Source: Sandaracinus amylolyticus
GTDB lineage: Bacteria; Myxococcota_A; Polyangia; Polyangiales; Sandaracinaceae
NCBI RefSeq assembly: GCF_000737325.1
Contig: NZ_CP011125.1
Coordinates: forward strand, 1,178,001 to 1,242,000
Length of the DNA stretch: 64,000 bases
Direction: 5' to 3'
Below the pieces are notes generated by a model. The model saw only the letters and a list, made by a program, of their open reading frames with translations, had not been told where the DNA came from and made no database searches. Below, piece by piece: positions 1 to 64,000 of the stretch; position 1 is the stretch's first letter; each line of letters opens with the position of its first letter. The position numbers and the translations under genes were made by a program.

Positions 1-24
1 CGAATTCGGTCGCTGACGGGTGTT

Positions 25-54
25 TTGCCCACCGACTTCCCACCCGGTGGGCAA
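25..54. repeat. 9-bp perfect inverted repeat, possible terminator
   Basis: TTGCCCACC at 25-33 is exactly matched by GGTGGGCAA at 46-54 across a 12-base loop. It could end a gene lying left of the window or be an operator. There is no T-tract after either arm, so a classical intrinsic terminator is only one option. Confidence 0.4.
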
Positions 55-83
55 CGACCCGCGGGCGTCGATCGCACCAGCTA

Positions 84-344
84 ATTAGCGGCACCCTCGG
101 GCGATCGACGGATGGATCGAAGCGCTGTGAACCTCGGCGTACGTGTCTCGTCGCCGCGTCGATCGCGCTCGGGCTCCTCGTCGGATGCAGCGGCTCGGGT
201 CGCTCGAGCGAGTGTCCAGGAGGCCGCACGTCCGACGGCGACTGCTGTCGCACCGGATCCGCGTGCGGCGCATCGTGCATCTCGTGCTCGTACTCGTGTC
301 GGCGTGCTGCGCCGCTCACGAGTGCCCTCGACGCTGGCGACTGA
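84..344 (+). pseudogene. Lipoprotein-like reading frame without a normal start codon
   Basis: In the frame ending at TGA 342-344 the translation contains a hydrophobic run and lipobox (LVAASIALGLLVGCSGSG) followed by a Cys-rich tail with about eight cysteines. That is the layout of small myxobacterial lipoproteins such as the one at 44727. No ATG, GTG or TTG precedes the hydrophobic run in this frame; the only rare candidate is ATT at 84. It may be a lipoprotein gene broken near its 5' end, a gene with a rare start, or chance. Confidence 0.3.
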
Positions 345-669
345 CCGTGAGTCGCGAGGCTCGGCCGGCGAGGGCATCGTGACCCGCTATTGCGCGGATC
401 CCGGCAGGCGAGCGCCACCCCACGCAGCGATCCCGGTGAGGGCCTCTCGGCGCGCACTCGCGCTCGAGCGCGGAATCGTGCGCGGACGTGGAACACCAAG
501 GCGAGCGACCGCGGCCGGCCGGTCCCGCCTGATCGCTCAACGCTGATCGATCAGGCCGAGCAGCGCGCGCTCGCGGAGTGGTCAACCACGTGCGCGGTCC
601 CGGGGCGGGGTGCTCGCGCAGTGGTCGGAGCGGTGGTGAGCCGCCGCGCGACTGCCTAGGTTCGACACC
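345..669. other. Stretch with no supported gene
   Basis: Open frames here are Arg-rich and look like by-products of high GC. I see no ribosome binding site followed by a protein-like frame, and no repeat worth naming. Confidence 0.5.
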
Positions 670-930
670 ATGAGCAAAGACGAACGGATCGCCTTCCACG
701 CGCGACATCGCGACGCATTGATCGCGCTGTGGGCCCGTGAGCCAGACCCCGCGAAGATGGTGTGCCTCGTGGACCCGGCGGATCAGTTCGGGAGCGCCGT
801 CGCCGCGTCGATGCCCGGCGATGTCACGGGCACGTGGGTGGCTGCGATCGTCGATCGCGCTGAATTCGCGCGCGCGTTCTCCCGCGAGCTCGGCGCGAAC
901 GCGGCTCACCTCGCCGACCTGCCACTGTGA
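670..930 (+). CDS. Small uncharacterised protein, 86 aa
   Basis: The translation has a balanced composition, with an N-terminal helix-like segment (MSKDERIAFHARHRDALIAL) and an acidic, Asp-containing middle, unlike the Arg/Ser-rich shadow frames around it. There is no signal peptide, membrane segment or motif I recognise. It stands alone; the next gene is on the opposite strand and ends at 940, so the two converge. The binding site upstream is weak. Function unknown; I judge it real mainly on composition. Confidence 0.5.
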   Translation: MSKDERIAFHARHRDALIALWAREPDPAKMVCLVDPADQFGSAVAASMPGDVTGTWVAAIVDRAEFARAFSRELGANAAHLADLPL

Positions 931-939
931 GACGTGCGT

Positions 940-1194
940 TCAACGGGCGCGTCGAACGCGCGCCCTCGCGGCGACTGCGGCCGTCTCGGCCTCGTGTGCG
1001 TAGAGCATCGCCGTCGAGGCGCTCGCGTGCTCGCTCCGCCACTTCGCGTCGCCCAGGGCGAGAATCGCCCGCTGAACGAGCGGTGCGAGCTGCGCGCGAG
1101 TCGCAGCCGAGCATGCGTCCAGCGCGGCCTCCGCGTCCGCGAGGGCGGCCGCTGCGCGCTCGAGCGCGTGTCGCACCTTTTCCTCGTCGCTCAT
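940..1194 (-). CDS. Small Ala-rich helical protein, 84 aa
   Basis: I placed the start at the ATG at 1194, giving MSDEEKVRHALERAAAALAD; the open frame continues upstream but with random-looking Arg/Cys-rich sequence. The protein is Ala/Glu/Arg-rich and probably all helical, with heptad-like spacing. No known family is recognised. It converges with the 670-930 gene, only 9 bases away. Confidence 0.5.
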   Translation of the reverse strand: MSDEEKVRHALERAAAALADAEAALDACSAATRAQLAPLVQRAILALGDAKWRSEHASASTAMLYAHEAETAAVAARARVRRAR

Positions 1195-1633
1195 CAGCGG
1201 ACGACCTGGCGGAGAAGAGCGGGCGCGCACACGCGCGTGACCTGGTCCCCTCCTGGTGCCTCCACAACGTGCTGCGCCGACGCAGCGCGCGAAGCATTTT
1301 CCCGCTGCGACGGCGCAGCCGAGGTACTCGGCGTGATCCGGCCGTGCACCCTGGCGCTCTTCGTGAACCACGTCCCGCCCGTCCTTTCACTCGATATCGG
1401 AAGGGCACTGCGCCCGGGAGCTCGCGAAGATGCTCGTGGGCATGCGGCGAGCGTGCGGGTCGAGCGGCATCGCGACGGGCTCGCGGGCATCGAGACGCGG
1501 GTCACGGGCCCGGACGGGAACCCGACGCGCCGGGAATGAGCTGGTCCCCTCGGCGAGCCGACCGCGATCGCTCGAGCGGCGGCCCGCCAGGGGCCATCTG
1601 CGCGTAGGCCCCTGCGACGGCGGGTCAAAGTCT
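1195..1633. other. Stretch with no supported gene
   Basis: Frames on both strands are open only because of high GC and read as Arg/Ser/Ala-rich sequence. Nothing convincing is visible until the receiver-like fragment at 1634. Confidence 0.4.
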
Positions 1634-1678
1634 CCGCCAACGGTCCTTCTCGCGGACGACGATCCGGCCGCGTTGTGA
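1634..1678 (+). pseudogene. Vestigial receiver-domain N-terminus
   Basis: Just before the receiver gene at 1707, the plus strand reads SPPTVLLADDDPAAL and then stops (TGA at 1676-1678). This is the first beta strand and acidic pocket of a response-regulator receiver domain and matches the start of the next gene in pattern (PTVLVVDDDDD). It looks like the stub of a second receiver gene, lost by truncation or left over from a duplication. The piece is very short, so chance cannot be excluded. Confidence 0.3.
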
Positions 1679-1706
1679 GCATGTGCCGTACGCGGAGTCG
1701 CGCGGA

Positions 1707-2042
1707 ATGCCGACGGTGCTCGTCGTCGATGACGATGACGACCAGCGGGAGCTGCTCGCAATCTGCATGCGGGAACACGCGTGCGTGGTGGACGCCTCGA
1801 GCGGAGAGCAAGCGCGCGCGCTACTCGGCGCGGTGCGCATCGATGCGCTCATCGCGTCGATCGAAGCTCCTGGCGTGGTCGAGTTCATCGACTCGCTGCG
1901 CGACACACCGGTCGTGCTCATCGCGACCGCATGGACGGAACGCATGCTTCGCTACGCGCACGAAGTGCGCGCGTCGATCCTGCAGCGTCCGCATGACATT
2001 CTCGACGTCATCCACGCCTCCGTGGCCGCAAGCGCGAAGTGA
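1707..2042 (+). CDS. Stand-alone receiver-like protein lacking the phosphoacceptor Asp
   Basis: A single CheY-like domain of 111 aa. Strand 1 and the acidic pocket are intact (PTVLVVDDDDDQRELL, D8-D12), but where the phosphoacceptor Asp should be the sequence is DALIASIEAPG, placing Ser51 there. The conserved Lys near the end is also replaced (ILQRPHD instead of a K-P pair). I used the ATG at 1707 because it puts the first strand at the very N-terminus; an upstream GTG at 1683 is possible. It probably acts as a phosphorylation-independent protein-interaction module. No kinase or output domain is fused to it; the nearest kinase gene is at 5028. Confidence 0.75.
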   Translation: MPTVLVVDDDDDQRELLAICMREHACVVDASSGEQARALLGAVRIDALIASIEAPGVVEFIDSLRDTPVVLIATAWTERMLRYAHEVRASILQRPHDILDVIHASVAASAK

Positions 2043-2176
2043 CGAGCGCGCGCGGCCCTGGACTCGCGCTCCTGTTCGCGCTCGGCCTCGCGACCGATAG
2101 CTGGATTCACGAGAGGCAACGCGCTCGGATCGGGAACCCACGCCGTCACGCCTCCTGCATGCCGTGACCGAGGCCG

Positions 2177-3850
2177 ATGCCGCCGCACTCCGACCTCATC
2201 ATCACGCTCGCCGGCGCGCTCACGGCCGCGCTGGTGTTCGGTCTCGCCGCGCGCCGGCTCGGGCTCTCGCCGATCGTCGGATACCTCGTGGCCGGCGTCG
2301 TCGTCGGCCCGTTCACTGGGGGTGTCGTCGTCGATCGCGCGATCGCGGAGCAGCTCGCGGAGCTCGGCGTCGTCGTGCTGATGTTCGGCGTCGGCTTGCA
2401 CTTCGGCGTGAAGGACCTCCTCGCGGCGCGTTTCGTCGCGCTGCCGGGAGCGCTGATCCAGGTCGCAGTCGCCACGCTGCTCGGCGCGGCAGTCGCGTGG
2501 GCGAGCGGGTGGAGCCTCGGAGCCGGTGTGGTGCTCGGGATCGCGATCTCGGTCGCGAGCACGGTGCTCCTCACGCGCGTGCTCGCCGACCACGATGCGT
2601 TGCACACCGATGCAGGACGCATCGCGGTGGGTTGGCTCCTCGTCGAGGACCTGCTCACGGTGCTCGTGCTCGTCGTGCTCCCGGTCGTCACGGAGCGCGA
2701 CGCGCGAGGCGCGTCGGACCTCGTGCTCGCCCTCGGCGCGGCGGCGATCAAGGTCACGCTCCTCGTCGCGTTCACCGCGCTCGCGGGGCGCCGTCTGATC
2801 CCCGCGCTGCTCGAGCGCGTCGCGCGGATGCGGTCGCGCGAGCTCTTCACGCTGAGCGTGCTCGTGCTCGCGCTGGGGATCGCCGTGGGATCGTCACTCG
2901 TGTTCGGCGCGTCGTTCGCGCTCGGTGCGTTCCTCGCGGGAATGGTGGTCGGGCAGTCCGAGGCGAGCGCGCGCGCGGCCTCGGAAGCGCTTCCGATGCG
3001 CGACGCCTTCGCCGTCCTCTTCTTCGTGTCGGTCGGCATGCTCTTCGAGCCCTCCGCAGTGCTCGCCAACCTGCCGCTGACCCTCGCGGTGGCTGCGATC
3101 GTGCTCGTCGCGAAGCCGCTCACGGCATACGCCGTCGTGCGCGTCCTCCGTGCGCCGCACCGCACCGCGCTCGTGATCGCGCTCGCTCTCGCGCAGATCG
3201 GTGAGTTCTCGTTCGTGCTCATCGCGCTCGCGAACGACCTCGGTGTCGTGCCGCGCGAGGCGACGCAGGTCGTCGTGGCGACATCGCTGATCTCGATCAC
3301 GCTGTGCCCCATCGCGTTCCGCGTGTTCGCAGGAGGGCGGCTGGGCGGCAGTGGTGAGCATGCGGACCGCCGCGCCGTGATCGCGGGACAAGGCGCGGTC
3401 GGCGTCGCCGTGACTCGGATGCTGCGCGAGCGCGGCGTCGAACCGACCGTGATCGACCTCGACCAGCGCGTCGTCCGCGCGCTCCAGCGCGAGGGAATCC
3501 ACGCGGTGCACGGCGACGCGTCGAAGCGCGAGATCCTCGAACGCGCCGGGGTACCCGCGGCATCGGTCGTGGTCGTCACGGTGGCGAGCGCGGAAGCCGA
3601 AGCGGTGCTCGAGTCGGCACGCTTGCTCACCCCCGACGGGACCGTGCTCGTTCGGCTATCGGATCTCGCCGACGCGCCGGGCGCGCGCGCCGCGGGAGCG
3701 GGCGTGATCGACGTCGATCACGCGCACGCCGCACGCGAGATGACGGCGCGCGTGCTCGCGCTCCTCGGCACACCGACGACCCGTCATGCGTCCACCGCAG
3801 CGCGCCAGGTCGACGTCGCTCCGCCGCGCGACCCCGTCGGGACGTCGTGA
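2177..3850 (+). CDS. Kef-type monovalent cation:proton antiporter (CPA2) with TrkA-N domain
   Basis: A 557-aa inner-membrane protein. Residues 1 to about 385 are a run of 11-13 hydrophobic segments with CPA2 features (GLSPIVGYLVAGVVVGPF near residue 30; AQIGEFSFVLIALA near 340). From about 395 a soluble TrkA-N/RCK domain follows, with the nucleotide-binding motif GQGAVG and an acidic end to strand 2 (VIDLD). The family exchanges K+ or Na+ for H+, gated by NAD(H) or other ligands on the TrkA-N domain. The length fits YbaL/KefB-like proteins. I use no symbol because the E. coli paralogues cannot be told apart by eye. Confidence 0.9.
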   Translation: MPPHSDLIITLAGALTAALVFGLAARRLGLSPIVGYLVAGVVVGPFTGGVVVDRAIAEQLAELGVVVLMFGVGLHFGVKDLLAARFVALPGALIQVAVATLLGAAVAWASGWSLGAGVVLGIAISVASTVLLTRVLADHDALHTDAGRIAVGWLLVEDLLTVLVLVVLPVVTERDARGASDLVLALGAAAIKVTLLVAFTALAGRRLIPALLERVARMRSRELFTLSVLVLALGIAVGSSLVFGASFALGAFLAGMVVGQSEASARAASEALPMRDAFAVLFFVSVGMLFEPSAVLANLPLTLAVAAIVLVAKPLTAYAVVRVLRAPHRTALVIALALAQIGEFSFVLIALANDLGVVPREATQVVVATSLISITLCPIAFRVFAGGRLGGSGEHADRRAVIAGQGAVGVAVTRMLRERGVEPTVIDLDQRVVRALQREGIHAVHGDASKREILERAGVPAASVVVVTVASAEAEAVLESARLLTPDGTVLVRLSDLADAPGARAAGAGVIDVDHAHAAREMTARVLALLGTPTTRHASTAARQVDVAPPRDPVGTS

Positions 3851-3898
3851 GCGCGCGGATCGCCCGAGCGACGCGGGCGCGTTCACGCCGCGTGGCGC

Positions 3899-4882
3899 TC
3901 ACGCCGCGCTCGGCGTGCCGGCGCCCGGGCGCGCTTCCGTCGTGTGGCGTGCCCTGCGAGTCCGCACCATCGACGCGATGATCGAGCCCGCGAGCAGCAC
4001 CGTGATCACCGCGAGCGACGCGAGCACCGGGATGTGCACCAGGTCCGTCACGACCATCTTCACGCCGACGAACACCAACACGAGCGCGAGCCCCGGCTGG
4101 AGGTAGTGGAATCGCTCCGCCATGCCCGCGAGGACGAAATAGAGCGAGCGCATTCCCATGATCGCGAAGATGTTCGACGTGAAGACGATGAACGGATCGT
4201 CGGACACCGCGAACACCGCGAGGATCGAATCGACCGCGAAGACGACGTCGGTTGCCTCGATCATCAGGAGCACGAGGAAGAACGGTGTCGCCTTCCGCAC
4301 GCCGTCTTCGATCGCGAAGAGCTTCTGGCCGTGGTCGGCGCGCGTCGTCGGGATGATCCGGCGCACGAGGCGATACGCGCGGCTCCGCTCGGGATGCGGC
4401 TCCTTGTTGGGGCGCGAGAGCATCCGCGCGCCGCTGAGCACCAGCACGACACCGAACACGTAGACGACCCACCCGACGTGCGCGAGGAGCCAGGTGCCGC
4501 CGAAGATCATGGCCGCGCGCATCACGAGCGCGCCGAGGATCCCCCACGTGAGCAGCCGGTGCTGGTGGACGGGAGGGACCGCGAATGCGGTGAAGATGGC
4601 GTAGAAGACGAAGAGGTTGTCGACCGAGAGCGCCTTCTCGAGCACGTATCCGGTGAGGAAGGCCTGCCCGAGCTCGCTTCCCCAATGCAGGAACACGAAC
4701 GCGCAGAATCCGAGCGCGAGCGCGACCCATACGCCGCTCCAGATCGCCGCCTCCCGAATCGTGATCGCGTGCGCCTTCTTGCTGAACACGCCGAGGTCGA
4801 GCACGAGCATCGCGACGATGAACGCGACGAAGAGGGCCCAGATGAGCGGGGAACCCACGGTCGGCAGACCCATCCCACGCAC
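3899..4882 (-). CDS. TerC/Alx family integral membrane protein
   Basis: A 327-aa multi-span protein. The two family signatures with membrane-embedded Asp residues are visible: LEKALSVDNLFVFYAIF (D88) and TDVVFAVDSILAVF (D218). Full-length Alx-type TerC proteins export Mn2+ or associate with metal homeostasis; substrate here is inference. An alternative start is Met4. E. coli alx is preceded by a Mn2+ riboswitch, but I could not recognise its conserved core in the bases upstream of 4882. The gene converges on the antiporter at 3850 and diverges from the histidine kinase at 5028. Confidence 0.9.
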   Translation of the reverse strand: MRGMGLPTVGSPLIWALFVAFIVAMLVLDLGVFSKKAHAITIREAAIWSGVWVALALGFCAFVFLHWGSELGQAFLTGYVLEKALSVDNLFVFYAIFTAFAVPPVHQHRLLTWGILGALVMRAAMIFGGTWLLAHVGWVVYVFGVVLVLSGARMLSRPNKEPHPERSRAYRLVRRIIPTTRADHGQKLFAIEDGVRKATPFFLVLLMIEATDVVFAVDSILAVFAVSDDPFIVFTSNIFAIMGMRSLYFVLAGMAERFHYLQPGLALVLVFVGVKMVVTDLVHIPVLASLAVITVLLAGSIIASMVRTRRARHTTEARPGAGTPSAA

Positions 4883-5027
4883 ATAGGCCCCGACCGTCGG
4901 CTCCGCGCTCGGTCAGGCCTCGCGCGCGAGCACCACCTGCTGCGGATCGCGCGACGTGGCGGGGCGACCCCGATGCCGAGAGCGCTTCGGTTCGTGACTC
5001 CGGAATGGCCGGTGCAGTTTCGAGCGC

Positions 5028-6647
5028 GTGATGAGATCCGTGGACGCGTCGCGCGATGACGTGGACTTGCAGCGCTGGCTCGACCGCGCGCGGGAGCTCT
5101 CCGCGGCACGCGGCCTGAGCTCGCCGGATACGCGGGACGTCGTGCCTGCGCTCCTGGATGCGATCCTCGCGGCGAAAGACGTGGAGCACGAGCCGGCGGT
5201 GCTGGCCCTGCTCGGCGAGCACCTCGGGAGCCGCGTGCGCGGAGGGCATCCGCTCGCCGAGATCATCGAAGAGCTCGCCGCGCTGACGCGCGGGGTCACG
5301 CAAGCGTGGGCCGAGCTGCCTCCCGCTCGACGCCCGAAGACCGCACAGCTCGATCGTGTGCTCGGCGGGTTGGAGAAGAGCGTCGCGTGGGTGGGCGCCA
5401 CGTTCGAGGCGCACATGCGAGACGACGAGCAGCGTGACAAACGCGCGGCGCGTCGTCTCGAGCGAGAGGCGCGTGCGGCCTCCGCGGGTGCCGAGTCGAT
5501 CGAGGCGCTGGGCGAGCGCCTGCTCGCGGTGGTCATGGACGAGATGGGCTGCGACGCGAGCGCGATCCTGCTCTACGACGCAGCCAGCTCGCAGCTCGTC
5601 GAGGTCGCCGCGGCGGGTCGCGCGCGCGAGGCGCTCGGGCGCGAGGTCGTCGACATCACGTCCAAGACGTTCGCCGCCGAGGTCGCGCGTGCTGACGCGC
5701 CCACGACGGGCGTGGAGGACATCGCGTCGAGCGCGCTCGACGCCAGCCCGGCGCTCCGAGCGAGCGGCATCCACGCGATGCTCGGTGTTCGGCTGCCGGC
5801 GCGGGCGAAGCTGCTGGGCGTGCTCTACGTCGGCATGGCGCGCCCGCAGGTGTTCGGCAGTCGCGAGATCCGACGGCTCGAGATGCTCGCAGAGCGACTG
5901 CTCGTCCACCTCGAGACCGCGCACCTGCAGCACGAGCTGCGCGCGTCGGTCGACGCGCTCCGCGCAGAGCGCGCGACGCGCGAGCGGTTCGTGTCCTTGC
6001 TCGTCCACGACCTGCGAACCCCGCTCTCGAGCGCGAAGATGAGCGCCCAGCTGCTCGCGAAGCTGCTCGAGGGGGACGAGGGTCGGCGCGCGGACCTCAC
6101 GACCCGCATCGTCCGCAACGTCGACCGCGCGGATCGCATGCTGCGCGACCTGCTCGACGTGAGCCGCATGCAGGCGGGCGGTTCGCTGCCGGTGCGACGC
6201 GCACCGGCCGATCTGCTCGAGGTCGTGCAGGCGGTGGTCGCCGAGCTCCCGGCGTCGGTCGCGGCGCGGATCACGGTCCACGTCGATCACGTGCGCGGGC
6301 TGTGGGATCGTCACGAGCTCGAGCGCGCGCTCGGGAACCTCGTCGTGAACGCGCTGAAGTACGGCGAGCCCGCGGAGCCGGTCACGATTCGCACCGCGAC
6401 CGAGGGGGGGCTCGCGCGGCTCTCGGTCCACAACGCCGGAGAGCCGCTCGATCCGGCTCAGCGCGCGCGCATCTTCGAGCCGTTCGTGCAGCAGGGGGAA
6501 GGTCGCGGGTGGGGACTGGGCCTCGCGCTGGTGCGCGCCTGCGCGCAGGCGCACGGCGGGCGCGCCCTCGTCGAGAGCGACGCCGCGCGCGGGACGACGT
6601 TCACGATCGAGCTGCCGCTCGCGCCGGCGTCGGAGGCGGCGCGCTGA
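5028..6647 (+). CDS. Sensor histidine kinase with GAF domain
   Basis: A 539-aa soluble kinase. Residues 1-130 form a helical region of unknown type, 160-300 a GAF-like sensor domain, and about 318-385 a HisKA domain whose phosphoacceptor is H327 (LLVHDLRTPLSS). The C-terminal HATPase domain has an N box (NLVVNALKYG, about 437) and a G box (GWGLGLALVRACAQAHGG, about 494). There is no membrane segment, so it senses a cytoplasmic signal or partner. No full response regulator is adjacent; the degenerate receiver at 1707 lies 3 kb away. The gene has two consecutive ATG codons; I used the first. Confidence 0.9.
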   Translation: MMRSVDASRDDVDLQRWLDRARELSAARGLSSPDTRDVVPALLDAILAAKDVEHEPAVLALLGEHLGSRVRGGHPLAEIIEELAALTRGVTQAWAELPPARRPKTAQLDRVLGGLEKSVAWVGATFEAHMRDDEQRDKRAARRLEREARAASAGAESIEALGERLLAVVMDEMGCDASAILLYDAASSQLVEVAAAGRAREALGREVVDITSKTFAAEVARADAPTTGVEDIASSALDASPALRASGIHAMLGVRLPARAKLLGVLYVGMARPQVFGSREIRRLEMLAERLLVHLETAHLQHELRASVDALRAERATRERFVSLLVHDLRTPLSSAKMSAQLLAKLLEGDEGRRADLTTRIVRNVDRADRMLRDLLDVSRMQAGGSLPVRRAPADLLEVVQAVVAELPASVAARITVHVDHVRGLWDRHELERALGNLVVNALKYGEPAEPVTIRTATEGGLARLSVHNAGEPLDPAQRARIFEPFVQQGEGRGWGLGLALVRACAQAHGGRALVESDAARGTTFTIELPLAPASEAAR

Positions 6648-6741
6648 CGGCCTGGAACGATGATCAGACTCGCAGCCCGAACGGTGGGGAGGTTCTCCGC
6701 AGCGCGCGCCGCGCTGTCGCGCTCCGTTTGAGCGGCATGAC

Positions 6742-6768
6742 GCTCGTTCTGCACACCCTAGAACGAGC
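6742..6768. repeat. 9-bp perfect inverted repeat next to a start codon
   Basis: GCTCGTTCT (6742-6750) and AGAACGAGC (6760-6768) flank a 9-base loop and end 5 bases before the ATG of the 66-aa gene at 6774. As RNA the stem would cover its ribosome binding site; as DNA it could be an operator. It could also serve as terminator of the kinase gene, though no T-run follows. Confidence 0.5.
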
Positions 6769-6773
6769 CGGCG

Positions 6774-6974
6774 ATGGGAAGTTACTGGATGGTCGAGCGC
6801 GTGACGCACGGCATGCGGCAGTGGCTGTGCCGATGGGGCGAGTGCTTCTCGGAATGGACCTCGTACGCAACTGCGGGCGATCGTTGGCGCACGCGGCAGG
6901 CCGCGCAGCAGTTCGCGGACCGCTGGCCCGGCGCGTTCGTCACCGAGCACGAGGAGATGCGCCCCCAGCCGTAG
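6774..6974 (+). CDS. Small Trp-rich protein, 66 aa
   Basis: The translation has seven Trp residues (for example MGSYWMVERVTHGMRQWLCR) and an acidic C-terminus. This is a rare composition that random GC-rich frames do not give. It has no signal peptide or membrane segment. It follows the histidine kinase by 126 bases, with a perfect inverted repeat just before its ATG, so its translation or transcription may be switched. No function can be assigned. Confidence 0.5.
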   Translation: MGSYWMVERVTHGMRQWLCRWGECFSEWTSYATAGDRWRTRQAAQQFADRWPGAFVTEHEEMRPQP

Positions 6975-7044
6975 TCCGCTCGCGCCGCGTCCGCGTCGGC
7001 GAACAGGCTGCGCGCGCGCGCGTCGCCAGCTAGCATCGCGAGCC

Positions 7045-7287
7045 GTGGAGCGCTGGGACTTCCTGCGGCGGCTCATCGTGATCACCGCGCTCGTGGAAGC
7101 TCGCGACGTCACGGGAGCGAAGCGCGAGCTCGCAACGTTGCGGGGCCGCATGGACGACACCGCACGATCGCGACAGCTCGAGACGGTCCACGCCGATGCG
7201 TGGGGTTTGGAGCCGGCCCCGGCGACGTTCGGGGAGGCGTTGGACCGCGTCGAGGCCCTCGTCGCAGCGATCGAGCTCGAGCGCTGA
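7045..7287 (+). CDS. Small uncharacterised helical protein, 80 aa
   Basis: A GTG-start frame (VERWDFLRRLIVITALVEAR) with mixed hydrophobic and charged residues consistent with three or four helices and no membrane segment. It lies 70 bases after the 66-aa gene and could be co-transcribed with it. I recognise no family. Confidence 0.5.
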   Translation: MERWDFLRRLIVITALVEARDVTGAKRELATLRGRMDDTARSRQLETVHADAWGLEPAPATFGEALDRVEALVAAIELER

Positions 7288-7306
7288 ACCGACGCCGGCT
7301 GTTCAA

Positions 7307-7531
7307 TCAGCCGTTCGCAGCCCGGCCCAGGAGGCCGCCTCGCAGCGGTCGCGACGCGAGCTCGAGCACCGCGCGCATCTCGCGCTCACCAACGAGCAGC
7401 ACGAGCCCTGGCGCGCGCTCGCGCAGCACGCGCTCGAGGCGCGCGCGATCGAAGAACGGGGCGTAGTCGAACGCCATCTCGACGAGGCGACGACGCGCCG
7501 CGATGCGGCGTGCGAGCGTGCGACGCTTCAT
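7307..7531 (-). CDS. Small basic protein, 74 aa
   Basis: A minus-strand frame starting at the ATG at 7531 (MKRRTLARRIAARRRLVEMA), with a strongly basic N-terminus and an amphipathic remainder containing GLVLLVGEREMRAVLEL. An upstream start at 7558 is open but adds only random-looking residues. It converges with the gene ending at 7287. Nucleic-acid or membrane association could be guessed from the charge, but no motif supports it. Confidence 0.4.
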   Translation of the reverse strand: MKRRTLARRIAARRRLVEMAFDYAPFFDRARLERVLRERAPGLVLLVGEREMRAVLELASRPLRGGLLGRAANG

Positions 7532-7614
7532 GCGAAGACGTGAGCATGCGCGCGGCACCCGTGCCAGTCAGCCGCTCCCGCACCTCGTCGGGGTTCCCCT
7601 GACTCCAGAGGGCG

Positions 7615-7986
7615 TCACAGAAGGCGATCCAGCAGCTCGACGCGCGGATGCGCGAGCTCGGGCGCGTCACGTCCGCTGCCGCGCGCACGCTCGCGAGCTT
7701 CGACACCGAGGGTGATCGCCTGCGCGACGGCGACCTGCAGCGCGCGCCGTCGTGCGTCCGTGGCGTCGTGAACGTCATATGCGAGCGAGTCGGCGAGCGA
7801 ACGAATGGCGTCGACGCGCGCATCCCACCGGGCGGCAGCTCGATGGGCGCCCCATCGTCGTTCGTCACGAGCGATCGAAGCGACCGGTACGATGGGGTCC
7901 GCGACCACGACCACCATCCTTGATGCGGACGTTACGCCGCGTGCGCTCGCGACCCGGCGGCGCAGGGCCTCGCGACCGCCAGACAT
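7615..7986 (-). CDS. Uncharacterised protein, 123 aa
   Basis: The frame stays open upstream to 8139, but the plausible protein starts at the ATG at 7986 (MSGGREALRRRVASARGVTS). It has a short hydrophobic segment (MVVVVADPIVPVASIA) and then an Ala/Asp/Arg-rich helical part. It diverges from the hemerythrin-like gene at 8101, and the 114 bases between them would hold both promoters. No family recognised. Confidence 0.45.
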   Translation of the reverse strand: MSGGREALRRRVASARGVTSASRMVVVVADPIVPVASIARDERRWGAHRAAARWDARVDAIRSLADSLAYDVHDATDARRRALQVAVAQAITLGVEARERARGSGRDAPELAHPRVELLDRLL

Positions 7987-8100
7987 CTCGAGCCATCGCT
8001 TCGTTTGCGACCCTCCGCTCTGAATGCGCGAGGAGATCGTGTACGGGCACGCACGTCGCACAGCGCACCGCGTTCGCGGCGACGCGACACGAGGAGAACC

Positions 8101-8655
8101 ATGCAGCAGACGATCATCCACCGGCAGCAGCACGACCACGACGAGCTAGAGCTGCTGATCGAGCGCTACGAACGCGCGCCGGCCGCGCGTCGCCCGGACA
8201 CGTTCCGCCACATCGTGAAGCTCGTCACGACGCACGCCTTCGCGGAAGAGGAGGTGCTCTTCCCGACGGCTCGCGGGCTCGGAGGCCCGGGCGAGCTCAT
8301 CACCGCCGAGATCGAGTCCGAGCACCAGCGCATCAACGAGCTCTTTGTCGAGATGGAGAGCGCGCACCCGGGTGAGCCTGAGTTCGAGCGTCGCGCCATC
8401 GAGCTCTTCGGCCTCTTGCGCAAGGACGTCGCCGATGAAGAGAACCGGCTGTTGCCGTTCCTCGCGAGCGCGCTGAGCACGCGCGAGCTGCAGCGCGTCG
8501 GCAAACTGTGGGCGGCGGCGAAGAAGACTGCTCCGAATCGCGCGCATCCGCGCATCCCGCGGCGCCCGCCTGGCAACGTCCTCGCAGGCCTTCCGCTCGC
8601 GATCGTCGATCGCGTCCGCGACCTGTTCGCGCGATGGCGGCACGCGCCGCAATGA
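8101..8655 (+). CDS. Hemerythrin HHE-domain protein with one metal ligand replaced
   Basis: The start is set by GAGGAGAACC just before the ATG; the open frame upstream is not protein-like. The 184-aa product has an HHE cation-binding four-helix bundle in residues 5-120: H11/H13, H45 with the E-rich THAFAEEEVLFP, and H75 in SEHQRINEL. The last helix reads RKDVADEENRLLP, so Asp109 sits where the usual HxxxE His is expected; compare HHVEEEE in the second hemerythrin at 40641. Residues 125-184 are a basic Pro-rich tail. The fold normally carries a di-iron site for O2, NO or redox sensing; ligation here may be altered. Confidence 0.85.
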   Translation: MQQTIIHRQQHDHDELELLIERYERAPAARRPDTFRHIVKLVTTHAFAEEEVLFPTARGLGGPGELITAEIESEHQRINELFVEMESAHPGEPEFERRAIELFGLLRKDVADEENRLLPFLASALSTRELQRVGKLWAAAKKTAPNRAHPRIPRRPPGNVLAGLPLAIVDRVRDLFARWRHAPQ

Positions 8656-8795
8656 GCTCGTCAGCGACTCTGATGCGGTGCCGTTCGCGACCGAACCGAG
8701 GCATGCGCGATGGGCGCTCCACCGCGACGGGCTCGCCTGAACGACACCTGCCGCTCGCCCGCGACCACGCACGGTTTGTATTTACGCAGTCGGCC

Positions 8796-9140
8796 ATGGC
8801 GAACGACAAGCGGCACCTGGACTGCGCAACTCCCGAGGCTCGAGTCGATCGAGGGAATCGACGGAGTACGCGCGAAGATGATCGCCGACGCGCGGCCGCT
8901 CGGATTCCTGGGAGTAGGTCGAAGAGAGCGACGGAATCGTGCGGTGCTCACCGAGAAGGTCCGCGAACGCGCCGAGCTCGCGGCGGCGGGGACGCGACGC
9001 TCCAAGGCGATCACGACGCGTCGGGCTGCGCGCGTCGCGAATGCGCCTGCGGGCGACGACGAGGCGCGTACGGACAGTCAGGAGGACGACGAAGACGACG
9101 ACGAGCACGGTAGAGGACCTCGTCGAGGCGCGAGCGCGAG
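8796..9140 (+). pseudogene. Possible frameshifted gene
   Basis: ATG 8796 opens a protein-like start (MANDKRHLD), but the sensible continuation (LPRLESIEGIDGVRAKMIAD, then a helical Glu/Arg-rich part and an acidic EDDEDDDEH stretch) lies in another frame beginning about 30 bases later. One small indel would join the two. The product would be a hydrophilic unknown protein. The rest of 8656-9209 shows nothing else convincing. Confidence 0.25.
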
Positions 9141-9209
9141 CACCTGCGGTCGGACGTGGCGGCGGATTGATGCCGGGAATCCTCGGGGGCAGACGCGTCC
9201 GCAGGCGCC

Positions 9210-9347
9210 TCAGTCATCGTCGCGTCCCCACGATTCGAGGCACGCATCTCTCATTGCGCACCGAGGTCGGCTCGCCACCCAAGCCACGACGTGCAATGCG
9301 AGCGTCAGGATCGCAAGCGCCCAGAACATCGTAGCTCTCTCGTGCAT
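9210..9347 (-). CDS. Single-span membrane miniprotein, 45 aa
   Basis: The start ATG at 9347 has an AGAGG binding site six bases upstream on the minus strand. The product begins MHERATMFWALAILTLALHV, a clear transmembrane segment at about residues 7-25, and ends in a short charged tail with two Cys. No family recognised. A good binding site with a hydrophobic segment directly at the N-terminus makes it more credible than the surrounding frames. Confidence 0.5.
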   Translation of the reverse strand: MHERATMFWALAILTLALHVVAWVASRPRCAMRDACLESWGRDDD

Positions 9348-9783
9348 AGCAACCTCTGGTGCGGATGCCGCAACGTGCGTGCCGTATTCGGCGCGAACGA
9401 CGCCGATGCCAACGCGTACCCGCGCTGGCCGCGCCGGCGCAGCGACCGGTCGGGACAACAGCTGGGTGGGACGCGCGCCGTATGCGACCTCCGGAAAGAG
9501 CGGCCAATCCAGCGCTCGAGTCGACGTCGACCTCGACTGGCGCCGCGGGTCAGCCCCTATCCGCTGCCGCGCGCCCTGTCAGGGACCATGCGATGGCCCA
9601 GTGGGGCTGTATGGGGGACCGCTCTGGAGCGGCGACGCCGCAGCGCCCAGGCCTGTGGATTCGCGCGCCATGCACTCTCGCGGGCGCGTCCGTGCGGAGA
9701 AGTCCGTGACCACGCGCCGCCGACCGGCGGCTCTTCGCGTCGTGCGCTCGCGCCTAGTTCGTGGCGCATAGAAGGAGCGTGCG
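9348..9783. other. Stretch with no supported gene
   Basis: The region should contain the promoters of the 45-aa membrane gene (minus) and the lipoprotein at 9784 (plus). No open frame with a protein-like composition was found. Confidence 0.4.
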
Positions 9784-10452
9784 ATGACGAGAGCTTCGAC
9801 GACACGTTGGCTCGCGATGATCGCGGCAGCGGCAGTGCTGACCGCCTGCGGAGACGACGACGGCGACTCCGAACTGGGCGACGCCAGCACTCGGCTCGAT
9901 GCGGCGATCGCCGATGCGGGCGGCACCGACGCCGGCGCGACCGACGCTTCGCGCGCCGACGGCGGGGCGGGCGATGCCGCGAACGACGGCGGCGGAGCGC
10001 TGAGCGAGCCGCAGAGCGCCGCGGTCGTCAGCGCGATCAACGCGGGAGAGATCGCTGCGGCGATGCTCGCGGAGACGCGCGCCGATGCGAGGGACGTGCA
10101 GCAGTACGCCGACCTGATGATCGAAGAGCACACCGCGGCTCAAGAGATGCTCGACGCGTGGCTCGAGTCGGAGTCCGTCACGCCGGCGCCCAACCCGGTG
10201 AGCATGATGGTCGAGATGGAGGCGGCGACCGTCCGGACCATGCTGATGCCGCTCGATGGAGCGGCCTTCGATCGTGCGTACATGCAATCGCAGGTCACGA
10301 TGCACACCGATGCTCTGATGCTCATCGACACGCGGCTCATCCCCGGAGCGACGGGCGAGCTCCGGACGCTGCTGATGGGGCTCCGAGCGGACGTCGTGGT
10401 GCACCTCGAGACGGCGGAAGAGATCCTGGGCGAGCTGCCGGCGGCGCCCTGA
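9784..10452 (+). CDS. Lipoprotein with DUF4142-like four-helix domain
   Basis: AAGGAGCG precedes the ATG. The 222-aa protein has a lipoprotein signal with lipobox LTAC (Cys22), an Asp/Gly/Ala-rich linker to about residue 75, and then a helical domain (AVVSAINAGEIAAAMLAETR; YADLMIEEHTAAQEMLDAWL; ending HLETAEEILGEL). The pattern of E/H residues on four helices resembles DUF4142, a ferritin-like extracytoplasmic family. It is predicted to be anchored in the envelope; function unknown. Confidence 0.75.
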   Translation: MTRASTTRWLAMIAAAAVLTACGDDDGDSELGDASTRLDAAIADAGGTDAGATDASRADGGAGDAANDGGGALSEPQSAAVVSAINAGEIAAAMLAETRADARDVQQYADLMIEEHTAAQEMLDAWLESESVTPAPNPVSMMVEMEAATVRTMLMPLDGAAFDRAYMQSQVTMHTDALMLIDTRLIPGATGELRTLLMGLRADVVVHLETAEEILGELPAAP

Positions 10453-10855
10453 ATCGCTGCTCGCGCGCTCCGATGAAGCGAGCTCGGCGCGCACGATGCG
10501 CGCGATCGCCTCGCGATCGGTGGGGCGAAGTGGCGCGCCGGGCGAGCGGTATGCCGGAGCTGCTCGATCCCATCGCGCACACGCGCGCGATCGAGACGGA
10601 CCGGTGTCGCTCCCGCCGACCGGTACGCTCGTCAGACCGGGGACCTGCCGGGGCGTCGACGAGACCCGCGGCTCAGGGTCTACCCTCGTGCACGTGGCCC
10701 GGCGAGACGACGCGCGCCACGCTCGCTCGAGCTGCGACGCTGCTCGACGACGCACGTGCGATGCTCGACGACGACACGGGAGCGCAGCGGGCGTCAATCG
10801 CGCTCGGGACAGGCATCGAGGCGCCGCCATCTCACGAGCGCGACGACGCGCGACG
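10453..10855. other. Stretch with no supported gene
   Basis: Both strands show only Arg-rich open frames. I looked specifically for a toxin-like partner of the antitoxin-like frame at 10856-11074 and did not find one. Confidence 0.4.
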
Positions 10856-11074
10856 TCACCGACCCCTCCGACGAAGGCGCGCGAGATGACGCATCGGGAG
10901 CACACCCGCGCAACAACGCGATGCCTCCAGCTCGTCGCTCGCGGCATCGCCGGCCGCCCAGGAGGACGACTGGTATTCGACGAGCTCGAGCGTCACGTCC
11001 GACTTCTCCGGGAGGTCAGTCGGCTCGTCGACGAGGAGTCGACCTCGGCGCACCACACCCCGCACACGCTGCAT
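10856..11074 (-). CDS. Antitoxin-like small protein, probably with a degenerate C-terminus
   Basis: The 72-aa product starts MQRVRGVVRRGRLLVDEPTD followed by LPEKSDVTLELVE. A short beta-rich start of the type GRLVVDEPTDLPEGTEVEL is common in small antitoxin-like proteins of myxobacteria (from memory). The second half (EASRCCAGVLPMRHLARLRR) looks frayed compared with the helical tails usual there. No toxin gene is adjacent. It is probably an orphan or decaying remnant. Confidence 0.4.
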   Translation of the reverse strand: MQRVRGVVRRGRLLVDEPTDLPEKSDVTLELVEYQSSSWAAGDAASDELEASRCCAGVLPMRHLARLRRRGR

Positions 11075-11377
11075 GGAGCCCCGCCTCGCTCACGGCGTGC
11101 CATCGGACAGCGCGGTCACGCGCCATCGTGGCCCGAGCAGCAGATTCCGGCCGCTCTCGAGCTGTACGCGCGGCGCCGGACGACGGGGCTGCGCAGAGCA
11201 GCCAATCACGCGTGCTCGTGAGAACGCACCCGTGCGTAGCGAGATCGTGCGCCTCGGACGCTCGCGTGTCCGTGCGCGCGGATCGCGCCATCACCGCGCG
11301 CACCTCGACAAGCGCGGCGGAGATTCGCGGACCGGGGGTTGCAACCGCACCGAGCCCCCGCGCGCCGGAGGGACGTC
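11075..11377. other. Leader region of the galactose locus
   Basis: No protein-like frame is seen. The last bases before the GH2 gene hold its binding site (GGAGGG, 6 bases before the ATG). A promoter is expected here but no -35/-10 pair could be picked out. Confidence 0.35.
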
Positions 11378-13258
11378 ATGGCCGAGCGCCACCTGGACAG
11401 GATCGTTCATCGACGGAGTGCGCCGCCGGCCGACGCGCTGGCGGAGGTCGCGGAGCGTGGCTATCCGCGCCCTCTCCTGCGCCGCGCGGACTGGACCTCA
11501 CTCGACGGAGAATGGGAGCTCGCGATCGACGCGGAGGGGCGCCATCGCACCTCGTCGGAGGTGCAGTTCGACCGGCGCATCGTCGTGCCGTTCTCGCCGG
11601 AGACGACGAAGAGCGGAATCGGCGACACGGGTCTCTACGACGTGCTCTGGTACCGGCGCCTCGTGCACATCCCCGAGCTCGCGCACGGACAGCGCCTGAT
11701 CCTGCACTTCGGCGCAGTCGACTATCGCGCGAGCCTGTGGGTCAACGGCTCGCTCACGATCCGGCACGAAGGTGGATACACGCCCTTCTCCGCCGACATC
11801 ACGGAGCACGTCAGCAGCGGCGAAGAGGCAGAGATCGTCCTGCGCGCGGAGGACGATGCCTCGGAGCTGTGCAAGCCGCGTGGAAAGCAGGACTGGAAGC
11901 TCGAGCCGCACTCGATCTGGTATCCGCGAACCACCGGAATCTGGCAGACGGTCTGGATGGAGCGCGTGCCGGAGACGCGCGTCACCGCGCTTCGGTTCAA
12001 GACGAACCTCGAGCGCTGGGAGGTCGCGGTCGAGGCGCACGTGCTCTCGAGGATCCCGCGTCCGCTGCGGCTCGCGGTCCTGATCCGCTCGGGCGACCTC
12101 GTGCTCGCCGACGACGTCTACTCCGTCGCGGCGGGCGAGGTACATCGGCGCATCAGCCTCTCCGACCCCGGCATCGACGACTTCCGCAACGAGCTCTTGT
12201 GGAGCCCCGAGGCGCCCCGGCTGCTCGACGTCCACGTGACGCTGATCGACGACGACGACGGCGCGGTGGTCGATCGCGTCACGAGCTACACCGCTCTGCG
12301 CTCGTTCCAGATCGAGGGAGATCGTTTCCTGTTGAACGGGCGACCGTACCGACTCCGGATGGTTCTCGACCAGGGCTATTGGCCCGAGACGGGTCTCACT
12401 GCGCCCGACGACGCCGCGCTGCGGCGCGACGTGGAGCTCACGAAAGCGCTCGGGTTCAACGGCGCACGCAAGCACCAGAAGATCGAAGACCCGCGCTATC
12501 TCTACTGGTGCGACCGACTCGGTCTGCTGGTGTGGGAAGAAATGCCGAGCGCGTATCGATTCACGCGTCGGTCGGTCGAGCGGCTCACGAAGCAGTGGCT
12601 TGAGGTGCTCGCGCGCGACGTCGCGCACCCGTGCATCGTCGCGTGGGTTCCGTTCAACGAGTCATGGGGCGTGCCGAACCTCCCCGACAGCCCGGCCGAG
12701 CGGCACGCCGTGGAAGCGCTCTATCATCTGACGAAGACGATCGATCCGACGCGCCCGGTGGTCGGCAACGACGGCTGGGAGGCCGTCGCGACCGACGTGA
12801 TCGGGATCCACGACTACGATGCTCGCCCGGAGCGAATCGCCGAACGTTATCGCGAGCACGAGCGCATTCCTGTGCTCTTCAAGCGCGAGCGGCCGGGTGG
12901 GCGCGCGCTCGTGCTCGGCGCGACGCCCCGCGCCGAGCATCCGATCGTGCTCAGCGAATTCGGCGGGATCGCGCTGAATCGCGATCCGAAGCTGTGGGGC
13001 TATTCGTGCGCGGACGGGCCCGAGGACTTCGAGCGTCGATATGCCGCGCTCATGCGTGTCGTCCTCGCGCTCCCGGTGCTCGCAGGGTTCTGCTACACGC
13101 AGCTCACCGACACCTATCAAGAGGCAAACGGCCTCTTGTTCATGGATCGCACTCCGAAGATCCCGATCGAGCGACTCGCGGAGATCATGCGCGGCGACGG
13201 CGACATGCCGCCTGCGCCGGGCGGCGCGATGACCGAGCGCCACGAGGCGCCGCGGTGA
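11378..13258 (+). CDS. Glycoside hydrolase family 2 protein (beta-galactosidase/glucuronidase-like)
   Basis: A 626-aa protein without a signal peptide. It has a jelly-roll sugar-binding domain (about 30-190, including LYDVLWYRRLVHIP), an immunoglobulin-like domain (about 195-300) and a TIM barrel. The acid/base Glu is E428 in WVPFNESWG and the nucleophile Glu is E527 in LSEFGG. GGAGGG lies just before the ATG. It overlaps or abuts galT, so the natural reading is a cytoplasmic beta-galactosidase that feeds galactose to the Leloir genes. Beta-glucuronidase or another beta-glycosidase activity cannot be excluded. Confidence 0.9.
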   Translation: MAERHLDRIVHRRSAPPADALAEVAERGYPRPLLRRADWTSLDGEWELAIDAEGRHRTSSEVQFDRRIVVPFSPETTKSGIGDTGLYDVLWYRRLVHIPELAHGQRLILHFGAVDYRASLWVNGSLTIRHEGGYTPFSADITEHVSSGEEAEIVLRAEDDASELCKPRGKQDWKLEPHSIWYPRTTGIWQTVWMERVPETRVTALRFKTNLERWEVAVEAHVLSRIPRPLRLAVLIRSGDLVLADDVYSVAAGEVHRRISLSDPGIDDFRNELLWSPEAPRLLDVHVTLIDDDDGAVVDRVTSYTALRSFQIEGDRFLLNGRPYRLRMVLDQGYWPETGLTAPDDAALRRDVELTKALGFNGARKHQKIEDPRYLYWCDRLGLLVWEEMPSAYRFTRRSVERLTKQWLEVLARDVAHPCIVAWVPFNESWGVPNLPDSPAERHAVEALYHLTKTIDPTRPVVGNDGWEAVATDVIGIHDYDARPERIAERYREHERIPVLFKRERPGGRALVLGATPRAEHPIVLSEFGGIALNRDPKLWGYSCADGPEDFERRYAALMRVVLALPVLAGFCYTQLTDTYQEANGLLFMDRTPKIPIERLAEIMRGDGDMPPAPGGAMTERHEAPR

Positions 13259-13266
13259 CGCGCGTG

Positions 13267-14352
13267 ATGCACAAGCGGTCGGTCTCGAAGCCCGACGGCC
13301 GTGCGATGCACCTCTATGCGCACGCGCCGGTGACGATCGAGGGCGACGTCCCCGTTCCGCCCGGCGCTGCGCCGACGCCGAGCCCCCACCTGCGATGGCA
13401 TCCGCTCCGCGGCGAGTGGGTCGCGTACGCCGGCCATCGACAGCACCGCACGTTCCTGCCGCCGCCCGAGTGGGATCCGCTCGCGCCGACGGTCGACCCC
13501 GACGCGCCGACCGAGGTGCCGCGCGGCACCTGGGAGATCGCGGTGTTCGAGAATCGCTTCCCCACGCTGTTCGGCGGCTCTCACGAACGCCCCGAGCTGA
13601 TCGTCGAGACCGCACCGGGCCGCGGCGCGTGCGAGGTCGTCGTGTATCAGCAGGAGGCGACGGGCTCGTTGGGCGCGCTGCCGCTCCCGCGCATCGAGAT
13701 GCTGATCGATGTCTGGGCCGATCGCACCGCAGAGCTCGGCGCGCGCGACGACGTCGCGTACGTCTTCCCGTTCGAGAACCGCGGGGTCGAGGTCGGCGTC
13801 ACGCTGCACCACCCTCACGGACAGATCTACGCGTACCCGTTCGTGCCGCCGAGCGCAGCGCGCGAGCTCGAGCAGCAGCGCGCGTATCTCCACGAGCGCG
13901 GGCGCGGGCTGCTCGAGCGCATGATCGAGCGGGAGCTCGTCGATGGCCGGCGCGTGCTCTACGACGGCGAGGGCGCAGTCGCGTTCGTGCCGGCGTGCGC
14001 GCGTTGGGCGTACGAGGTGTGGGTCGCCCCGCGCCGCCCGGCTCCGCGCTTCGACGATCTCGAGCGCGCGGAGCGTCGCGACCTCGCGCGCGCGCTCAAG
14101 ACGGTGCTGCTCAAGCTCGACGGGCTGTGGAGCGCGCCGATGCCTTACATGCTCGTGTTCCATCAGGCGCCGAGCGATGGCGCGCTGCATCCGGAGGCCC
14201 ACTTGCACGCGGAGATCTATCCGGCGCTACGCCTCCCGGGACGTCTCAAGTACCTCGCCGGCAGCGAGATCGGCGCCGGCGTGTTCACCGCGGACACGTT
14301 CCCGGAGGAGAAGGCCGCGGAGCTGCGCGCGATCGAGGTTCGTCTTGCGTGA
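13267..14352 (+). CDS. galT: Galactose-1-phosphate uridylyltransferase
   Basis: A 361-aa protein. The active-site HPH motif is at residues 182-184 ([12 protein letters not shown]), with the second His as the uridylylated nucleophile in this family. C-terminal family sequence includes HLHAEIYP. The enzyme swaps UMP between UDP-glucose and galactose-1-phosphate, giving UDP-galactose. I used the ATG at 13267; a GTG at 13255 overlapping the GH2 stop codon in GTGA is an equally good, translationally coupled alternative adding four residues. It overlaps galK downstream. Confidence 0.93.
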
Positions 14353-15454
14353 CACCGAGCGGGGGGAGGCCGCGTTTGCGGCGCGCGCAGAGGGCGTGCT
14401 CGGGCGAGCGCCCGACGTCGTCGTGAGCGCGCCCGGACGCGTGAACCTCATCGGAGAGCACACCGACTACAACGACGGATTCGTGCTGCCGACGGTGATC
14501 CCGCAGCGCACGTTCATCGCGGTCTCGCGACGCGACGGGTCACACGTGCGCGCGCACAGCGAGACCCTCGGGGGCGACGACGGCTACGAGCTCGGACGCG
14601 AGGCGCGCGTCGGGCGCTGGATCGACTACCTGCAGGGCGTGACGCACTCACTCGCGAAGAGCGGGCGCGTCCTTCGCGGGTTCGATGTCGTCGTCGCGTC
14701 GGACGTGCCGGTCGGGAGCGGGCTCTCGTCGAGCGCGGCGCTCGAGGTCGCGATGATGCGGGCGCTGCGCGCGACGTTCGAGCTGGAGCTCGACGACGTC
14801 GAGCTCGCGAGGCTCGCGCAGCGCGGCGAGAACGAGATCGTCGGTGCGCCCGTCGGCATCCTCGATCCATTGGCGTGCTCGCTCGGCGAGATCGGCTCGG
14901 CGCTCTTCGTCGACACGCGCTCGCTCGGGTCCGAGCGCATCGTGATCCCGCGAGCCGTCGAGCTGGTCGTCGTCGACTCGGGGGTCGCGCATGATCACGT
15001 GCAGGGCGGATATCGTGAACGTCGCGCGCAGTGCGAGGAGGCCGCGCGTCGGCTCGGCGTGCGCGCGCTGCGTGACGTCGGCGAGGACGATCTCGCGCGC
15101 ATCGCGTCGCTGCGTCCGCCGCTCGATCGCCGCGCGCGGCACGTCGTGACCGAGAACGCGCGGGTGCTGCGCGCCGTGGACGCGATGCGGCGCGACGACG
15201 TGCACACGCTCGGCGCGCTCTTCGACGCCTCGCACGAATCGATGCGCGACGACTTCGAGGTCTCGGTGCCTCGGGTCGATCGTCTCGTCGAGCGCGCGAA
15301 GGCGCACCCCGAAGTGATCGGCGCGCGACTCACGGGCGGCGGGTTCGGCGGCGCGATCGTCGCGCTCGCACGCGCCGGGCACGGCGCAGACGCTGCGAGC
15401 GCGATCGCCGCGGAGCCCGGTGCCCGCGCGCTGGTTCCTCCGCCGCCGCGCTGA
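14345..15454 (+). CDS. galK: Galactokinase
   Basis: A 369-aa GHMP kinase. It has the galactokinase signature near residues 30-44 (PGRVNLIGEHTDYND), the ATP loop near 120 (PVGSGLSSSAALEVA) and the C-terminal Gly-rich motif (RLTGGGFGGAIVAL). It phosphorylates galactose for GalT. The best start is a TTG at 14345, overlapping the galT stop by 8 bases with GAGG upstream; no in-frame ATG or GTG gives a full-length protein. galE is not in this window, so the UDP-glucose/UDP-galactose epimerase must be elsewhere. Confidence 0.93.
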   Translation: MRDTERGEAAFAARAEGVLGRAPDVVVSAPGRVNLIGEHTDYNDGFVLPTVIPQRTFIAVSRRDGSHVRAHSETLGGDDGYELGREARVGRWIDYLQGVTHSLAKSGRVLRGFDVVVASDVPVGSGLSSSAALEVAMMRALRATFELELDDVELARLAQRGENEIVGAPVGILDPLACSLGEIGSALFVDTRSLGSERIVIPRAVELVVVDSGVAHDHVQGGYRERRAQCEEAARRLGVRALRDVGEDDLARIASLRPPLDRRARHVVTENARVLRAVDAMRRDDVHTLGALFDASHESMRDDFEVSVPRVDRLVERAKAHPEVIGARLTGGGFGGAIVALARAGHGADAASAIAAEPGARALVPPPPR

Positions 15455-15654
15455 GTCGCTTTCGCGCCCGCGGAAGGCACGGCTGCGGTGCGTGCGCGTG
15501 TCGGCACGACCGCGCGCACGACGCTGCGCCCCGCAGACTCGGCAACGCGCGGCGTCACGTCTCGGACCGCGCTCGACGCGAGATCCTCGCCGGCGGGCAG
15601 CGCAACCCAGGCCCGAGGCATTTTCGCCCCCAGCGCGCACGCACGGACCACCCG

Positions 15655-16875
15655 TTGCAACGACGCGTCGCCATGCAGCGAACCCGCAACGTGCGTGCAG
15701 GCCGCGACGAGCCGCACGCGTCCGGAGATCTCCTGTGCTTCTCGCACCTGCGGTGGGGGTTCGTGTACCAGCGCCCCAACCATTTGATGGCGCGCTTCGC
15801 GCGCATCAGGCGGGTGTTCTTCTTCGAAGAGCCGGTCTTCGACGCACCGGGCGAGCCGCGGTTGCACGTCGAGCGGGTCGAGGACGGGCTGCACGTCTGC
15901 GTGCCGCACCTGCCGCCGCACGCATCGGGCGCAGGCGTGCTCGCCGCCCAGCGCGCGCTGCTGGACGAGCTCGCCGACGCGCACGCGCTGCGCCCGGAGG
16001 TGCTCTGGTTCTACACGCCGATGGCGCTCGAGCTCGCCGACGGACTCCACGCACGTCGCGTCGTCTATGACTGCATGGACGAGCTCTCCGCGTTCGCAGG
16101 CGCGCCGCCGCGATTGCGCGAGCTCGAGCGGGCGCTCTTCGAGCGCGCGCACATCGTCTTCACCGGAGGTCACAGCCTCTACGAGTCGAAGCGGCGCCAT
16201 CACCCGCGGGTGCACGCTCTTCCGAGCAGCGTCGAGCCCGAGCACTACCTGCGCGCGCGCGTGCCGCAGGACGATCCGCCGGATCAAGCGAGCATCCCGC
16301 ACCCGCGCGCCGGATACTTCGGAGTCATCGACGAGCGCCTCGATCTCTCGCTGATCGAGCAGCTCGCGGACGCGCGGCCCGACCTCCAGCTCGTGTTCCT
16401 CGGTCCGATCGTGAAGGTCGATCCGAACGCGCTGCCGCGACGCCCGAACCTCCATTGGCTCGGCATGAAGAAGTACGAGGAGCTCCCTTCATACCTCGCC
16501 GGGTGGGACGTCGCGCTGATGCCTTTCGCGCTCAACGAGGCGACGCGCTTCATCAGCCCGACGAAGACGCTCGAGTACCTCGCAGCCGGGCTGCCCGTCG
16601 TGTCCACCGCGATCCGCGACGTCGTCAGGCCGTACGGCGAGCGCGGGCTCGTGCACGTCGCGGACGCGAGCACGTTCGCGCACGCCGTCGACGAGGCACG
16701 CGCCACGGACCGCGCGCGACATCGGGCCGCGGCCGACGCGTTCGTGGCGCGGACGTCGTGGGACTCGACCTGGAACCGCATGAGGGAGCTCATCGAGGCG
16801 CTGGACGACGTGCGCGAACGGAACGCGCCGCAGGTCTCGATCGGAGAGGACGCTGCGCGATGTTCGACTACCTGA
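15655..16875 (+). CDS. Glycosyltransferase, GT-B fold (family 1/4-like)
   Basis: A 406-aa protein (a start at Met7, 15673, is also possible). The N-terminal half carries a pattern seen in GT4-like enzymes next to sugar-nucleotide mutases (FSHLRWGFVYQRPNHLMARF; VVYDCMDELSAFAG). The C-terminal half has the donor-binding E-x7-E-like region (RFISPTKTLEYLAAGLPVVS). There is no signal peptide, so it is cytoplasmic or peripheral. Its end overlaps glf by 16 bases, which argues that it uses UDP-galactofuranose or acts on the same polymer. Donor and acceptor are inference. Confidence 0.8.
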   Translation: MQRRVAMQRTRNVRAGRDEPHASGDLLCFSHLRWGFVYQRPNHLMARFARIRRVFFFEEPVFDAPGEPRLHVERVEDGLHVCVPHLPPHASGAGVLAAQRALLDELADAHALRPEVLWFYTPMALELADGLHARRVVYDCMDELSAFAGAPPRLRELERALFERAHIVFTGGHSLYESKRRHHPRVHALPSSVEPEHYLRARVPQDDPPDQASIPHPRAGYFGVIDERLDLSLIEQLADARPDLQLVFLGPIVKVDPNALPRRPNLHWLGMKKYEELPSYLAGWDVALMPFALNEATRFISPTKTLEYLAAGLPVVSTAIRDVVRPYGERGLVHVADASTFAHAVDEARATDRARHRAAADAFVARTSWDSTWNRMRELIEALDDVRERNAPQVSIGEDAARCSTT

Positions 16876-17987
16876 TCGTGGGCGCCGGGTTCGCCGGCAG
16901 CGTCCTCGCCGAGCGCCTCGCGTCGCAGCTGAACAAGAAGGTCGTGATCTGCGACCGTCGCCCGCACATCGGCGGCAATGCGTACGATCGCTACGACGAT
17001 CACGGTCTGCTGATCCACCAGTACGGGCCGCACATCTTCCACACCGCGTCGAAGCGCATCTTCGACTATCTGTCCGGATTCACGCCCTGGCGTGCCTACC
17101 AGCATCGCGTGCTCGCGTGCGTGAACGGCCTGCTGCTGCCGTTTCCGATCAACATCACGACGGTCAATCGACTCTACGGATTGAGTCTCGACCCCGACAC
17201 CAGCGCGGAGTTCTTCGCGCAGCGCGCGGAGCCCATCGCGCAGGTGCGCACGTCGGAGGACGCTGTCGTGAGCAAGGTCGGGCGCGAGCTGTACGAGGTG
17301 TTCTTTCGGAACTACACGCGCAAACAGTGGGGCCTCGATCCGAGCGAGCTCGACGCCGCGGTCGCGTCACGTGTGCCGGCACGGACGAACTATGACGATC
17401 GGTATTTCACCGACGATTACCAGTTCATGCCGCGGCACGGATTCACGCGGATGTTCGAGAATATGCTGGATCATCGCAACATCAAGATCCTGCTCAACGC
17501 GGACTATCGAGAGATCGCGTCCGACGTTCGGTATGCGTCGATGATCTACACCGGGCCGATCGACGAGTTCTTCGATCTGCGGTTCGGGAAATTGCCGTAT
17601 CGCTCGCTGCGGTTCCGCCACGAGACCCACGACGTCGAGCAATTCCAGGCCGGTCCGGTGGTGAATTTCCCGAACGAGCACGACTATACGCGCGTGACCG
17701 AGTTCAAATGGCTCACCGGTCAGACGCACGCGAAGACGAGCATCGTCTACGAATATCCGTGCGACGACGACGATCCGTATTATCCGGTGCCGCGTCCCGA
17801 GAACGCCGAGATCTACCGAAAATACAAGGCGCTCGCGGACGTCACTCCGAACGTGCGATTCGTCGGACGGCTCGCGACGTATCGCTACTACAACATGGAC
17901 CAGGTCGTCGGACAGGCGCTCGCCACGTTCGATCAGATCGCCGGAAAGCGCGCCGCCTCCGAGCACGATGGCCCGCGCGCGCCCTGA
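16860..17987 (+). CDS. glf: UDP-galactopyranose mutase
   Basis: A 375-aa flavoprotein starting at the ATG inside the end of the glycosyltransferase gene. It has an N-terminal FAD-binding dinucleotide fold (YLIVGAGFAGSVLAERLA), then HIGGNAYD, YGPHIFHT and the substrate-binding region with NYTRKQWG. Near the C-terminus GRLATYRYYNMDQVVGQAL is typical of the family. It interconverts UDP-galactopyranose and UDP-galactofuranose. With galT/galK upstream it implies use of galactofuranose in a surface glycan. The length matches bacterial Glf. Confidence 0.95.
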   Translation: MFDYLIVGAGFAGSVLAERLASQLNKKVVICDRRPHIGGNAYDRYDDHGLLIHQYGPHIFHTASKRIFDYLSGFTPWRAYQHRVLACVNGLLLPFPINITTVNRLYGLSLDPDTSAEFFAQRAEPIAQVRTSEDAVVSKVGRELYEVFFRNYTRKQWGLDPSELDAAVASRVPARTNYDDRYFTDDYQFMPRHGFTRMFENMLDHRNIKILLNADYREIASDVRYASMIYTGPIDEFFDLRFGKLPYRSLRFRHETHDVEQFQAGPVVNFPNEHDYTRVTEFKWLTGQTHAKTSIVYEYPCDDDDPYYPVPRPENAEIYRKYKALADVTPNVRFVGRLATYRYYNMDQVVGQALATFDQIAGKRAASEHDGPRAP

Positions 17988-18037
17988 GCCACGATCATGA
18001 TGCGCGCCCCCGCCGACACCGTCGCCTGGAGAAGCAC

Positions 18038-20203
18038 GTGACCGCGTGCGCCGCAGCGCTGGAGCTCTGGGGTGGTGTCGAGTGCACCGTGAACCGCGTC
18101 GGAGATCGCTTCTTCGATCAGCTCGAGCGCGCCGGACATCTCGCGCGAGCGGGAGATCTCGACCGCATCGCTGCGCTCGGCATTCGCACGCTGCGCTATC
18201 CCGTGCTCTGGGAGCACGTCGCGCCGGAGTCGCCCGACACGCTCGACTGGGCTCGCTCCGACGAGCGGCTCTCGCGACTCCGCGAGCTCGGCGTGCGGCC
18301 GATCGTCGGGCTCGTGCACCACGGGAGCGGACCGCGATGGACGAGCCTGATCGATCCGACGTTCCCCGAGCGGCTCGCCGCGTACGCCGAGCGCGTCGCC
18401 GAGCGCTATCCGTGGGTGACGGACTTCACGCCCGTGAACGAGCCGCTGACGACCGCGCGCTTCAGCGGGCTCTACGGGCACTGGTTCCCGCACGGGCAGT
18501 CCACGCACGTGTTCGCGCGCTGCCTGATCCACCAGTGCGCTGGGATCGTGCGCGCGATGCGCGCAATCCGCCGCGTCACGCCGGCCGCGCGCCTCGTGCA
18601 CACCGACGACCTCGGGCGTGTCCACGCGACACCGCGGCTCGCCTATCAGGCCGAGTTCGAGAACGAGCGACGGTGGCTCTCCTTCGATCTCGTGATGGGA
18701 CGTGTCGATCGCGCGCATCCGCTCTGGCCGAAGCTGACCGGATGGGGAATCGGCGAGGACGAGCTCGATTGGTTCCTCGAGCGTGCCTGTCCGCCGGACG
18801 TAATCGGCATCAACCACTATCTGACGAGCGACCGATACCTCGACGAGGATCTCGCGAGGTACCCGACGTGGTCGCACGGGGGCAACGGCACCGATCGCTA
18901 CGCAGACGTGCACGCGGTGATCGCGCGCGTGGACGTGCCGGTGGACACCGAGGCCGCGCTCCGCGACGCGTGGGCGCGCTACGGCCGCACGCTCGCGGTG
19001 ACCGAAGCCCAGCTCGCCGGACCGCGCGAGGAGCAGCTGCGCTGGCTTCACGAGGTGTGGACCGCTGCCTCGCGCCTGCGCGATGAGGGCGTCGACGTGT
19101 GCGCGGTGACCGCGTGGTCGCTGCTGGGCGCGTACGACTGGAACCAGCTCGTCACGGTCGAAGCCGGCTTCTACGAGAACGGTGCATTCGACCTGCGCGC
19201 GCCTTCGCCGCGGCCGACCGCGCTCGCGCGCCTCGTGAGCCACCTCGCGACGGGTGCGCCGTTCGACGAGCCGGTCGTGCACGCGCCGGGCTGGTGGCGG
19301 CGCCCGGATCGTACGCTCCCGGCGATCGAGAGCGCGCGCGACGAGTCGCCGCCTCCGGAGATGCGGCCGATCCTCGTGTGCGGCGCGAGCGGCACGCTGG
19401 CGCGCGCGATCGGTCGCGTCGCCGAGCGCCGTGGGATCGCGTCGCGCGTGATCGGCCGCCCGGATCTCGACATCACGGACCGTGCGTCGCTCGAGCGCGC
19501 GCTCGAGCGATGGCAGCCGTGGGCGGTGATCAACGCTGCGGGCTACGTGCGCGTCGACGACGCGGAGCACGAGCGCGAGCGCTGCTTCCGCTCCAACACG
19601 CGCGGCGCCGAGCTGCTGGCGCAGGTCTGCGCCGCGCACGGCCTGCGACTGATGACGTACTCCAGCGATCTCGTCTTCGACGGGCACAAGGACGCGCCGT
19701 ACGTCGAATCGGATCGCACCGCGCCGCTCAACGTGTACGGCCGGAGCAAGGCGCTCGCCGAGCGGCGCGTCCTCAAGGAGCACCCCGGCGCGCTCGTGAT
19801 CCGCACTGCGGCGTTCTTCGGCCCGTGGGACGACGCGAGCTTCGTCGCTCGCGCGCTCGACGCGCTCGGCGCAGGGAAGCGCTGGAGCGCGGCCAGCGAT
19901 CTCGTCGTCTCGCCCACGTACGTGCTCGACCTCGCGCACGCGTCGCTCGATCTCCTGATCGATCGCGAACGGGGGATCTGGCACCTCGCGAACGACGGCG
20001 CGCTGACGTGGGCCGAGCTCGCGCGTCGCGCGGCGGTGCTGTCGGGGCTGCCCGCCGACGCCGTGGACGCGCGTTCGAGCGTCGAGCTGGCGTGGCCGGC
20101 GGCGCGTCCCAACTACGCCGCGCTCGGCAGCGAGCGCGGGCTCATCATGCCGTCGCTCGACGACGCGCTCTCGCGCTTCGTTCGCGACCGCGACGAGGCC
20201 TAG
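18038..20203 (+). CDS. Fusion of GH1-like glycosidase and RmlD-like sugar-nucleotide reductase
   Basis: A 721-aa GTG-start protein with GGAGAAG before the start. Residues 1 to about 400 form a GH1-like barrel: acid/base E135 in TPVNEPLTT and probable nucleophile E323 in AVTEAQLAG, where GH1 enzymes usually have TENG. From about 443 an RmlD/SDR domain follows with GASGTLARA, YSSDLVFDG and the YxxxK pair in YGRSKALAE (about 567-571), plus a C-terminal substrate region. RmlD reduces dTDP-4-keto-rhamnose. The fusion, 50 bases after glf, suggests a role in making or trimming the same glycan; the exact substrates are unknown. Confidence 0.85.
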   Translation: MTACAAALELWGGVECTVNRVGDRFFDQLERAGHLARAGDLDRIAALGIRTLRYPVLWEHVAPESPDTLDWARSDERLSRLRELGVRPIVGLVHHGSGPRWTSLIDPTFPERLAAYAERVAERYPWVTDFTPVNEPLTTARFSGLYGHWFPHGQSTHVFARCLIHQCAGIVRAMRAIRRVTPAARLVHTDDLGRVHATPRLAYQAEFENERRWLSFDLVMGRVDRAHPLWPKLTGWGIGEDELDWFLERACPPDVIGINHYLTSDRYLDEDLARYPTWSHGGNGTDRYADVHAVIARVDVPVDTEAALRDAWARYGRTLAVTEAQLAGPREEQLRWLHEVWTAASRLRDEGVDVCAVTAWSLLGAYDWNQLVTVEAGFYENGAFDLRAPSPRPTALARLVSHLATGAPFDEPVVHAPGWWRRPDRTLPAIESARDESPPPEMRPILVCGASGTLARAIGRVAERRGIASRVIGRPDLDITDRASLERALERWQPWAVINAAGYVRVDDAEHERERCFRSNTRGAELLAQVCAAHGLRLMTYSSDLVFDGHKDAPYVESDRTAPLNVYGRSKALAERRVLKEHPGALVIRTAAFFGPWDDASFVARALDALGAGKRWSAASDLVVSPTYVLDLAHASLDLLIDRERGIWHLANDGALTWAELARRAAVLSGLPADAVDARSSVELAWPAARPNYAALGSERGLIMPSLDDALSRFVRDRDEA

Positions 20204-20228
20204 AGCGGAGCAGGCGTCTCCGTCCGGC

Positions 20229-20649
20229 GTTGAGCGTCGATGCGCAAGCGTCGATTTCGCCCATCGCCACATCACCCTCACGCGGACGAAGAGCAACCGC
20301 GTTCGCCGCATCCCGCTTCACGATACGCTCGAGGCGCTCCCCGGCCCGCGCGCGCCCGATCGATGGGTGTTCCCGCGGCCGACGCGGCCGGATCGCGAAC
20401 ATCCGCTTCCACGACCTCCGCCACGACTTCGCGACGCGGCTCCGGCGCGCGGGGGCGGGCATCGACGCAATCGCGAAGCTGCTCGGGCATTCGACGCTCG
20501 CGATGGCGACGCGGTACGCGCACGTCGACGACCCGAGGCTCCGCGATGCGGTCAGCGGGCTCGTGCCGCCGCGCGAGACCCGGTCGGACGTCGAGAGCGC
20601 GAAGGTCGTGCAGCTCCCGAGACGTCGTGGGTCGAACCCTGGCGGCTGA
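20229..20649 (+). pseudogene. Tyrosine recombinase (integrase) C-terminal fragment, frameshifted
   Basis: The first piece reads VDFAHRHITLTRTKSNRVRR then IPLHDTLEALPG and WVFPRP, typical of the middle of an integrase catalytic domain. The continuation lies in another frame: IRFHDLRHDFATRL (the second catalytic Arg), LLGHSTLAMATRYAHV (the late His and the Tyr nucleophile). The switch falls near 20390. The N-terminal arm-binding half and first catalytic Arg are absent. So this is a truncated and frameshifted integrase, not an active enzyme. It lies between the galactose locus and a tRNA relic at 21544. Confidence 0.8.
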
Positions 20650-20732
20650 TCACTCGAAACGAGTTTCGGCGAATCGAGCAGGTGTATCGGCGGCAGGTCG
20701 CTCGCGATCACCGGAATCGCAGGCGCCCATGA

Positions 20733-21023
20733 GCCCACGCGGCCGATGGTGCGGTCGAGATCGAGCCCAAGCATCAGACGCGGTGCTACGGCGGAATCGG
20801 GCCAAGAGCCGAAGAAGCGCGCGCCATCTGCGCCGGCAACGACGGTTTGCAAGGCGCCACCGACGTCTTCGCCGCGCTCCGCGACGACGTCGTCGACCGC
20901 GCGGTATGGAGCAGTCCACCAGTCGGCGAGACGACGCGGTCAGGTTCCGTGAGACCGACTGCGCGCGCATTTGCGTTCTCGGGAGCCTCCGGTGTGCTGT
21001 TTCGGGAGAAGTCGAAACGATGA
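20733..21023 (+). pseudogene. Open frame without start codon, probable gene remnant
   Basis: Between stops at 20730 and 21021 the frame reads protein-like sequence, including GPRAEEARAICAGNDGLQGA and TDVFAALRDDVVDRAVW. It has no ATG, GTG or TTG near the left end. It shares its frame with the 5' part of the integrase fragment. I recognise no family. It is best seen as debris of the decayed insertion. Confidence 0.3.
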
Positions 21024-21169
21024 ACCGCGAGCTCGCGTGTGTGTGGGCACGCGCCGAAGACCAGCCCTGCGATCATCGCGCCCTCGGCTGCGCCACCGAG
21101 GCGGCGCGTGTAATGCCAAGCGATGCGCGCGAACAGGTCGGCCACGTCGGCGAGGGTCGGTAAGACGTC

Positions 21170-21416
21170 CGCCGGGCCGGCGAGATGACCCGAGAACTGT
21201 TGTCGCGACGATCGCCGTCGACATTCCGATCATCGCACTTCCGGCGTACGCGAAGCCGATCGAATGCTCGAAGACCGCTGCGCGAACCACGCGCCCGAAC
21301 GCGTCGACCTCCTGACGCACGACCGGGATGGCGAACACCTTCGGACCCTCGTCAGTGAGAACGACCCCGCGCGTCGTTGTGCCTCGCGCCCATCCTCGTG
21401 TCTTGCGACGACCCAT
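21170..21416 (-). pseudogene. Broken minus-strand gene remnant
   Basis: From the ATG at 21416 (MGRRKTRGWARG) the frame reads a plausible protein (GVVLTDEGPKVFAIPVVRQE, VDAFGRVVRAAVFEHS, SAMIGMSTAIVATTVLG) and then turns random after about 21190. Another frame continues with sensible sequence (TLADVADLFARIAWHYTRRL). A frameshift near 21190 would explain this. No family recognised. The remaining sequence up to 21540 shows nothing clear. Confidence 0.25.
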
Positions 21417-21543
21417 GTACGGCCGGGGCCGTCGTGGCGTAACCAGCATGCGACGACAGTCATTGGGGCGTGAGTGTACGTTGTCCGCTTGCCCACCATT
21501 CGCCTGGCTCGCCACGCCAACGCCGTGGAATCACGCGCGTAAC

Positions 21544-21614
21544 AGCGGCCGGCGCGGCCGACTGGAAATCGCCGTGGGCACCGCCCACCGGGGGTTCGAA
21601 TCCCTCCTCCTCCG
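21544..21614 (+). other. tRNA-Ser(GGA) relic or attachment-site remnant
   Basis: The 3' two thirds of a tRNA-Ser can be read. The anticodon loop is CTGGAAA, with GGA at 21564-21566. The long variable arm is a perfect hairpin (GTGGGC 21574-21579, GCCCAC 21583-21588). The T arm is 21590-21606 with TTCGAAT in the loop. The 3' acceptor strand CTCCTCC ends at 21613 and is followed by G, then TACC rather than CCA. No GGAGGAG 5' strand or proper D stem precedes it, and the anticodon stem has a mismatch. It is not a functional tRNA. With the integrase fragment upstream, it is best read as the 3' tRNA copy left at an att site. Confidence 0.6.
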
Positions 21615-21741
21615 TACCGTTTCCCTCGAGAAGCAGGCCGATTCGCGGTCCGCAGGGACTGCACGCAAGGCCCGGTTCGGAGCCCACCGTGGCCGGGCGC
21701 TGCCCGTCGACGCGCGCGTTCGCTCGGGTGAGCGCCGCGCG

Positions 21742-22383
21742 TCAGACGGCTTCCACGCGCTCGCGGTATGCGTCGACCGTACGCTTCCATGCGGGGCGAT
21801 CCATGCAGCGCGTCTGGTACGCGCGGACGTGTTGGTACGGCTTCAACAGGTCCTGATCGGTGCTGCGAGCGCTCAGGACGTGAGTCATCAGGATGTCCGC
21901 CACCGTGAAGTCGTCGGTGGCGATGAACGTGCGGTTCGCGAGCCAGCCGTCGAGCTGCTCGAGGCGCATCCGCGCCCAGCTCTTGAGCGCATCGCTCGGC
22001 TTGGTGCCCTTGCCATCGTTGATGTCGACGAACCACGACGTCAGGAGCGGAACCTCGATCGTGCTCAGCGCCGCGAAGCTCCACCGCAGCACCTGCGCCT
22101 CGCCGGCGAGGTCGCGCGGCACGAGCTTGCCGCTCTTGCGCGCGAGGTAGAGCAGAATCGCGCCGGACTCCGTCACGACGACACCGTCGTCGTCGATCGC
22201 GGGAATCTGCCCGAACACGTTCTTCGCGCGGTACTCGTCGCTGTCGAGGTCGCGCCTCGGATGATCGATCCCCACGACTTCGTAGGGCAACCCGATCTCC
22301 TCGAGCGCCCACAGCACGCGCAGGTCACGCGTGTTGCCGTGAGCGAACTCGTTCACGCGCGAGAATCCATAGACCTTGACCAT
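21742..22383 (-). CDS. Glutathione S-transferase
   Basis: A 213-aa protein of usual GST length. The N-terminal thioredoxin-like domain has LRVLWALEEIGLPYEVV and the glutathione-contacting cis-Pro and Ser region (FGQIPAIDDDGVVVTESGAI, residues 57-76). The all-helical C-terminal domain contains the folding motif FTVADILMTHVL. It is a cytosolic enzyme that conjugates glutathione to electrophiles or reduces peroxides; the substrate is unknown. It lies just beyond the decayed insertion, with the hairpin at 22447 on its promoter side. Confidence 0.9.
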   Translation of the reverse strand: MVKVYGFSRVNEFAHGNTRDLRVLWALEEIGLPYEVVGIDHPRRDLDSDEYRAKNVFGQIPAIDDDGVVVTESGAILLYLARKSGKLVPRDLAGEAQVLRWSFAALSTIEVPLLTSWFVDINDGKGTKPSDALKSWARMRLEQLDGWLANRTFIATDDFTVADILMTHVLSARSTDQDLLKPYQHVRAYQTRCMDRPAWKRTVDAYRERVEAV

Positions 22384-22446
22384 GCGCGCACCCTGCCACA
22401 GCGACAGGACCGTCCGCGCGTCTTTTCGATCCTCCTTCGACGCAGG

Positions 22447-22482
22447 GACGCTCTCTCGCGCGTGGATGCGCGAGAGAGCGTC
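22447..22482 (-). terminator. 15-bp perfect hairpin after an envelope operon
   Basis: The arms 22447-22461 and 22468-22482 are exact reverse complements (GACGCTCTCTCGCGC) with a 6-base loop. It starts 12 bases after the stop of the gene ending at 22495 (minus), the right place for a transcription terminator. No T-run follows, so it may act as a Rho-assisted or RNA-stabilising hairpin. It also lies upstream of the glutathione transferase gene. Confidence 0.65.
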
Positions 22483-22494
22483 GCAGTCACCGCG

Positions 22495-23382
22495 TCAGTA
22501 GAGCTCGACGCCGATGCCCCCGAGCATCGAGTACGTCTTGACGTCGTCCTCGAACCACGTGGGGTGGAAGTCGAACGACACGTTGAACGCGCCGCGCTGA
22601 TCCAGGAACAGACCGCCGATGTTCACCGCGACTCGCCCGTGCAGACCGAACAGCGGGTTCTCGTCGGCGCACGCCGCCTGGCTCTGGATGCCCGCATCGC
22701 AGCCCCAGTAGAAGTCCAGCGACGGGCCCGCGCCGATCGAGAGGAAGTCGAACAGCGTCGCCTCCGCGAGCAGCGCGTTCCACAGCGTGAACGCCTCGTC
22801 GTAGTCGCCGCCCGACGGCGTCGTCTCGAGGCCCGCGAGAATGCCCGACGGCTGGTAGTAGACCGCGAACCAGTCGCTGATCTGCACACCGACGCGAAGA
22901 GAGAGGCCCGCCATCCAGCCCTCGGGATCTTCCGCGTCGTCGCCGAGCGTGTAGCCACCGTGCAGCGTGCCACCGACGCGCAGTCGCACCAGCGCGCGCT
23001 CGAGCGCGCTCGGCTGCTCCACCTCGAGCGGCGGCGCTGCGCCCGTGGTCGCGACCTCGGCCTGCGCCGGGGGCGCCTGCACCGCGACGTCCATCGTCGA
23101 CGTAGCCGTCGGAGACACGACCGCCGCGCGGTCGATCACCGGCACCACCTCGGCGGATCCCCCCGCCCCGATGAACGCCTCGGCTTCGCCCGCGGGCAGC
23201 CGCACGAACTGCGCGCGCCCGTCGGGCTCGTTCGGGCGATCGAGGCGGCGATAGAGCTCGAGCCCGCCGTCCGCGCCCTCGATGTACACCACGTCGCCCT
23301 GCTCGATCTGCGCCGACGCCGGCGCTGCGACGCCGAGCGCGATCGTGGTCGCGACGCTCACCCAGATATGATTCGTCTTCAC
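22495..23382 (-). CDS. Secreted, probably outer-membrane beta-barrel protein
   Basis: The GTG start at 23382 has GGAGG upstream and gives a 295-aa protein with a clear Sec signal (ending APASAQ near residue 25). Then comes a short domain (GDVVYIEGADGGLELYRRLD), a Pro/Ala linker, and a C-terminal half (about 140-295) of alternating polar/aromatic strands (LHGGYTLGDDAEDPEGWMAG; FAVYYQPSGILAGLE) with two Cys, like small outer-membrane barrels. It is the second gene of an operon, 14 bases after the lipoprotein gene. Function unknown. Confidence 0.7.
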   Translation of the reverse strand: MKTNHIWVSVATTIALGVAAPASAQIEQGDVVYIEGADGGLELYRRLDRPNEPDGRAQFVRLPAGEAEAFIGAGGSAEVVPVIDRAAVVSPTATSTMDVAVQAPPAQAEVATTGAAPPLEVEQPSALERALVRLRVGGTLHGGYTLGDDAEDPEGWMAGLSLRVGVQISDWFAVYYQPSGILAGLETTPSGGDYDEAFTLWNALLAEATLFDFLSIGAGPSLDFYWGCDAGIQSQAACADENPLFGLHGRVAVNIGGLFLDQRGAFNVSFDFHPTWFEDDVKTYSMLGGIGVELY

Positions 23383-23396
23383 GGCCGCTCCTCCCG

Positions 23397-24128
23397 TCAG
23401 GTCATCTGGAACGCGAGCGGGCAGACGCCCTGATCGAGCGACGCGACGTCCTCGCGCACGCGGGTGCGCAGCTCGCGCACGTCGGCGCGATCGACGCCCT
23501 GCTCCTGGCGGAGCTCGACGCGGACCCCGTTCGGGATCTCGACGAGACGCAGCTCGTGCACCGCCATGATCGGCGATGCGGGATCGGCGATCCCGTGGGC
23601 CGACGCCTGTGTCGCCATCTCGCCGTGCGCGGGATCGGGGCACTGCTCGGCGTGCGCCCGCGAGTGCGCGAGCGCGAACTCGCGCATGCGATCGCGCAGG
23701 CGATCGACGTCGTCCTCACCGCGCGCGGTGAGCACCATCGCGACGCCGCGCGGGAGATTGCGCGCACGCACGCGCAGCGAGTCGACGTCGGTCGGACAGA
23801 TCTCGGGGGTGCCGCTCTCGGCCTCCATCGCGGCGATCGTCGTCTCGGCGATCTCCGCCTGCGTGCCCGTGCCCGGCTGCGTCTCCACCTGGATCTCACC
23901 GCCCGTCGCGACCGAGACGCTCGGCGTCGACGTGGGCAGGCGCGACTCGTCGACCTCGACGATGTTCGGCGTGCTCGGCGGGCGCTGCGCGGACGCGACC
24001 CGCTCGGTGCCCACCGTCGCGCGCGCGGTCGGAGCGGGCGTCGTCGCCCTCCGCGGCTCTTCTCCGCCTCCGCCGCACGCCGCCGCGAGCAGCGCGAGAC
24101 CGACGACTCCCGACGTGCGCATTCGCAT
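23397..24128 (-). CDS. Lipoprotein of unknown function, 243 aa
   Basis: The start ATG at 24128 is preceded by GGAGGTGG on the minus strand. The signal peptide has lipobox LAAAC followed by a Gly run. A Thr/Pro/Val-rich linker (to about residue 100) leads to a C-terminal globular part with RVRARNLPRGVAMVLTARG, several conserved-looking Cys and His (HAEQCPDPAHGEM) and a final Cys near the end. First gene of the operon with the predicted barrel protein, so probably an envelope partner of it. No family recognised. Confidence 0.7.
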   Translation of the reverse strand: MRMRTSGVVGLALLAAACGGGGEEPRRATTPAPTARATVGTERVASAQRPPSTPNIVEVDESRLPTSTPSVSVATGGEIQVETQPGTGTQAEIAETTIAAMEAESGTPEICPTDVDSLRVRARNLPRGVAMVLTARGEDDVDRLRDRMREFALAHSRAHAEQCPDPAHGEMATQASAHGIADPASPIMAVHELRLVEIPNGVRVELRQEQGVDRADVRELRTRVREDVASLDQGVCPLAFQMT

Positions 24129-24461
24129 CGATCCACCTCCACGATCAGCCGGTCCCACGATCGGAGCCGGCCGTGCGCGTGGGGCCGAGCAGCGCGCGTG
24201 CCGCTCTCGCGAGAGCGCGCCATCGACGACGAAACGCCTCGCGTCGCACGATCCGCGACGCGTGCTCGACGCGTGGCGCCACGCAGACCGGCGCCGATGA
24301 GCGTCGCTCCCTGCGCGAAGGCCGAGGCGCGCGACCGTCCGTGCTCGCCGGCTCGGGATCTTCGGCCACCGCCCGCGCATCGATCGTTCGTTCGAGCACG
24401 CGACGCGAGAGAGCGCGCGCCGCGATCACGTCGACGCCGTCGGCGGACGATGCTCGCGACC
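24129..24461. other. Intergenic region, no supported gene
   Basis: About 330 bases upstream of the lipoprotein operon and downstream of the BASS transporter gene, both on the minus strand. Open frames here are Arg/Ala-rich and not protein-like. It should hold the operon promoter. Confidence 0.4.
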
Positions 24462-25367
24462 TCACGCCGCGGGCTCGCCCGCGAGCACGCCCGTGGGCAG
24501 ACGCTCCGGGCGCTCGGTCTCGGCGCGGCCATGCACGCGCTTGCGCCAGAGCTCGTACGGCAGCGCGATCGCGAGCGCGATCAGCAAGTACGCGATCACC
24601 ACCGGCATCGCGGGGACGCGAGGGAAGCTCGTCGTCGCGATCAGCGCAGCCAGCGCAGGGAACCGCGTCGCGTTCGCGATCGCGAGGACGGTGCGATCGC
24701 GCGGATCCGGACCGCCGAGCGCGTGACCCACGGCGAGCGCGATCACAGGCGCCGCGGCCATCGCGACGAGCACGGGCCACTCGAGCTGGCGCAGCACGTG
24801 GACCTCGACGAGGAGCAACACGAGCGCGAGCCCGGGCAGCAGCGCCGTCGCGAGCGCGCCGACGGGCTTCACGAGCCGATCCGCGAGCGAAGGAGCGAGC
24901 CGCCGGATCGCGAGGCCGACCCCGAGCGGCACGAGGATCCCGAGCGCGAGCGTCCGTGCGATCGCGAGCGGAGGCACGTCGGGCGTCGTGCCGACGACGC
25001 GCCCGACCACGGAGAGCCAGAGCGGGACCGTGAGCACGCCGAGCGCGCTGGTGACGACGAGCAAGCTGCACCCGTACGCCGCGTTGCCGCCGAGCTTGCC
25101 GCCGGTGCGCGGCACGGACGGCATGCCGGGCGCGAGCGCTCCCGCGATGATCGCGATCGAGCCCGCCGTCCCGACGGGCAGCGCGCGACAGAGCGCGATC
25201 GCGATCAGTGGTGCGATCACCACCGTCGCGAGCAGCGAGCGCGCGAGCAGCCCGCGGCGACGGGCGAGATAGGCGAGGTCGCCGGTGCTGGTCGCGAGCC
25301 CCGTCGCGACCGTCATCGCGGCGATCGCGATCTTGAGCGAGAGCGCGAACGCGTGCTGTAGGTCCAC
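24462..25367 (-). CDS. Bile acid:sodium symporter (BASS) family transporter
   Basis: A 301-aa membrane protein with nine or ten hydrophobic segments. I used the GTG at 25367, since residues upstream are not protein-like. The segments and the conserved region AGALAPGMPSVPRTGGKLGG followed by AAYGCSLLVVTSAL fit the BASS superfamily, as does NATRFPALAALIATTSF near the C-terminus. Members carry organic anions with Na+; the cargo is not predictable. It diverges from the secreted-protein operon at 25529. Confidence 0.75.
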   Translation of the reverse strand: MDLQHAFALSLKIAIAAMTVATGLATSTGDLAYLARRRGLLARSLLATVVIAPLIAIALCRALPVGTAGSIAIIAGALAPGMPSVPRTGGKLGGNAAYGCSLLVVTSALGVLTVPLWLSVVGRVVGTTPDVPPLAIARTLALGILVPLGVGLAIRRLAPSLADRLVKPVGALATALLPGLALVLLLVEVHVLRQLEWPVLVAMAAAPVIALAVGHALGGPDPRDRTVLAIANATRFPALAALIATTSFPRVPAMPVVIAYLLIALAIALPYELWRKRVHGRAETERPERLPTGVLAGEPAA

Positions 25368-25528
25368 GCACGCGTGCGGTGCGAGCGATGGGCCAGACGT
25401 GCGGGAGGCGCCGCGCGACGCGCGACGATGCGTGGTGGCTCGAGGCCACGCCCGACGAGCGCGCACGTCCTTCGTGGCGCACGCGATGCACCGCGCCTTC
25501 GCACGGCGGTCGCCGTGAGGAGGTGAGC

Positions 25529-26374
25529 GTGGATCGAGCGAATGGAACGAAGTTGCGGATCGTCGCGGGGGCGATCGCGGCGGTCGCTGCGATCTCCGCG
25601 GCGGCGTGGACCGGCGACGCGCAGCAGCGGCCGCGCGGCGAAGCCGCGGCGCGCGGCGCGCGGCCGGCCGTGGATCCCGAGGCCGATCGCCACTTGCGCG
25701 CGATGAGCCAGTACCTCGCGGGCCTGCGCTCGTTCCGCGTCGATGCCGACAGCTCGCTGGAGGTCGTGCTCGAGAGCGGGCAGAAGCTGCAGTACCTCGC
25801 GAGCTCGCGCGTGTCGGTGCGCCGGCCCGATCGGCTGCGCTCGGAGCGCCACGGCGCGCTCGCCGACCTCACCCTCTACTACGACGGCGACTCGATCACG
25901 CTGCACGGCCGTCGCGCGAACCTGTTCGCCACCGCGGATGCGCCGCGCACGCTCGATCAGGCGATCGACTTCGCGCGCGACGAGCTCGACATCGAGGCGC
26001 CCGCGGCCGACCTGCTCATGAGCGACGTGTATCGCACGCTCGGCGCCGAGGCCGCGTCGGGCACGTACGTCGGCACGGCCGAGGTCGGGGGCGTCAACTG
26101 CCACCACCTCGCGTTCCGAGGCCGCAGCGGCAGCGACTGGCAGCTCTGGATCCAGGAGGGCGCGACGCCGCTCCCGATGCGCTACGTCGTCGTGAGCACC
26201 GACGTTCGCTCGCAGCCGCAGTTCGCCGTCGATCTGCACGACTGGCAGACGAACGCGGCGATGTCCGACGCGGAGTTCGCGTTCGAGCCGCCGCCGGGCG
26301 CGCAGCGCATCGAGTTCCGGCGCGTGCTCGAGGAGCGGCGGGCGCAGGGTCAGGGCGCGCCGCGCACGCGTTGA
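25529..26374 (+). CDS. DUF2092-type periplasmic protein
   Basis: GTG start with a very strong site (GAGGAGGTGA). The 281-aa protein has an N-terminal signal sequence (IVAGAIAAVAAISAAAWTGD), then the family region: HLRAMSQYLAGLRSFRVDAD, followed by strand-rich sequence with RVSVRRPDRLRSER and LYYDGDSITLHG, ending FEPPPGAQRIEF. DUF2092 proteins resemble LolA/LppX-type lipid-binding folds and are predicted periplasmic. It forms an operon with the next gene. Confidence 0.8.
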   Translation: MDRANGTKLRIVAGAIAAVAAISAAAWTGDAQQRPRGEAAARGARPAVDPEADRHLRAMSQYLAGLRSFRVDADSSLEVVLESGQKLQYLASSRVSVRRPDRLRSERHGALADLTLYYDGDSITLHGRRANLFATADAPRTLDQAIDFARDELDIEAPAADLLMSDVYRTLGAEAASGTYVGTAEVGGVNCHHLAFRGRSGSDWQLWIQEGATPLPMRYVVVSTDVRSQPQFAVDLHDWQTNAAMSDAEFAFEPPPGAQRIEFRRVLEERRAQGQGAPRTR

Positions 26375-26405
26375 CGAGACGCGACGAAGGACGAGGAGAA
26401 GGGAT

Positions 26406-26744
26406 ATGGACATCATCGAGCATCTCTCCAGTCGGGCGCGGATCGGCATCGCTGCGATCGGGATCGCGCTCGGCGCGCTCGCGCTTCCGGCGACCGGAGC
26501 GCTGATCGCTCCCTCGACGGCCCACGCGGTCGTCGGCAGGCCGCTCACGCCCGTGAGCTACGCGGGCATGGCGCGGCGCACCGCGCGCCGGACGGCGCGG
26601 CGCACGGTCGCGTACACCAGCGCGGCGATGACGACGCTCCCCGCGGGGTGCGTGGCCGCGGGCGCCTACTACACGTGCGGCGCGACTCGCTATCAGCAGG
26701 CCTACGACGGCGGGAACGTCGTCTACATCGAGGTCGACGACTGA
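26406..26744 (+). CDS. Small secreted DUF6515-like protein
   Basis: A strong GGAGAAGG site precedes the ATG. The 112-aa product has a signal/hydrophobic N-terminus (IGIAAIGIALGALALPATGA), a basic ARRTARRTARR repeat, and a C-terminal Cys/Tyr motif (LPAGCVAAGAYYTCGATRYQ ending VVYIEVDD). The spacing C-x8-C with double Tyr before the second Cys is typical of DUF6515-like surface proteins. It is 31 bases after the DUF2092 gene, so co-transcribed and exported. Confidence 0.7.
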   Translation: MDIIEHLSSRARIGIAAIGIALGALALPATGALIAPSTAHAVVGRPLTPVSYAGMARRTARRTARRTVAYTSAAMTTLPAGCVAAGAYYTCGATRYQQAYDGGNVVYIEVDD

Positions 26745-26791
26745 GCCTCCAGACGCGGCTCGATCTGGTGTTCGCCGCGGAGCTGTGGAAA

Positions 26792-27103
26792 ATGCACGCG
26801 ATGGAAGAGGCGAAGCCGAAGGTCGAGATCGAGCACGAGGAGGCGGATGGACGCGGTGCGTTCTTCGTCGCGCGCCAGGGAGTGCGTCTCGCGGAGATGA
26901 CGTACTCGCGCACCGGTCCCGATCACGTGATCATCGATCACACCGAGGTCCACGACGCGCTGCGTGGGCTCGGCGTCGCGCGACGCCTGCTCGACACCGC
27001 CGTCGCGTGGGCGCGCGAGACGAAGACGAAGGTGAGCGCGACGTGTCCCTACGCGCACGCGCAATTCGAGAAGGACCCCTCGATCCGCGACGTGCTCGCA
27101 TGA
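26792..27103 (+). CDS. GNAT-like N-acetyltransferase, YjdJ type, 103 aa
   Basis: A short acyltransferase of the single-domain type: MTYSRTGPDHVIIDHTEVHD, the acyl-CoA region LRGLGVARRLLDTAVAWARE (a variant of R/Q-x-x-G-x-G/A) and the terminal CPYAHAQFEKDP. Such small GNAT proteins acetylate unknown small substrates. ATG 26792 was used; ATG 26801 is equally possible. Its stop overlaps the next gene in ATGA, so the pair is translationally coupled. Confidence 0.85.
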   Translation: MHAMEEAKPKVEIEHEEADGRGAFFVARQGVRLAEMTYSRTGPDHVIIDHTEVHDALRGLGVARRLLDTAVAWARETKTKVSATCPYAHAQFEKDPSIRDVLA

Positions 27104-27654
27104 ACGTCGTCGGCATCTCGGGCTCGCTGCGGCGCGGCTCGTTCAACGCCGCGCTGCTGCGCGCCGCGATCGAGGTCGCGCCCGAGGGATGCGTCATCGA
27201 GCACGCCGACATCCACGGCGTGCCGCTGTACGACGGCGACGTCGAGAGCACGCAGGGCATCCCCGCGGCGGTCCGAGAGCTGAAGGATCGACTCGCGCGC
27301 GCCGACGGAGTGCTGCTCGTCACGCCCGAGTACAACGGCTCGATCCCGGGCGTGCTCAAGAACGCGATCGACTGGTGCTCGCGTCCCGCGTCCGACATCG
27401 AGCGCGTGTTCGGCGGTCGTCCCGTCGGGGTGATCGGCGCGACGCCGGGCATGGGCGGCACGCGGCTCTCGCAGAACGCGTGGCTGCCGATCATCCGCGT
27501 GCTCGGGATGGATCCGTACTTCGGCAAGTCGCTCTACGTCGCGGGCGCGGGCAAGGTCTTCGACGCGGAGGGCGCGCTCGTCGACGCGACGATCCGCAGG
27601 CTGCTCACCGACTACGTCGCCGGCTTCGCCGCGTTCGTGTCGCGCTCGCGCTGA
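27100..27654 (+). CDS. NAD(P)H-dependent FMN reductase
   Basis: A 184-aa flavodoxin-fold reductase. The FMN phosphate loop is GISGSLRRGSFNAAL at the N-terminus, followed by VTPEYNGSIPGVLKNAIDW (about 68-86), the hallmark of the SsuE/azoreductase-type family. Cytosolic; reduces FMN, quinones or azo compounds with NAD(P)H. Coupled by a 4-base overlap to the small acetyltransferase. Its 3' end overlaps the convergent receiver-like gene by about 40 bases. Confidence 0.9.
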   Translation: MNVVGISGSLRRGSFNAALLRAAIEVAPEGCVIEHADIHGVPLYDGDVESTQGIPAAVRELKDRLARADGVLLVTPEYNGSIPGVLKNAIDWCSRPASDIERVFGGRPVGVIGATPGMGGTRLSQNAWLPIIRVLGMDPYFGKSLYVAGAGKVFDAEGALVDATIRRLLTDYVAGFAAFVSRSR

Positions 27655-28070
27655 TCGAGCTCGTTCGTCACGTCCGCGACGACGCGCCGCACGATGCGCG
27701 CGACGTCGTCGGGCGCGAACGGGAGCGCGAGCACGTCGATCGCGACCGGGCGCTCGGCGTCGTCTCCTCGCGGGCTCGACGTCGCGAGCACGCAGCGCAC
27801 CGCCGCGGTGCGATCGTCGGTCCGGATCGCGTCGATCACCGGTCCCTGCGGCTCGTCGGCGATCACGAGGTCGAACACCATGCAGCGCAGCAGCGCGAGC
27901 GCGTCGTGCACGTTGTCTGCGCTCGCCGCGCGCGCGCCCGTCGCCTCGACGCTCGTCAGCAGCGCGTGCCGCTCGCGCGGCCGATCGCTGACGACCAGCA
28001 CGATCGCAGCTCGCGCATCGCCGGCGTCGGCGCGCGCTGGGAGCCCGGGATCGTGACGGCGTCCTTGCAC
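27612..28070 (-). CDS. Stand-alone receiver-like protein with altered active site
   Basis: A 152-aa protein with a receiver fold: strand 1 IVLVVSDRPRERHAL, the phosphoacceptor position Asp72 in FDLVIADEPQGP, and the terminal region ALPFAPDDVARIV. The acidic pocket has Ser-Asp rather than Asp-Asp, and the conserved Lys is replaced by Leu before the cis-Pro. It may be phosphorylated poorly or not at all. The GTG start at 28070 is uncertain. It lies beside the double LuxR-type regulator on the same strand and could work with it. Confidence 0.65.
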   Translation of the reverse strand: MQGRRHDPGLPARADAGDARAAIVLVVSDRPRERHALLTSVEATGARAASADNVHDALALLRCMVFDLVIADEPQGPVIDAIRTDDRTAAVRCVLATSSPRGDDAERPVAIDVLALPFAPDDVARIVRRVVADVTNELDQRERDTNAAKPAT

Positions 28071-28103
28071 GACCTTGCGTACATGGACGCCGTCCTCACG
28101 CCA

Positions 28104-28658
28104 TCAAGCGCCCCGCGTCGCGCCCCACCAGAACCGCGCGATCAGCTCCGCGCGGTTCACGCACCCGCTCTTGCGCAAGAGCGCCGTCACGTGCGCCTCG
28201 ATCGTGCTCTTCGCGCACCCGAGCACGGCCATCACGTCCTTGTTCGACGCCCCTCGGACCACGTGCTCGAGCACACGCGCCTGCATCGGCGTGAGCGCCC
28301 AGATCTCCGTCGCGCGCTCGAGCGCTCGCGCGGCCGCGGGGGACGTCTCGGTCGTCGACGGAAGCGTCCAGAACCGCGCCACGAGCGCGCCACGACCCTC
28401 GGCCGAGGCCTTGCGCAGCAGCTGCCCGACGTGTGCCTCGATGCTGGCCGCGCTGCATCCGACGACACGCGCGATGTGCGCGTTGCTCGCGCCGCGCACG
28501 ACGTGCTCGAGGATCTCCGCCTGCCGCGGCGTCAGGCGCCACGTGAGCGTCGCGTGCGCGAGCTGCTCCGGCGAGCGGAGCGCGCGAGGTCCCGCGGACG
28601 CCGACCGATCGTCGCCGTCCGAGCGCTCTCCGAAGGGCGTCGCAGCCGAGCGATCCAT
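28104..28658 (-). CDS. Protein of two tandem LuxR-type HTH domains
   Basis: From ATG 28658 the 184-aa product has a 35-residue acidic/Ser-rich start and then two similar helix-turn-helix units. HTH 1 is at about 40-97 (LTPRQAEILEHVVRGASN; SIEAHVGQLLRK) and HTH 2 at about 120-177 (LTPMQARVLEHVVRGASN; TIEAHVTALLRK). Each ends with the shared ARFW. No receiver or ligand domain is present. Such a monomer could bind DNA as an intramolecular dimer. It diverges from the ferritin-like pair at 28888, its likeliest target besides itself. Confidence 0.85.
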   Translation of the reverse strand: MDRSAATPFGERSDGDDRSASAGPRALRSPEQLAHATLTWRLTPRQAEILEHVVRGASNAHIARVVGCSAASIEAHVGQLLRKASAEGRGALVARFWTLPSTTETSPAAARALERATEIWALTPMQARVLEHVVRGASNKDVMAVLGCAKSTIEAHVTALLRKSGCVNRAELIARFWWGATRGA

Positions 28659-28887
28659 TCCGTCCTGACGTCCGGGGTCGATGCTAGTGGGACCGCGGAA
28701 AAGGTGGGATCCCCCGATTGGGTGAGCCCGCCTCGACCCGTCACGTCGCCCGCTGCGACCACTCGCCCCGGGTGTGACGTATCGAAGCGCGTCGGCAGTG
28801 CTCGAACGGTGAGCGCGAGGCCGCACGCGCGGCTCGTCTGCGAGGCACGTCGGTTGCGACCCGCCCGCTCCCGGACTGGAGGAATGG

Positions 28888-30099
28888 ATGGCGCTCGACG
28901 TGCTCAAGGAGCGAGGCACTTCGCTCGACAAGCAGGAGTTCGACTGGCGGGATCTCGTGCGGATCCCTTACTCGAAGCTCGATGACGACGCGTTCACGCG
29001 CGTGCGCGTGATCCTGATGAACGGCATCGAGTCCGAAGCGCTGCGCTTCGGTCACGCCGCCGCGAGGATGAACAAGCCGCTGCAGCTCTCGCTCGCGCGC
29101 ATCCGGCGCGTCGAGCACTTCCAGCAGACGATGGTCAACTGGCTGAACCCGCCGGATCAGAACGCGCTGGAGACGACGATCGGGTTCGAGCAGGTCGCGA
29201 TCGAGGTGACCGCGAACGTCGCTCGCAACGAGCCCGATCCGTACATGAAGCAGGTCTATCACTTCGGCCTGCTCGAGGACTTCGATCATCTCTATCGATA
29301 TTCGGCGCTCTACGATCGTCTCCAGGGCAAGGACGCGAATTCGCTGCTCCAGTGCTACACGGACGTGCTGCCCGGACGCCCGACGTCGGTGGAGCACCGC
29401 GCGCCCGAGGACGATCTGCGCATGCCGTACGATCGCGAGCGCGCGGACGTGCTCACGAAGATCCACGCGACCACGATCATGGCCGCGGAGCACCAGACGC
29501 ACGACTATTACATGACGGTCGGACCGACGTTCGCCGACCCGCTCGCGCGCCAGCTCTACGCGGAGATCGCGGCGATCGAGGAGCAGCACGTCACGCAGTA
29601 CGAGTGTCTGTCCGACCCGTACGAGACGTGGCTGGAGAAGTGGCTCCTCCACGAGCTCACGGAGGTCTGGAACTACTGGTGTTGTTACAACGCCGAGGGG
29701 AACCCGCGGGTCAAGGACATCTGGGAGCGATTCCTCTCCTACGAGCTCGGACACCTCCATCACGTCGTGCACCTGTTCGAGCAGACCGAGAAGCGCGACG
29801 TGCAGTCGATCATCCCGAAGTCGCTGCCGATGCCGATCACGTTCGAGAGCCAGCGCGACTACGTGCGCCAGGTGCTGGCGAACGAGGTGCATCTGCGCGC
29901 GAACGGGACGGAGATCGTCGAGCCGAGCGAGGAGAGCGAGGCGTCGCTCGCCCATCGACAGCGCTTGAACGCGCAGGGATCGCCGTCGGAGATCGTCGCG
30001 GCGGGATGGAAGTGGTCGCCCTCGGGCGAGCTCGCGACGAAGCCGGCCGCGACGGACGGAAAGAAGGCGCGAGCCGCGCAGCAGGAGGCACGCCGATGA
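28888..30099 (+). CDS. Large ferritin-like protein, 403 aa
   Basis: GGAGGAATGG precedes the ATG region. The protein has no signal peptide. Two helical bundles can be read from repeated Glu/His pairs: NGIESEALRFGHAAARM (about 45-60), LEDFDHLYRYSALYD, AAEHQTHDYYM, AIEEQHVTQYE, LLHELTEVWNYWCCYNAE and ELGHLHHVVHLFEQ. These E-x2-H and E-E-x2-H patterns match carboxylate-bridged di-metal ferritin-like proteins, here apparently doubled. The last 60 residues are a basic, disordered tail ending GKKARAAQQEARR, similar to the tail of the next protein. Overlaps that gene in ATGA. Confidence 0.75.
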   Translation: MALDVLKERGTSLDKQEFDWRDLVRIPYSKLDDDAFTRVRVILMNGIESEALRFGHAAARMNKPLQLSLARIRRVEHFQQTMVNWLNPPDQNALETTIGFEQVAIEVTANVARNEPDPYMKQVYHFGLLEDFDHLYRYSALYDRLQGKDANSLLQCYTDVLPGRPTSVEHRAPEDDLRMPYDRERADVLTKIHATTIMAAEHQTHDYYMTVGPTFADPLARQLYAEIAAIEEQHVTQYECLSDPYETWLEKWLLHELTEVWNYWCCYNAEGNPRVKDIWERFLSYELGHLHHVVHLFEQTEKRDVQSIIPKSLPMPITFESQRDYVRQVLANEVHLRANGTEIVEPSEESEASLAHRQRLNAQGSPSEIVAAGWKWSPSGELATKPAATDGKKARAAQQEARR

Positions 30100-30881
30100 A
30101 GAGCCCGAAGGAGACGATCAAGAGCAAGCTCGTCGAGAAGCACGTCAATCGCACCGGCATCGCGCTCTCTCCGATCCACGCGAAGGAGCTGATCGAGGGC
30201 GCGGCGCAGACGCAGCCCTCGATGTCGGGCGACGAGACGGGCATCGCGACGGTGCGCGCGGCGTACATGCGCGACGCGGAGCCGATCGGATCGATCCCGC
30301 CGCCCGCGACGGCCAAGGGCGTCGCGAAGACCGCCGCGAAGGCGCTCACGGGCGAGCGCGTGAGCGTGCTACTCGACAAGATGGGCGCGCGCCTCGCGTT
30401 CGAGCGCACCGGCACGCGCCTCTACCAGGCGATCATCGGCAAGGTCGAGAGCGGCACGCCGTTCGACGGAGGTCCGTCGCTCGAGCGCCTCACGCAGATC
30501 ATGCGCGAGGAGCAGCAGCACTTCGAGATGCTGCGTGAGGCCATGGAGGCGATGGGCGGAGACCCGACCGCGGTCACGCCCGCGGCCGACGTCGAGGCCA
30601 CGCTCTCGATGGGCGTGCCGCAGGTGCTGCACGACGCGCGCACCGACGTGCACCAGTCGCTCGAGGCGATCCTCCTCGCGGAGCTCGCCGACAACGACGG
30701 ATGGACGATGCTGATCGAGCTCGCGCGCTCGCTCGGCCAGGACGAGCTCGCGGAGAAGTTCGCGGTCGCGCTGGCGCAGGAAGACGAGCACCTGCGCGAC
30801 GTGCGCGCGTGGGTGAAGGCGTCGACGCTTGCGAGCGCCGGCGGCAAGAAGGCGCGCGCAGGCGCGCCGGCCACGCGCTGA
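30096..30881 (+). CDS. Ferritin-like protein, 261 aa
   Basis: The start overlaps the stop of the preceding gene and has GGAGG upstream. A Lys-rich N-terminal arm (residues 1-90) leads to a four-helix bundle with canonical di-iron ligand spacing: RLAFERTGTRLYQ, MREEQQHFEMLREAME, LAELADNDGW and AQEDEHLRDVRAWV. The C-terminus (GGKKARAG) resembles the tail of its upstream partner. Likely binds a di-metal centre; with its neighbour it probably forms a complex for oxidative or metal stress. Functional role is inference. Confidence 0.8.
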   Translation: MKSPKETIKSKLVEKHVNRTGIALSPIHAKELIEGAAQTQPSMSGDETGIATVRAAYMRDAEPIGSIPPPATAKGVAKTAAKALTGERVSVLLDKMGARLAFERTGTRLYQAIIGKVESGTPFDGGPSLERLTQIMREEQQHFEMLREAMEAMGGDPTAVTPAADVEATLSMGVPQVLHDARTDVHQSLEAILLAELADNDGWTMLIELARSLGQDELAEKFAVALAQEDEHLRDVRAWVKASTLASAGGKKARAGAPATR

Positions 30882-30958
30882 TCGTCGATCCGGGCGCGTG
30901 CTTCCCGTCCGAGACCACGGGGAGCACGCGCCGCGCGCGCCGAGGTACGATGCGCGGT

Positions 30959-31474
30959 ATGAGCGAGCGCATCCAGTCATACGAAGAGTTCTGGCCCCAC
31001 TACCTGCGCGAGCATCGCAATCCGAGCTCGCGCCGACTGCACTTCGTCGGGACCACCGGGTGGCTCGCGGCGTGCGCGGCGTCGGCGGTCACCGCACCGC
31101 TCACGTTCCCCGCGGCGATGGCGGGCTTCGCCGCGCTCGCGGCGCACGGCACGAAGAAGGGCGAGGGCGAGAAGCCCGCGCTCGGCCACATCGCGGGCAT
31201 GGTCGCGCTGCCCACGCTCGCGTCGCCGGTCTTCTTCCCCGCGGGCGTCGTGTTCGCGTACGCGTGCGCGTGGGGCGGGCACTTCGGGCTCGAGAAGAAC
31301 AAGCCCGCGACGTTCCAGTACCCGCTCTGGTCGTTCGTGTCGGACCTCCGGATGTGGAGCCACATGGCGCGCGGTCGGCTCTGGAGCGGCGATCCGCTCG
31401 AGGAGCTCGGGCTCGACGGCGGCGCGCGCGTGGAGACGAAGAGCAACGGCGCACAGCCCGTCGTGCCGACGTGA
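30959..31474 (+). CDS. DUF962/Mpo1-like membrane protein
   Basis: A 171-aa protein with the family start SYEEFWPHYLREHRNPSSRR then LHFVGT, in which conserved His residues line the putative iron site, followed by hydrophobic segments and GHFGLEKNKPATFQYPLWSF. Yeast Mpo1 is an Fe(II) dioxygenase of the 2-hydroxy fatty acid alpha-oxidation route. The bacterial role is not established here. Start ATG 30959 was chosen over the in-frame ATG at 30950 because the family begins with the SYEEFW segment. It follows the ferritin-like pair by 77 bases. Confidence 0.85.
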   Translation: MSERIQSYEEFWPHYLREHRNPSSRRLHFVGTTGWLAACAASAVTAPLTFPAAMAGFAALAAHGTKKGEGEKPALGHIAGMVALPTLASPVFFPAGVVFAYACAWGGHFGLEKNKPATFQYPLWSFVSDLRMWSHMARGRLWSGDPLEELGLDGGARVETKSNGAQPVVPT

Positions 31475-31546
31475 CGGAGCGGAGCGCGCGCGGCCCCGCC
31501 TGATCGGACGTGGTGGCCGCGCGCGCGCGCCCGCTATCCTCGCGCC

Positions 31547-32824
31547 GTGTCGGACGACGAGATCTCCGTGAGCGACGCGCTGCGCGCGCACTTGATCGAC
31601 GGCGCGCGCCGCTCGATGCGCGCGCCCGCGGGCCGGTTCCGTCACCCCTGGCTCGCGCCGATGCCGCGCGTCGAAGCGCGCGAGGACGCGAGCGACGACG
31701 ATCGCTTCGCGTCGGGCGACTACGCGAACGCGCTGTTCCACCACGACGTGAGCGAGGCCGCGATCGAGCTGGCGCGCGATCCCGAGCTCGCCGAGGCGTG
31801 CTTCGGATCGCTGCTCTGCTTCCTCGACAACGCCGCGCCGAACGGTTGCGTGCGCCGCATCGAGATGCCGTTCCGCACGCGCGATCCGGAGCCCGCGAAG
31901 CCGTGCATGGCGCAGCTCGCGGTGCGCGCGATCGACGGCATCGAAGACGGGCTGCGACGCGCCGACGCCGCGCGGGTGCTGCCGCGGCTCGTCGCGTTCG
32001 CCGCGTACCTCGAGCGCGAGACGACGGGCATGCACGGACTGCTGCTGACGCCTTCGGCGCGCGCGAGCGGGTTCGACTCCGACGTGCTCACCGCGGGGCT
32101 ACCCGACTCTTCGGTGCAGGGGCCCGACACCAGCACGTTCATGGTGCTCGAGCTGCGTGCGATCGCCGAGCTCGCGCAACGCCTCGGTCAGGACGCGATC
32201 GCACGGGTGCACGCCGAGAAGGCCGAGGTGCTCGCGCAACGCATCGAGACGCTGCTCTGGGACGACGTCGAGCGCACGTACGTCGCGCTGCGCTGGAAGC
32301 ACGGTGCGTCGAGCCGTCGCGAGGAGATCGTCGGGCACCGCGACGAGCGCGGCGTGCACCGACCGCTGCGGAGCTGGATCTCGATGCTGCCACTCTACGC
32401 GGGCATCGCCGCGCCCGAGCGCGCCGCCGCGATGCTCGAGTCGCTCCTCGATCCCGCGCAGCACTGGAGCCCGTGGGGACTGCGCACGGTGCCCGCCGAC
32501 GACGTGTACTTCCACCAGGCGCCGCGCGTGATGGTCTACGACCCGCGCCGCGAGGAGCGTCGCCCCGTGTCGAACTGGTCGGGCCCGATCTGGATCCTGA
32601 GCAACTACTACGCATACCGCGCGCTCCAGCGATATGGGCGTCCTGAGCAGGCGCGCGAGCTCGCACGAGCCACGGTCCGGTTGCTCGAGACCGATCTCCG
32701 AGACACCGGCGCGCTGCACGAGTGTTACGCCGACACGGGCCGCGGCCTCTGGCCGCGCCGCGGCACGTTCATCTCGTGGAACGTCCTGGCCCTCACGATG
32801 GCGCGAGGAGACTCGACCCTCTGA
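31547..32824 (+). CDS. Trehalase-like (GH37/GH63-type) alpha/alpha-barrel glycosidase
   Basis: A 425-aa GTG-start protein. The sequence is a helical toroid: an N-terminal arm with NGCVRRIEMPFR, then pairs of helices ending in the family region PVSNWSGPIWILSNYYAYRALQRYG and GTFISWNVLALTMAR, close to the SYWRGPIW and FSWTA motifs of GH63/GH37 enzymes. There is no signal peptide. It converges with the GlgE operon and could hydrolyse trehalose or a related alpha-glucoside, countering TreS. The substrate is inference. Confidence 0.75.
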   Translation: MSDDEISVSDALRAHLIDGARRSMRAPAGRFRHPWLAPMPRVEAREDASDDDRFASGDYANALFHHDVSEAAIELARDPELAEACFGSLLCFLDNAAPNGCVRRIEMPFRTRDPEPAKPCMAQLAVRAIDGIEDGLRRADAARVLPRLVAFAAYLERETTGMHGLLLTPSARASGFDSDVLTAGLPDSSVQGPDTSTFMVLELRAIAELAQRLGQDAIARVHAEKAEVLAQRIETLLWDDVERTYVALRWKHGASSRREEIVGHRDERGVHRPLRSWISMLPLYAGIAAPERAAAMLESLLDPAQHWSPWGLRTVPADDVYFHQAPRVMVYDPRREERRPVSNWSGPIWILSNYYAYRALQRYGRPEQARELARATVRLLETDLRDTGALHECYADTGRGLWPRRGTFISWNVLALTMARGDSTL

Positions 32825-32968
32825 TGAGGCAGTAGGAGAGTTTTTGAGGAGAGAGGAAGTAAGGAATGCAGGAGAAAGAAACGAGTACTTCAGAAACGAA
32901 TCTCCTGCTCTCCTTCCTTCCTGCCTTCCTTGGAAATTCTCTCTCTCTCCCTCTCTCTCCTCAGCGGC
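32825..32968. terminator. Polypurine/polypyrimidine dyad between convergent genes
   Basis: The plus strand is almost all purine from about 32833 to 32880 and almost all pyrimidine from 32901 to 32962. The innermost arms GCAGGAGA (32868-32875) and TCTCCTGC (32901-32908) are perfect, and GAGGAGAGAGG (32846-32856) pairs with CTCTCTCCTC at 32953-32962 apart from one base. A T-run (32841-32845) follows the trehalase-like gene. It is markedly richer in A+T than its surroundings. Placement between two converging genes fits a bidirectional terminator; triplex-forming DNA is another option. Confidence 0.6.
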
Positions 32969-34891
32969 TCAGCGCTCCGGCTGGAAGAACACCGCGCCCA
33001 GCGGCGGCAGCGTCACGAGGATCGATGCGCGGCGGCCGTGTCCCGGCACCAGCGTCGACTCCACGCCGCCCATGTTGCCCTGGCCGCTTCCGCCGTACTC
33101 CGTCGCGTCCGTGTTGACGATCTCTCGCCAACGACCTTCGTAGTCGACGCCGATCCGATAATTGTGTCGCGGCACCGGCGTGAAGTTGAACGCGCAGAGC
33201 ACGCGATCACTCGGATCGGCGCCCACGCGCTCGAAGCACAGCACGCTCTGATCCACGTCACGCGCGTCGACCCAGTGGAACCCCTCGGGGCTCGCGTCGC
33301 GCGCGTGCAGCGCCGGCACCGATCGATACGTGCGATTGAGGTGCGCCAGACAGCGCATGATCCCGGCGTGGCCTTCGTCGTGGAGAAGGTGCCAGTCGAG
33401 ACTGCCGTCGTGGTTCCACTCACTCCATTGGCCGAGCTCGGCGCCCATGAAGAGCAGCTTCTTCCCGCTCTGCGCGAACATGTACGCGTAGAGCAGGCGC
33501 AGGTTCGCCCGCTTCTGCCACGCATCGCCCGGCATCTTCGAGAGCAGCGAGCCCTTTCCGTGCACCACCTCGTCGTGGCTGAGCGGCATCACGAAGCTCT
33601 CGTGGAAAGCATAGATGCTGCGGAACGTGAGCTGATCGTGGTGGAACTTGCGATGCACCGGCTCCTTCGAGAAATAGGTGAGCGTGTCGTGCATCCAGCC
33701 CATGTCCCACTTGAAGCCGAAGCCCAGGCCTCCGACGTACGTCGGACGGCTCACGGCCGGCCACGCGGTGGACTCCTCGGCGTACGTCTGGATGTCCGGG
33801 AAGTCGCGATAGGCCATCTCGTTCATCTCCCGCAGGAGCTGGATGGCCTCGAGGTTCTCGCGCCCGCCCTGCTCGTTCGGGATCCACTCGCCGGCATTGC
33901 GCGAGTAGTCGAGATAGAGCATCGACGCGACTCCATCGACGCGCAGTCCGTCGATGTGATAGCGGTCGAGCCAGAATCGCGCGCTCGAGAGCAGGAACGA
34001 CTTCACCTCTCGCCGGCCGTAATTGAAGATCGCGCTCTTCCAGTCGGGATGGAAGCCCTTCTTGGGATCCGCGTGCTCGTAGAGATGCGTTCCGTCGAAG
34101 TACGCGAGCCCGTGCTCGTCGGTCGGGAAGTGCGCGGGCACCCAGTCGACGATCACGCCGATCCCGTTCTGGTGCAGGTGATCGACGAGGTACATGAAGT
34201 CCTGCGGCGTGCCGAAGCGGCTCGTCGGCGCGAAGTACCCGGTGACCTGATATCCCCACGAGCCCGCGAACGGGTGCTCCATGATCGGCATGAGCTCGAC
34301 GTGCGTGAACCCGGTCTCCTTCACGTGCGCCGCGAGGCGCGGCGCGATCTCGCGATAGGAGAGCGAGCGATTGTGGTCCTCGGGAACTCTCGCCCACGAG
34401 CCGAGGTGGACTTCGTAGATGCTGATCGGCGACGAGAGCGACTGGCGCGCTCCGCGCGACTGCATCCATTCGTCGTCGCCCCACCCGTAGCCTTCCAGGT
34501 TCCAGACGATCGACCCGGTGCGGGGCGGCGTCTCGTGGTGGAACCCGTAGGGATCCGCCTTGTCCACGCGATATCCGTGGAGACGCGAGTGGATCCGATA
34601 CTTGTAGATCGTGCCCTGCTCGAGCCCGGGCACGAATCGCGTCCAGATTCCCGAGCTGCCCCACGGCTGCAGCGGCGTCGCCTCGCCGTGCCATTCGTTG
34701 AAGTCGCCGATCACGCCGACGTGATCCGCGTTCGGCGCCCACACCGAGAAGCGCACGCCGCGCTGGCCGTCCTCTTCGGTGAGGTGCGCGCCCAGTCGTT
34801 CGTAGAGCCGCGCGTGCGTGCCCTCGTTGAAGAGATGGACGTCGATCTCGCCGAGACGCGGATCGCGTCGCTCCTTGCGCACCTGGATCAT
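32969..34891 (-). CDS. glgB: 1,4-alpha-glucan branching enzyme
   Basis: A 640-aa GH13 enzyme: an N-terminal CBM48 (about 45-125; [20 protein letters not shown]), then the barrel. The nucleophile is D319 in [18 protein letters not shown], the acid/base is E372 in YAEEST, and the transition-state Asp is in [14 protein letters not shown]. It makes alpha-1,6 branches by transferring cut alpha-1,4 chains. Last gene of the glgE operon, 32 bases after treS-mak. It is the short GlgB form without an extra N-terminal domain. Confidence 0.95.
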
Positions 34892-34923
34892 GGCCTCCGC
34901 CCCTCTCTAGTTCCGCCGCGTGC

Positions 34924-38289
<3,366 letters not shown>

Positions 38290-38322
38290 CGCGGGATTTG
38301 CCTCTTCGTGTCGAGGAGGGGT

Positions 38323-40380
38323 TCAGAGGAAGTAGTCGAAGTCGCGCTCGGTGCGCACACGGCGTCGCAGCGCGAACACGTGCGCCGGCATCGCGTGAGG
38401 ATCGACCTCCACGTAATTCCGGCCGCCGTGCCAGAGATAGCGGCCGCCGCCGAGCAGGTCGTGCGCCTGGAACGTGGTGTGGGGATCGAGCCCGAGCACG
38501 TCCAGGTCGAGATCGACCCAACCCGACTGCCGATGGTGGAAATCCAGATTGACCACCACGAGCACCGCGTCCTCACCGTGGCTCTTGCTGAAGCAGAGCA
38601 GCATGTCGTTGTCGGTCCGGTGGATCACGACTCCGTCGTTGCGCTGCAGGGCAGGGTGCTCGCGGCGGATGCGGTTGATCAGCGAGATCGCGCGGCGCAG
38701 CGAGTCGGGGCGATCACGGTCCCAGCGCTTCAGCTGGTACTTCTCGTTGTCGAGGTACTCGCCCGAGCCCGGGCGCGCGACGTGATCCATGAGCTCGAAC
38801 GCGGGCCCGTAGATGCCGTAGTGGCTCGACATCGTCGCCGCCATCACGAGCCGCGCGAGGAACGCGGCGCGCCCGCCGTACTGCAGATCCTCGGGGAGGA
38901 TGTCCGGTGTGTTCGGCCAGAAGCTCGGTCGGAAGTACTCCGCGACATCCGTCTTGGTGAGCTCGCGGAGATAGCTCTCGAGCTCGTGCTTCGTGTTGCG
39001 CCAGGTGAAATACGTATATCCCTGCGTGAATCCCGCTTTTGCCAGCGAGTACATCAGCGCGGGGCGCGTGAACGCCTCGGACAGGAACGTGACCTCGGGG
39101 TGCGCGCTCTTCAGCGACGCGATGCACCAGCGCCAGAACGGGATCGGCTTGGTGTGCGGGTTGTCGACGCGGAAGATGGTCACTCCGCGCGCGATCCAGA
39201 ACTCGAACACGTCGCGCAGCGCGCGCCAGAGATTGCGCCAGTCCTCGCACTCGAAGTCGAACGGATAGACGTCCTGATATTTCTTGGGCGGGTTCTCGGC
39301 GTACTGGATCGTCCCGTCGGGGCGATGACGGAACCACTCGGGGTGCTCGGTCACCCACGGATGATCGGGAGACGCCTGGAACGCGACGTCGAGCGCGATC
39401 TTCAGCCCGTGATCGCGCGCGCTCGCCACGAAACGATCGAAGTCCGCGAGCGTGCCGAGGTCGGGGTGCACGGCCGTGTGCCCGCCCTCCGCGCCGCCGA
39501 TCGCCCACGGGCTGCCGGGATCGGTCGGGCCCGCGGTGAGCGTGTTGTTCGGGCCCTTGCGGAACGCGATGCCGATCGGGTGGATCGGCGGGAGATAGAG
39601 CACGTCGAAGCCCATCTCCGCGACGTAGGGGAGCCACGCCTCGGCCGTGCGGAACGTACCGTGTCGTCCGTCCTCGCCCGTCGATCGCGGAAAGAGCTCG
39701 TACCAGGACGCGAAGCGCGCGTGCGGAGGATCGACGAGCACGCCCCAGCTCTCGCTGCGCGTCGCGAGCGCGCGCTCGGGATGGCGCGCACAGAGCTCCG
39801 CCGTCGACGCGGAGAGCGCCAGGCGGACGCGCTCGTCGCGCGCCGCGCGCGGGTCCGCGATCGCCTTCGCGGCGCGCTCGAGCAGCTCGCGATCCCCCTC
39901 GCCCGATCCGTTGCCGCAGCGCGACGCCGCGCGCTCGATCAGGGCCGCGCCGATCGCGAGATCGACGTCGCTGACCTCGCCCACCTCGGCCTTGCGCTCG
40001 AGCCCGTGGCGCCACGTCTCGAGGTCGTCGATCCAGCCCTCCACGGCGAGCTCCCAGCGTCCGATCGCATCGAGCGCGAGCTCCGCCTCGAAGCGATCGT
40101 TGCCGCGCGCGCGCATCGGCGTCTCGACCCAGCGCGAGCTGCCGGGGCGCTTGGAGCGCAGCACACCGCGCACGCGATCGTGACCATCCGCGACGAGCAC
40201 CGCGACGACGCGCAGCACGTCGCCCTCGATCCGTTTGACGTCGAACGATCCTCGATCGACGCGCGGCTCCACGTCGAACACGACGACGCGGTGTCGTCCT
40301 TCGTCCGGCATCGGCACGTCGGTCGAGGGCGAGCTCGTCGCCTTCGCCGTGGTCGCGGCTCGCTGCTGCGTCGTCGCCAT
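38323..40380 (-). CDS. glgE: Alpha-1,4-glucan:maltose-1-phosphate maltosyltransferase
   Basis: A 685-aa GH13_3 enzyme starting at ATG 40380 (GGAAGGACC upstream). It has an N-terminal beta domain (about 30-130), the helical S domain, and the barrel with ELFPRSTGEDGRHGTF, LPPIHPIG, nucleophile D406 in FRVDNPHTKPIPFW and acid/base E435 in FLSEAFTRP. It extends alpha-1,4-glucan with maltosyl units from maltose-1-phosphate. First gene of the operon. Together with TreS-Mak and GlgB it forms the complete GlgE route. Confidence 0.95.
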   Translation of the reverse strand: MATTQQRAATTAKATSSPSTDVPMPDEGRHRVVVFDVEPRVDRGSFDVKRIEGDVLRVVAVLVADGHDRVRGVLRSKRPGSSRWVETPMRARGNDRFEAELALDAIGRWELAVEGWIDDLETWRHGLERKAEVGEVSDVDLAIGAALIERAASRCGNGSGEGDRELLERAAKAIADPRAARDERVRLALSASTAELCARHPERALATRSESWGVLVDPPHARFASWYELFPRSTGEDGRHGTFRTAEAWLPYVAEMGFDVLYLPPIHPIGIAFRKGPNNTLTAGPTDPGSPWAIGGAEGGHTAVHPDLGTLADFDRFVASARDHGLKIALDVAFQASPDHPWVTEHPEWFRHRPDGTIQYAENPPKKYQDVYPFDFECEDWRNLWRALRDVFEFWIARGVTIFRVDNPHTKPIPFWRWCIASLKSAHPEVTFLSEAFTRPALMYSLAKAGFTQGYTYFTWRNTKHELESYLRELTKTDVAEYFRPSFWPNTPDILPEDLQYGGRAAFLARLVMAATMSSHYGIYGPAFELMDHVARPGSGEYLDNEKYQLKRWDRDRPDSLRRAISLINRIRREHPALQRNDGVVIHRTDNDMLLCFSKSHGEDAVLVVVNLDFHHRQSGWVDLDLDVLGLDPHTTFQAHDLLGGGRYLWHGGRNYVEVDPHAMPAHVFALRRRVRTERDFDYFL

Positions 40381-40640
40381 GAGGTCCTTCCACCGGGCGA
40401 GCAGGGCCCGCCGGAGGCCTCGACGACGCCGCGGCAAACGGTGTTTGCGGGTTCGCGGACCGACGGCCGCGAATGTGTGTCGTAGCCCCCTCGGAGGGGA
40501 CCACAACCCCGGGAGCGCGATCGATGCGCGACGCCACGCGCGAGGCGCTACGCGACGATCTCGGCGCCGAGCTCACGCGCTGCGCGCGCACGACGTCCCC
40601 GGCGCGGTGATTGCTGCGCTCGAGCACACCGGAGGAGACC
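40381..40640. promoter_or_regulatory. Divergent intergenic region with two hairpins
   Basis: This region separates glgE (minus) from the hemerythrin gene (plus). TTCGCGG (40452-40458) and CCGCGAA (40467-40473) form a perfect 7-bp dyad, and CCCCT-CGG-AGGGG follows near 40485-40498. They lie in the likely leader of glgE. They could be operator or attenuator elements for the glucan operon. Promoter boxes were not identified. Confidence 0.4.
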
Positions 40641-41144
40641 ATGAAGGCGACGGACCTGTTGGAGCAGCAGCACCGCGAGGTGGAGAAGATCTTCGATCGC
40701 CTCGAGAACGACGAAGGCGATCGCATCGAGAACCTTCGCGAGCTCGCGTCGAAGCTCGCGGCGCACATGCGAATCGAAGAGGAGATCTTCTATCCGAAGG
40801 CGCGCGAGGTCATGGAGGACATGGTCTTCGAGAGCCTCGAGGAGCACACGCTCGCGGCGTTCGCGCTGAAGCGGCTGGCCGAGATCGACCCGGGGCACCC
40901 GAGCTTCGAGGCGAAGTGCAAGGCGCTCAAGGAGCTCGTGAAGCATCACGTCGAGGAGGAAGAGAGCGAGATGTTCCCGAAGATCGACGGCGAGATCGAG
41001 CCCGAGGAGCTCGAGACGATCGGCGAGGAGCTCGAGGCCCGGTTCATGGAGATCGTCGAGTCGGGCTACGGCGCGGAGCTCGTGAAGGGCCAGCCGTCGA
41101 AGAAGAACGGCATCGGCCGCATGCCGCACCACGCGACGCGCTGA
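40641..41144 (+). CDS. Hemerythrin HHE-domain protein
   Basis: GGAGGAGACC precedes the ATG. A 167-aa soluble four-helix protein with the full ligand pattern: H11 (LLEQQHREVEK), H42 with E46 (AHMRIEEEIFYP), H69 (EEHTLAAFAL) and H103 with E107 (KHHVEEEESEMFP). The bundle should hold a di-iron site. The protein is acidic and ends in a basic tail. It is a single gene, diverging from the glgE operon. O2/NO binding or iron handling are family possibilities. Unlike the copy at 8101 no ligand appears to be lost. Confidence 0.9.
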   Translation: MKATDLLEQQHREVEKIFDRLENDEGDRIENLRELASKLAAHMRIEEEIFYPKAREVMEDMVFESLEEHTLAAFALKRLAEIDPGHPSFEAKCKALKELVKHHVEEEESEMFPKIDGEIEPEELETIGEELEARFMEIVESGYGAELVKGQPSKKNGIGRMPHHATR

Positions 41145-41184
41145 GCCGCGTCCCCAGCGTCGATCGACGTGCGCGCCGGCGCGA

Positions 41185-43062
<1,878 letters not shown>

Positions 43063-43108
43063 GCCCGAGAGCGTACCCGAGGAAGGACGCGCTTAGAAGC
43101 GCGAATGG

Positions 43109-43462
43109 TCAGCGCGGGCCGGGCGGCTCGGGGCGACGGACCTTCGGGCGCGGATGCGCCGCGCGCTCGTCGGCGTCGATCTTCTCGGCCGCGACCTCGG
43201 GCTCGGGATCCACCACGGGATCGAGCGACGCGCGCACCGCGTCGTCCTGCACGTAGTCGTCGTCGGGCACGTCGTGGCGATCGGTCCGGAGCGACTCGGC
43301 GAGCGCTTCGTCCTCCGCGTCGACGAGCGCGTCTTCGGGCAGGACCTCGGCGAGCGTGCCGTCGATGTCGCCCGCTTCGCCGAGCGGAGAGGCGCGACGC
43401 GGCGCGTGCTCGTCGCGGTCGGCCATCTCCGAAACCTTCGGTCCAAGATCGCGCTCTCCCAT
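43109..43462 (-). CDS. Acidic uncharacterised protein, 117 aa
   Basis: The start at ATG 43462 gives MGERDLGPKVSEMADRDEHA, followed by a very acidic stretch (LPEDALVDAEDEALAESL; VPDDDYVQDDAVRASLDP) and a basic Pro-rich end. It is probably disordered. It sits in a minus-strand run of small genes from 44579 to 43109 and just upstream of the Ser/Thr kinase on the same strand, so it might be a kinase partner. That is inference from position only. Confidence 0.55.
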   Translation of the reverse strand: MGERDLGPKVSEMADRDEHAPRRASPLGEAGDIDGTLAEVLPEDALVDAEDEALAESLRTDRHDVPDDDYVQDDAVRASLDPVVDPEPEVAAEKIDADERAAHPRPKVRRPEPPGPR

Positions 43463-43500
43463 GACCGCCTCACCGTCCTTGCGAATGCGAGCTCCTCGCC

Positions 43501-43668
43501 TCACTCGAAGTCGTCGGGGTTCAGCTCCTCCACGTCGCGCGTCGTGCCCTCGTGCGGCGTCGTCGCGGGCGCCTTCTTGTCGCGCATGTGCGGGTGCCGC
43601 TCCGGCTTGCGCTCGTCGGCCTTCGCCGGCGTCTCCTTCTCCCGCTGCTGCTCCTGCGGCTGCGTCAT
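43501..43668 (-). CDS. Hydrophilic miniprotein, 55 aa
   Basis: ATG 43668 with GGAGG upstream; the start overlaps the stop of the GNAT gene in ATGA, which supports real translation. The product (MTQPQEQQREKETPAKADER onward) is Lys/Glu/Pro-rich and ends ELNPDDFE. There is no hydrophobic segment. It resembles the small stress-associated hydrophilic proteins of this organism, such as the 64-aa one at 51182. Function unknown. Confidence 0.6.
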   Translation of the reverse strand: MTQPQEQQREKETPAKADERKPERHPHMRDKKAPATTPHEGTTRDVEELNPDDFE

Positions 43669-44276
43669 CGCGTCCTCCCTCGCGCCTCGGACGCGAGGAT
43701 CTGCAGCGGTCGTGCCGCGAGGAGATCGAGAGACTTCCGCATCACGCTGCGTCCGTCCCACGCCGTTCCGGTGCGCACGTACCCGAGCCGCGCGTAGCGT
43801 GCGAGGTCGCGCTCGTCGTGCCGCGCGACGCGCACCTCGATCACCGCGCGCGCCCGCTCGCGGAGCACCCGCTCGATCGCGACGATGAGCGCGCTCGCGA
43901 TGCCGAGCCCCTGCAGCCCCGGCATCACGCGCACCGCCTCGATCAGCGCGACGTCGGGATCACCGCGCCGCGCGACGCGCGCGCGGATCATCGCGAGCGG
44001 TGCGCCGCGTGACGCGGCGACGAGCACGATCTCCTCGCCGCGCGCGCAGCGCTCGAGCGTCTCGTCGATCACCTCCGTCTGATCCTGCGCGAGCCCGAGC
44101 CACGAGAGCGCGTGCAGGTCTGCCGCGCACGCCTCGCGGATCGTCAGCGAGAGTGCGACGTGACGTCGATCGAGCTCGCGCGCGGGCAGCGGCGCGGTGC
44201 GATCGCTGCGCCGTGCCGCGCCTCCGTTGCCGCCGTGCGGCCCGTTGCCTCGTGCGTCGTCGATGCGCATCGGCAT
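43665..44276 (-). CDS. GNAT-family N-acetyltransferase
   Basis: A 203-aa protein. After a poorly conserved 40-residue start (the true start may lie inside it), LTIREACAADLHALSWLGLA begins the fold; the acetyl-CoA loop is VMPGLQGLGIASALIVAIER (about 117-136, Q-x-x-G-x-A type); and YARLGYVRTG near 165 is the typical C-terminal part. The substrate cannot be told. Coupled on both sides: 3 bases from the gene upstream and a 4-base overlap with the gene downstream. Confidence 0.85.
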   Translation of the reverse strand: MPMRIDDARGNGPHGGNGGAARRSDRTAPLPARELDRRHVALSLTIREACAADLHALSWLGLAQDQTEVIDETLERCARGEEIVLVAASRGAPLAMIRARVARRGDPDVALIEAVRVMPGLQGLGIASALIVAIERVLRERARAVIEVRVARHDERDLARYARLGYVRTGTAWDGRSVMRKSLDLLAARPLQILASEARGRTR

Positions 44277-44279
44277 GGG

Positions 44280-44579
44280 TCAGGCTCCCGCCACGAGCAG
44301 CACGATCACGATCGAGATCGCGACGACCGCGAGCACCGCGAGCGTGCCGGTCACCACGCTCACGCTCCGCCGCGGATCGATGCGATCCATCGTGCCGGTG
44401 AGCGTGGGATCCTCGTTGGTCTCGGGCGTCGGGTAGTTGCGCCGCTCGGCCTTCGCGACCTGCATCATGTCGGCGTCGACGGTGAAGTTGCCCGTGTGCC
44501 CGCCATCGTCGGGCGGTGACGCGACGAGCTCGCCGTCGGAGCGCGCGAGATCACGATCGATGGTTCGCTGCTGGGCCAT
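44280..44579 (-). CDS. Tail-anchored membrane protein, 99 aa
   Basis: From ATG 44579 (GAGGAC upstream) the first 70 residues are hydrophilic and acidic ([40 protein letters not shown]) and the last 25 form one transmembrane helix ([20 protein letters not shown]), a tail-anchor layout. First gene of the four-gene minus-strand operon. No family recognised. Confidence 0.65.
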
Positions 44580-44726
44580 GTCCTCGCACGTCGCAACGCG
44601 CGTGCCCTGGCGCTTGCGACGCTGCGCCACGGTTCGCTGCGACGGGGAGCGCGATCCTGTGTGCCTCGAAAAGAGCGGCAGCACCGTTTCGTGAAGGTCC
44701 GCGACGGGCGCGGTCATCCAGCCCTC

Positions 44727-45551
44727 ATGACCCGTAGCCTCTTCGTTCTCGCGGCGTGCTTCGCGCTCGCCGCGCTCCCTGGGTGCGGTGACGACGACGG
44801 CGGCGATCCCGGAGGGGGATCCGACGCCGGCCCCGGCGGAGGCGGGATGGACGCCACCACGGCGGACGACGCCGGCGACACGCCCGGCGCCGACGCGCAG
44901 CTGCCCGACGGCGCGACGTCGTTCACCCAGTGCACGAACGGCGTCGACGACGACGGCGACGGAGAGATCGACGGGCTCGATCGCGAGTGCACGGGCCCGA
45001 CGGACAACGACGAGGGCACGTTCGGCACCGGCATCCCCGGCGACAACCGCGACCCCGACTGTCAGGACTGCTTCTTCGACGGCAACTCGGGCTCCGGCAA
45101 CGACGGCTGTCGCTACGCGACCACGTGCCTGACCGACGGCACGCCGACGAGCGGCTCGGGCTCGTGCGCGACGTGCGAGGCGAGCACGCAGTGCCTCGAG
45201 GGCGGCTGTCTCGAGGCGACGCCGAACGGTTGCGACTGCTTCGGCTGCTGCGAGGTGCACGTCGACGCGGACACCACCGTGAACATCCTGCTCGGCGGCG
45301 CGTGCTCGCTCGAGAACATCGACGACGAGACCGCGTGCCCGCGCTGCATGCCCGACACCGAGTGCGCGAACGACTGCGGTCGCTGCGAGCTCTGCCTCGG
45401 TCGCACGATCGAGGATCTCCCGGCGGACTGCTTCCCGGACGGCGGTCCGCCGATCTGGCAGTGCGACGGCGATCAGGTGCCGTGCCCCGAGGGCACGTGC
45501 GCGCCCGGCTACTACTGCCAGCTCGGGTGCTGCCTCAGCGAGCTCATCTGA
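44727..45551 (+). CDS. Cys-rich lipoprotein with DxDxD-like motifs
   Basis: A 274-aa protein starting at ATG 44727. It has a signal with lipobox LPGC, then an Asp/Gly-rich linker, then [20 protein letters not shown], a calcium-loop-like motif common in myxobacterial secreted proteins. The remaining 190 residues carry about 24 Cys in short spacing ([32 protein letters not shown]), which should form disulfides outside the cytoplasm. It diverges from the operon at 44579. Surface or outer-membrane lipoprotein of unknown role. Confidence 0.75.
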
Positions 45552-45597
45552 CGCGAGGTTGCTCCGTCGATCGGGCCGGGGTAGCTCCGCGCTACCT

Positions 45598-46092
45598 ATG
45601 GCCCGTCTGCCCGAGAGCGATCCCGCGGTGGCGTCGATCGAGCGCGCGATGGTCGCGATCCGCCGGAGCCAACAGCGGCGCCGGCTCGCGCGCGCCGCGT
45701 CGGGGCAGGTCCCACGCGGCGTGCCCCCGGCGGTGATCGCGGTCGTCGACGCGCTCGACGAGCTCGCGTCGCGCGGGGTCGACGCGCCGACCGTCGGCGA
45801 CGTCGCAGGAGCGATGCAGAGCGATCCGTCGCGCGCGAGCCGCGCCGTGGCGCAGGCGGTCGAGGCCGGGCTGGTGCGGCGCTCCGCCGATCAGGAGGAT
45901 GGTCGGCGGAGCTGCCTCGAGCTCACCGCGCGCGGCCGTACGTTGATCGAGAAGGTGCGCGCGTCGCGTCGGCGCTTCTTCGCGGAGGCGACGTCGTCGT
46001 GGTCGCGGGGCGACCGCGAGGCGTTCGCCGCGCTGCTCACGCGCTTCACGACCGATCTCGACGCGCTCCTCGGACCCGACGACGAGGACTAA
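45598..46092 (+). CDS. MarR-family transcriptional regulator
   Basis: A 164-aa winged-helix protein. The recognition region reads [20 protein letters not shown] and then [20 protein letters not shown], the wing with the DxR-type turn, followed by [14 protein letters not shown]. The N-terminal 35 residues are basic. Binds DNA as a dimer and usually responds to small aromatic ligands. Converges end to end with the VOC-protein gene. Confidence 0.85.
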
Positions 46093-46469
46093 CGCGCGCA
46101 GAGCACCTCGACGGTGTGACCGTCGGGGTCGCGCAGGTAGACCCGTCCTCCGACGACGGCGTGCTCGGTGCCCGACGCGCGCAGCCTCGCGACGAAGCCG
46201 TCGAGCGACGCGCCCGTGCGCAGCGCGAGGTGATCTCCGCGCGGCACCACGCCCGGCTCGGTCTCTCCGGGCCGCCACGTCGAGAGCACGACGTCCACCG
46301 CGCCCGCGCGCAGCGTCGCGCCCGGCGGGCCCTCCGGCGCGGCGCCGAGCTCGAGCCCCAGCACGTCTCGGTAGAACGACACGCTGCGCGCGAGGTCGCG
46401 CACCGTGAGCCCGACGTGGTCCACGCGCCAATCATGTGCTTCACGCAGATGCATGCTCTGAGCATCCAA
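46089..46469 (-). CDS. VOC-fold (glyoxalase/bleomycin resistance) protein
   Basis: A 126-aa protein with two beta-alpha-beta-beta-beta units: WRVDHVGLTVRDLARSVSFY starts the first and GDHLALRTGASLDGFVARLR the second, ending VYLRDPDGHTVEVL. The metal ligands expected are H18-type near the first strand and H/E near the end (DPDGHTVEVL). Could be a dioxygenase, isomerase or binding protein. Start uncertain: ATG 46469 or ATG 46454. Its stop overlaps the end of the MarR gene. Confidence 0.85.
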   Translation of the reverse strand: MDAQSMHLREAHDWRVDHVGLTVRDLARSVSFYRDVLGLELGAAPEGPPGATLRAGAVDVVLSTWRPGETEPGVVPRGDHLALRTGASLDGFVARLRASGTEHAVVGGRVYLRDPDGHTVEVLCAR

Positions 46470-46493
46470 TTGCCCATCGCATCGATCAAGCGC

Positions 46494-47159
46494 TCAGCGC
46501 GTCACGTCGATCGCGCCGCGCACGACGCGCGCTCGGCGTGCTCCGGTCGTCGAGCCCGCGACCTCGTCCATCCACGGCAGCACGACGTGCACCTCGTACG
46601 CGCCCGGCGGGATCGGCCCGCCGTCGCTGCGCTCGATCGTCCCCGCGCGCGGTCCGTCGCGCAGCACGCTCACCCGTCCGCTCATCGGCAGCGACGCGAC
46701 GAGGCGCCCGCCCGGCGCGAGCCGCACCCGCACCGTGCGACAGTCCGCGCCCGGCCGGCACTGCACCGATCCGCCCGCGATCCCCGAGATCTCCCAGCGC
46801 TCGTCGACGCGCCGCTCGCCCTGCATCAGCGACGCGTCGAAGTTCAGCGTCCCGGGGAAGTCGAGCACCACCGGCGCGTCGCTCAGGTTGCGCAGCGCGA
46901 CGTCGACCACGCCGTCCACGCCGCTCTGCAGCGTGCGCGTCGCGACGGCGACCTCGACCAGCTCGGGCGCGGGCGGCGGGCTCGCATCGCCCGTGACGCG
47001 ACAGTGCGCGGCGGCCTCACCGAGCGAGAGATCCGCGCCGTCGCACGGATCGTGCGGCGCCTCGGCCACGCGGGCCGCGCTCGTGGCCCCGCTCGTGCTC
47101 GACGCACCGCCGCATCCGCACGCGACGGCGACCAGCACCGCCGACATCGTTCTGCGCAT
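46494..47159 (-). CDS. Lipoprotein of unknown function, 221 aa
   Basis: The ATG 47159 start gives a short signal (MRRTMSAVLVAVACGCGGAS) with a lipobox ending in Cys. The mature part is beta-rich: VAVATRTLQSGVDGVVDVAL, LRNLSDAPVVLDFPGTLNFD, PGAYEVHVVLPW. It reads as one or two immunoglobulin-like domains, with two Cys pairs. Probably an outer-membrane-anchored protein. It diverges from the phosphotransferase gene. No family recognised. Confidence 0.65.
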   Translation of the reverse strand: MRRTMSAVLVAVACGCGGASSTSGATSAARVAEAPHDPCDGADLSLGEAAAHCRVTGDASPPPAPELVEVAVATRTLQSGVDGVVDVALRNLSDAPVVLDFPGTLNFDASLMQGERRVDERWEISGIAGGSVQCRPGADCRTVRVRLAPGGRLVASLPMSGRVSVLRDGPRAGTIERSDGGPIPPGAYEVHVVLPWMDEVAGSTTGARRARVVRGAIDVTR

Positions 47160-47250
47160 CCCCCGCTCCTCCTCGTCCGGAGCGCGATGCTCGCTCAGGA
47201 GCACGTCACCTCGTCAACGGCGATGCGTCGGGGTACGTCCGAGCCACGCG

Positions 47251-48084
47251 ATGCACGACGATCCGCTCGAGCGCATGCCCGCGGGCGCGCGCATCACGCT
47301 GCTCGGCGAGGGCACCGACTTCCGCGCCTACGACGTCGATGGTCGAGACGTGCTGCGCATCCCGCGACACGACGGCGCGCGCGACGCGCTGCTCGCCGAG
47401 GCGCGATGGACCGCGTGGCTCGCGCGGCGTCTCCCGCTGCCGATTCCGTCCTACCGACACGTCGTGCTGTCCCCGCGACCGTTCGCGCTGTACGCGCGGC
47501 TCCGCGGCACGCCGGCGCTGCGCGTCGCGCTCGAGCAGCAGGACCTCGCCGCGATCGGCGCGCGCCTCGGCGAGCTCCTGCGCGTGCTGCACGGTCTGCC
47601 GCTCGACCCGATCTCGGGCCTCCAGCCCGACGACGATCCGACGCTCGCGGCGTGGTCCGCCGAGGCGCTCTCCGATCTGCGCACCGCGGAGCAGCACGGG
47701 CACCACCTCGACGCGCGCTGGGCGCGCGAGCTCGGATCTCCGCCGAGCGTGATCGCGATCACGCCGTGCGTGATCCACGGCGACTTCGCCGCCGAGCACG
47801 TGCTGCTCGACGAGGACGCGATGCCGTGCGGCGTGATCGACTGGAGCGACGCGGTGCTCGGCGATCCCGCGCGCGATCTCGCAGGGCTCGTGCACTGGGG
47901 CGGCGCGCCGATGCTCGCGTCGGCGCTGCAGCGCTACGGCTCGATCGACGCGGCGACCCTCGAGCGCGCGCGCTGGCTCGCGACGTGTCGCGCGGTCGCC
48001 GACGTCGCGTTCGGCGCGCAGCGCGGGCGCCCCGAGCACGTCGGCGCGGGTCTGCGCGCCCTCGCGCACGTCGCATCGATGTGA
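47251..48084 (+). CDS. APH-type phosphotransferase
   Basis: A 277-aa kinase-like protein. The N-lobe has LLGEGTDFRAYDVDGRDVLR. The catalytic loop is CVIHGDFAAEHVLLDED (Asp in HGD) and the metal-binding Asp is in GVIDWSDAVLGDPARDLAGL. This is the aminoglycoside/choline/homoserine kinase fold. The target could be an antibiotic, a metabolite or a macrolide; nothing nearby decides it. It stands alone, converging with aspS. Confidence 0.85.
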   Translation: MHDDPLERMPAGARITLLGEGTDFRAYDVDGRDVLRIPRHDGARDALLAEARWTAWLARRLPLPIPSYRHVVLSPRPFALYARLRGTPALRVALEQQDLAAIGARLGELLRVLHGLPLDPISGLQPDDDPTLAAWSAEALSDLRTAEQHGHHLDARWARELGSPPSVIAITPCVIHGDFAAEHVLLDEDAMPCGVIDWSDAVLGDPARDLAGLVHWGGAPMLASALQRYGSIDAATLERARWLATCRAVADVAFGAQRGRPEHVGAGLRALAHVASM

Positions 48085-48109
48085 CGCGACGTGCGCGAGC
48101 CCTCGCGCG

Positions 48110-49972
48110 TCAGGTGCCCGCGGTCGAGCGGACCTTGAGCTCGGCGAGCTGCTCCGGGATCACCGGGCCGGGCGCGCCGGTCATCAGGTCGCTGCCCTTC
48201 CCGGTCTTCGGGAACGCGATCACGTCGCGGAGCGACTCGCTCTCCGTGAGCAGCATCGCGAGGCGATCGAGCCCGAGCGCGATGCCGCCGTGCGGCGGCG
48301 CGCCGTGACGAAGCGCGGAGAGGAGGAAGCCGAACTTCTCGGTCGCTTCCTGCTCGCCGATGCCGAGGACCTCGAAGACCTTCTTCTGCACGTCGGGATC
48401 GTGGAGACGGATCGACCCGCCGCCGAGCTCGACGCCGTTGAGCACGAGGTCGTAGCGGTAGCAGAGGACCTTGCCGGGATCCTTGTCGAGGATCGGCAAC
48501 GACGCGTCGTGCGGGCGCGTGAACGGATGGTGCGCCGCGACCCAGCCCTTGCCGTCCTCCGCGCGCTCGAAGAGCGGCGGCTCCACGACCCAGAGCAGGT
48601 TCCAGTCCCCGCCCGCGCCGACCTGCGGGATCATCCCGAGCTTCTTGCCGAGGTGCAGGCGAAGGTTCGCCATCACCGTGTGCACCATCGCCTCGGGGCC
48701 GAACTGGAAGAGCAGCAGATCGCCCTCTTCCGCGCCGCACGCCGCGTTCATCGCCGCGACGAATTCCTTCGTCGCGGTCTTCGCCATCGGCGACTGCTGC
48801 CACTCGCCGCCCGGGCCGACCTTCGCGCGCGCGAGGCCCTTGGCGCCCATCTGCTTCACGAACGCTTCGAGCTTGTCGATCTCGGTGCGCGACATCGCCG
48901 TCGCGTGCTGCGCCGGGACGCGGATCGCCTTCACGATCTCTTCCGGCAGATCACGACGGTAGGTGCCGTCCGCGAACTTCTTCGCGATCGGCTCGAGCAG
49001 CGGCACACCGCCGCCGCCGTGCGCGATCACGAGCTCGGTGAGCTCGACGTGCTCGAGCCCGAAGCGCATGTCCGGCTTGTCGTTGCCGAAGCGGCGCATC
49101 GACTCCTCGAACTTCATGCGCGGGAACACGCCGCCCGGATAGCGCTGCGTGAGATCGATGCCGAGCAGCTCCTTCCAGAGCCGCACCACGAGCTTCTCGA
49201 TCAGCCCGAAGATGTCGTCCTGGTTGACGAACGACATCTCGACGTCGATCTGCGTGAACTCGGGCTGGCGATCGCCGCGCAGATCCTCGTCCCGGAAGCA
49301 CTTCACGATCTGGATGTAGCGATCGAAGCCGCTGACCATCAGCAGCTGCTTGAAGAGCTGCGGGCTCTCCGCGAGCGCGTAGAAGAGGCCGGGGTTGAGG
49401 CGCGCCGGCACCAGGAAATTGCGGGCGCCGCCGGGCGTGTACTTCACGAAGATCGGCGTCTCCACCTCGACGAAGCCGTTCTCGTGGAAGTGGCTCCGCG
49501 TGTGATGGTAGATGCGCGAGCGCGTCATGATGTTGCGCTGCAGCTTCGGCCGGCGGAGGTCGAGGTAGCGGTGCTCGAGGCGCTTCTCCTCGTTCGTGTC
49601 GATCTCGTCTTCGATCGGGAAGACGGGGGTCTCGGCCTTGTTGAAGACCGTCGCCTCGAGCGCGACGACCTCGATGCGGCCGGTCGCGATCCTGTCGTTC
49701 ACGTTGCCGCCGCGGGAGCGCACCTTCGCGCGCACCCCGAGGACCCACTCGCTGCGCGCGCGATCGCCGACCGCGAACGCGTCCTTGCTGACCGAGGGAT
49801 CGAACACGACCTGCGTGATGCCGTCGCGATCGCGGAGATCGACGAAGATCAGCTCGCCGTGATCGCGCCGCGAGTGCACCCACCCGAACAGCACGACCTC
49901 GTCGCCGACGTTCCCCTCGCGCAGCGCCCCGCACGAATGAGTCCGCTTCAGCTCGTCGATGAACCGCGCCAC
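48110..49972 (-). CDS. aspS: Aspartyl-tRNA synthetase
   Basis: A 620-aa class II synthetase of bacterial type. An OB-fold anticodon domain is at about 1-125 (LFGWVHSRRDHGELIFVDLR), motif 2 lies in CFRDEDLRGDRQPEFTQIDV, the GAD insertion is at about 290-440, and motif 3 is GIALGLDRLAMLL. It charges tRNA-Asp with Asp. In the first active-site region it has TPGGARNFLVP where E. coli has TPEGARDYLVP. A non-discriminating enzyme that also charges tRNA-Asn is possible and depends on whether AsnRS is present elsewhere. Confidence 0.95.
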   Translation of the reverse strand: MARFIDELKRTHSCGALREGNVGDEVVLFGWVHSRRDHGELIFVDLRDRDGITQVVFDPSVSKDAFAVGDRARSEWVLGVRAKVRSRGGNVNDRIATGRIEVVALEATVFNKAETPVFPIEDEIDTNEEKRLEHRYLDLRRPKLQRNIMTRSRIYHHTRSHFHENGFVEVETPIFVKYTPGGARNFLVPARLNPGLFYALAESPQLFKQLLMVSGFDRYIQIVKCFRDEDLRGDRQPEFTQIDVEMSFVNQDDIFGLIEKLVVRLWKELLGIDLTQRYPGGVFPRMKFEESMRRFGNDKPDMRFGLEHVELTELVIAHGGGGVPLLEPIAKKFADGTYRRDLPEEIVKAIRVPAQHATAMSRTEIDKLEAFVKQMGAKGLARAKVGPGGEWQQSPMAKTATKEFVAAMNAACGAEEGDLLLFQFGPEAMVHTVMANLRLHLGKKLGMIPQVGAGGDWNLLWVVEPPLFERAEDGKGWVAAHHPFTRPHDASLPILDKDPGKVLCYRYDLVLNGVELGGGSIRLHDPDVQKKVFEVLGIGEQEATEKFGFLLSALRHGAPPHGGIALGLDRLAMLLTESESLRDVIAFPKTGKGSDLMTGAPGPVIPEQLAELKVRSTAGT

Positions 49973-50027
49973 ACCGCCTCCGTCACGAAAAGGGCCGGGA
50001 GGCTAGCACGCAGTCACGACGCGGCGA

Positions 50028-51107
50028 TCAGGGCGCGCACATGTCGCTCCAGGCGCAGCCGTAGACCGGCGGCAGGCAGTACTGCCGCCCCGTCCCGCCG
50101 CTGCTGAGCGAGCACGACCGGAAGTTCGTGCCGTTGCGATGCAGGCACTCCGCGCCCGCGACCGGCTGACACGCGCCCCAGCCGCATGAGCCGTTGCACA
50201 CGCGCTCGCCGCACGCGTCGGTGGGCGAGCACGCGCTGCGCGAGCCCGGCGCGCAGACGCCTTCGCCGGCGCACCCGCCGACGTTCGTCCACGTGCCCCA
50301 CGCGCAGCCGCTCGAGCAGGTGCGCGCCTGCATCTGCGTCCCGCAGTTGCCGCAGGGCACGGTGCGCGACTCGGTCGTGCCCGGCGTGCACGAGCCCGCG
50401 CCGCCGGTGCACGCGCCCCACGCGCCGAACTCGCCCCACGTGCACGACGACGCGCAGGTGCGCGTGCGCGTCTGCGATCCACACGCGCAGCTCTGCGACT
50501 CGCTCGTCGTCGTGCCCGGCGCGCACACGCCTTCGCCCTCGCACGCGAACGCGCTCCACGTGCACGCATCGCTGCACGTGCGGCGCTGGGTCCCACAGTT
50601 GCCGCACCCTCCGCCGGTGTCGACGTCACCGGGAGAGCACTCACCGGCGTCCATGCAGTCTCCGTCGTTCGTCCACGATCCGTCGACGCAGACCTGGCGC
50701 TGCGTCCCGCACCTCGCGCACGCGACGGTGCGCGGCGCGGAGCCGGGCGTGCAGTCGCAGCTCGCGGGCGCGTCGCACGCGCTCCACACGCCGTCCTCGC
50801 ATCGCTGGAGGCCGGGGCCGCACGCGCCTTCGCAGTCGCGCTGGGCGGTGCTGGAGACCGTGGGATCGTCGTCGTCGCAGTCGACGCTCGCGTCGATCCC
50901 GTCGTCGTCGAAGTCGGCGACGGGGACACAGGACCCCGCGACGCAGGTCTCGGAGGTGCCGCACGGGGGATCGCAGACCCCGGCGTCGCCCGCGCGCGCG
51001 GCGTCGCGGCGACCGCCGTCCTGGCCGCGTGGGCTCACCTCGGCGCCCGTCGCGCACGCGGCGAGCGCGAGCGCGAGCACGGAGAAACGCACTGCGTTCC
51101 GCACCAC
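50028..51107 (-). CDS. Secreted protein with tandem Cys-rich repeats
   Basis: About 359 aa from GTG 51107 (a GTG at 51104 and a TTG at 51158 are alternatives). The signal sequence ends in a lipobox-like LALAAC. After a DxDxD stretch (FDDDGIDASVDCDDDD), about five units of 35-40 residues share the pattern CTPG, then CGxCGTQxRTC, then CxW (for example CGNCGTQRRTCSDACTW; CGNCGTQMQARTCSSGCAW). All Cys are probably disulfide-bonded outside the cell. Function unknown; adhesive or matrix roles are plausible. Confidence 0.7.
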   Translation of the reverse strand: MVRNAVRFSVLALALAACATGAEVSPRGQDGGRRDAARAGDAGVCDPPCGTSETCVAGSCVPVADFDDDGIDASVDCDDDDPTVSSTAQRDCEGACGPGLQRCEDGVWSACDAPASCDCTPGSAPRTVACARCGTQRQVCVDGSWTNDGDCMDAGECSPGDVDTGGGCGNCGTQRRTCSDACTWSAFACEGEGVCAPGTTTSESQSCACGSQTRTRTCASSCTWGEFGAWGACTGGAGSCTPGTTESRTVPCGNCGTQMQARTCSSGCAWGTWTNVGGCAGEGVCAPGSRSACSPTDACGERVCNGSCGWGACQPVAGAECLHRNGTNFRSCSLSSGGTGRQYCLPPVYGCAWSDMCAP

Positions 51108-51181
51108 GATTCGATTGAACCCGATTCCGTCCGGCACGTCGACGGGCGCGCCGAGCAAGGCGGAGGCCAGAGGAGGACGCG

Positions 51182-51376
51182 ATGCCCGAGCGTGAGAAGC
51201 GCGGCGCCGGCGGGATGCGCGGCGGGCCGGGAGAACAGGCGGATCACGGGACGCACGGCGCGTTCACGAACGAGCCCGAGGCGACCGAGGACGACGCGGC
51301 CCGTCGGGAGCGCGAGCGGCGACGCACCGCGCGCGAATCCGACGAGACCCGCAAGACGCGGCGCACGCCGCGATAG
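51182..51376 (+). CDS. Hydrophilic miniprotein, 64 aa
   Basis: GAGGAGGACGCG directly before ATG makes translation likely. The product is entirely polar (MPEREKRGAGGMRGGPGEQA; EATEDDAARRERERRRTARE) with a basic end. Probably disordered. Next gene begins 8 bases later, so the pair is an operon. No family recognised. Confidence 0.6.
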   Translation: MPEREKRGAGGMRGGPGEQADHGTHGAFTNEPEATEDDAARRERERRRTARESDETRKTRRTPR

Positions 51377-51384
51377 GAGCGTGA

Positions 51385-51813
51385 ATGGGCACGAAGATCC
51401 TGAAGCGCGGGATGCGCGGTGACGATGTCCGCGACGTGCAGGAGAAGCTGCATCGGCTCGGGTTCGACGTGAAGGCCGACGGCATCTTCGGCGAGGAGAC
51501 CGAGCGCGCGGTGCATCGGCTGCAGACGCTCTTCGGCTACACCGTCGACGGCCTGGTCGGCGACGGCACGAAGAAGCTGATGGACGCGCAGATCGGGTAC
51601 GGATGGAACGCGAAGCTCCCGAACGCGCAGGAGCTCGCGCTGCGCGCGCAGGGCAAGCTCCCGGGCACGTCGGGCGGCGCGGGCGCGGAGGCGCGGCACT
51701 ACCCCGAGGAGACGCCGCGCTCGCCCACGATCCCCGACGCGCGCCACACCGCGGCGCCGACGAGCTCGACGTCGCACGTCGGCGGCGGCGCGCCGAGAAC
51801 GCCGAAGCGCTGA
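51385..51813 (+). CDS. Peptidoglycan-binding domain protein
   Basis: A 142-aa protein with one PG_binding_1 domain at about 5-65: LKRGMRGDDVRDVQEKLHRL, VKADGIFGEETERAVHRLQ, DGLVGDGTKKLM. The remaining 75 residues are a Pro/Thr/Ser-rich tail. No signal peptide is visible, so it is either exported by another route or binds inside. These domains also occur as targeting modules of phage and secretion-system effectors. Co-transcribed with the 64-aa gene upstream. Confidence 0.85.
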   Translation: MGTKILKRGMRGDDVRDVQEKLHRLGFDVKADGIFGEETERAVHRLQTLFGYTVDGLVGDGTKKLMDAQIGYGWNAKLPNAQELALRAQGKLPGTSGGAGAEARHYPEETPRSPTIPDARHTAAPTSSTSHVGGGAPRTPKR

Positions 51814-51863
51814 CGAACCAGCGTCGCCGACGCGCCGCGCGAGCTCGCGTGGCGCGTCGGCGA

Positions 51864-53138
51864 TCAGCCCGCGACGTGCTGCTCGTAGTACGTCACGCGC
51901 CCGTCGTGGCAGGCGACGAAGCGGATCGTCCCGTCCTGCGAGGCGACGATCGCGAGCCCCGTCGGGTGCGCTTGGACGAAGCGATACGCGGCGCGGTGGC
52001 GTGTCCCGACGTTCTCCTCGTCGTCCTCGATCGTCACCTCGCCCTCGGTGTCGAGCGCGCGATGGACGCGGAGCCCGTCGTGCACGACGCGACCGTGCGG
52101 CGGCGCGACCTCGACACCGAACGCGAGCAGCTCGAACCGCTTCGAGAGCACCACCGCGCCGTCGACCGCGGAGAGCGACGCGAGGGTGCGCGACAGCTCG
52201 AACACCGCGGACTCGATCTCCGCGAGGTCGTGCGAGTGCACGACGAAGTCGTCGGCGGTGATCGCCCGTCCGCCGTTGCCGCGCGCCCGCGCGAGCTCCG
52301 ACGTGATCACGCGCAGGAGCGCGCGGTAGCGAGCGCGCGCAGGCTCGCGCGCGAAGCGATACTTCGCGCGGAAGAGCGTCGAGAAGAGCGCCTCGCCGTG
52401 CGCGTCGGGCTCGGTGAAGAGGATGGTCCCGCCGTGGTGCGCCTCGCGCATCAGCCACAGCGCGCGCCGCACCATCTGCTGCGAGATCGATCGCACGAGC
52501 GACTCGTCGAGCGCGGGCCAGTCGGGCGCGCGCTCCGCGGCGTGCTGCTGCACCAGCTCGTTGCGCACGCTCTCGAAGAGCGCGGGCATCCACCGCGACG
52601 AGAACACGTCGGTGCGCAGCGTGACGAGGCGTCCGCCCTCGAGGCCCGCGACGAAGTGATCCCCGGCGTGCACCGAGATGCGCGCCGGGCCTCGCACGTG
52701 CACGACCGTCTTCGGCAGCATCACGACCGCGCGCGTCCGACCGCCCCACGTCGGAGCCAGCCACTGCGCGCCGGTCGTCATGATCCCCCAGATGCGCAGC
52801 TCGCCGCGCGCGTCGGGCTCGACGGCGACGACCGCGGTCTCGAACGGCGCGGCGACCGCGATGCGTCGCAGCTCGTCGACGTGGAAGGGGCGCGTGCGAT
52901 CGAGGCGCAGCACCAGCGGGCCGACGGCGGGGAGCGCCTCCGCCTCGCGCTCGGGCTGGCGCGCCAGCGCGACGCGCACCCTCACGGGGCGCCCTTCCTC
53001 GCGCAACATCGACGCGTGGTACGCGACCTCGAGGAGCGCGCGACGGAACTCGGCGAGCGGATCGGGCGATAGATCCGCCGGCCACTGCGACGCGACGAGC
53101 GCTTCGAGATCGTCGGGGTAGTGGAAGATCTCGGTCAC
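51864..53138 (-). CDS. Putative diadenylate cyclase (DisA_N/DAC-like) with large N-terminal sensor region
   Basis: A 424-aa protein from GTG 53138 (GGAGGTC upstream; earlier residues are not protein-like). The C-terminal 100 residues carry both DAC hallmarks: DGA at 326-328 (VDGAVVLSKRFELLAFGVEV) and GTRHRAA at 378-384, then AIVASQDGTIRFVACHDG. These catalyse c-di-AMP formation from two ATP in DisA/CdaA. The first 300 residues are unlike DisA or CdaA and match my recollection of a DACNV-type sensor region. No transmembrane segment. Activity is inference; c-di-AMP is little described in this phylum. Confidence 0.75.
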   Translation of the reverse strand: MTEIFHYPDDLEALVASQWPADLSPDPLAEFRRALLEVAYHASMLREEGRPVRVRVALARQPEREAEALPAVGPLVLRLDRTRPFHVDELRRIAVAAPFETAVVAVEPDARGELRIWGIMTTGAQWLAPTWGGRTRAVVMLPKTVVHVRGPARISVHAGDHFVAGLEGGRLVTLRTDVFSSRWMPALFESVRNELVQQHAAERAPDWPALDESLVRSISQQMVRRALWLMREAHHGGTILFTEPDAHGEALFSTLFRAKYRFAREPARARYRALLRVITSELARARGNGGRAITADDFVVHSHDLAEIESAVFELSRTLASLSAVDGAVVLSKRFELLAFGVEVAPPHGRVVHDGLRVHRALDTEGEVTIEDDEENVGTRHRAAYRFVQAHPTGLAIVASQDGTIRFVACHDGRVTYYEQHVAG

Positions 53139-53255
53139 GAGAGCCGACCTCCGCGCGACATTGGATCGCGCCTTTTCGGAACATGGCGCAAGCCGGAGAT
53201 CCCGGACAGGCGGCACGAGGGGTGCTCCACGTGCTGCACGCACCCGGAGCTGCGC

Positions 53256-54698
53256 ATGTCGGAGCACGAGCACGAGGAGTCACGCCGCGCCGCGAGGCGC
53301 AGCGTCACACGGTCGGACGACGGCACGCTCCGGAGCGCGCGTCGTCGCCGCATCCGCGAAGAGCAGCACGCGCGCACGCTCTGGGCGAGCTACGCGCTGC
53401 TCCTCGTCGGGGTCTGGCTGATGCTCGCGCCGCTCACGTTCGGCGAAGAGGTGCTCGCGGAAGCGACGCGCGCCTCGTGGATCCCGAGCAGCGCGCGCGC
53501 GACGGTCGCGCGCTGGAACCAGGTGATCTGCGGCGCGGTCCTCACGCTCGCCGCGTGGCGCATGCTCGAGCCCCATCGCGCGATCGCGCGGCGGATCGCG
53601 CTCGGGGTCGGCGTGTGGCTCAGCCTCGCGCCCGTGGTGCTCGCCGCGCCGAGCGCCAGCATCTACGCGAACGACACGCTCGTCGGCATGCTCGTCATCG
53701 CGCTCGGCGCGCTGGTGCCCGGCGCGATCGACGAGGGCATCTTCGCGAAGAGCAACGCGGCCGCCGTGCCGCCCGGGTGGTCCTACGATCCCTCGAGCTG
53801 GCCGCAGCGCGTCGTCACGATCGTGCTCGCGCTCGCGGCGTTCCTCGTCGCGCGCTCGCTCGCGGCGTTCCAGCTCGGCTACGACGAGCGCGCGTGGGAG
53901 CCGCTCTTCGTGCGCCAGACCGCGAGCGCGACCGACCTGGCCGCGTCGAGCCCGTGGATGATCTCCGACGCGGCGCTCGCGGCGTTCGTGTTCACGTTCG
54001 TGATGCTCGTCGGATTCGTCGCCGGCCCGGCGCGCTGGCGCACCGCGCCGTGGGTCGTCGTGCTGCAGGGCGCGCTCGTGATCCCGCTCGGCCTCGCGCA
54101 CGTCGCGATCACGATCGTGCACTCGGTCACGAGCGACGCGTGGAGCACGCCGCGCCTCGTCTCGTCGGCGCTCGCGCTGATCTTGATCGCGCTGGTCGGC
54201 GACGAGGTGATCGCGGCCTTCCAGCACCTCGCGCGCGTCCGCGCCGGCACGATCGACGAGCCGCTGCGCGAAGGGCGCGACGACGCGCGCACGCCCGATC
54301 TCGCCGAGGCGCGCGAGCGGCCGAGCGAGATCGTGCGCGCCTCGCTCTGGGGCGCGAGCGCGACGTGGAACCTGATCGCGTCGGTGCTGCTCGGCGCGCT
54401 GGTGATGATGCTGCCCGCGCTGATCGGGCTCGACGGCGGCGCGGCCGACGCGCTGCACGTCGGCGGTGCGCTCGCGGTCGCGTTCGCGCTGATCGCGACC
54501 GGCGAGGTGTTCCGCGCCGCGCGCTACGCGAACGTGCTCGTCGGCGCGGCGATCGCGATCCTGCCGATCGTGCTCGGCGTGCACGCGACCGACGCGCGCA
54601 TCCTCGGGATCGCGCTCGGCGTCGGGATCGCGCTCCTCGCGCTGCCGCGCACCGGCCGCGTCGAGCGATACGGGACCTGGGACCGCTTCGTCGTCTGA
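53256..54698 (+). CDS. Multi-span membrane protein with SPW-like repeats
   Basis: A 480-aa protein starting at ATG 53256 with GGAG upstream. After a basic start, the first block (about 40-135) has four hydrophobic segments with YALLLVGVWLMLAPLTFGEE and RIALGVGVWLSLAPVVLAAP, which follow the SPW pattern of a W-L-x-L-A-P turn. A middle part (about 165-345) has further segments. The last block (about 365-475) again resembles an SPW pair. It may be a duplication of SPW domains around a different core. Function unknown. Confidence 0.7.
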   Translation: MSEHEHEESRRAARRSVTRSDDGTLRSARRRRIREEQHARTLWASYALLLVGVWLMLAPLTFGEEVLAEATRASWIPSSARATVARWNQVICGAVLTLAAWRMLEPHRAIARRIALGVGVWLSLAPVVLAAPSASIYANDTLVGMLVIALGALVPGAIDEGIFAKSNAAAVPPGWSYDPSSWPQRVVTIVLALAAFLVARSLAAFQLGYDERAWEPLFVRQTASATDLAASSPWMISDAALAAFVFTFVMLVGFVAGPARWRTAPWVVVLQGALVIPLGLAHVAITIVHSVTSDAWSTPRLVSSALALILIALVGDEVIAAFQHLARVRAGTIDEPLREGRDDARTPDLAEARERPSEIVRASLWGASATWNLIASVLLGALVMMLPALIGLDGGAADALHVGGALAVAFALIATGEVFRAARYANVLVGAAIAILPIVLGVHATDARILGIALGVGIALLALPRTGRVERYGTWDRFVV

Positions 54699-54787
54699 GC
54701 GCCGCGCACGGGAAGATCCTCTTCCACCCCTCGTAGCTTTCTGGGACGCTCGTTCGAGCGGCTCAGGGGAGCGCAAGGGAGGGAACG

Positions 54788-54898
54788 ATGGGCGACAACG
54801 GCGGCGGCAAGGTCCTCGGAACGGTCCTCTTCATCGGGGCGATCGTCGTGTTCGACGTCCTCTCCCTCACCTTCGGGTGGGGCTGGATCATCTACTGA
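54788..54898 (+). CDS. Single-span membrane miniprotein, 36 aa
   Basis: A very strong binding site (AAGGGAGGGA, ending 2 bases before ATG) precedes a complete frame: MGDNGGGKVLGTVLFIGAIV, then VFDVLSLTFGWGWIIY and TGA at 54896-54898. One transmembrane helix fills residues 9-25 and the C-terminus is aromatic. The TTG start of the methyltransferase gene follows its stop codon directly. A hairpin (CGCTCG-TT-CGAGCG) lies upstream near 54750-54763. The tight spacing suggests a role with the next gene. Confidence 0.65.
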   Translation: MGDNGGGKVLGTVLFIGAIVVFDVLSLTFGWGWIIY

Positions 54899-55525
54899 TT
54901 GCGACGCGTCTCGTCCGACGACGTCGCTCATCGGGACCGCGCCGAGCTCGCGCTCGACGCGGTCCTCGGCGTTTCCGTCTGGATCTGGGCCGCCGGTCTC
55001 TTCCTCCACGACGGCGGTCCGCCGCTCGCCGTGCGCCTCTCGGTCGCGCTGCTCAACGGCGGCGTCGGCGCGCTCTTCCTCTGGCGCGGGCCCGCGCGCA
55101 CCCACGGCGACACGCGCGCGCTCCTCTCCGCGATTCCCTCGATCGCGCTCGGGGGCATCGCGCTGCGCATCGCGCCGAGCGAGTGGCCCATCGCGAGCGT
55201 CGTCGTCTTCGTCGCGATGGCGATCGGCGCGCTCGCGTCGCTGCTGACGCTCGGTCGCTCGTTCTCGATCCTGCCCGCACGCCGCGAGGTCGTCGGGCGC
55301 GGGCCCTATCGCGTGGTGCGACATCCTGCGTACGCGTGCGAGCTCGGCATGGTGATCGCCGCGGGCGCCGCGAGCGCGTGGTGGATCGCGCTCGTGCTCG
55401 GCGCGCTCGTGCTGCTCACGCTCGTCCCGCGCATCCGCGCCGAGGAAGCGCTGCTCGCGCACGACGACGCGTGGAGTGCCTACGCGACGCGGACTCGGCA
55501 TCGACTCGTGCCCGGCGTGTGGTGA
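54899..55525 (+). CDS. ICMT-like membrane methyltransferase
   Basis: A 208-aa integral membrane protein. The C-terminal family motif is GRGPYRVVRHPAYACELGMV (about 135-154), followed by RIRAEEALL and TRHRLVPGVW, as in isoprenylcysteine carboxyl methyltransferase and related proteins (PEMT/ICMT fold). Bacterial members methylate lipids or other hydrophobic acceptors using SAM; the acceptor is unknown. Starts with TTG at 54899 directly after the stop of the 36-aa gene, so translation is probably coupled. Confidence 0.8.
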   Translation: MRRVSSDDVAHRDRAELALDAVLGVSVWIWAAGLFLHDGGPPLAVRLSVALLNGGVGALFLWRGPARTHGDTRALLSAIPSIALGGIALRIAPSEWPIASVVVFVAMAIGALASLLTLGRSFSILPARREVVGRGPYRVVRHPAYACELGMVIAAGAASAWWIALVLGALVLLTLVPRIRAEEALLAHDDAWSAYATRTRHRLVPGVW

Positions 55526-55696
55526 GAGAGTGTCCAGATCGGCTCGCCGCCGCAGGGCCCTCCCGTCCGCGTGCCGCGCACGCTCCCGTGCGGGCCCACC
55601 GCCAGCGAGCACTCCACCTGGGCTGAGCTGGCGCTCGATGACCCCTGGCACCAGGGATCGCGGCGGAGCACCATCCCGCTCCCCGGACCGCGCTGC

Positions 55697-56944
55697 ATGA
55701 GCCCGAAGGACGAACGACGCATCATCCTGCTCCTCGCAGCGGTCCAGTTCGTCAACATCCTCGACTTCATGATCGTGATGCCGCTCGGCCCCGACTTCGC
55801 GGGCGACCTCGGCATCCCGCTCTCGCACCTCGGCACGATCGGCGGCGCGTACACGCTCTCCGCGGCGCTCTCGGGCTTCGCCGGCGCGTTCTTCCTCGAC
55901 CGCTTCGATCGTCGCCCCGCGCTCGCGCTCTCGCTGCTCGGCCTCGCGATCGGCACCGTCGGCGGCGCGCTCGCGACCGGGCTCGAGTCGCTGCTCCTCG
56001 CGCGCGTCGTCGCAGGCGCGTTCGGCGGCCCCGCGACGTCGGTCGCGATGTCGATCCTCGCCGACGTGATCCCCGGCGAGCGCCGCGGTCGCGCGCTCGG
56101 CACGGTGATGATCGCGTTCTCGATCGCGTCGATCGTCGGCGTGCCCGTCGCGCTCGAGCTCGCGCAGCGCGGCAGCTGGCACACGCCGTTCGTCGCGACC
56201 GGCGCCCTCGCGCTGATCGCGTCGATCGCCGCGTGGCTCGTGCTGCCCTCGATGCGCGCGCACCTCGACATCGAGCACGAGCCCGCGCTCGACGGGTTCC
56301 GTCACCTGCTCACGCGCCCCGTCACGCTGCTCTCGTACGCGATGACGTGGGTCGCGATGATGGGCGGGTTCGTCCTCATCCCGAACATCGCGTCGTACGT
56401 GCAGCTCAACCTGCACTATCCGCGCGAGCACCTCGGTCTGCTCTACGGCGCCGGCGGGCTGCTCAACTTCGCGACGATGCGTCCGATCGGTCGGCTCGTC
56501 GATCGCATCGGCTCGTTCCGCGTCCAGGCGATCGGCACCGTGCTGATCGTCGTCGTGACGTGGATCGGGTTCGTGTGGTCGCCGCCGTGGATGCCGGTGC
56601 TCCCGGTGTTCGTGGGCTTCATGTTCGCGAGCGGCATGCGCAACGTCAGCTACAGCACGCTCACCTCGAAGGTGCCTTCGCCCGAGGAGCGCGCGCGCTT
56701 CATGTCGCTGCAGTCGATGGTCCAGCACCTCGGCTCCGCCGCCGGCGCGTTCCTCGGCTCGCAGCTCCTCGTCGAGGGCGCGGGCGGCGCGCTCGTGCAC
56801 ATGGATCGCGTCGCGTGGACCGCGATGGCGCTCATGATCGCGACGCCGGTGCTGATGCTCGCCGTCGAGTCGCGCGTCGCGCGCAGCGAGCGCATCGTCG
56901 CCGCGCTCGACCCCGTGCCCGTCGCGTCCTCTCGCGATCGATGA
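55697..56944 (+). CDS. Major facilitator superfamily transporter, DHA1-like
   Basis: A 415-aa protein with 12 predicted spans. Motif A lies after helix 2 as FFLDRFDRRPALALSLLG, preceded by VNILDFMIVMPLGPDFAGDL, the D-F-M-I-V-M start typical of Bcr/CmlA-like DHA1 exporters. Likely a drug or metabolite exporter. The start at ATG 55697 follows a long untranslated leader (172 bases after the previous gene). It overlaps the next MFS gene in ATGA. Confidence 0.85.
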   Translation: MSPKDERRIILLLAAVQFVNILDFMIVMPLGPDFAGDLGIPLSHLGTIGGAYTLSAALSGFAGAFFLDRFDRRPALALSLLGLAIGTVGGALATGLESLLLARVVAGAFGGPATSVAMSILADVIPGERRGRALGTVMIAFSIASIVGVPVALELAQRGSWHTPFVATGALALIASIAAWLVLPSMRAHLDIEHEPALDGFRHLLTRPVTLLSYAMTWVAMMGGFVLIPNIASYVQLNLHYPREHLGLLYGAGGLLNFATMRPIGRLVDRIGSFRVQAIGTVLIVVVTWIGFVWSPPWMPVLPVFVGFMFASGMRNVSYSTLTSKVPSPEERARFMSLQSMVQHLGSAAGAFLGSQLLVEGAGGALVHMDRVAWTAMALMIATPVLMLAVESRVARSERIVAALDPVPVASSRDR

Positions 56945-58158
56945 AGGGCCCGCTGCGACATCGCGCGTTCCTGATCTACCAGGGCGTGCGCCTGGTGTCG
57001 GTGGTCGCGATCCAGATGATGTCGGTCGCGATCGCGTGGCAGGTCTACGAGCGCACCCAGGACGCGATGGCGCTCGGCATGGTCGGGCTCGCGCAGTTCG
57101 CGCCGCTCTTCCTGCTCTCGCCGATCACCGGCGACGTCGCGGATCGCTTCGATCGCCGCGCGGTGATCGCGGTCTGCCACGGCGTGATCGCGCTCTGCGC
57201 GACGCTGCTCGCGTGGACCGCCGCGCACCCGGAGCTCGGCACCGCGCCGATCTACGTCGTGCTCGCGCTCTTCGGGTGCGCGCGCGCGTTCGCGGGCCCC
57301 GCGGCGCAAGCGCTCCTGCCCGCGCTGGTCCCGCCCGCGGAGCTCGCGCAGGGCATCGCGCTCGGCTCGATCACGTTCCAGCTCGCGACCATCGCGGGCC
57401 CGGCGCTCGCGGGCTTCGTGATCGCCGCCGGTGGCGCGCCGAGCGCGTTCGCGACGAGCGCGGTGCTCGAGGTGCTCGCGGTCTCCGCGCTGCTCGCGAT
57501 GCGCTACGCGCCCGAGCGCCAGGAGCGCCGCGGCTCCGGGCTCACGCGCCTGCTCGCGGGCGTGCGCTACGTGCGCGAGCACCCGGTGATCCTCGGCGCG
57601 ATCTCGCTCGATCTGTTCGCGGTGCTGCTCGGCGGCGCGGTCGCGCTGATGCCGATCTACGCGCGCGACATCCTGCACGTCGACGAGCGGGGCTTCGGCT
57701 TCCTGCGCGCGGCACCGGCGGTCGGCGCCGGCTTGGTCGCGCTGGTGCTCGCGTTCCGTCCGCTGCGACGTCGCGCCGGCCTCACGATGTTCGCGTGCGT
57801 AGGGCTCTTCGGCGTCGCGACGATCGTGTTCGGAGTGTCGCGCAGCTTCCCGCTGTCGCTCGCCGCGCTCGCGGTGCTCGGTGGTGCCGACATGGTCAGC
57901 GTGGTGATCCGCCAGACCGTCGTGCAGATCACCACGCCGCCGGAGATGCGCGGTCGCGTCGCGGCCGTGAACATGGTGTTCATCGGCGCCTCGAACGAGC
58001 TCGGCGAGCTCGAGAGCGGCGTCACCGCGGCGTGGCTCGGCACCGTGCCCGCGGTGGTGCTCGGAGGCGTCGGGACGCTGCTCGTGACGGTGATCTGGGC
58101 GTTCCTCTTCCCGCAGCTGCGCGACGTCGATCGCCCCGAAGAGCACGACGCACGCTGA
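56941..58158 (+). CDS. Major facilitator superfamily transporter, EntS/DHA3-like
   Basis: A 405-aa protein whose start overlaps the previous stop. The N-terminus reads FLIYQGVRLVSVVAIQMMSV and motif A is GDVADRFDRRAVIAVCHGV; the middle has PEMRGRVAAVNMVFIGASNE, typical of the DHA3 group (siderophore and macrolide exporters). It belongs to a different MFS subfamily than its partner. The pair may export two related compounds or one compound in two steps. Confidence 0.88.
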   Translation: MKGPLRHRAFLIYQGVRLVSVVAIQMMSVAIAWQVYERTQDAMALGMVGLAQFAPLFLLSPITGDVADRFDRRAVIAVCHGVIALCATLLAWTAAHPELGTAPIYVVLALFGCARAFAGPAAQALLPALVPPAELAQGIALGSITFQLATIAGPALAGFVIAAGGAPSAFATSAVLEVLAVSALLAMRYAPERQERRGSGLTRLLAGVRYVREHPVILGAISLDLFAVLLGGAVALMPIYARDILHVDERGFGFLRAAPAVGAGLVALVLAFRPLRRRAGLTMFACVGLFGVATIVFGVSRSFPLSLAALAVLGGADMVSVVIRQTVVQITTPPEMRGRVAAVNMVFIGASNELGELESGVTAAWLGTVPAVVLGGVGTLLVTVIWAFLFPQLRDVDRPEEHDAR

Positions 58159-58296
58159 AGTCCCTGCCGGAGTGCTCGTCCCGCAGGTCCCGGACGGGAG
58201 CGCGCGAAGCGCGCGGACGATAGGGACCGGCGGGCGAGCCGATTTCCGAGAGTCATGGTTCGTGCACCGACGTGGCCTGCTCACGAGAGGAGGACC

Positions 58297-58785
58297 ATGA
58301 GTCGGAACGAATCGACGAGGCGCATCGCCATCGTGCTCTCTTGCGTCGCCATCGGCGTCGCCGCGACCGCGTGCGGGGGCGACGACGAGGGCGGTGGCGG
58401 GCAGCAGCAGGACGGCGGCGCCGGCGACGACGCGGCGGTCGCCGCGATCGACTGCACCGGCGCGAACGCGGAGACGGGGCAAGCACCGGCGATGAGCACG
58501 TGCGGGATCGCGTCCTGCCACAACGCGGACTTCGCGGGCCAGCGCGGTGGGTCGGGGTTCGCGTCCTCGAACCTCACGCCCGACGACACCGGGCTCGCCG
58601 AGTGGACGACCGGCGAGATCGCGAAGGCCACGCTCGACGGGGTCACGCCCGAGGGCGAGGTGCTCTGCCCGATCATGATCCGCTACCGCACCACCGGGAT
58701 GACCGAGGCACAGGCGTGCGACATCGCGGAGTACCTGCGATCGCTCGCGCCGATCGAGAACGAGGTCGAGGACACCTGCGAGTGA
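58297..58785 (+). CDS. Cytochrome-c-like lipoprotein with a CX4CH site
   Basis: GAGAGGAGGACC precedes ATG 58297. The 162-aa protein has a lipobox (VAATAC, Cys26), an Asp/Gly/Gln linker and a c-type domain: CGIASCH at 69-75, NLTPDDTGLAEWTTGEIAKA (the usual post-haem segment), CPIMIRY with Met127 as probable distal ligand, and ACDIAEYLRSL. The spacing C-x4-C-H replaces the standard C-x2-C-H. It should sit in the periplasm or on the outer membrane and carry electrons, if haem is attached. No partner oxidase is adjacent. Confidence 0.75.
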   Translation: MSRNESTRRIAIVLSCVAIGVAATACGGDDEGGGGQQQDGGAGDDAAVAAIDCTGANAETGQAPAMSTCGIASCHNADFAGQRGGSGFASSNLTPDDTGLAEWTTGEIAKATLDGVTPEGEVLCPIMIRYRTTGMTEAQACDIAEYLRSLAPIENEVEDTCE

Positions 58786-58794
58786 TCGAGCTCG

Positions 58795-58828
58795 CCACGT
58801 GTGGCGGTGGGCGCGCCGCCACATGTGG
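58795..58828. promoter_or_regulatory. 13-bp dyad with two CCACRTGTGG palindromes
   Basis: CCACGTGTGGCGG (58795-58807) and CCGCCACATGTGG (58816-58828) are complementary except for one G-T position across an 8-base loop. Each arm contains its own palindrome: CCACGTGTGG (one mismatch) and CCACATGTGG (perfect), with starts 24 bases apart. It lies 14 bases before the ATG at 58843. Good candidate for a two-dimer operator. It may equally end transcription of the cytochrome gene. Confidence 0.55.
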
Positions 58829-58842
58829 CAGCATCTCGCGCG

Positions 58843-59775
58843 ATGATGCAGTCCGTTCCCCTCGCGTCGCTCGACGGCGTCGCGCACGTCGAGCGCCTCG
58901 ACGGTCCACGCGCCGATCACGACGCGCCTCCCGCGCTGCTCGTCGAGGTCCCGCACGGCGCCGATCGCCGGGCGCACTACGACGCGCTGCGCGCGCGCAT
59001 GCGAGGCGCGCTGCCCGAGGACCTCCACGTGTTCTTCCACGTCAACACCGACGTCGGCGCGTGGGAGTACGGACGTCGTGTCGCGGAGCGCGTGATCGCG
59101 GCGCGTCCCGAGCGATCGGCGCTGCTCGTGCGGTGCCTGATCCCGCGCACGTTCGTCGACACGAACCGCCTCGAGGACGCGGCGGAGTCGCTCGCGACCG
59201 GCGGGATGACGGCGGGTGTCGCGCCCTACGTGCGCGACGCGAGCGACATCGCGCTCTTGCTCGAGCTGCACCGCGCGTACGTCGCGGTGATCGATCGTGC
59301 GTACGAGCACGTCTGCGGCGCGGGCGGCTTCGCGCTCACGCCGCACACCTATGGCCCGCGCACGATGGGCATCGCGAAGATCGACGACGACATCGTGCAC
59401 GCGCTGCGCGCCGCACACGAGCCCGACGCGTGGGCGCGCTGGCCGGTGCGCCCGGAGATCGATCTCATCACGCGCACCCCGCAGGGCGAGCTCCTCGCGC
59501 CCGAGGGCATGCCGGAAGCGCTCGTCACCGCATACCGCGCGCTGGGCCACGAAGCCGTCGAGGGCGGCGCGTACACCCTGCACCCGAGCACCCAGGCGCA
59601 CCGCTTCGCCACGCGTCATCGAGGCCAGGTGCTGTGCCTCGAGATCCGCCGCGACCTCCTGGTCGAGCGCTACGAGCCGTTCGACGAGATGCGCGTCGTG
59701 AGCGAGCGCGCCGATCGATTCGCGGCCCCGATCGCGACCGAGATCGACCGCTGGCTCACGCGCCGCGCGCGCTGA
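58843..59775 (+). CDS. N-formylglutamate amidohydrolase-like protein
   Basis: A 310-aa zinc-hydrolase-like protein. Family features: LLVEVPHGADRRAHYDALRA near the N-terminus, DVGAWEYGRRVAERVI, LIPRTFVDTNRLEDAA (R-x-F-x-D-x-N-R motif), LLELHRAYV and HTYGPRTMG. It may deformylate N-formyl amino acids in His degradation or a related reaction; no other hut genes are nearby. Two ATG codons (58843, 58846) are possible. Directly downstream of a strong dyad. Confidence 0.8.
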   Translation: MMQSVPLASLDGVAHVERLDGPRADHDAPPALLVEVPHGADRRAHYDALRARMRGALPEDLHVFFHVNTDVGAWEYGRRVAERVIAARPERSALLVRCLIPRTFVDTNRLEDAAESLATGGMTAGVAPYVRDASDIALLLELHRAYVAVIDRAYEHVCGAGGFALTPHTYGPRTMGIAKIDDDIVHALRAAHEPDAWARWPVRPEIDLITRTPQGELLAPEGMPEALVTAYRALGHEAVEGGAYTLHPSTQAHRFATRHRGQVLCLEIRRDLLVERYEPFDEMRVVSERADRFAAPIATEIDRWLTRRAR

Positions 59776-59806
59776 CGCTCACGGCGACCCACGCGCGAAG
59801 GGGACG

Positions 59807-59868
59807 GAGTCCACGCCGTGGACTTCCGAGTCCACGCCGTGGACTTCCGAGTCCGCGTCCCCGGACTC
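59807..59868 (+). repeat. 21-bp tandem repeat containing a palindrome
   Basis: GAGTCCACGCCGTGGACTTC plus C occurs twice in tandem (59807-59827 and 59828-59848), followed by a degenerate third unit at 59849-59868 (GAGTCCGCGTCCCCGGACTC). Each full unit holds the dyad GTCCACG-C-CGTGGAC. It lies after the stop of the amidohydrolase gene, where it may form alternative terminator hairpins. Confidence 0.7.
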
Positions 59869-59988
59869 ATCTCGTGCACGGGACCAGCACAGCGACGACG
59901 CGAAGCTCCCTCGCGCGCCACGCGTCCTCCAGCCACACACACCGAGTCGCCTTCCCGCGTGGCCGAAGCCCCCGCGCGGCGATCCGCG

Positions 59989-60654
59989 CTACCGAGTCTC
60001 GTCCGACAGAAGCGCCAGCACGATCCCCGCGACGTGCCCAGCCCCCGCGGTCCTCGCCACGCTCAGCCACGTCGCGCGCCCGATCTCCAGGAACCGCGCC
60101 TCGACCTCGCGCGGCGCGCCCCACAGCACGAGCCTGCCGCCCGTCTTCATCCCGGCCGCGAGCTCGTCGATCGCATCGGTGTCGAGCGGACAGCGCGCCC
60201 AGTCGATCACGATCGCCGACGCGAGATCGGCCCACACCATCGCCGGCAGCGCGCTCGGCTCGGGGATCGCTTCCACGTCGGCGTGCTTCGAGAGCGCCCT
60301 CGCGATCTGCGCGACGCGCTCCGGCTCCGACGACGCGACGAGCACCAGGCGACCGTGCCCACCGCGTCGCGGCGCGGGCGCGCTCTCGTGCTCGACCGCC
60401 GCCGCGCGCAGCACGAGATCGATCGACTCGTCGAAGCGATCCGCCGCGTCCGCGCCGAGCCGTGCCTCGACCGCGTCGAGCATGTGCACCGAGAGGAAAG
60501 ATCGCATTCCGTCGGCGATCGATGGCACCGCCGTGCGGCCCGCCATCGAGAGCGCGTCCGCGACGATCTCGCGCGCTTCGCCGTCGTCCGCGAGCACCTC
60601 GAGCGCCTCGAGCACGAGGCGGAGCCGTCGCTCCTCTTGTGTCAGCGCCCTCAC
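59989..60654 (-). CDS. Receiver-like protein with helical N-terminal region
   Basis: A 221-aa protein from GTG 60654, with GGGAG upstream; the frame continues to 60675 but that adds little. Residues 1-100 are helical (LTQEERRLRLVLEALEVLAD). From about 108 a receiver-like fold can be read: GRLVLVASSEPERVAQIARA, IVIDWARCPLDTDAIDELAA, GGRLVLWGAP. An Asp occupies the phosphoacceptor place (IVID), but the acidic pocket is Ser-Ser-Glu and no Lys is found in the usual position. Probably a non-canonical receiver. Family assignment is tentative. Confidence 0.5.
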   Translation of the reverse strand: MRALTQEERRLRLVLEALEVLADDGEAREIVADALSMAGRTAVPSIADGMRSFLSVHMLDAVEARLGADAADRFDESIDLVLRAAAVEHESAPAPRRGGHGRLVLVASSEPERVAQIARALSKHADVEAIPEPSALPAMVWADLASAIVIDWARCPLDTDAIDELAAGMKTGGRLVLWGAPREVEARFLEIGRATWLSVARTAGAGHVAGIVLALLSDETR

Positions 60655-60684
60655 CCCTGGACTCCCGCTGTGCACGGCCCCGTA

Positions 60685-61683
60685 CTAGCACGCGCCGATC
60701 GGCCGCGCTCCGCGCCGCATCGTCGCTCGCACGCGTGCCACGAGCGCATCGAGCTCGCTCGGCGTGAGGAACGCGGGATAGAGCGCGAGCATCCCCCACG
60801 GGAAGATCCCGAGCCGCAGCGAGAAGATCAGCGCGACGTGGAAGCCGATGCCGAGCGCGAGCCACACCTCGCGCACGCGCAGGAACGCGAACGCCGCGCG
60901 CATCCGTCCGCCGCGATGCGCGGTGCGTCGATACCAGAGCGCGAGCCCCATCACCGGCGCGCCGATCTCGAACGCCATCGTCGCCGCGGTCGCGAGCTGC
61001 GTGAGCGGATAGACGTGCGCGAGCCACGAGGAGAAGTCGTACGACGCGAAGTGTGGATCCGAGAGCACCACGTAGAGCGCCGCGAAGTCGCCGGGCGGCC
61101 ACCACGTGAGCTGCGACTTGTGAACTCCCGCGCTGAAGTACATCCACAGCAGCTGCACGACGATCAGCCGCCGTGGCCACGCGGGGATCCGCACGTCGGG
61201 CAGCCACCGCCCGTGCTCGCGCCACGCGTCGATGGAGAGCGCGCGCCCGCACCCGCTGCACGCGAGGAGGAACAGCGCGTTGCGCAGCACCGCGTCGATC
61301 CCGCGATCCGCTTGCGGCAGGATCGCGGCGAGCTGCGAGAGCGCCATGGCGAGCACCAGCGTGCTCGTGCGACTGAAGACACCGAGCACCATCGCGAGCG
61401 CGCTCGCGACCGCGACGCCGTACACGAGGCGCGTCGTCGCGAGGCTCGCGCCGAGCCATCGCCACGCGAGCACCGGCGAGGGCTCGAGCGTGTCCATCGC
61501 GCCGAAGCCGCCCGCGCTCGAAGGGCCCCACAGCGTGTCGACGAGCCCATGTCGCGCGGCGATCAGCAGATCCGCGAGAAGCACCGACGCGACGCCGATG
61601 CGCACCACTGCGAGCACCGTCGCGCGCTCTTCCTCGGCACAGAGCGCGACCCACGCGCGCCATCGCGAGCGGAGCCGGATCAT
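60685..61683 (-). CDS. HTTM-like multi-span membrane protein
   Basis: A 332-aa protein with about eight hydrophobic segments. Its pattern fits HTTM/VKGC-type membrane proteins: VVRIGVASVLLADLLIAARH, FGAMDTLEPSPVLAWRWLG, LLWMYFSAGVHKSQLTWWPP, and a long periplasmic helix in LSDPHFASYDFSSWLAHVYP. Family members relate to vitamin-K-dependent gamma-carboxylase but most bacterial ones have unknown function. Overlaps the gene upstream (61680) in ATGA. Confidence 0.75.
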   Translation of the reverse strand: MIRLRSRWRAWVALCAEEERATVLAVVRIGVASVLLADLLIAARHGLVDTLWGPSSAGGFGAMDTLEPSPVLAWRWLGASLATTRLVYGVAVASALAMVLGVFSRTSTLVLAMALSQLAAILPQADRGIDAVLRNALFLLACSGCGRALSIDAWREHGRWLPDVRIPAWPRRLIVVQLLWMYFSAGVHKSQLTWWPPGDFAALYVVLSDPHFASYDFSSWLAHVYPLTQLATAATMAFEIGAPVMGLALWYRRTAHRGGRMRAAFAFLRVREVWLALGIGFHVALIFSLRLGIFPWGMLALYPAFLTPSELDALVARVRATMRRGARPIGAC

Positions 61684-62315
61684 CGCTCGCGCACCTCGTC
61701 GAACATCCAGCGCGTCTCGGGATCGGGCGGCTCGCCGGGGAGGCTCACGTGATGGCGGAGGTAGCGCACGCGCACCGCGTCGACGTCGTCGCGCCGCGCG
61801 AAGATCTCGTGCGCGAGCCAGTCGACGAAGCGCGGGTGATCGGCGCGTGTCCCGCCGCTGCCGGGGTTCCACACCGCGCGCACCCGCCGGTACTCGAGCG
61901 TGCTCGCGAGGAACGCGTGCTCGGGATCGTTCGGTCGATAGAGCAGCGTCCACTCGCCGTCGATGCGCGCATCGACGTGCATCCAGTCCGGATCGGGATC
62001 CGCGACGGGGAAGAGCGACCAGCGCTGCGTGGTGTGCGTGAGCTCGAACCAGCGTCGCAGCGGATCGCGCGCGCGATCGTGCACCACCGTCAGCTCGCTG
62101 CTGATCTCGACCACGCGGGTGCGCAGCGTCGTCTCGTCGACGTCCATGCCCGCGCCGCGGAGGATGCGCGTCCACCGCTCGAGCTCGCGACGGCCGACCG
62201 GCCGCGAGAGCTGGGTGGAGTCGACGCGCGGCACCGGCAGACCCTCGATGCAGCTCCCCACGAGCGCGAAGAGGATGAGCGCTGCGCGCACGTGCGCCCG
62301 GACACCGAAGACCAT
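61680..62315 (-). CDS. Lipoprotein or secreted partner of the HTTM-like protein, 211 aa
   Basis: The N-terminus has a hydrophobic signal with a lipobox-like LVGSC ([20 protein letters not shown]). The mature part is a mixed alpha/beta sequence ([52 protein letters not shown]) without a family I recognise. It overlaps the HTTM-like gene by 4 bases, so both are made together, and the protein may face the periplasm next to it. Diverges from pyrD across 58 bases. Confidence 0.65.
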
Positions 62316-62373
62316 CGCGGCCGAGAGCGTACTTCGACGGCACGCCGCGCTCGATCCATCTTCGCCGCCGCCG

Positions 62374-63495
62374 ATGCTCTACCGCTGGTTCTTGAGGCCG
62401 CTCCTCTTCCTCTTGCCCGCCGAGACCGCGCATCACCTCGCGTTCGGCGCGCTGCGCTTCGCGACTGCGATCCCGGGCGTCACCGCGGTGCTGCGCGCGC
62501 TCTTCCGCCCGCGCGATCCCGCGCTGCGCGTGGACGCGCTCGGCCTGACGTTCGACGCGCCGGTCGGGCTCGCCGCGGGCTTCGACAAGAACGCCGAGGG
62601 CCACGACGCGCTGCTCGCGATCGGGTTCGGCTTCGTCGAGATCGGCACCGTGACCGCGCAGGCGCAGCCCGGGAACCCGAAGCCGCGCATGTTCCGGCTC
62701 TCCGCGGATCGCGGGCTGATCAACCGCCTCGGCTTCAACAACCGCGGGGCCGAGGACGCGGAGCGACGCCTCGCGAAGCGCGCCCGCGCGCGCGGCATCG
62801 TCGGCGTGAACGTCGGCAAGACGAAGATCGTCACCGAGGACGCCGCGATCGCCGACTACGAAGCGTCCACCGCGCGCCTCGCGCCGCTCGCCGACTACGT
62901 CGTCGTCAACGTCAGCTCGCCGAACACGCCCGGGCTGCGCGATCTCCAGGCGGTCGAGAAGCTGCGCCCGCTCCTCGCGGCGGTGCAGCGCACGATCGAG
63001 CGCACGTGCGCCGACCGGCGCCCCGCGCTGCTCGTGAAGATCGCGCCCGACCTCTCCGACGACGACGTCGACGCGGTCGCGGACCTCGCGCTCGAGCTCG
63101 GCCTCGCGGGCATCGTCGCGACGAACACGACGATCCGCCGCGACGGCCTGCGCACCCCCGACGACGTCGTGAAGCAGATCGGCGCCGGAGGCCTCAGCGG
63201 CGCACCGCTCCACGATCGCTCGCTCGCGGTGCTCCGTCGCCTGCGCGCGCGCGTCGGAGATCGCCTCGTGCTCGTCTCGGTCGGCGGCATCGAGACCGCC
63301 GAGCAGGCGTGGCAGCGAATCCGCGCCGGCGCGACGCTCGTCCAGCTCTACACCGGCTTCATCTACGGCGGCCCCACGCTCCCGAGCCGCATCGCGCGCG
63401 ACCTGCTCACGCTCGCGAAGCGCGACGGCTTCACGAGAGTGAGCGACGCGATCGGCGCCGACGCGCGCGCGACGCCCGACGCTCACCCCCGATAG
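62374..63495 (+). CDS. pyrD: Dihydroorotate dehydrogenase (quinone), class 2
   Basis: A 373-aa membrane-associated flavoprotein. The N-terminal helix ([20 protein letters not shown]) anchors to the membrane near quinone. FMN and substrate motifs follow: [63 protein letters not shown] with the catalytic Ser, and [16 protein letters not shown] near the C-terminus binds FMN phosphate. It carries out the fourth step of pyrimidine synthesis. Confidence 0.95.
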
Positions 63496-63522
63496 TCGAA
63501 TCGTCTACGCGGACGCGCTGAC

Positions 63523-63539
63523 ACAGCCGAACCGGCTGT
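63523..63539. terminator. Convergent hairpin between pyrD and corA
   Basis: ACAGCCG (63523-63529) and CGGCTGT (63533-63539) form a 7-bp stem with a 3-base loop. A second small dyad (GGACGA-A-TCGTCC) lies a few bases on. Both sit between two converging genes, where a bidirectional terminator is expected. No T-run is present. Confidence 0.5.
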
Positions 63540-63578
63540 CATCGCGCGCTCTGATGGACGAATCGTCCGTCGCGCGGC

Positions 63579-64000
63579 TCACAGCCACTTCTTCCTCTTG
63601 AAGTACGTGAAGAATCCGACGGCCGTCACCAACATCGCAGTCCACGCGCCGTAGTACCCCCAGCGCATGTGGAGCTCCGGCATGTTCTCGAAGTTCATGC
63701 CGTAGACGCCCGCGATGAACGTCAGGGGCAGCATGATCGTCGAGATCAAGGTCAGCACCTTCATGATCTCGTTCAGCTTGTGCCCCTGCATGCTGAGATA
63801 GACCTCCATCGACGAGCTCACGATGTCGCGGAAGCTGTCGTTGAGGTCCACCACGCGCACGAAGTTGTCGTAGGCGTCGCGGAAGAAGGGCCGCACGTCC
63901 TCGGGGATGATCTCCATCTCGCGATCCCCGCGCGACAGACGATTGAGCACCTCGCGCTGGTGCAGGCCCACCCGCCGCAGGCGCTGCAGCTTGTGCTTGA
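63579..64000 (-). CDS. corA: CorA-type magnesium transporter, C-terminal part
   Basis: The gene runs off the window. The visible 140 residues are the end of the long stalk helix (MEVYLSMQGHKLNEIMKVLT), the first membrane helix with the signature GMN in VYGMNFENMPELHMRWGYYG, and the second helix with a basic tail (FFTYFKRKKWL). CorA forms a pentameric channel for Mg2+ or Co2+. The frame is open to base 64000 and beyond, so the apparent start at 63971 is not real. Confidence 0.93.
   Translation of the reverse strand, partial: KHKLQRLRRVGLHQREVLNRLSRGDREMEIIPEDVRPFFRDAYDNFVRVVDLNDSFRDIVSSSMEVYLSMQGHKLNEIMKVLTLISTIMLPLTFIAGVYGMNFENMPELHMRWGYYGAWTAMLVTAVGFFTYFKRKKWL

Follow-up and report, generated by a model that had tools for sequence, protein, structure and literature searches.

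A putative accessory c-di-AMP synthase with an N-terminal DACNV domain in Sandaracinus amylolyticus

The locus and its reading frame

The window, by which we mean the whole stretch of 64,000 nucleotides of Sandaracinus amylolyticus DNA that was analysed, contains a gene for a putative DACNV-DAC diadenylate cyclase at positions 51864..53138. The original prediction had placed the gene at exactly these coordinates but stated no strand; it is located on the minus strand. The gene has 424 codons, encoding 424 amino acids, with a GTG start at 53138 and the stop included in the coordinates, and is recognized by its open reading frame, a Shine-Dalgarno box, Pfam matches and a low dN/dS ratio. The Shine-Dalgarno-like GGAGG, read off the sequence, is located at 53148..53152 on the same strand, 9 nt upstream of the GTG, whereas the automatic list of open reading frames puts the start farther upstream, at 53273. 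Scans for promoters and terminators gave no match.

Comparison with the copy in a genome of the same genus (G002) showed 96% identity, with a dN/dS of 0.074 and 69 of the 85 differences at third codon positions. Thus, the gene is real and constrained, under strong purifying selection. The protein is soluble as judged by computation, and no hydrophobic or membrane-spanning segment was found in it (maximum 19-residue hydropathy of 1.17, as compared to 2.51 for the CdaA protein of the same genome).

A gene for a peptidoglycan-binding protein (51385-51813, plus strand) and the DACNV-DAC gene are convergently oriented and therefore not part of one operon. On the opposite side, a gene for an SPW-repeat membrane protein is divergent and starts approximately 100 bp away. 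The window also contains a gene for an MFS transporter at 55712-56941 (plus strand); its highest-scoring NCBIfam model is the myxochelin exporter MxcK, with 235 bits as compared to a cut-off of 525. Another gene, at 50028-51158 (minus strand), encodes a cysteine-rich, probably secreted protein, the translation of which shows recurring CxxCG-like segments as well as a stretch rich in Asp; this protein is conserved in a genome of the same genus (L003).

The C-terminal half has a DAC fold and intact catalytic motifs

An AlphaFold2 model of the whole protein, built on 71 sequences, reached a pLDDT of 89.4 and a pTM of 0.87. The catalytic DAC fold occupies the C-terminal half in this model (residues 187-424; 51867..52580, minus strand), starting at about residue 187-210 and including a family-specific helical insert at approximately residues 264-305. 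The structural match of this half to DisA had a VIA Z of 12.5 and an rmsd of 2.6 over 136 residues, and further matches were to the Mycoplasma DacM/CdaM and to CdaA (Z up to 12.0); the best non-DAC entry for the full-length model had a Z of 3.6. Thus, the computation shows that residues 187-424, approximately, are modelled as a DAC domain, which is larger than the last 120 residues.

Both motifs named in the original prediction, DGA and GTRHRAA, are present, which is more than expected by chance, and their key residues are invariant in all 71 aligned sequences. The DGA motif (residues 326-328; 52155..52163, minus strand), which was not among the seeds used for finding relatives, is identical in 71/71 and is found in the context A-V-D-G-A (residues 324-328). 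The GTRHR motif (residues 378-382; 51993..52007, minus strand) is found in the context V-G-T-R-H-R-A-A (residues 377-384); its G, R and H are invariant in 71/71, the T is present in 66/71 and R382 in 70/71, a conservation that is partly built in, since the seeds included the GTRH stretch. The residues that never vary in the 71 aligned relatives, which come from several phyla, are D326, G327, A328, G341, G378, R380, H381, S400 and D402. D363, Y385 and R386 are likewise invariant and appear to be particular to the DACNV-DAC family. The residue that precedes DGA is a valine in the window protein and is never a histidine in the 71 sequences.

The Pfam DAC profile (PF02457) matched residues 372-408 with 22.9 bits (E 7e-5), as compared to a gathering cut-off of 27, which is a detection threshold and not a biological feature; a relative with the same architecture (L009) scored 28.3 bits and is above the cut-off. 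Among the 71 aligned relatives, the DACNV profile matched 71 and the DAC profile 63 (E 0.001). The identification as a diadenylate cyclase is consistent with the modelled fold (pLDDT 89) and the intact motifs; the DAC fold, the lack of which in a structure model was to speak against the original prediction, is present in the model.

Some divergent DACNV proteins from Myxococcota have eroded motifs. In L023, DGA is replaced by DNA and RHR by RHP, while L031 has DGS and both L022 and L027 have RHQ. These four are possible non-cyclase paralogues, and loss of activity thus does occur in the wider family.

The N-terminal half is a DACNV domain with a DAC-like model

The original prediction held that the first 300 residues match neither DisA nor CdaA. 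No DisA or CdaA model matches the N-terminal half (residues 1-186; 52581..53138, minus strand) indeed, but it belongs to a named family. A profile check with the DACNV model, which had been suggested, gave a match of Pfam DACNV (PF21751, 'probable sensor domain DACNV') to residues 26-120 with 69.6 bits, well above the cut-off of 27. The placement of the first 300 residues outside the DAC domain holds for the DACNV part, which ends near residue 175-186, but not for the residues thereafter, where the DAC fold begins. With a DACNV domain above the curated cut-off on the N-terminal side of a DAC domain, the protein has the DACNV-DAC architecture.

We modelled residues 1-186 alone, with a resulting pLDDT of 82.4 and pTM of 0.79. 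In a Foldseek search with this model, the five top-ranking chains all belonged to DisA, with E-values of 0.03-0.07 and probabilities of 0.57-0.82, and the next entries were unrelated (E 1.5, probability 0.03). In VIA, all 16 listed entries were DACs, with a Z of 4.9-7.6 and alignments that covered at most 127 of the first 167 residues, although Z values below 8 may reflect a common arrangement. A likeness to fructose-1,6-bisphosphatase (Z 3.6) was dismissed as background, being absent when the domain was searched alone, and none of the matches to a viral structure library was convincing.

The secondary structure elements of the two halves follow in the same order, according to a pairing made by hand on the predicted models. 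Helix 32-43 of the N-terminal half corresponds to helix 212-233 of the C-terminal half, strands 54-58 and 75-84 to 237-242 and 256-261, helix 87-94 to 303-323, strands 102-108 and 114-121 to 328-332 and 337-344, and the final strands 144-150, 153-158 and 161-167 to 395-399, 405-411 and 414-420. The conserved W117-G118 of the DACNV domain is at the position of F340-G341 in the DAC domain; the invariant residues of DACNV are E48, R55, W117, G118, G123 and W126. The N domain contains neither a DGA nor an RHR motif within residues 1-186, and its model has no helix corresponding to the RHR helix at 379-390. It is therefore not proposed to be a cyclase.

Profile comparisons placed the N-terminal half on canonical DAC profiles in an identical register each time, with residues 142-181 on the post-RHR strands of CdaA, which is also how the VIA alignment to 2fb5 ends. 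A profile built from 30 myxobacterial CdaAs gave a score of 26.8, as compared to a maximum of 26.5 in 300 column shuffles and of 20.4 in 39 unrelated families. With broader or enriched DAC profiles the score was 17-19, above the column shuffles tested and within the range of the unrelated families, and the duplication is therefore unproven by sequence alone. No significant match was obtained between the N domain profile and the C domain of the DACNV-DAC family itself, and no match between the N domain and PDB sequences. Since the profile support is weak and depends on the profile used, the duplication reading draws mainly on the predicted structure. On balance, we somewhat favour the interpretation that DACNV arose as a copy of the DAC fold and became inactive, with loss of DGA and the RHR helix; as a dead DAC-like domain, it would regulate the live one through nucleotide binding or through competition in the face-to-face pairing on which DAC catalysis depends.

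Distribution, phylogeny and gene neighbourhoods

When one genome per species was scanned with the whole protein as query, 176 relatives were obtained, 80 of which were kept. These are from Myxococcota, Verrucomicrobia, Rubrobacter, Thermoleophilia, Geobacteraceae, Nitrospirae, Planctomycetes, Cyanobacteria/Melainabacteria, Acidobacteria and Binatota. The architecture has a patchy distribution over at least nine phyla. In the phylogenetic tree, the window protein is located on a long branch together with 14 entries from Myxococcota and one labelled Proteobacteria (support 100/99). The phylum labels cluster strongly, with few changes, which may be due to transfer, paralogy or mislabelled bins. 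Three genomes of 12-13 Mb (G386, G388 and G360; L012-L014 and L028-L030) each have two DACNV-DAC paralogues of clearly different kinds. In another genome (G046; L007/L010) the gene is split into two frames, corresponding to query residues 34-287 and 304-420, and is either a pseudogene or an assembly error.

DACNV was found in 16 of the 377 Myxococcota genomes and a canonical DAC in 338, including all 16 with DACNV. Among 30 DACNV genomes of many phyla, 26 contain, in addition, a DAC match that scores far above what a DACNV protein gives. A second, stronger match was not found in the other four (G412, G416, G417 and G419), most of which are draft bins, and in these the DACNV-DAC protein may be the only source of c-di-AMP. 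Given the coexistence with a canonical DAC in 16/16 myxobacterial and 26/30 wider genomes, the DACNV-DAC protein is predicted to serve in most cases as a second, accessory source. Its presence in Myxococcota singles out lineages that have added this predicted second source to a near-universal first. The remark in the original prediction that the messenger is hardly described in myxobacteria is thus accurate for the literature examined but not for the genes, since canonical DACs are near-universal in the phylum and S. amylolyticus has its own CdaA.

Relatives of the peptidoglycan-binding or SPW-repeat gene were found at none of the 80 related loci (up to 8 kb per side). Peptidoglycan-binding relatives are present in two genomes of the same family in which no DACNV was found (G003 and G007), and in a third (G004) on a different contig. 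There is no conserved operon partner, in that no gene family recurs across phyla beside DACNV-DAC genes. Lineage-specific neighbours are mutS, an amidase and a nucleotide-sugar dehydrogenase in Geobacteraceae, and carA and an AlkZ-like gene in Verrucomicrobia. Histidine kinases, a promiscuous class, account for 4 of 109 immediate neighbours. The potassium-linked neighbours, with Kup at L005 and L109 and UspA at L007, L069 and L070, are suggestive, though few.

In several Geobacteraceae (L097-L111, Geomonas and relatives), the gene is preceded, at a distance of at most about 20 bp, by one for a UDP-glucose/GDP-mannose dehydrogenase, in an operon-like arrangement. A role in phage defence was considered and rejected, as PADLOC gave no match for the DACNV-DAC protein or its neighbours. 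CBASS has been tied to a different DAC (PMC13092281).

Other c-di-AMP genes in the genome

The CdaA gene of S. amylolyticus is located at 5.485 Mb and matches TIGR00159 with 212 bits (cut-off 188.8); its neighbours were read as folP-like and YbbR-like genes. The search for c-di-AMP receptors that had been proposed along with the original prediction gave nine RCK_C matches, which are candidate targets, but no PF06153 receptor. An NrnA-like DHH-DHHA1 protein is present, with a score below the cut-off of its model. Since the genome search also found neither a ydaO-type riboswitch nor a PgpH-type 7TMR-HDED phosphodiesterase, the downstream pathway is a candidate one.

Proposed function and alternative explanations

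We consider it likely that the protein is an accessory synthase of c-di-AMP that is controlled by its DACNV domain, based on the DACNV match, the DAC fold, the invariant motifs, the dN/dS of 0.074, the solubility and the separate CdaA. In DACs, c-di-AMP is formed from two ATP molecules by two domains in a face-to-face pair, and two catalytic halves of the window protein would be expected to do the same. In CdaA-type enzymes, a histidine before DGA goes with the use of Mn2+ or Co2+, and DisA-type enzymes, without this histidine, use Mg2+ (PMC12974146). Because the corresponding residue here is a valine and never a histidine in the 71 sequences, a preference for Mg2+ is predicted, as in DisA, over Mn2+/Co2+ as in CdaA. 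As a best guess, the DACNV domain would be a catalytically dead DAC-like domain that binds a small ligand, perhaps a nucleotide, or that blocks and permits pairing between the catalytic halves. A soluble cue would thereby tune c-di-AMP levels over and above the pool made by CdaA, with control of potassium or osmotic state through RCK_C-type transporters as a possible output. The steps beyond the synthesis of c-di-AMP are progressively less certain.

The retained DAC fold could alternatively serve a protein that no longer makes c-di-AMP and is a receptor or scaffold binding ATP or c-di-AMP. Such a loss would agree with the PF02457 score below the cut-off, with the presence of a CdaA in the genome and with the eroded motifs of distant relatives such as L023. 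We regard it as rather unlikely, however, in view of the fact that all catalytic-motif residues are kept, both here and in the 71 relatives, and that the four genomes from other phyla in which no canonical DAC was found, mostly draft bins, may have the DACNV-DAC protein as their sole source. A DAC-fold enzyme that makes another product, such as a linear or mixed dinucleotide, would account for the family's own invariant D363, Y385 and R386 near the active site and for the helical insert in the catalytic half, but DGA, GTRHR and S400 fit the standard pattern, which makes this explanation very unlikely. To our knowledge, there is no DAC-domain enzyme with another main product.

The idea in the original prediction that the protein works with the adjoining peptidoglycan-binding protein as a sensor of cell-wall state is hardly credible. 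The two genes do adjoin, here and in the G002 genome of the same genus, but their convergent orientation, the lack of peptidoglycan-gene relatives within the stretches of at most 8 kb per side around the 80 loci and the occurrence of this gene apart from DACNV in genomes of the family all argue against a link. The preferred reading is that of a second c-di-AMP synthase under the control of its DACNV domain.

Comparison with known systems

Research on c-di-AMP centres on DisA and CdaA. The window protein shares with DisA the DAC fold, the lack of a histidine before DGA and the solubility; it differs in that its DAC domain is C-terminal, with no residues beyond it for the linker and the helix-hairpin-helix DNA-binding part. 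With CdaA it has the DAC fold and the motifs in common, but it has no transmembrane segment, no HDGA and no CdaR/YbbR neighbour. Consistently, an NCBIfam search with the window protein gave no match to a DisA, CdaA (TIGR00159) or other DAC model.

The protein shows no type-level difference from the DACNV-DAC enzymes (PF21751 and PF02457), which have the same domain order with DACNV above the cut-off, and is a long-branch member of this type within Myxococcota. DACNV being a named Pfam family, the architecture is already catalogued, reportedly by Galperin in 2023 ('All DACs in a row', J Bacteriol). In a literature search we found no experimental study of a DACNV-type enzyme, and the type is known but apparently uncharacterised; it spans Myxococcota, Rubrobacter, Geobacteraceae, Verrucomicrobia, Planctomycetes and Nitrospirae. 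The interpretation of DACNV as a dead twin of the DAC domain is possibly the new part. If true, it gives the family a concrete regulatory hypothesis, namely nucleotide sensing or control of dimerisation by a dead DAC sensor. Degenerate GGDEF domains regulate c-di-GMP enzymes and, as proposed for the DACNV domain, are inactive copies of a cyclase fold located next to an active domain; the folds are unrelated and the likeness is an analogy only. In these terms, the DACNV-DAC proteins would be tandem DACs, in parallel to the c-di-GMP enzymes with degenerate GGDEF domains.
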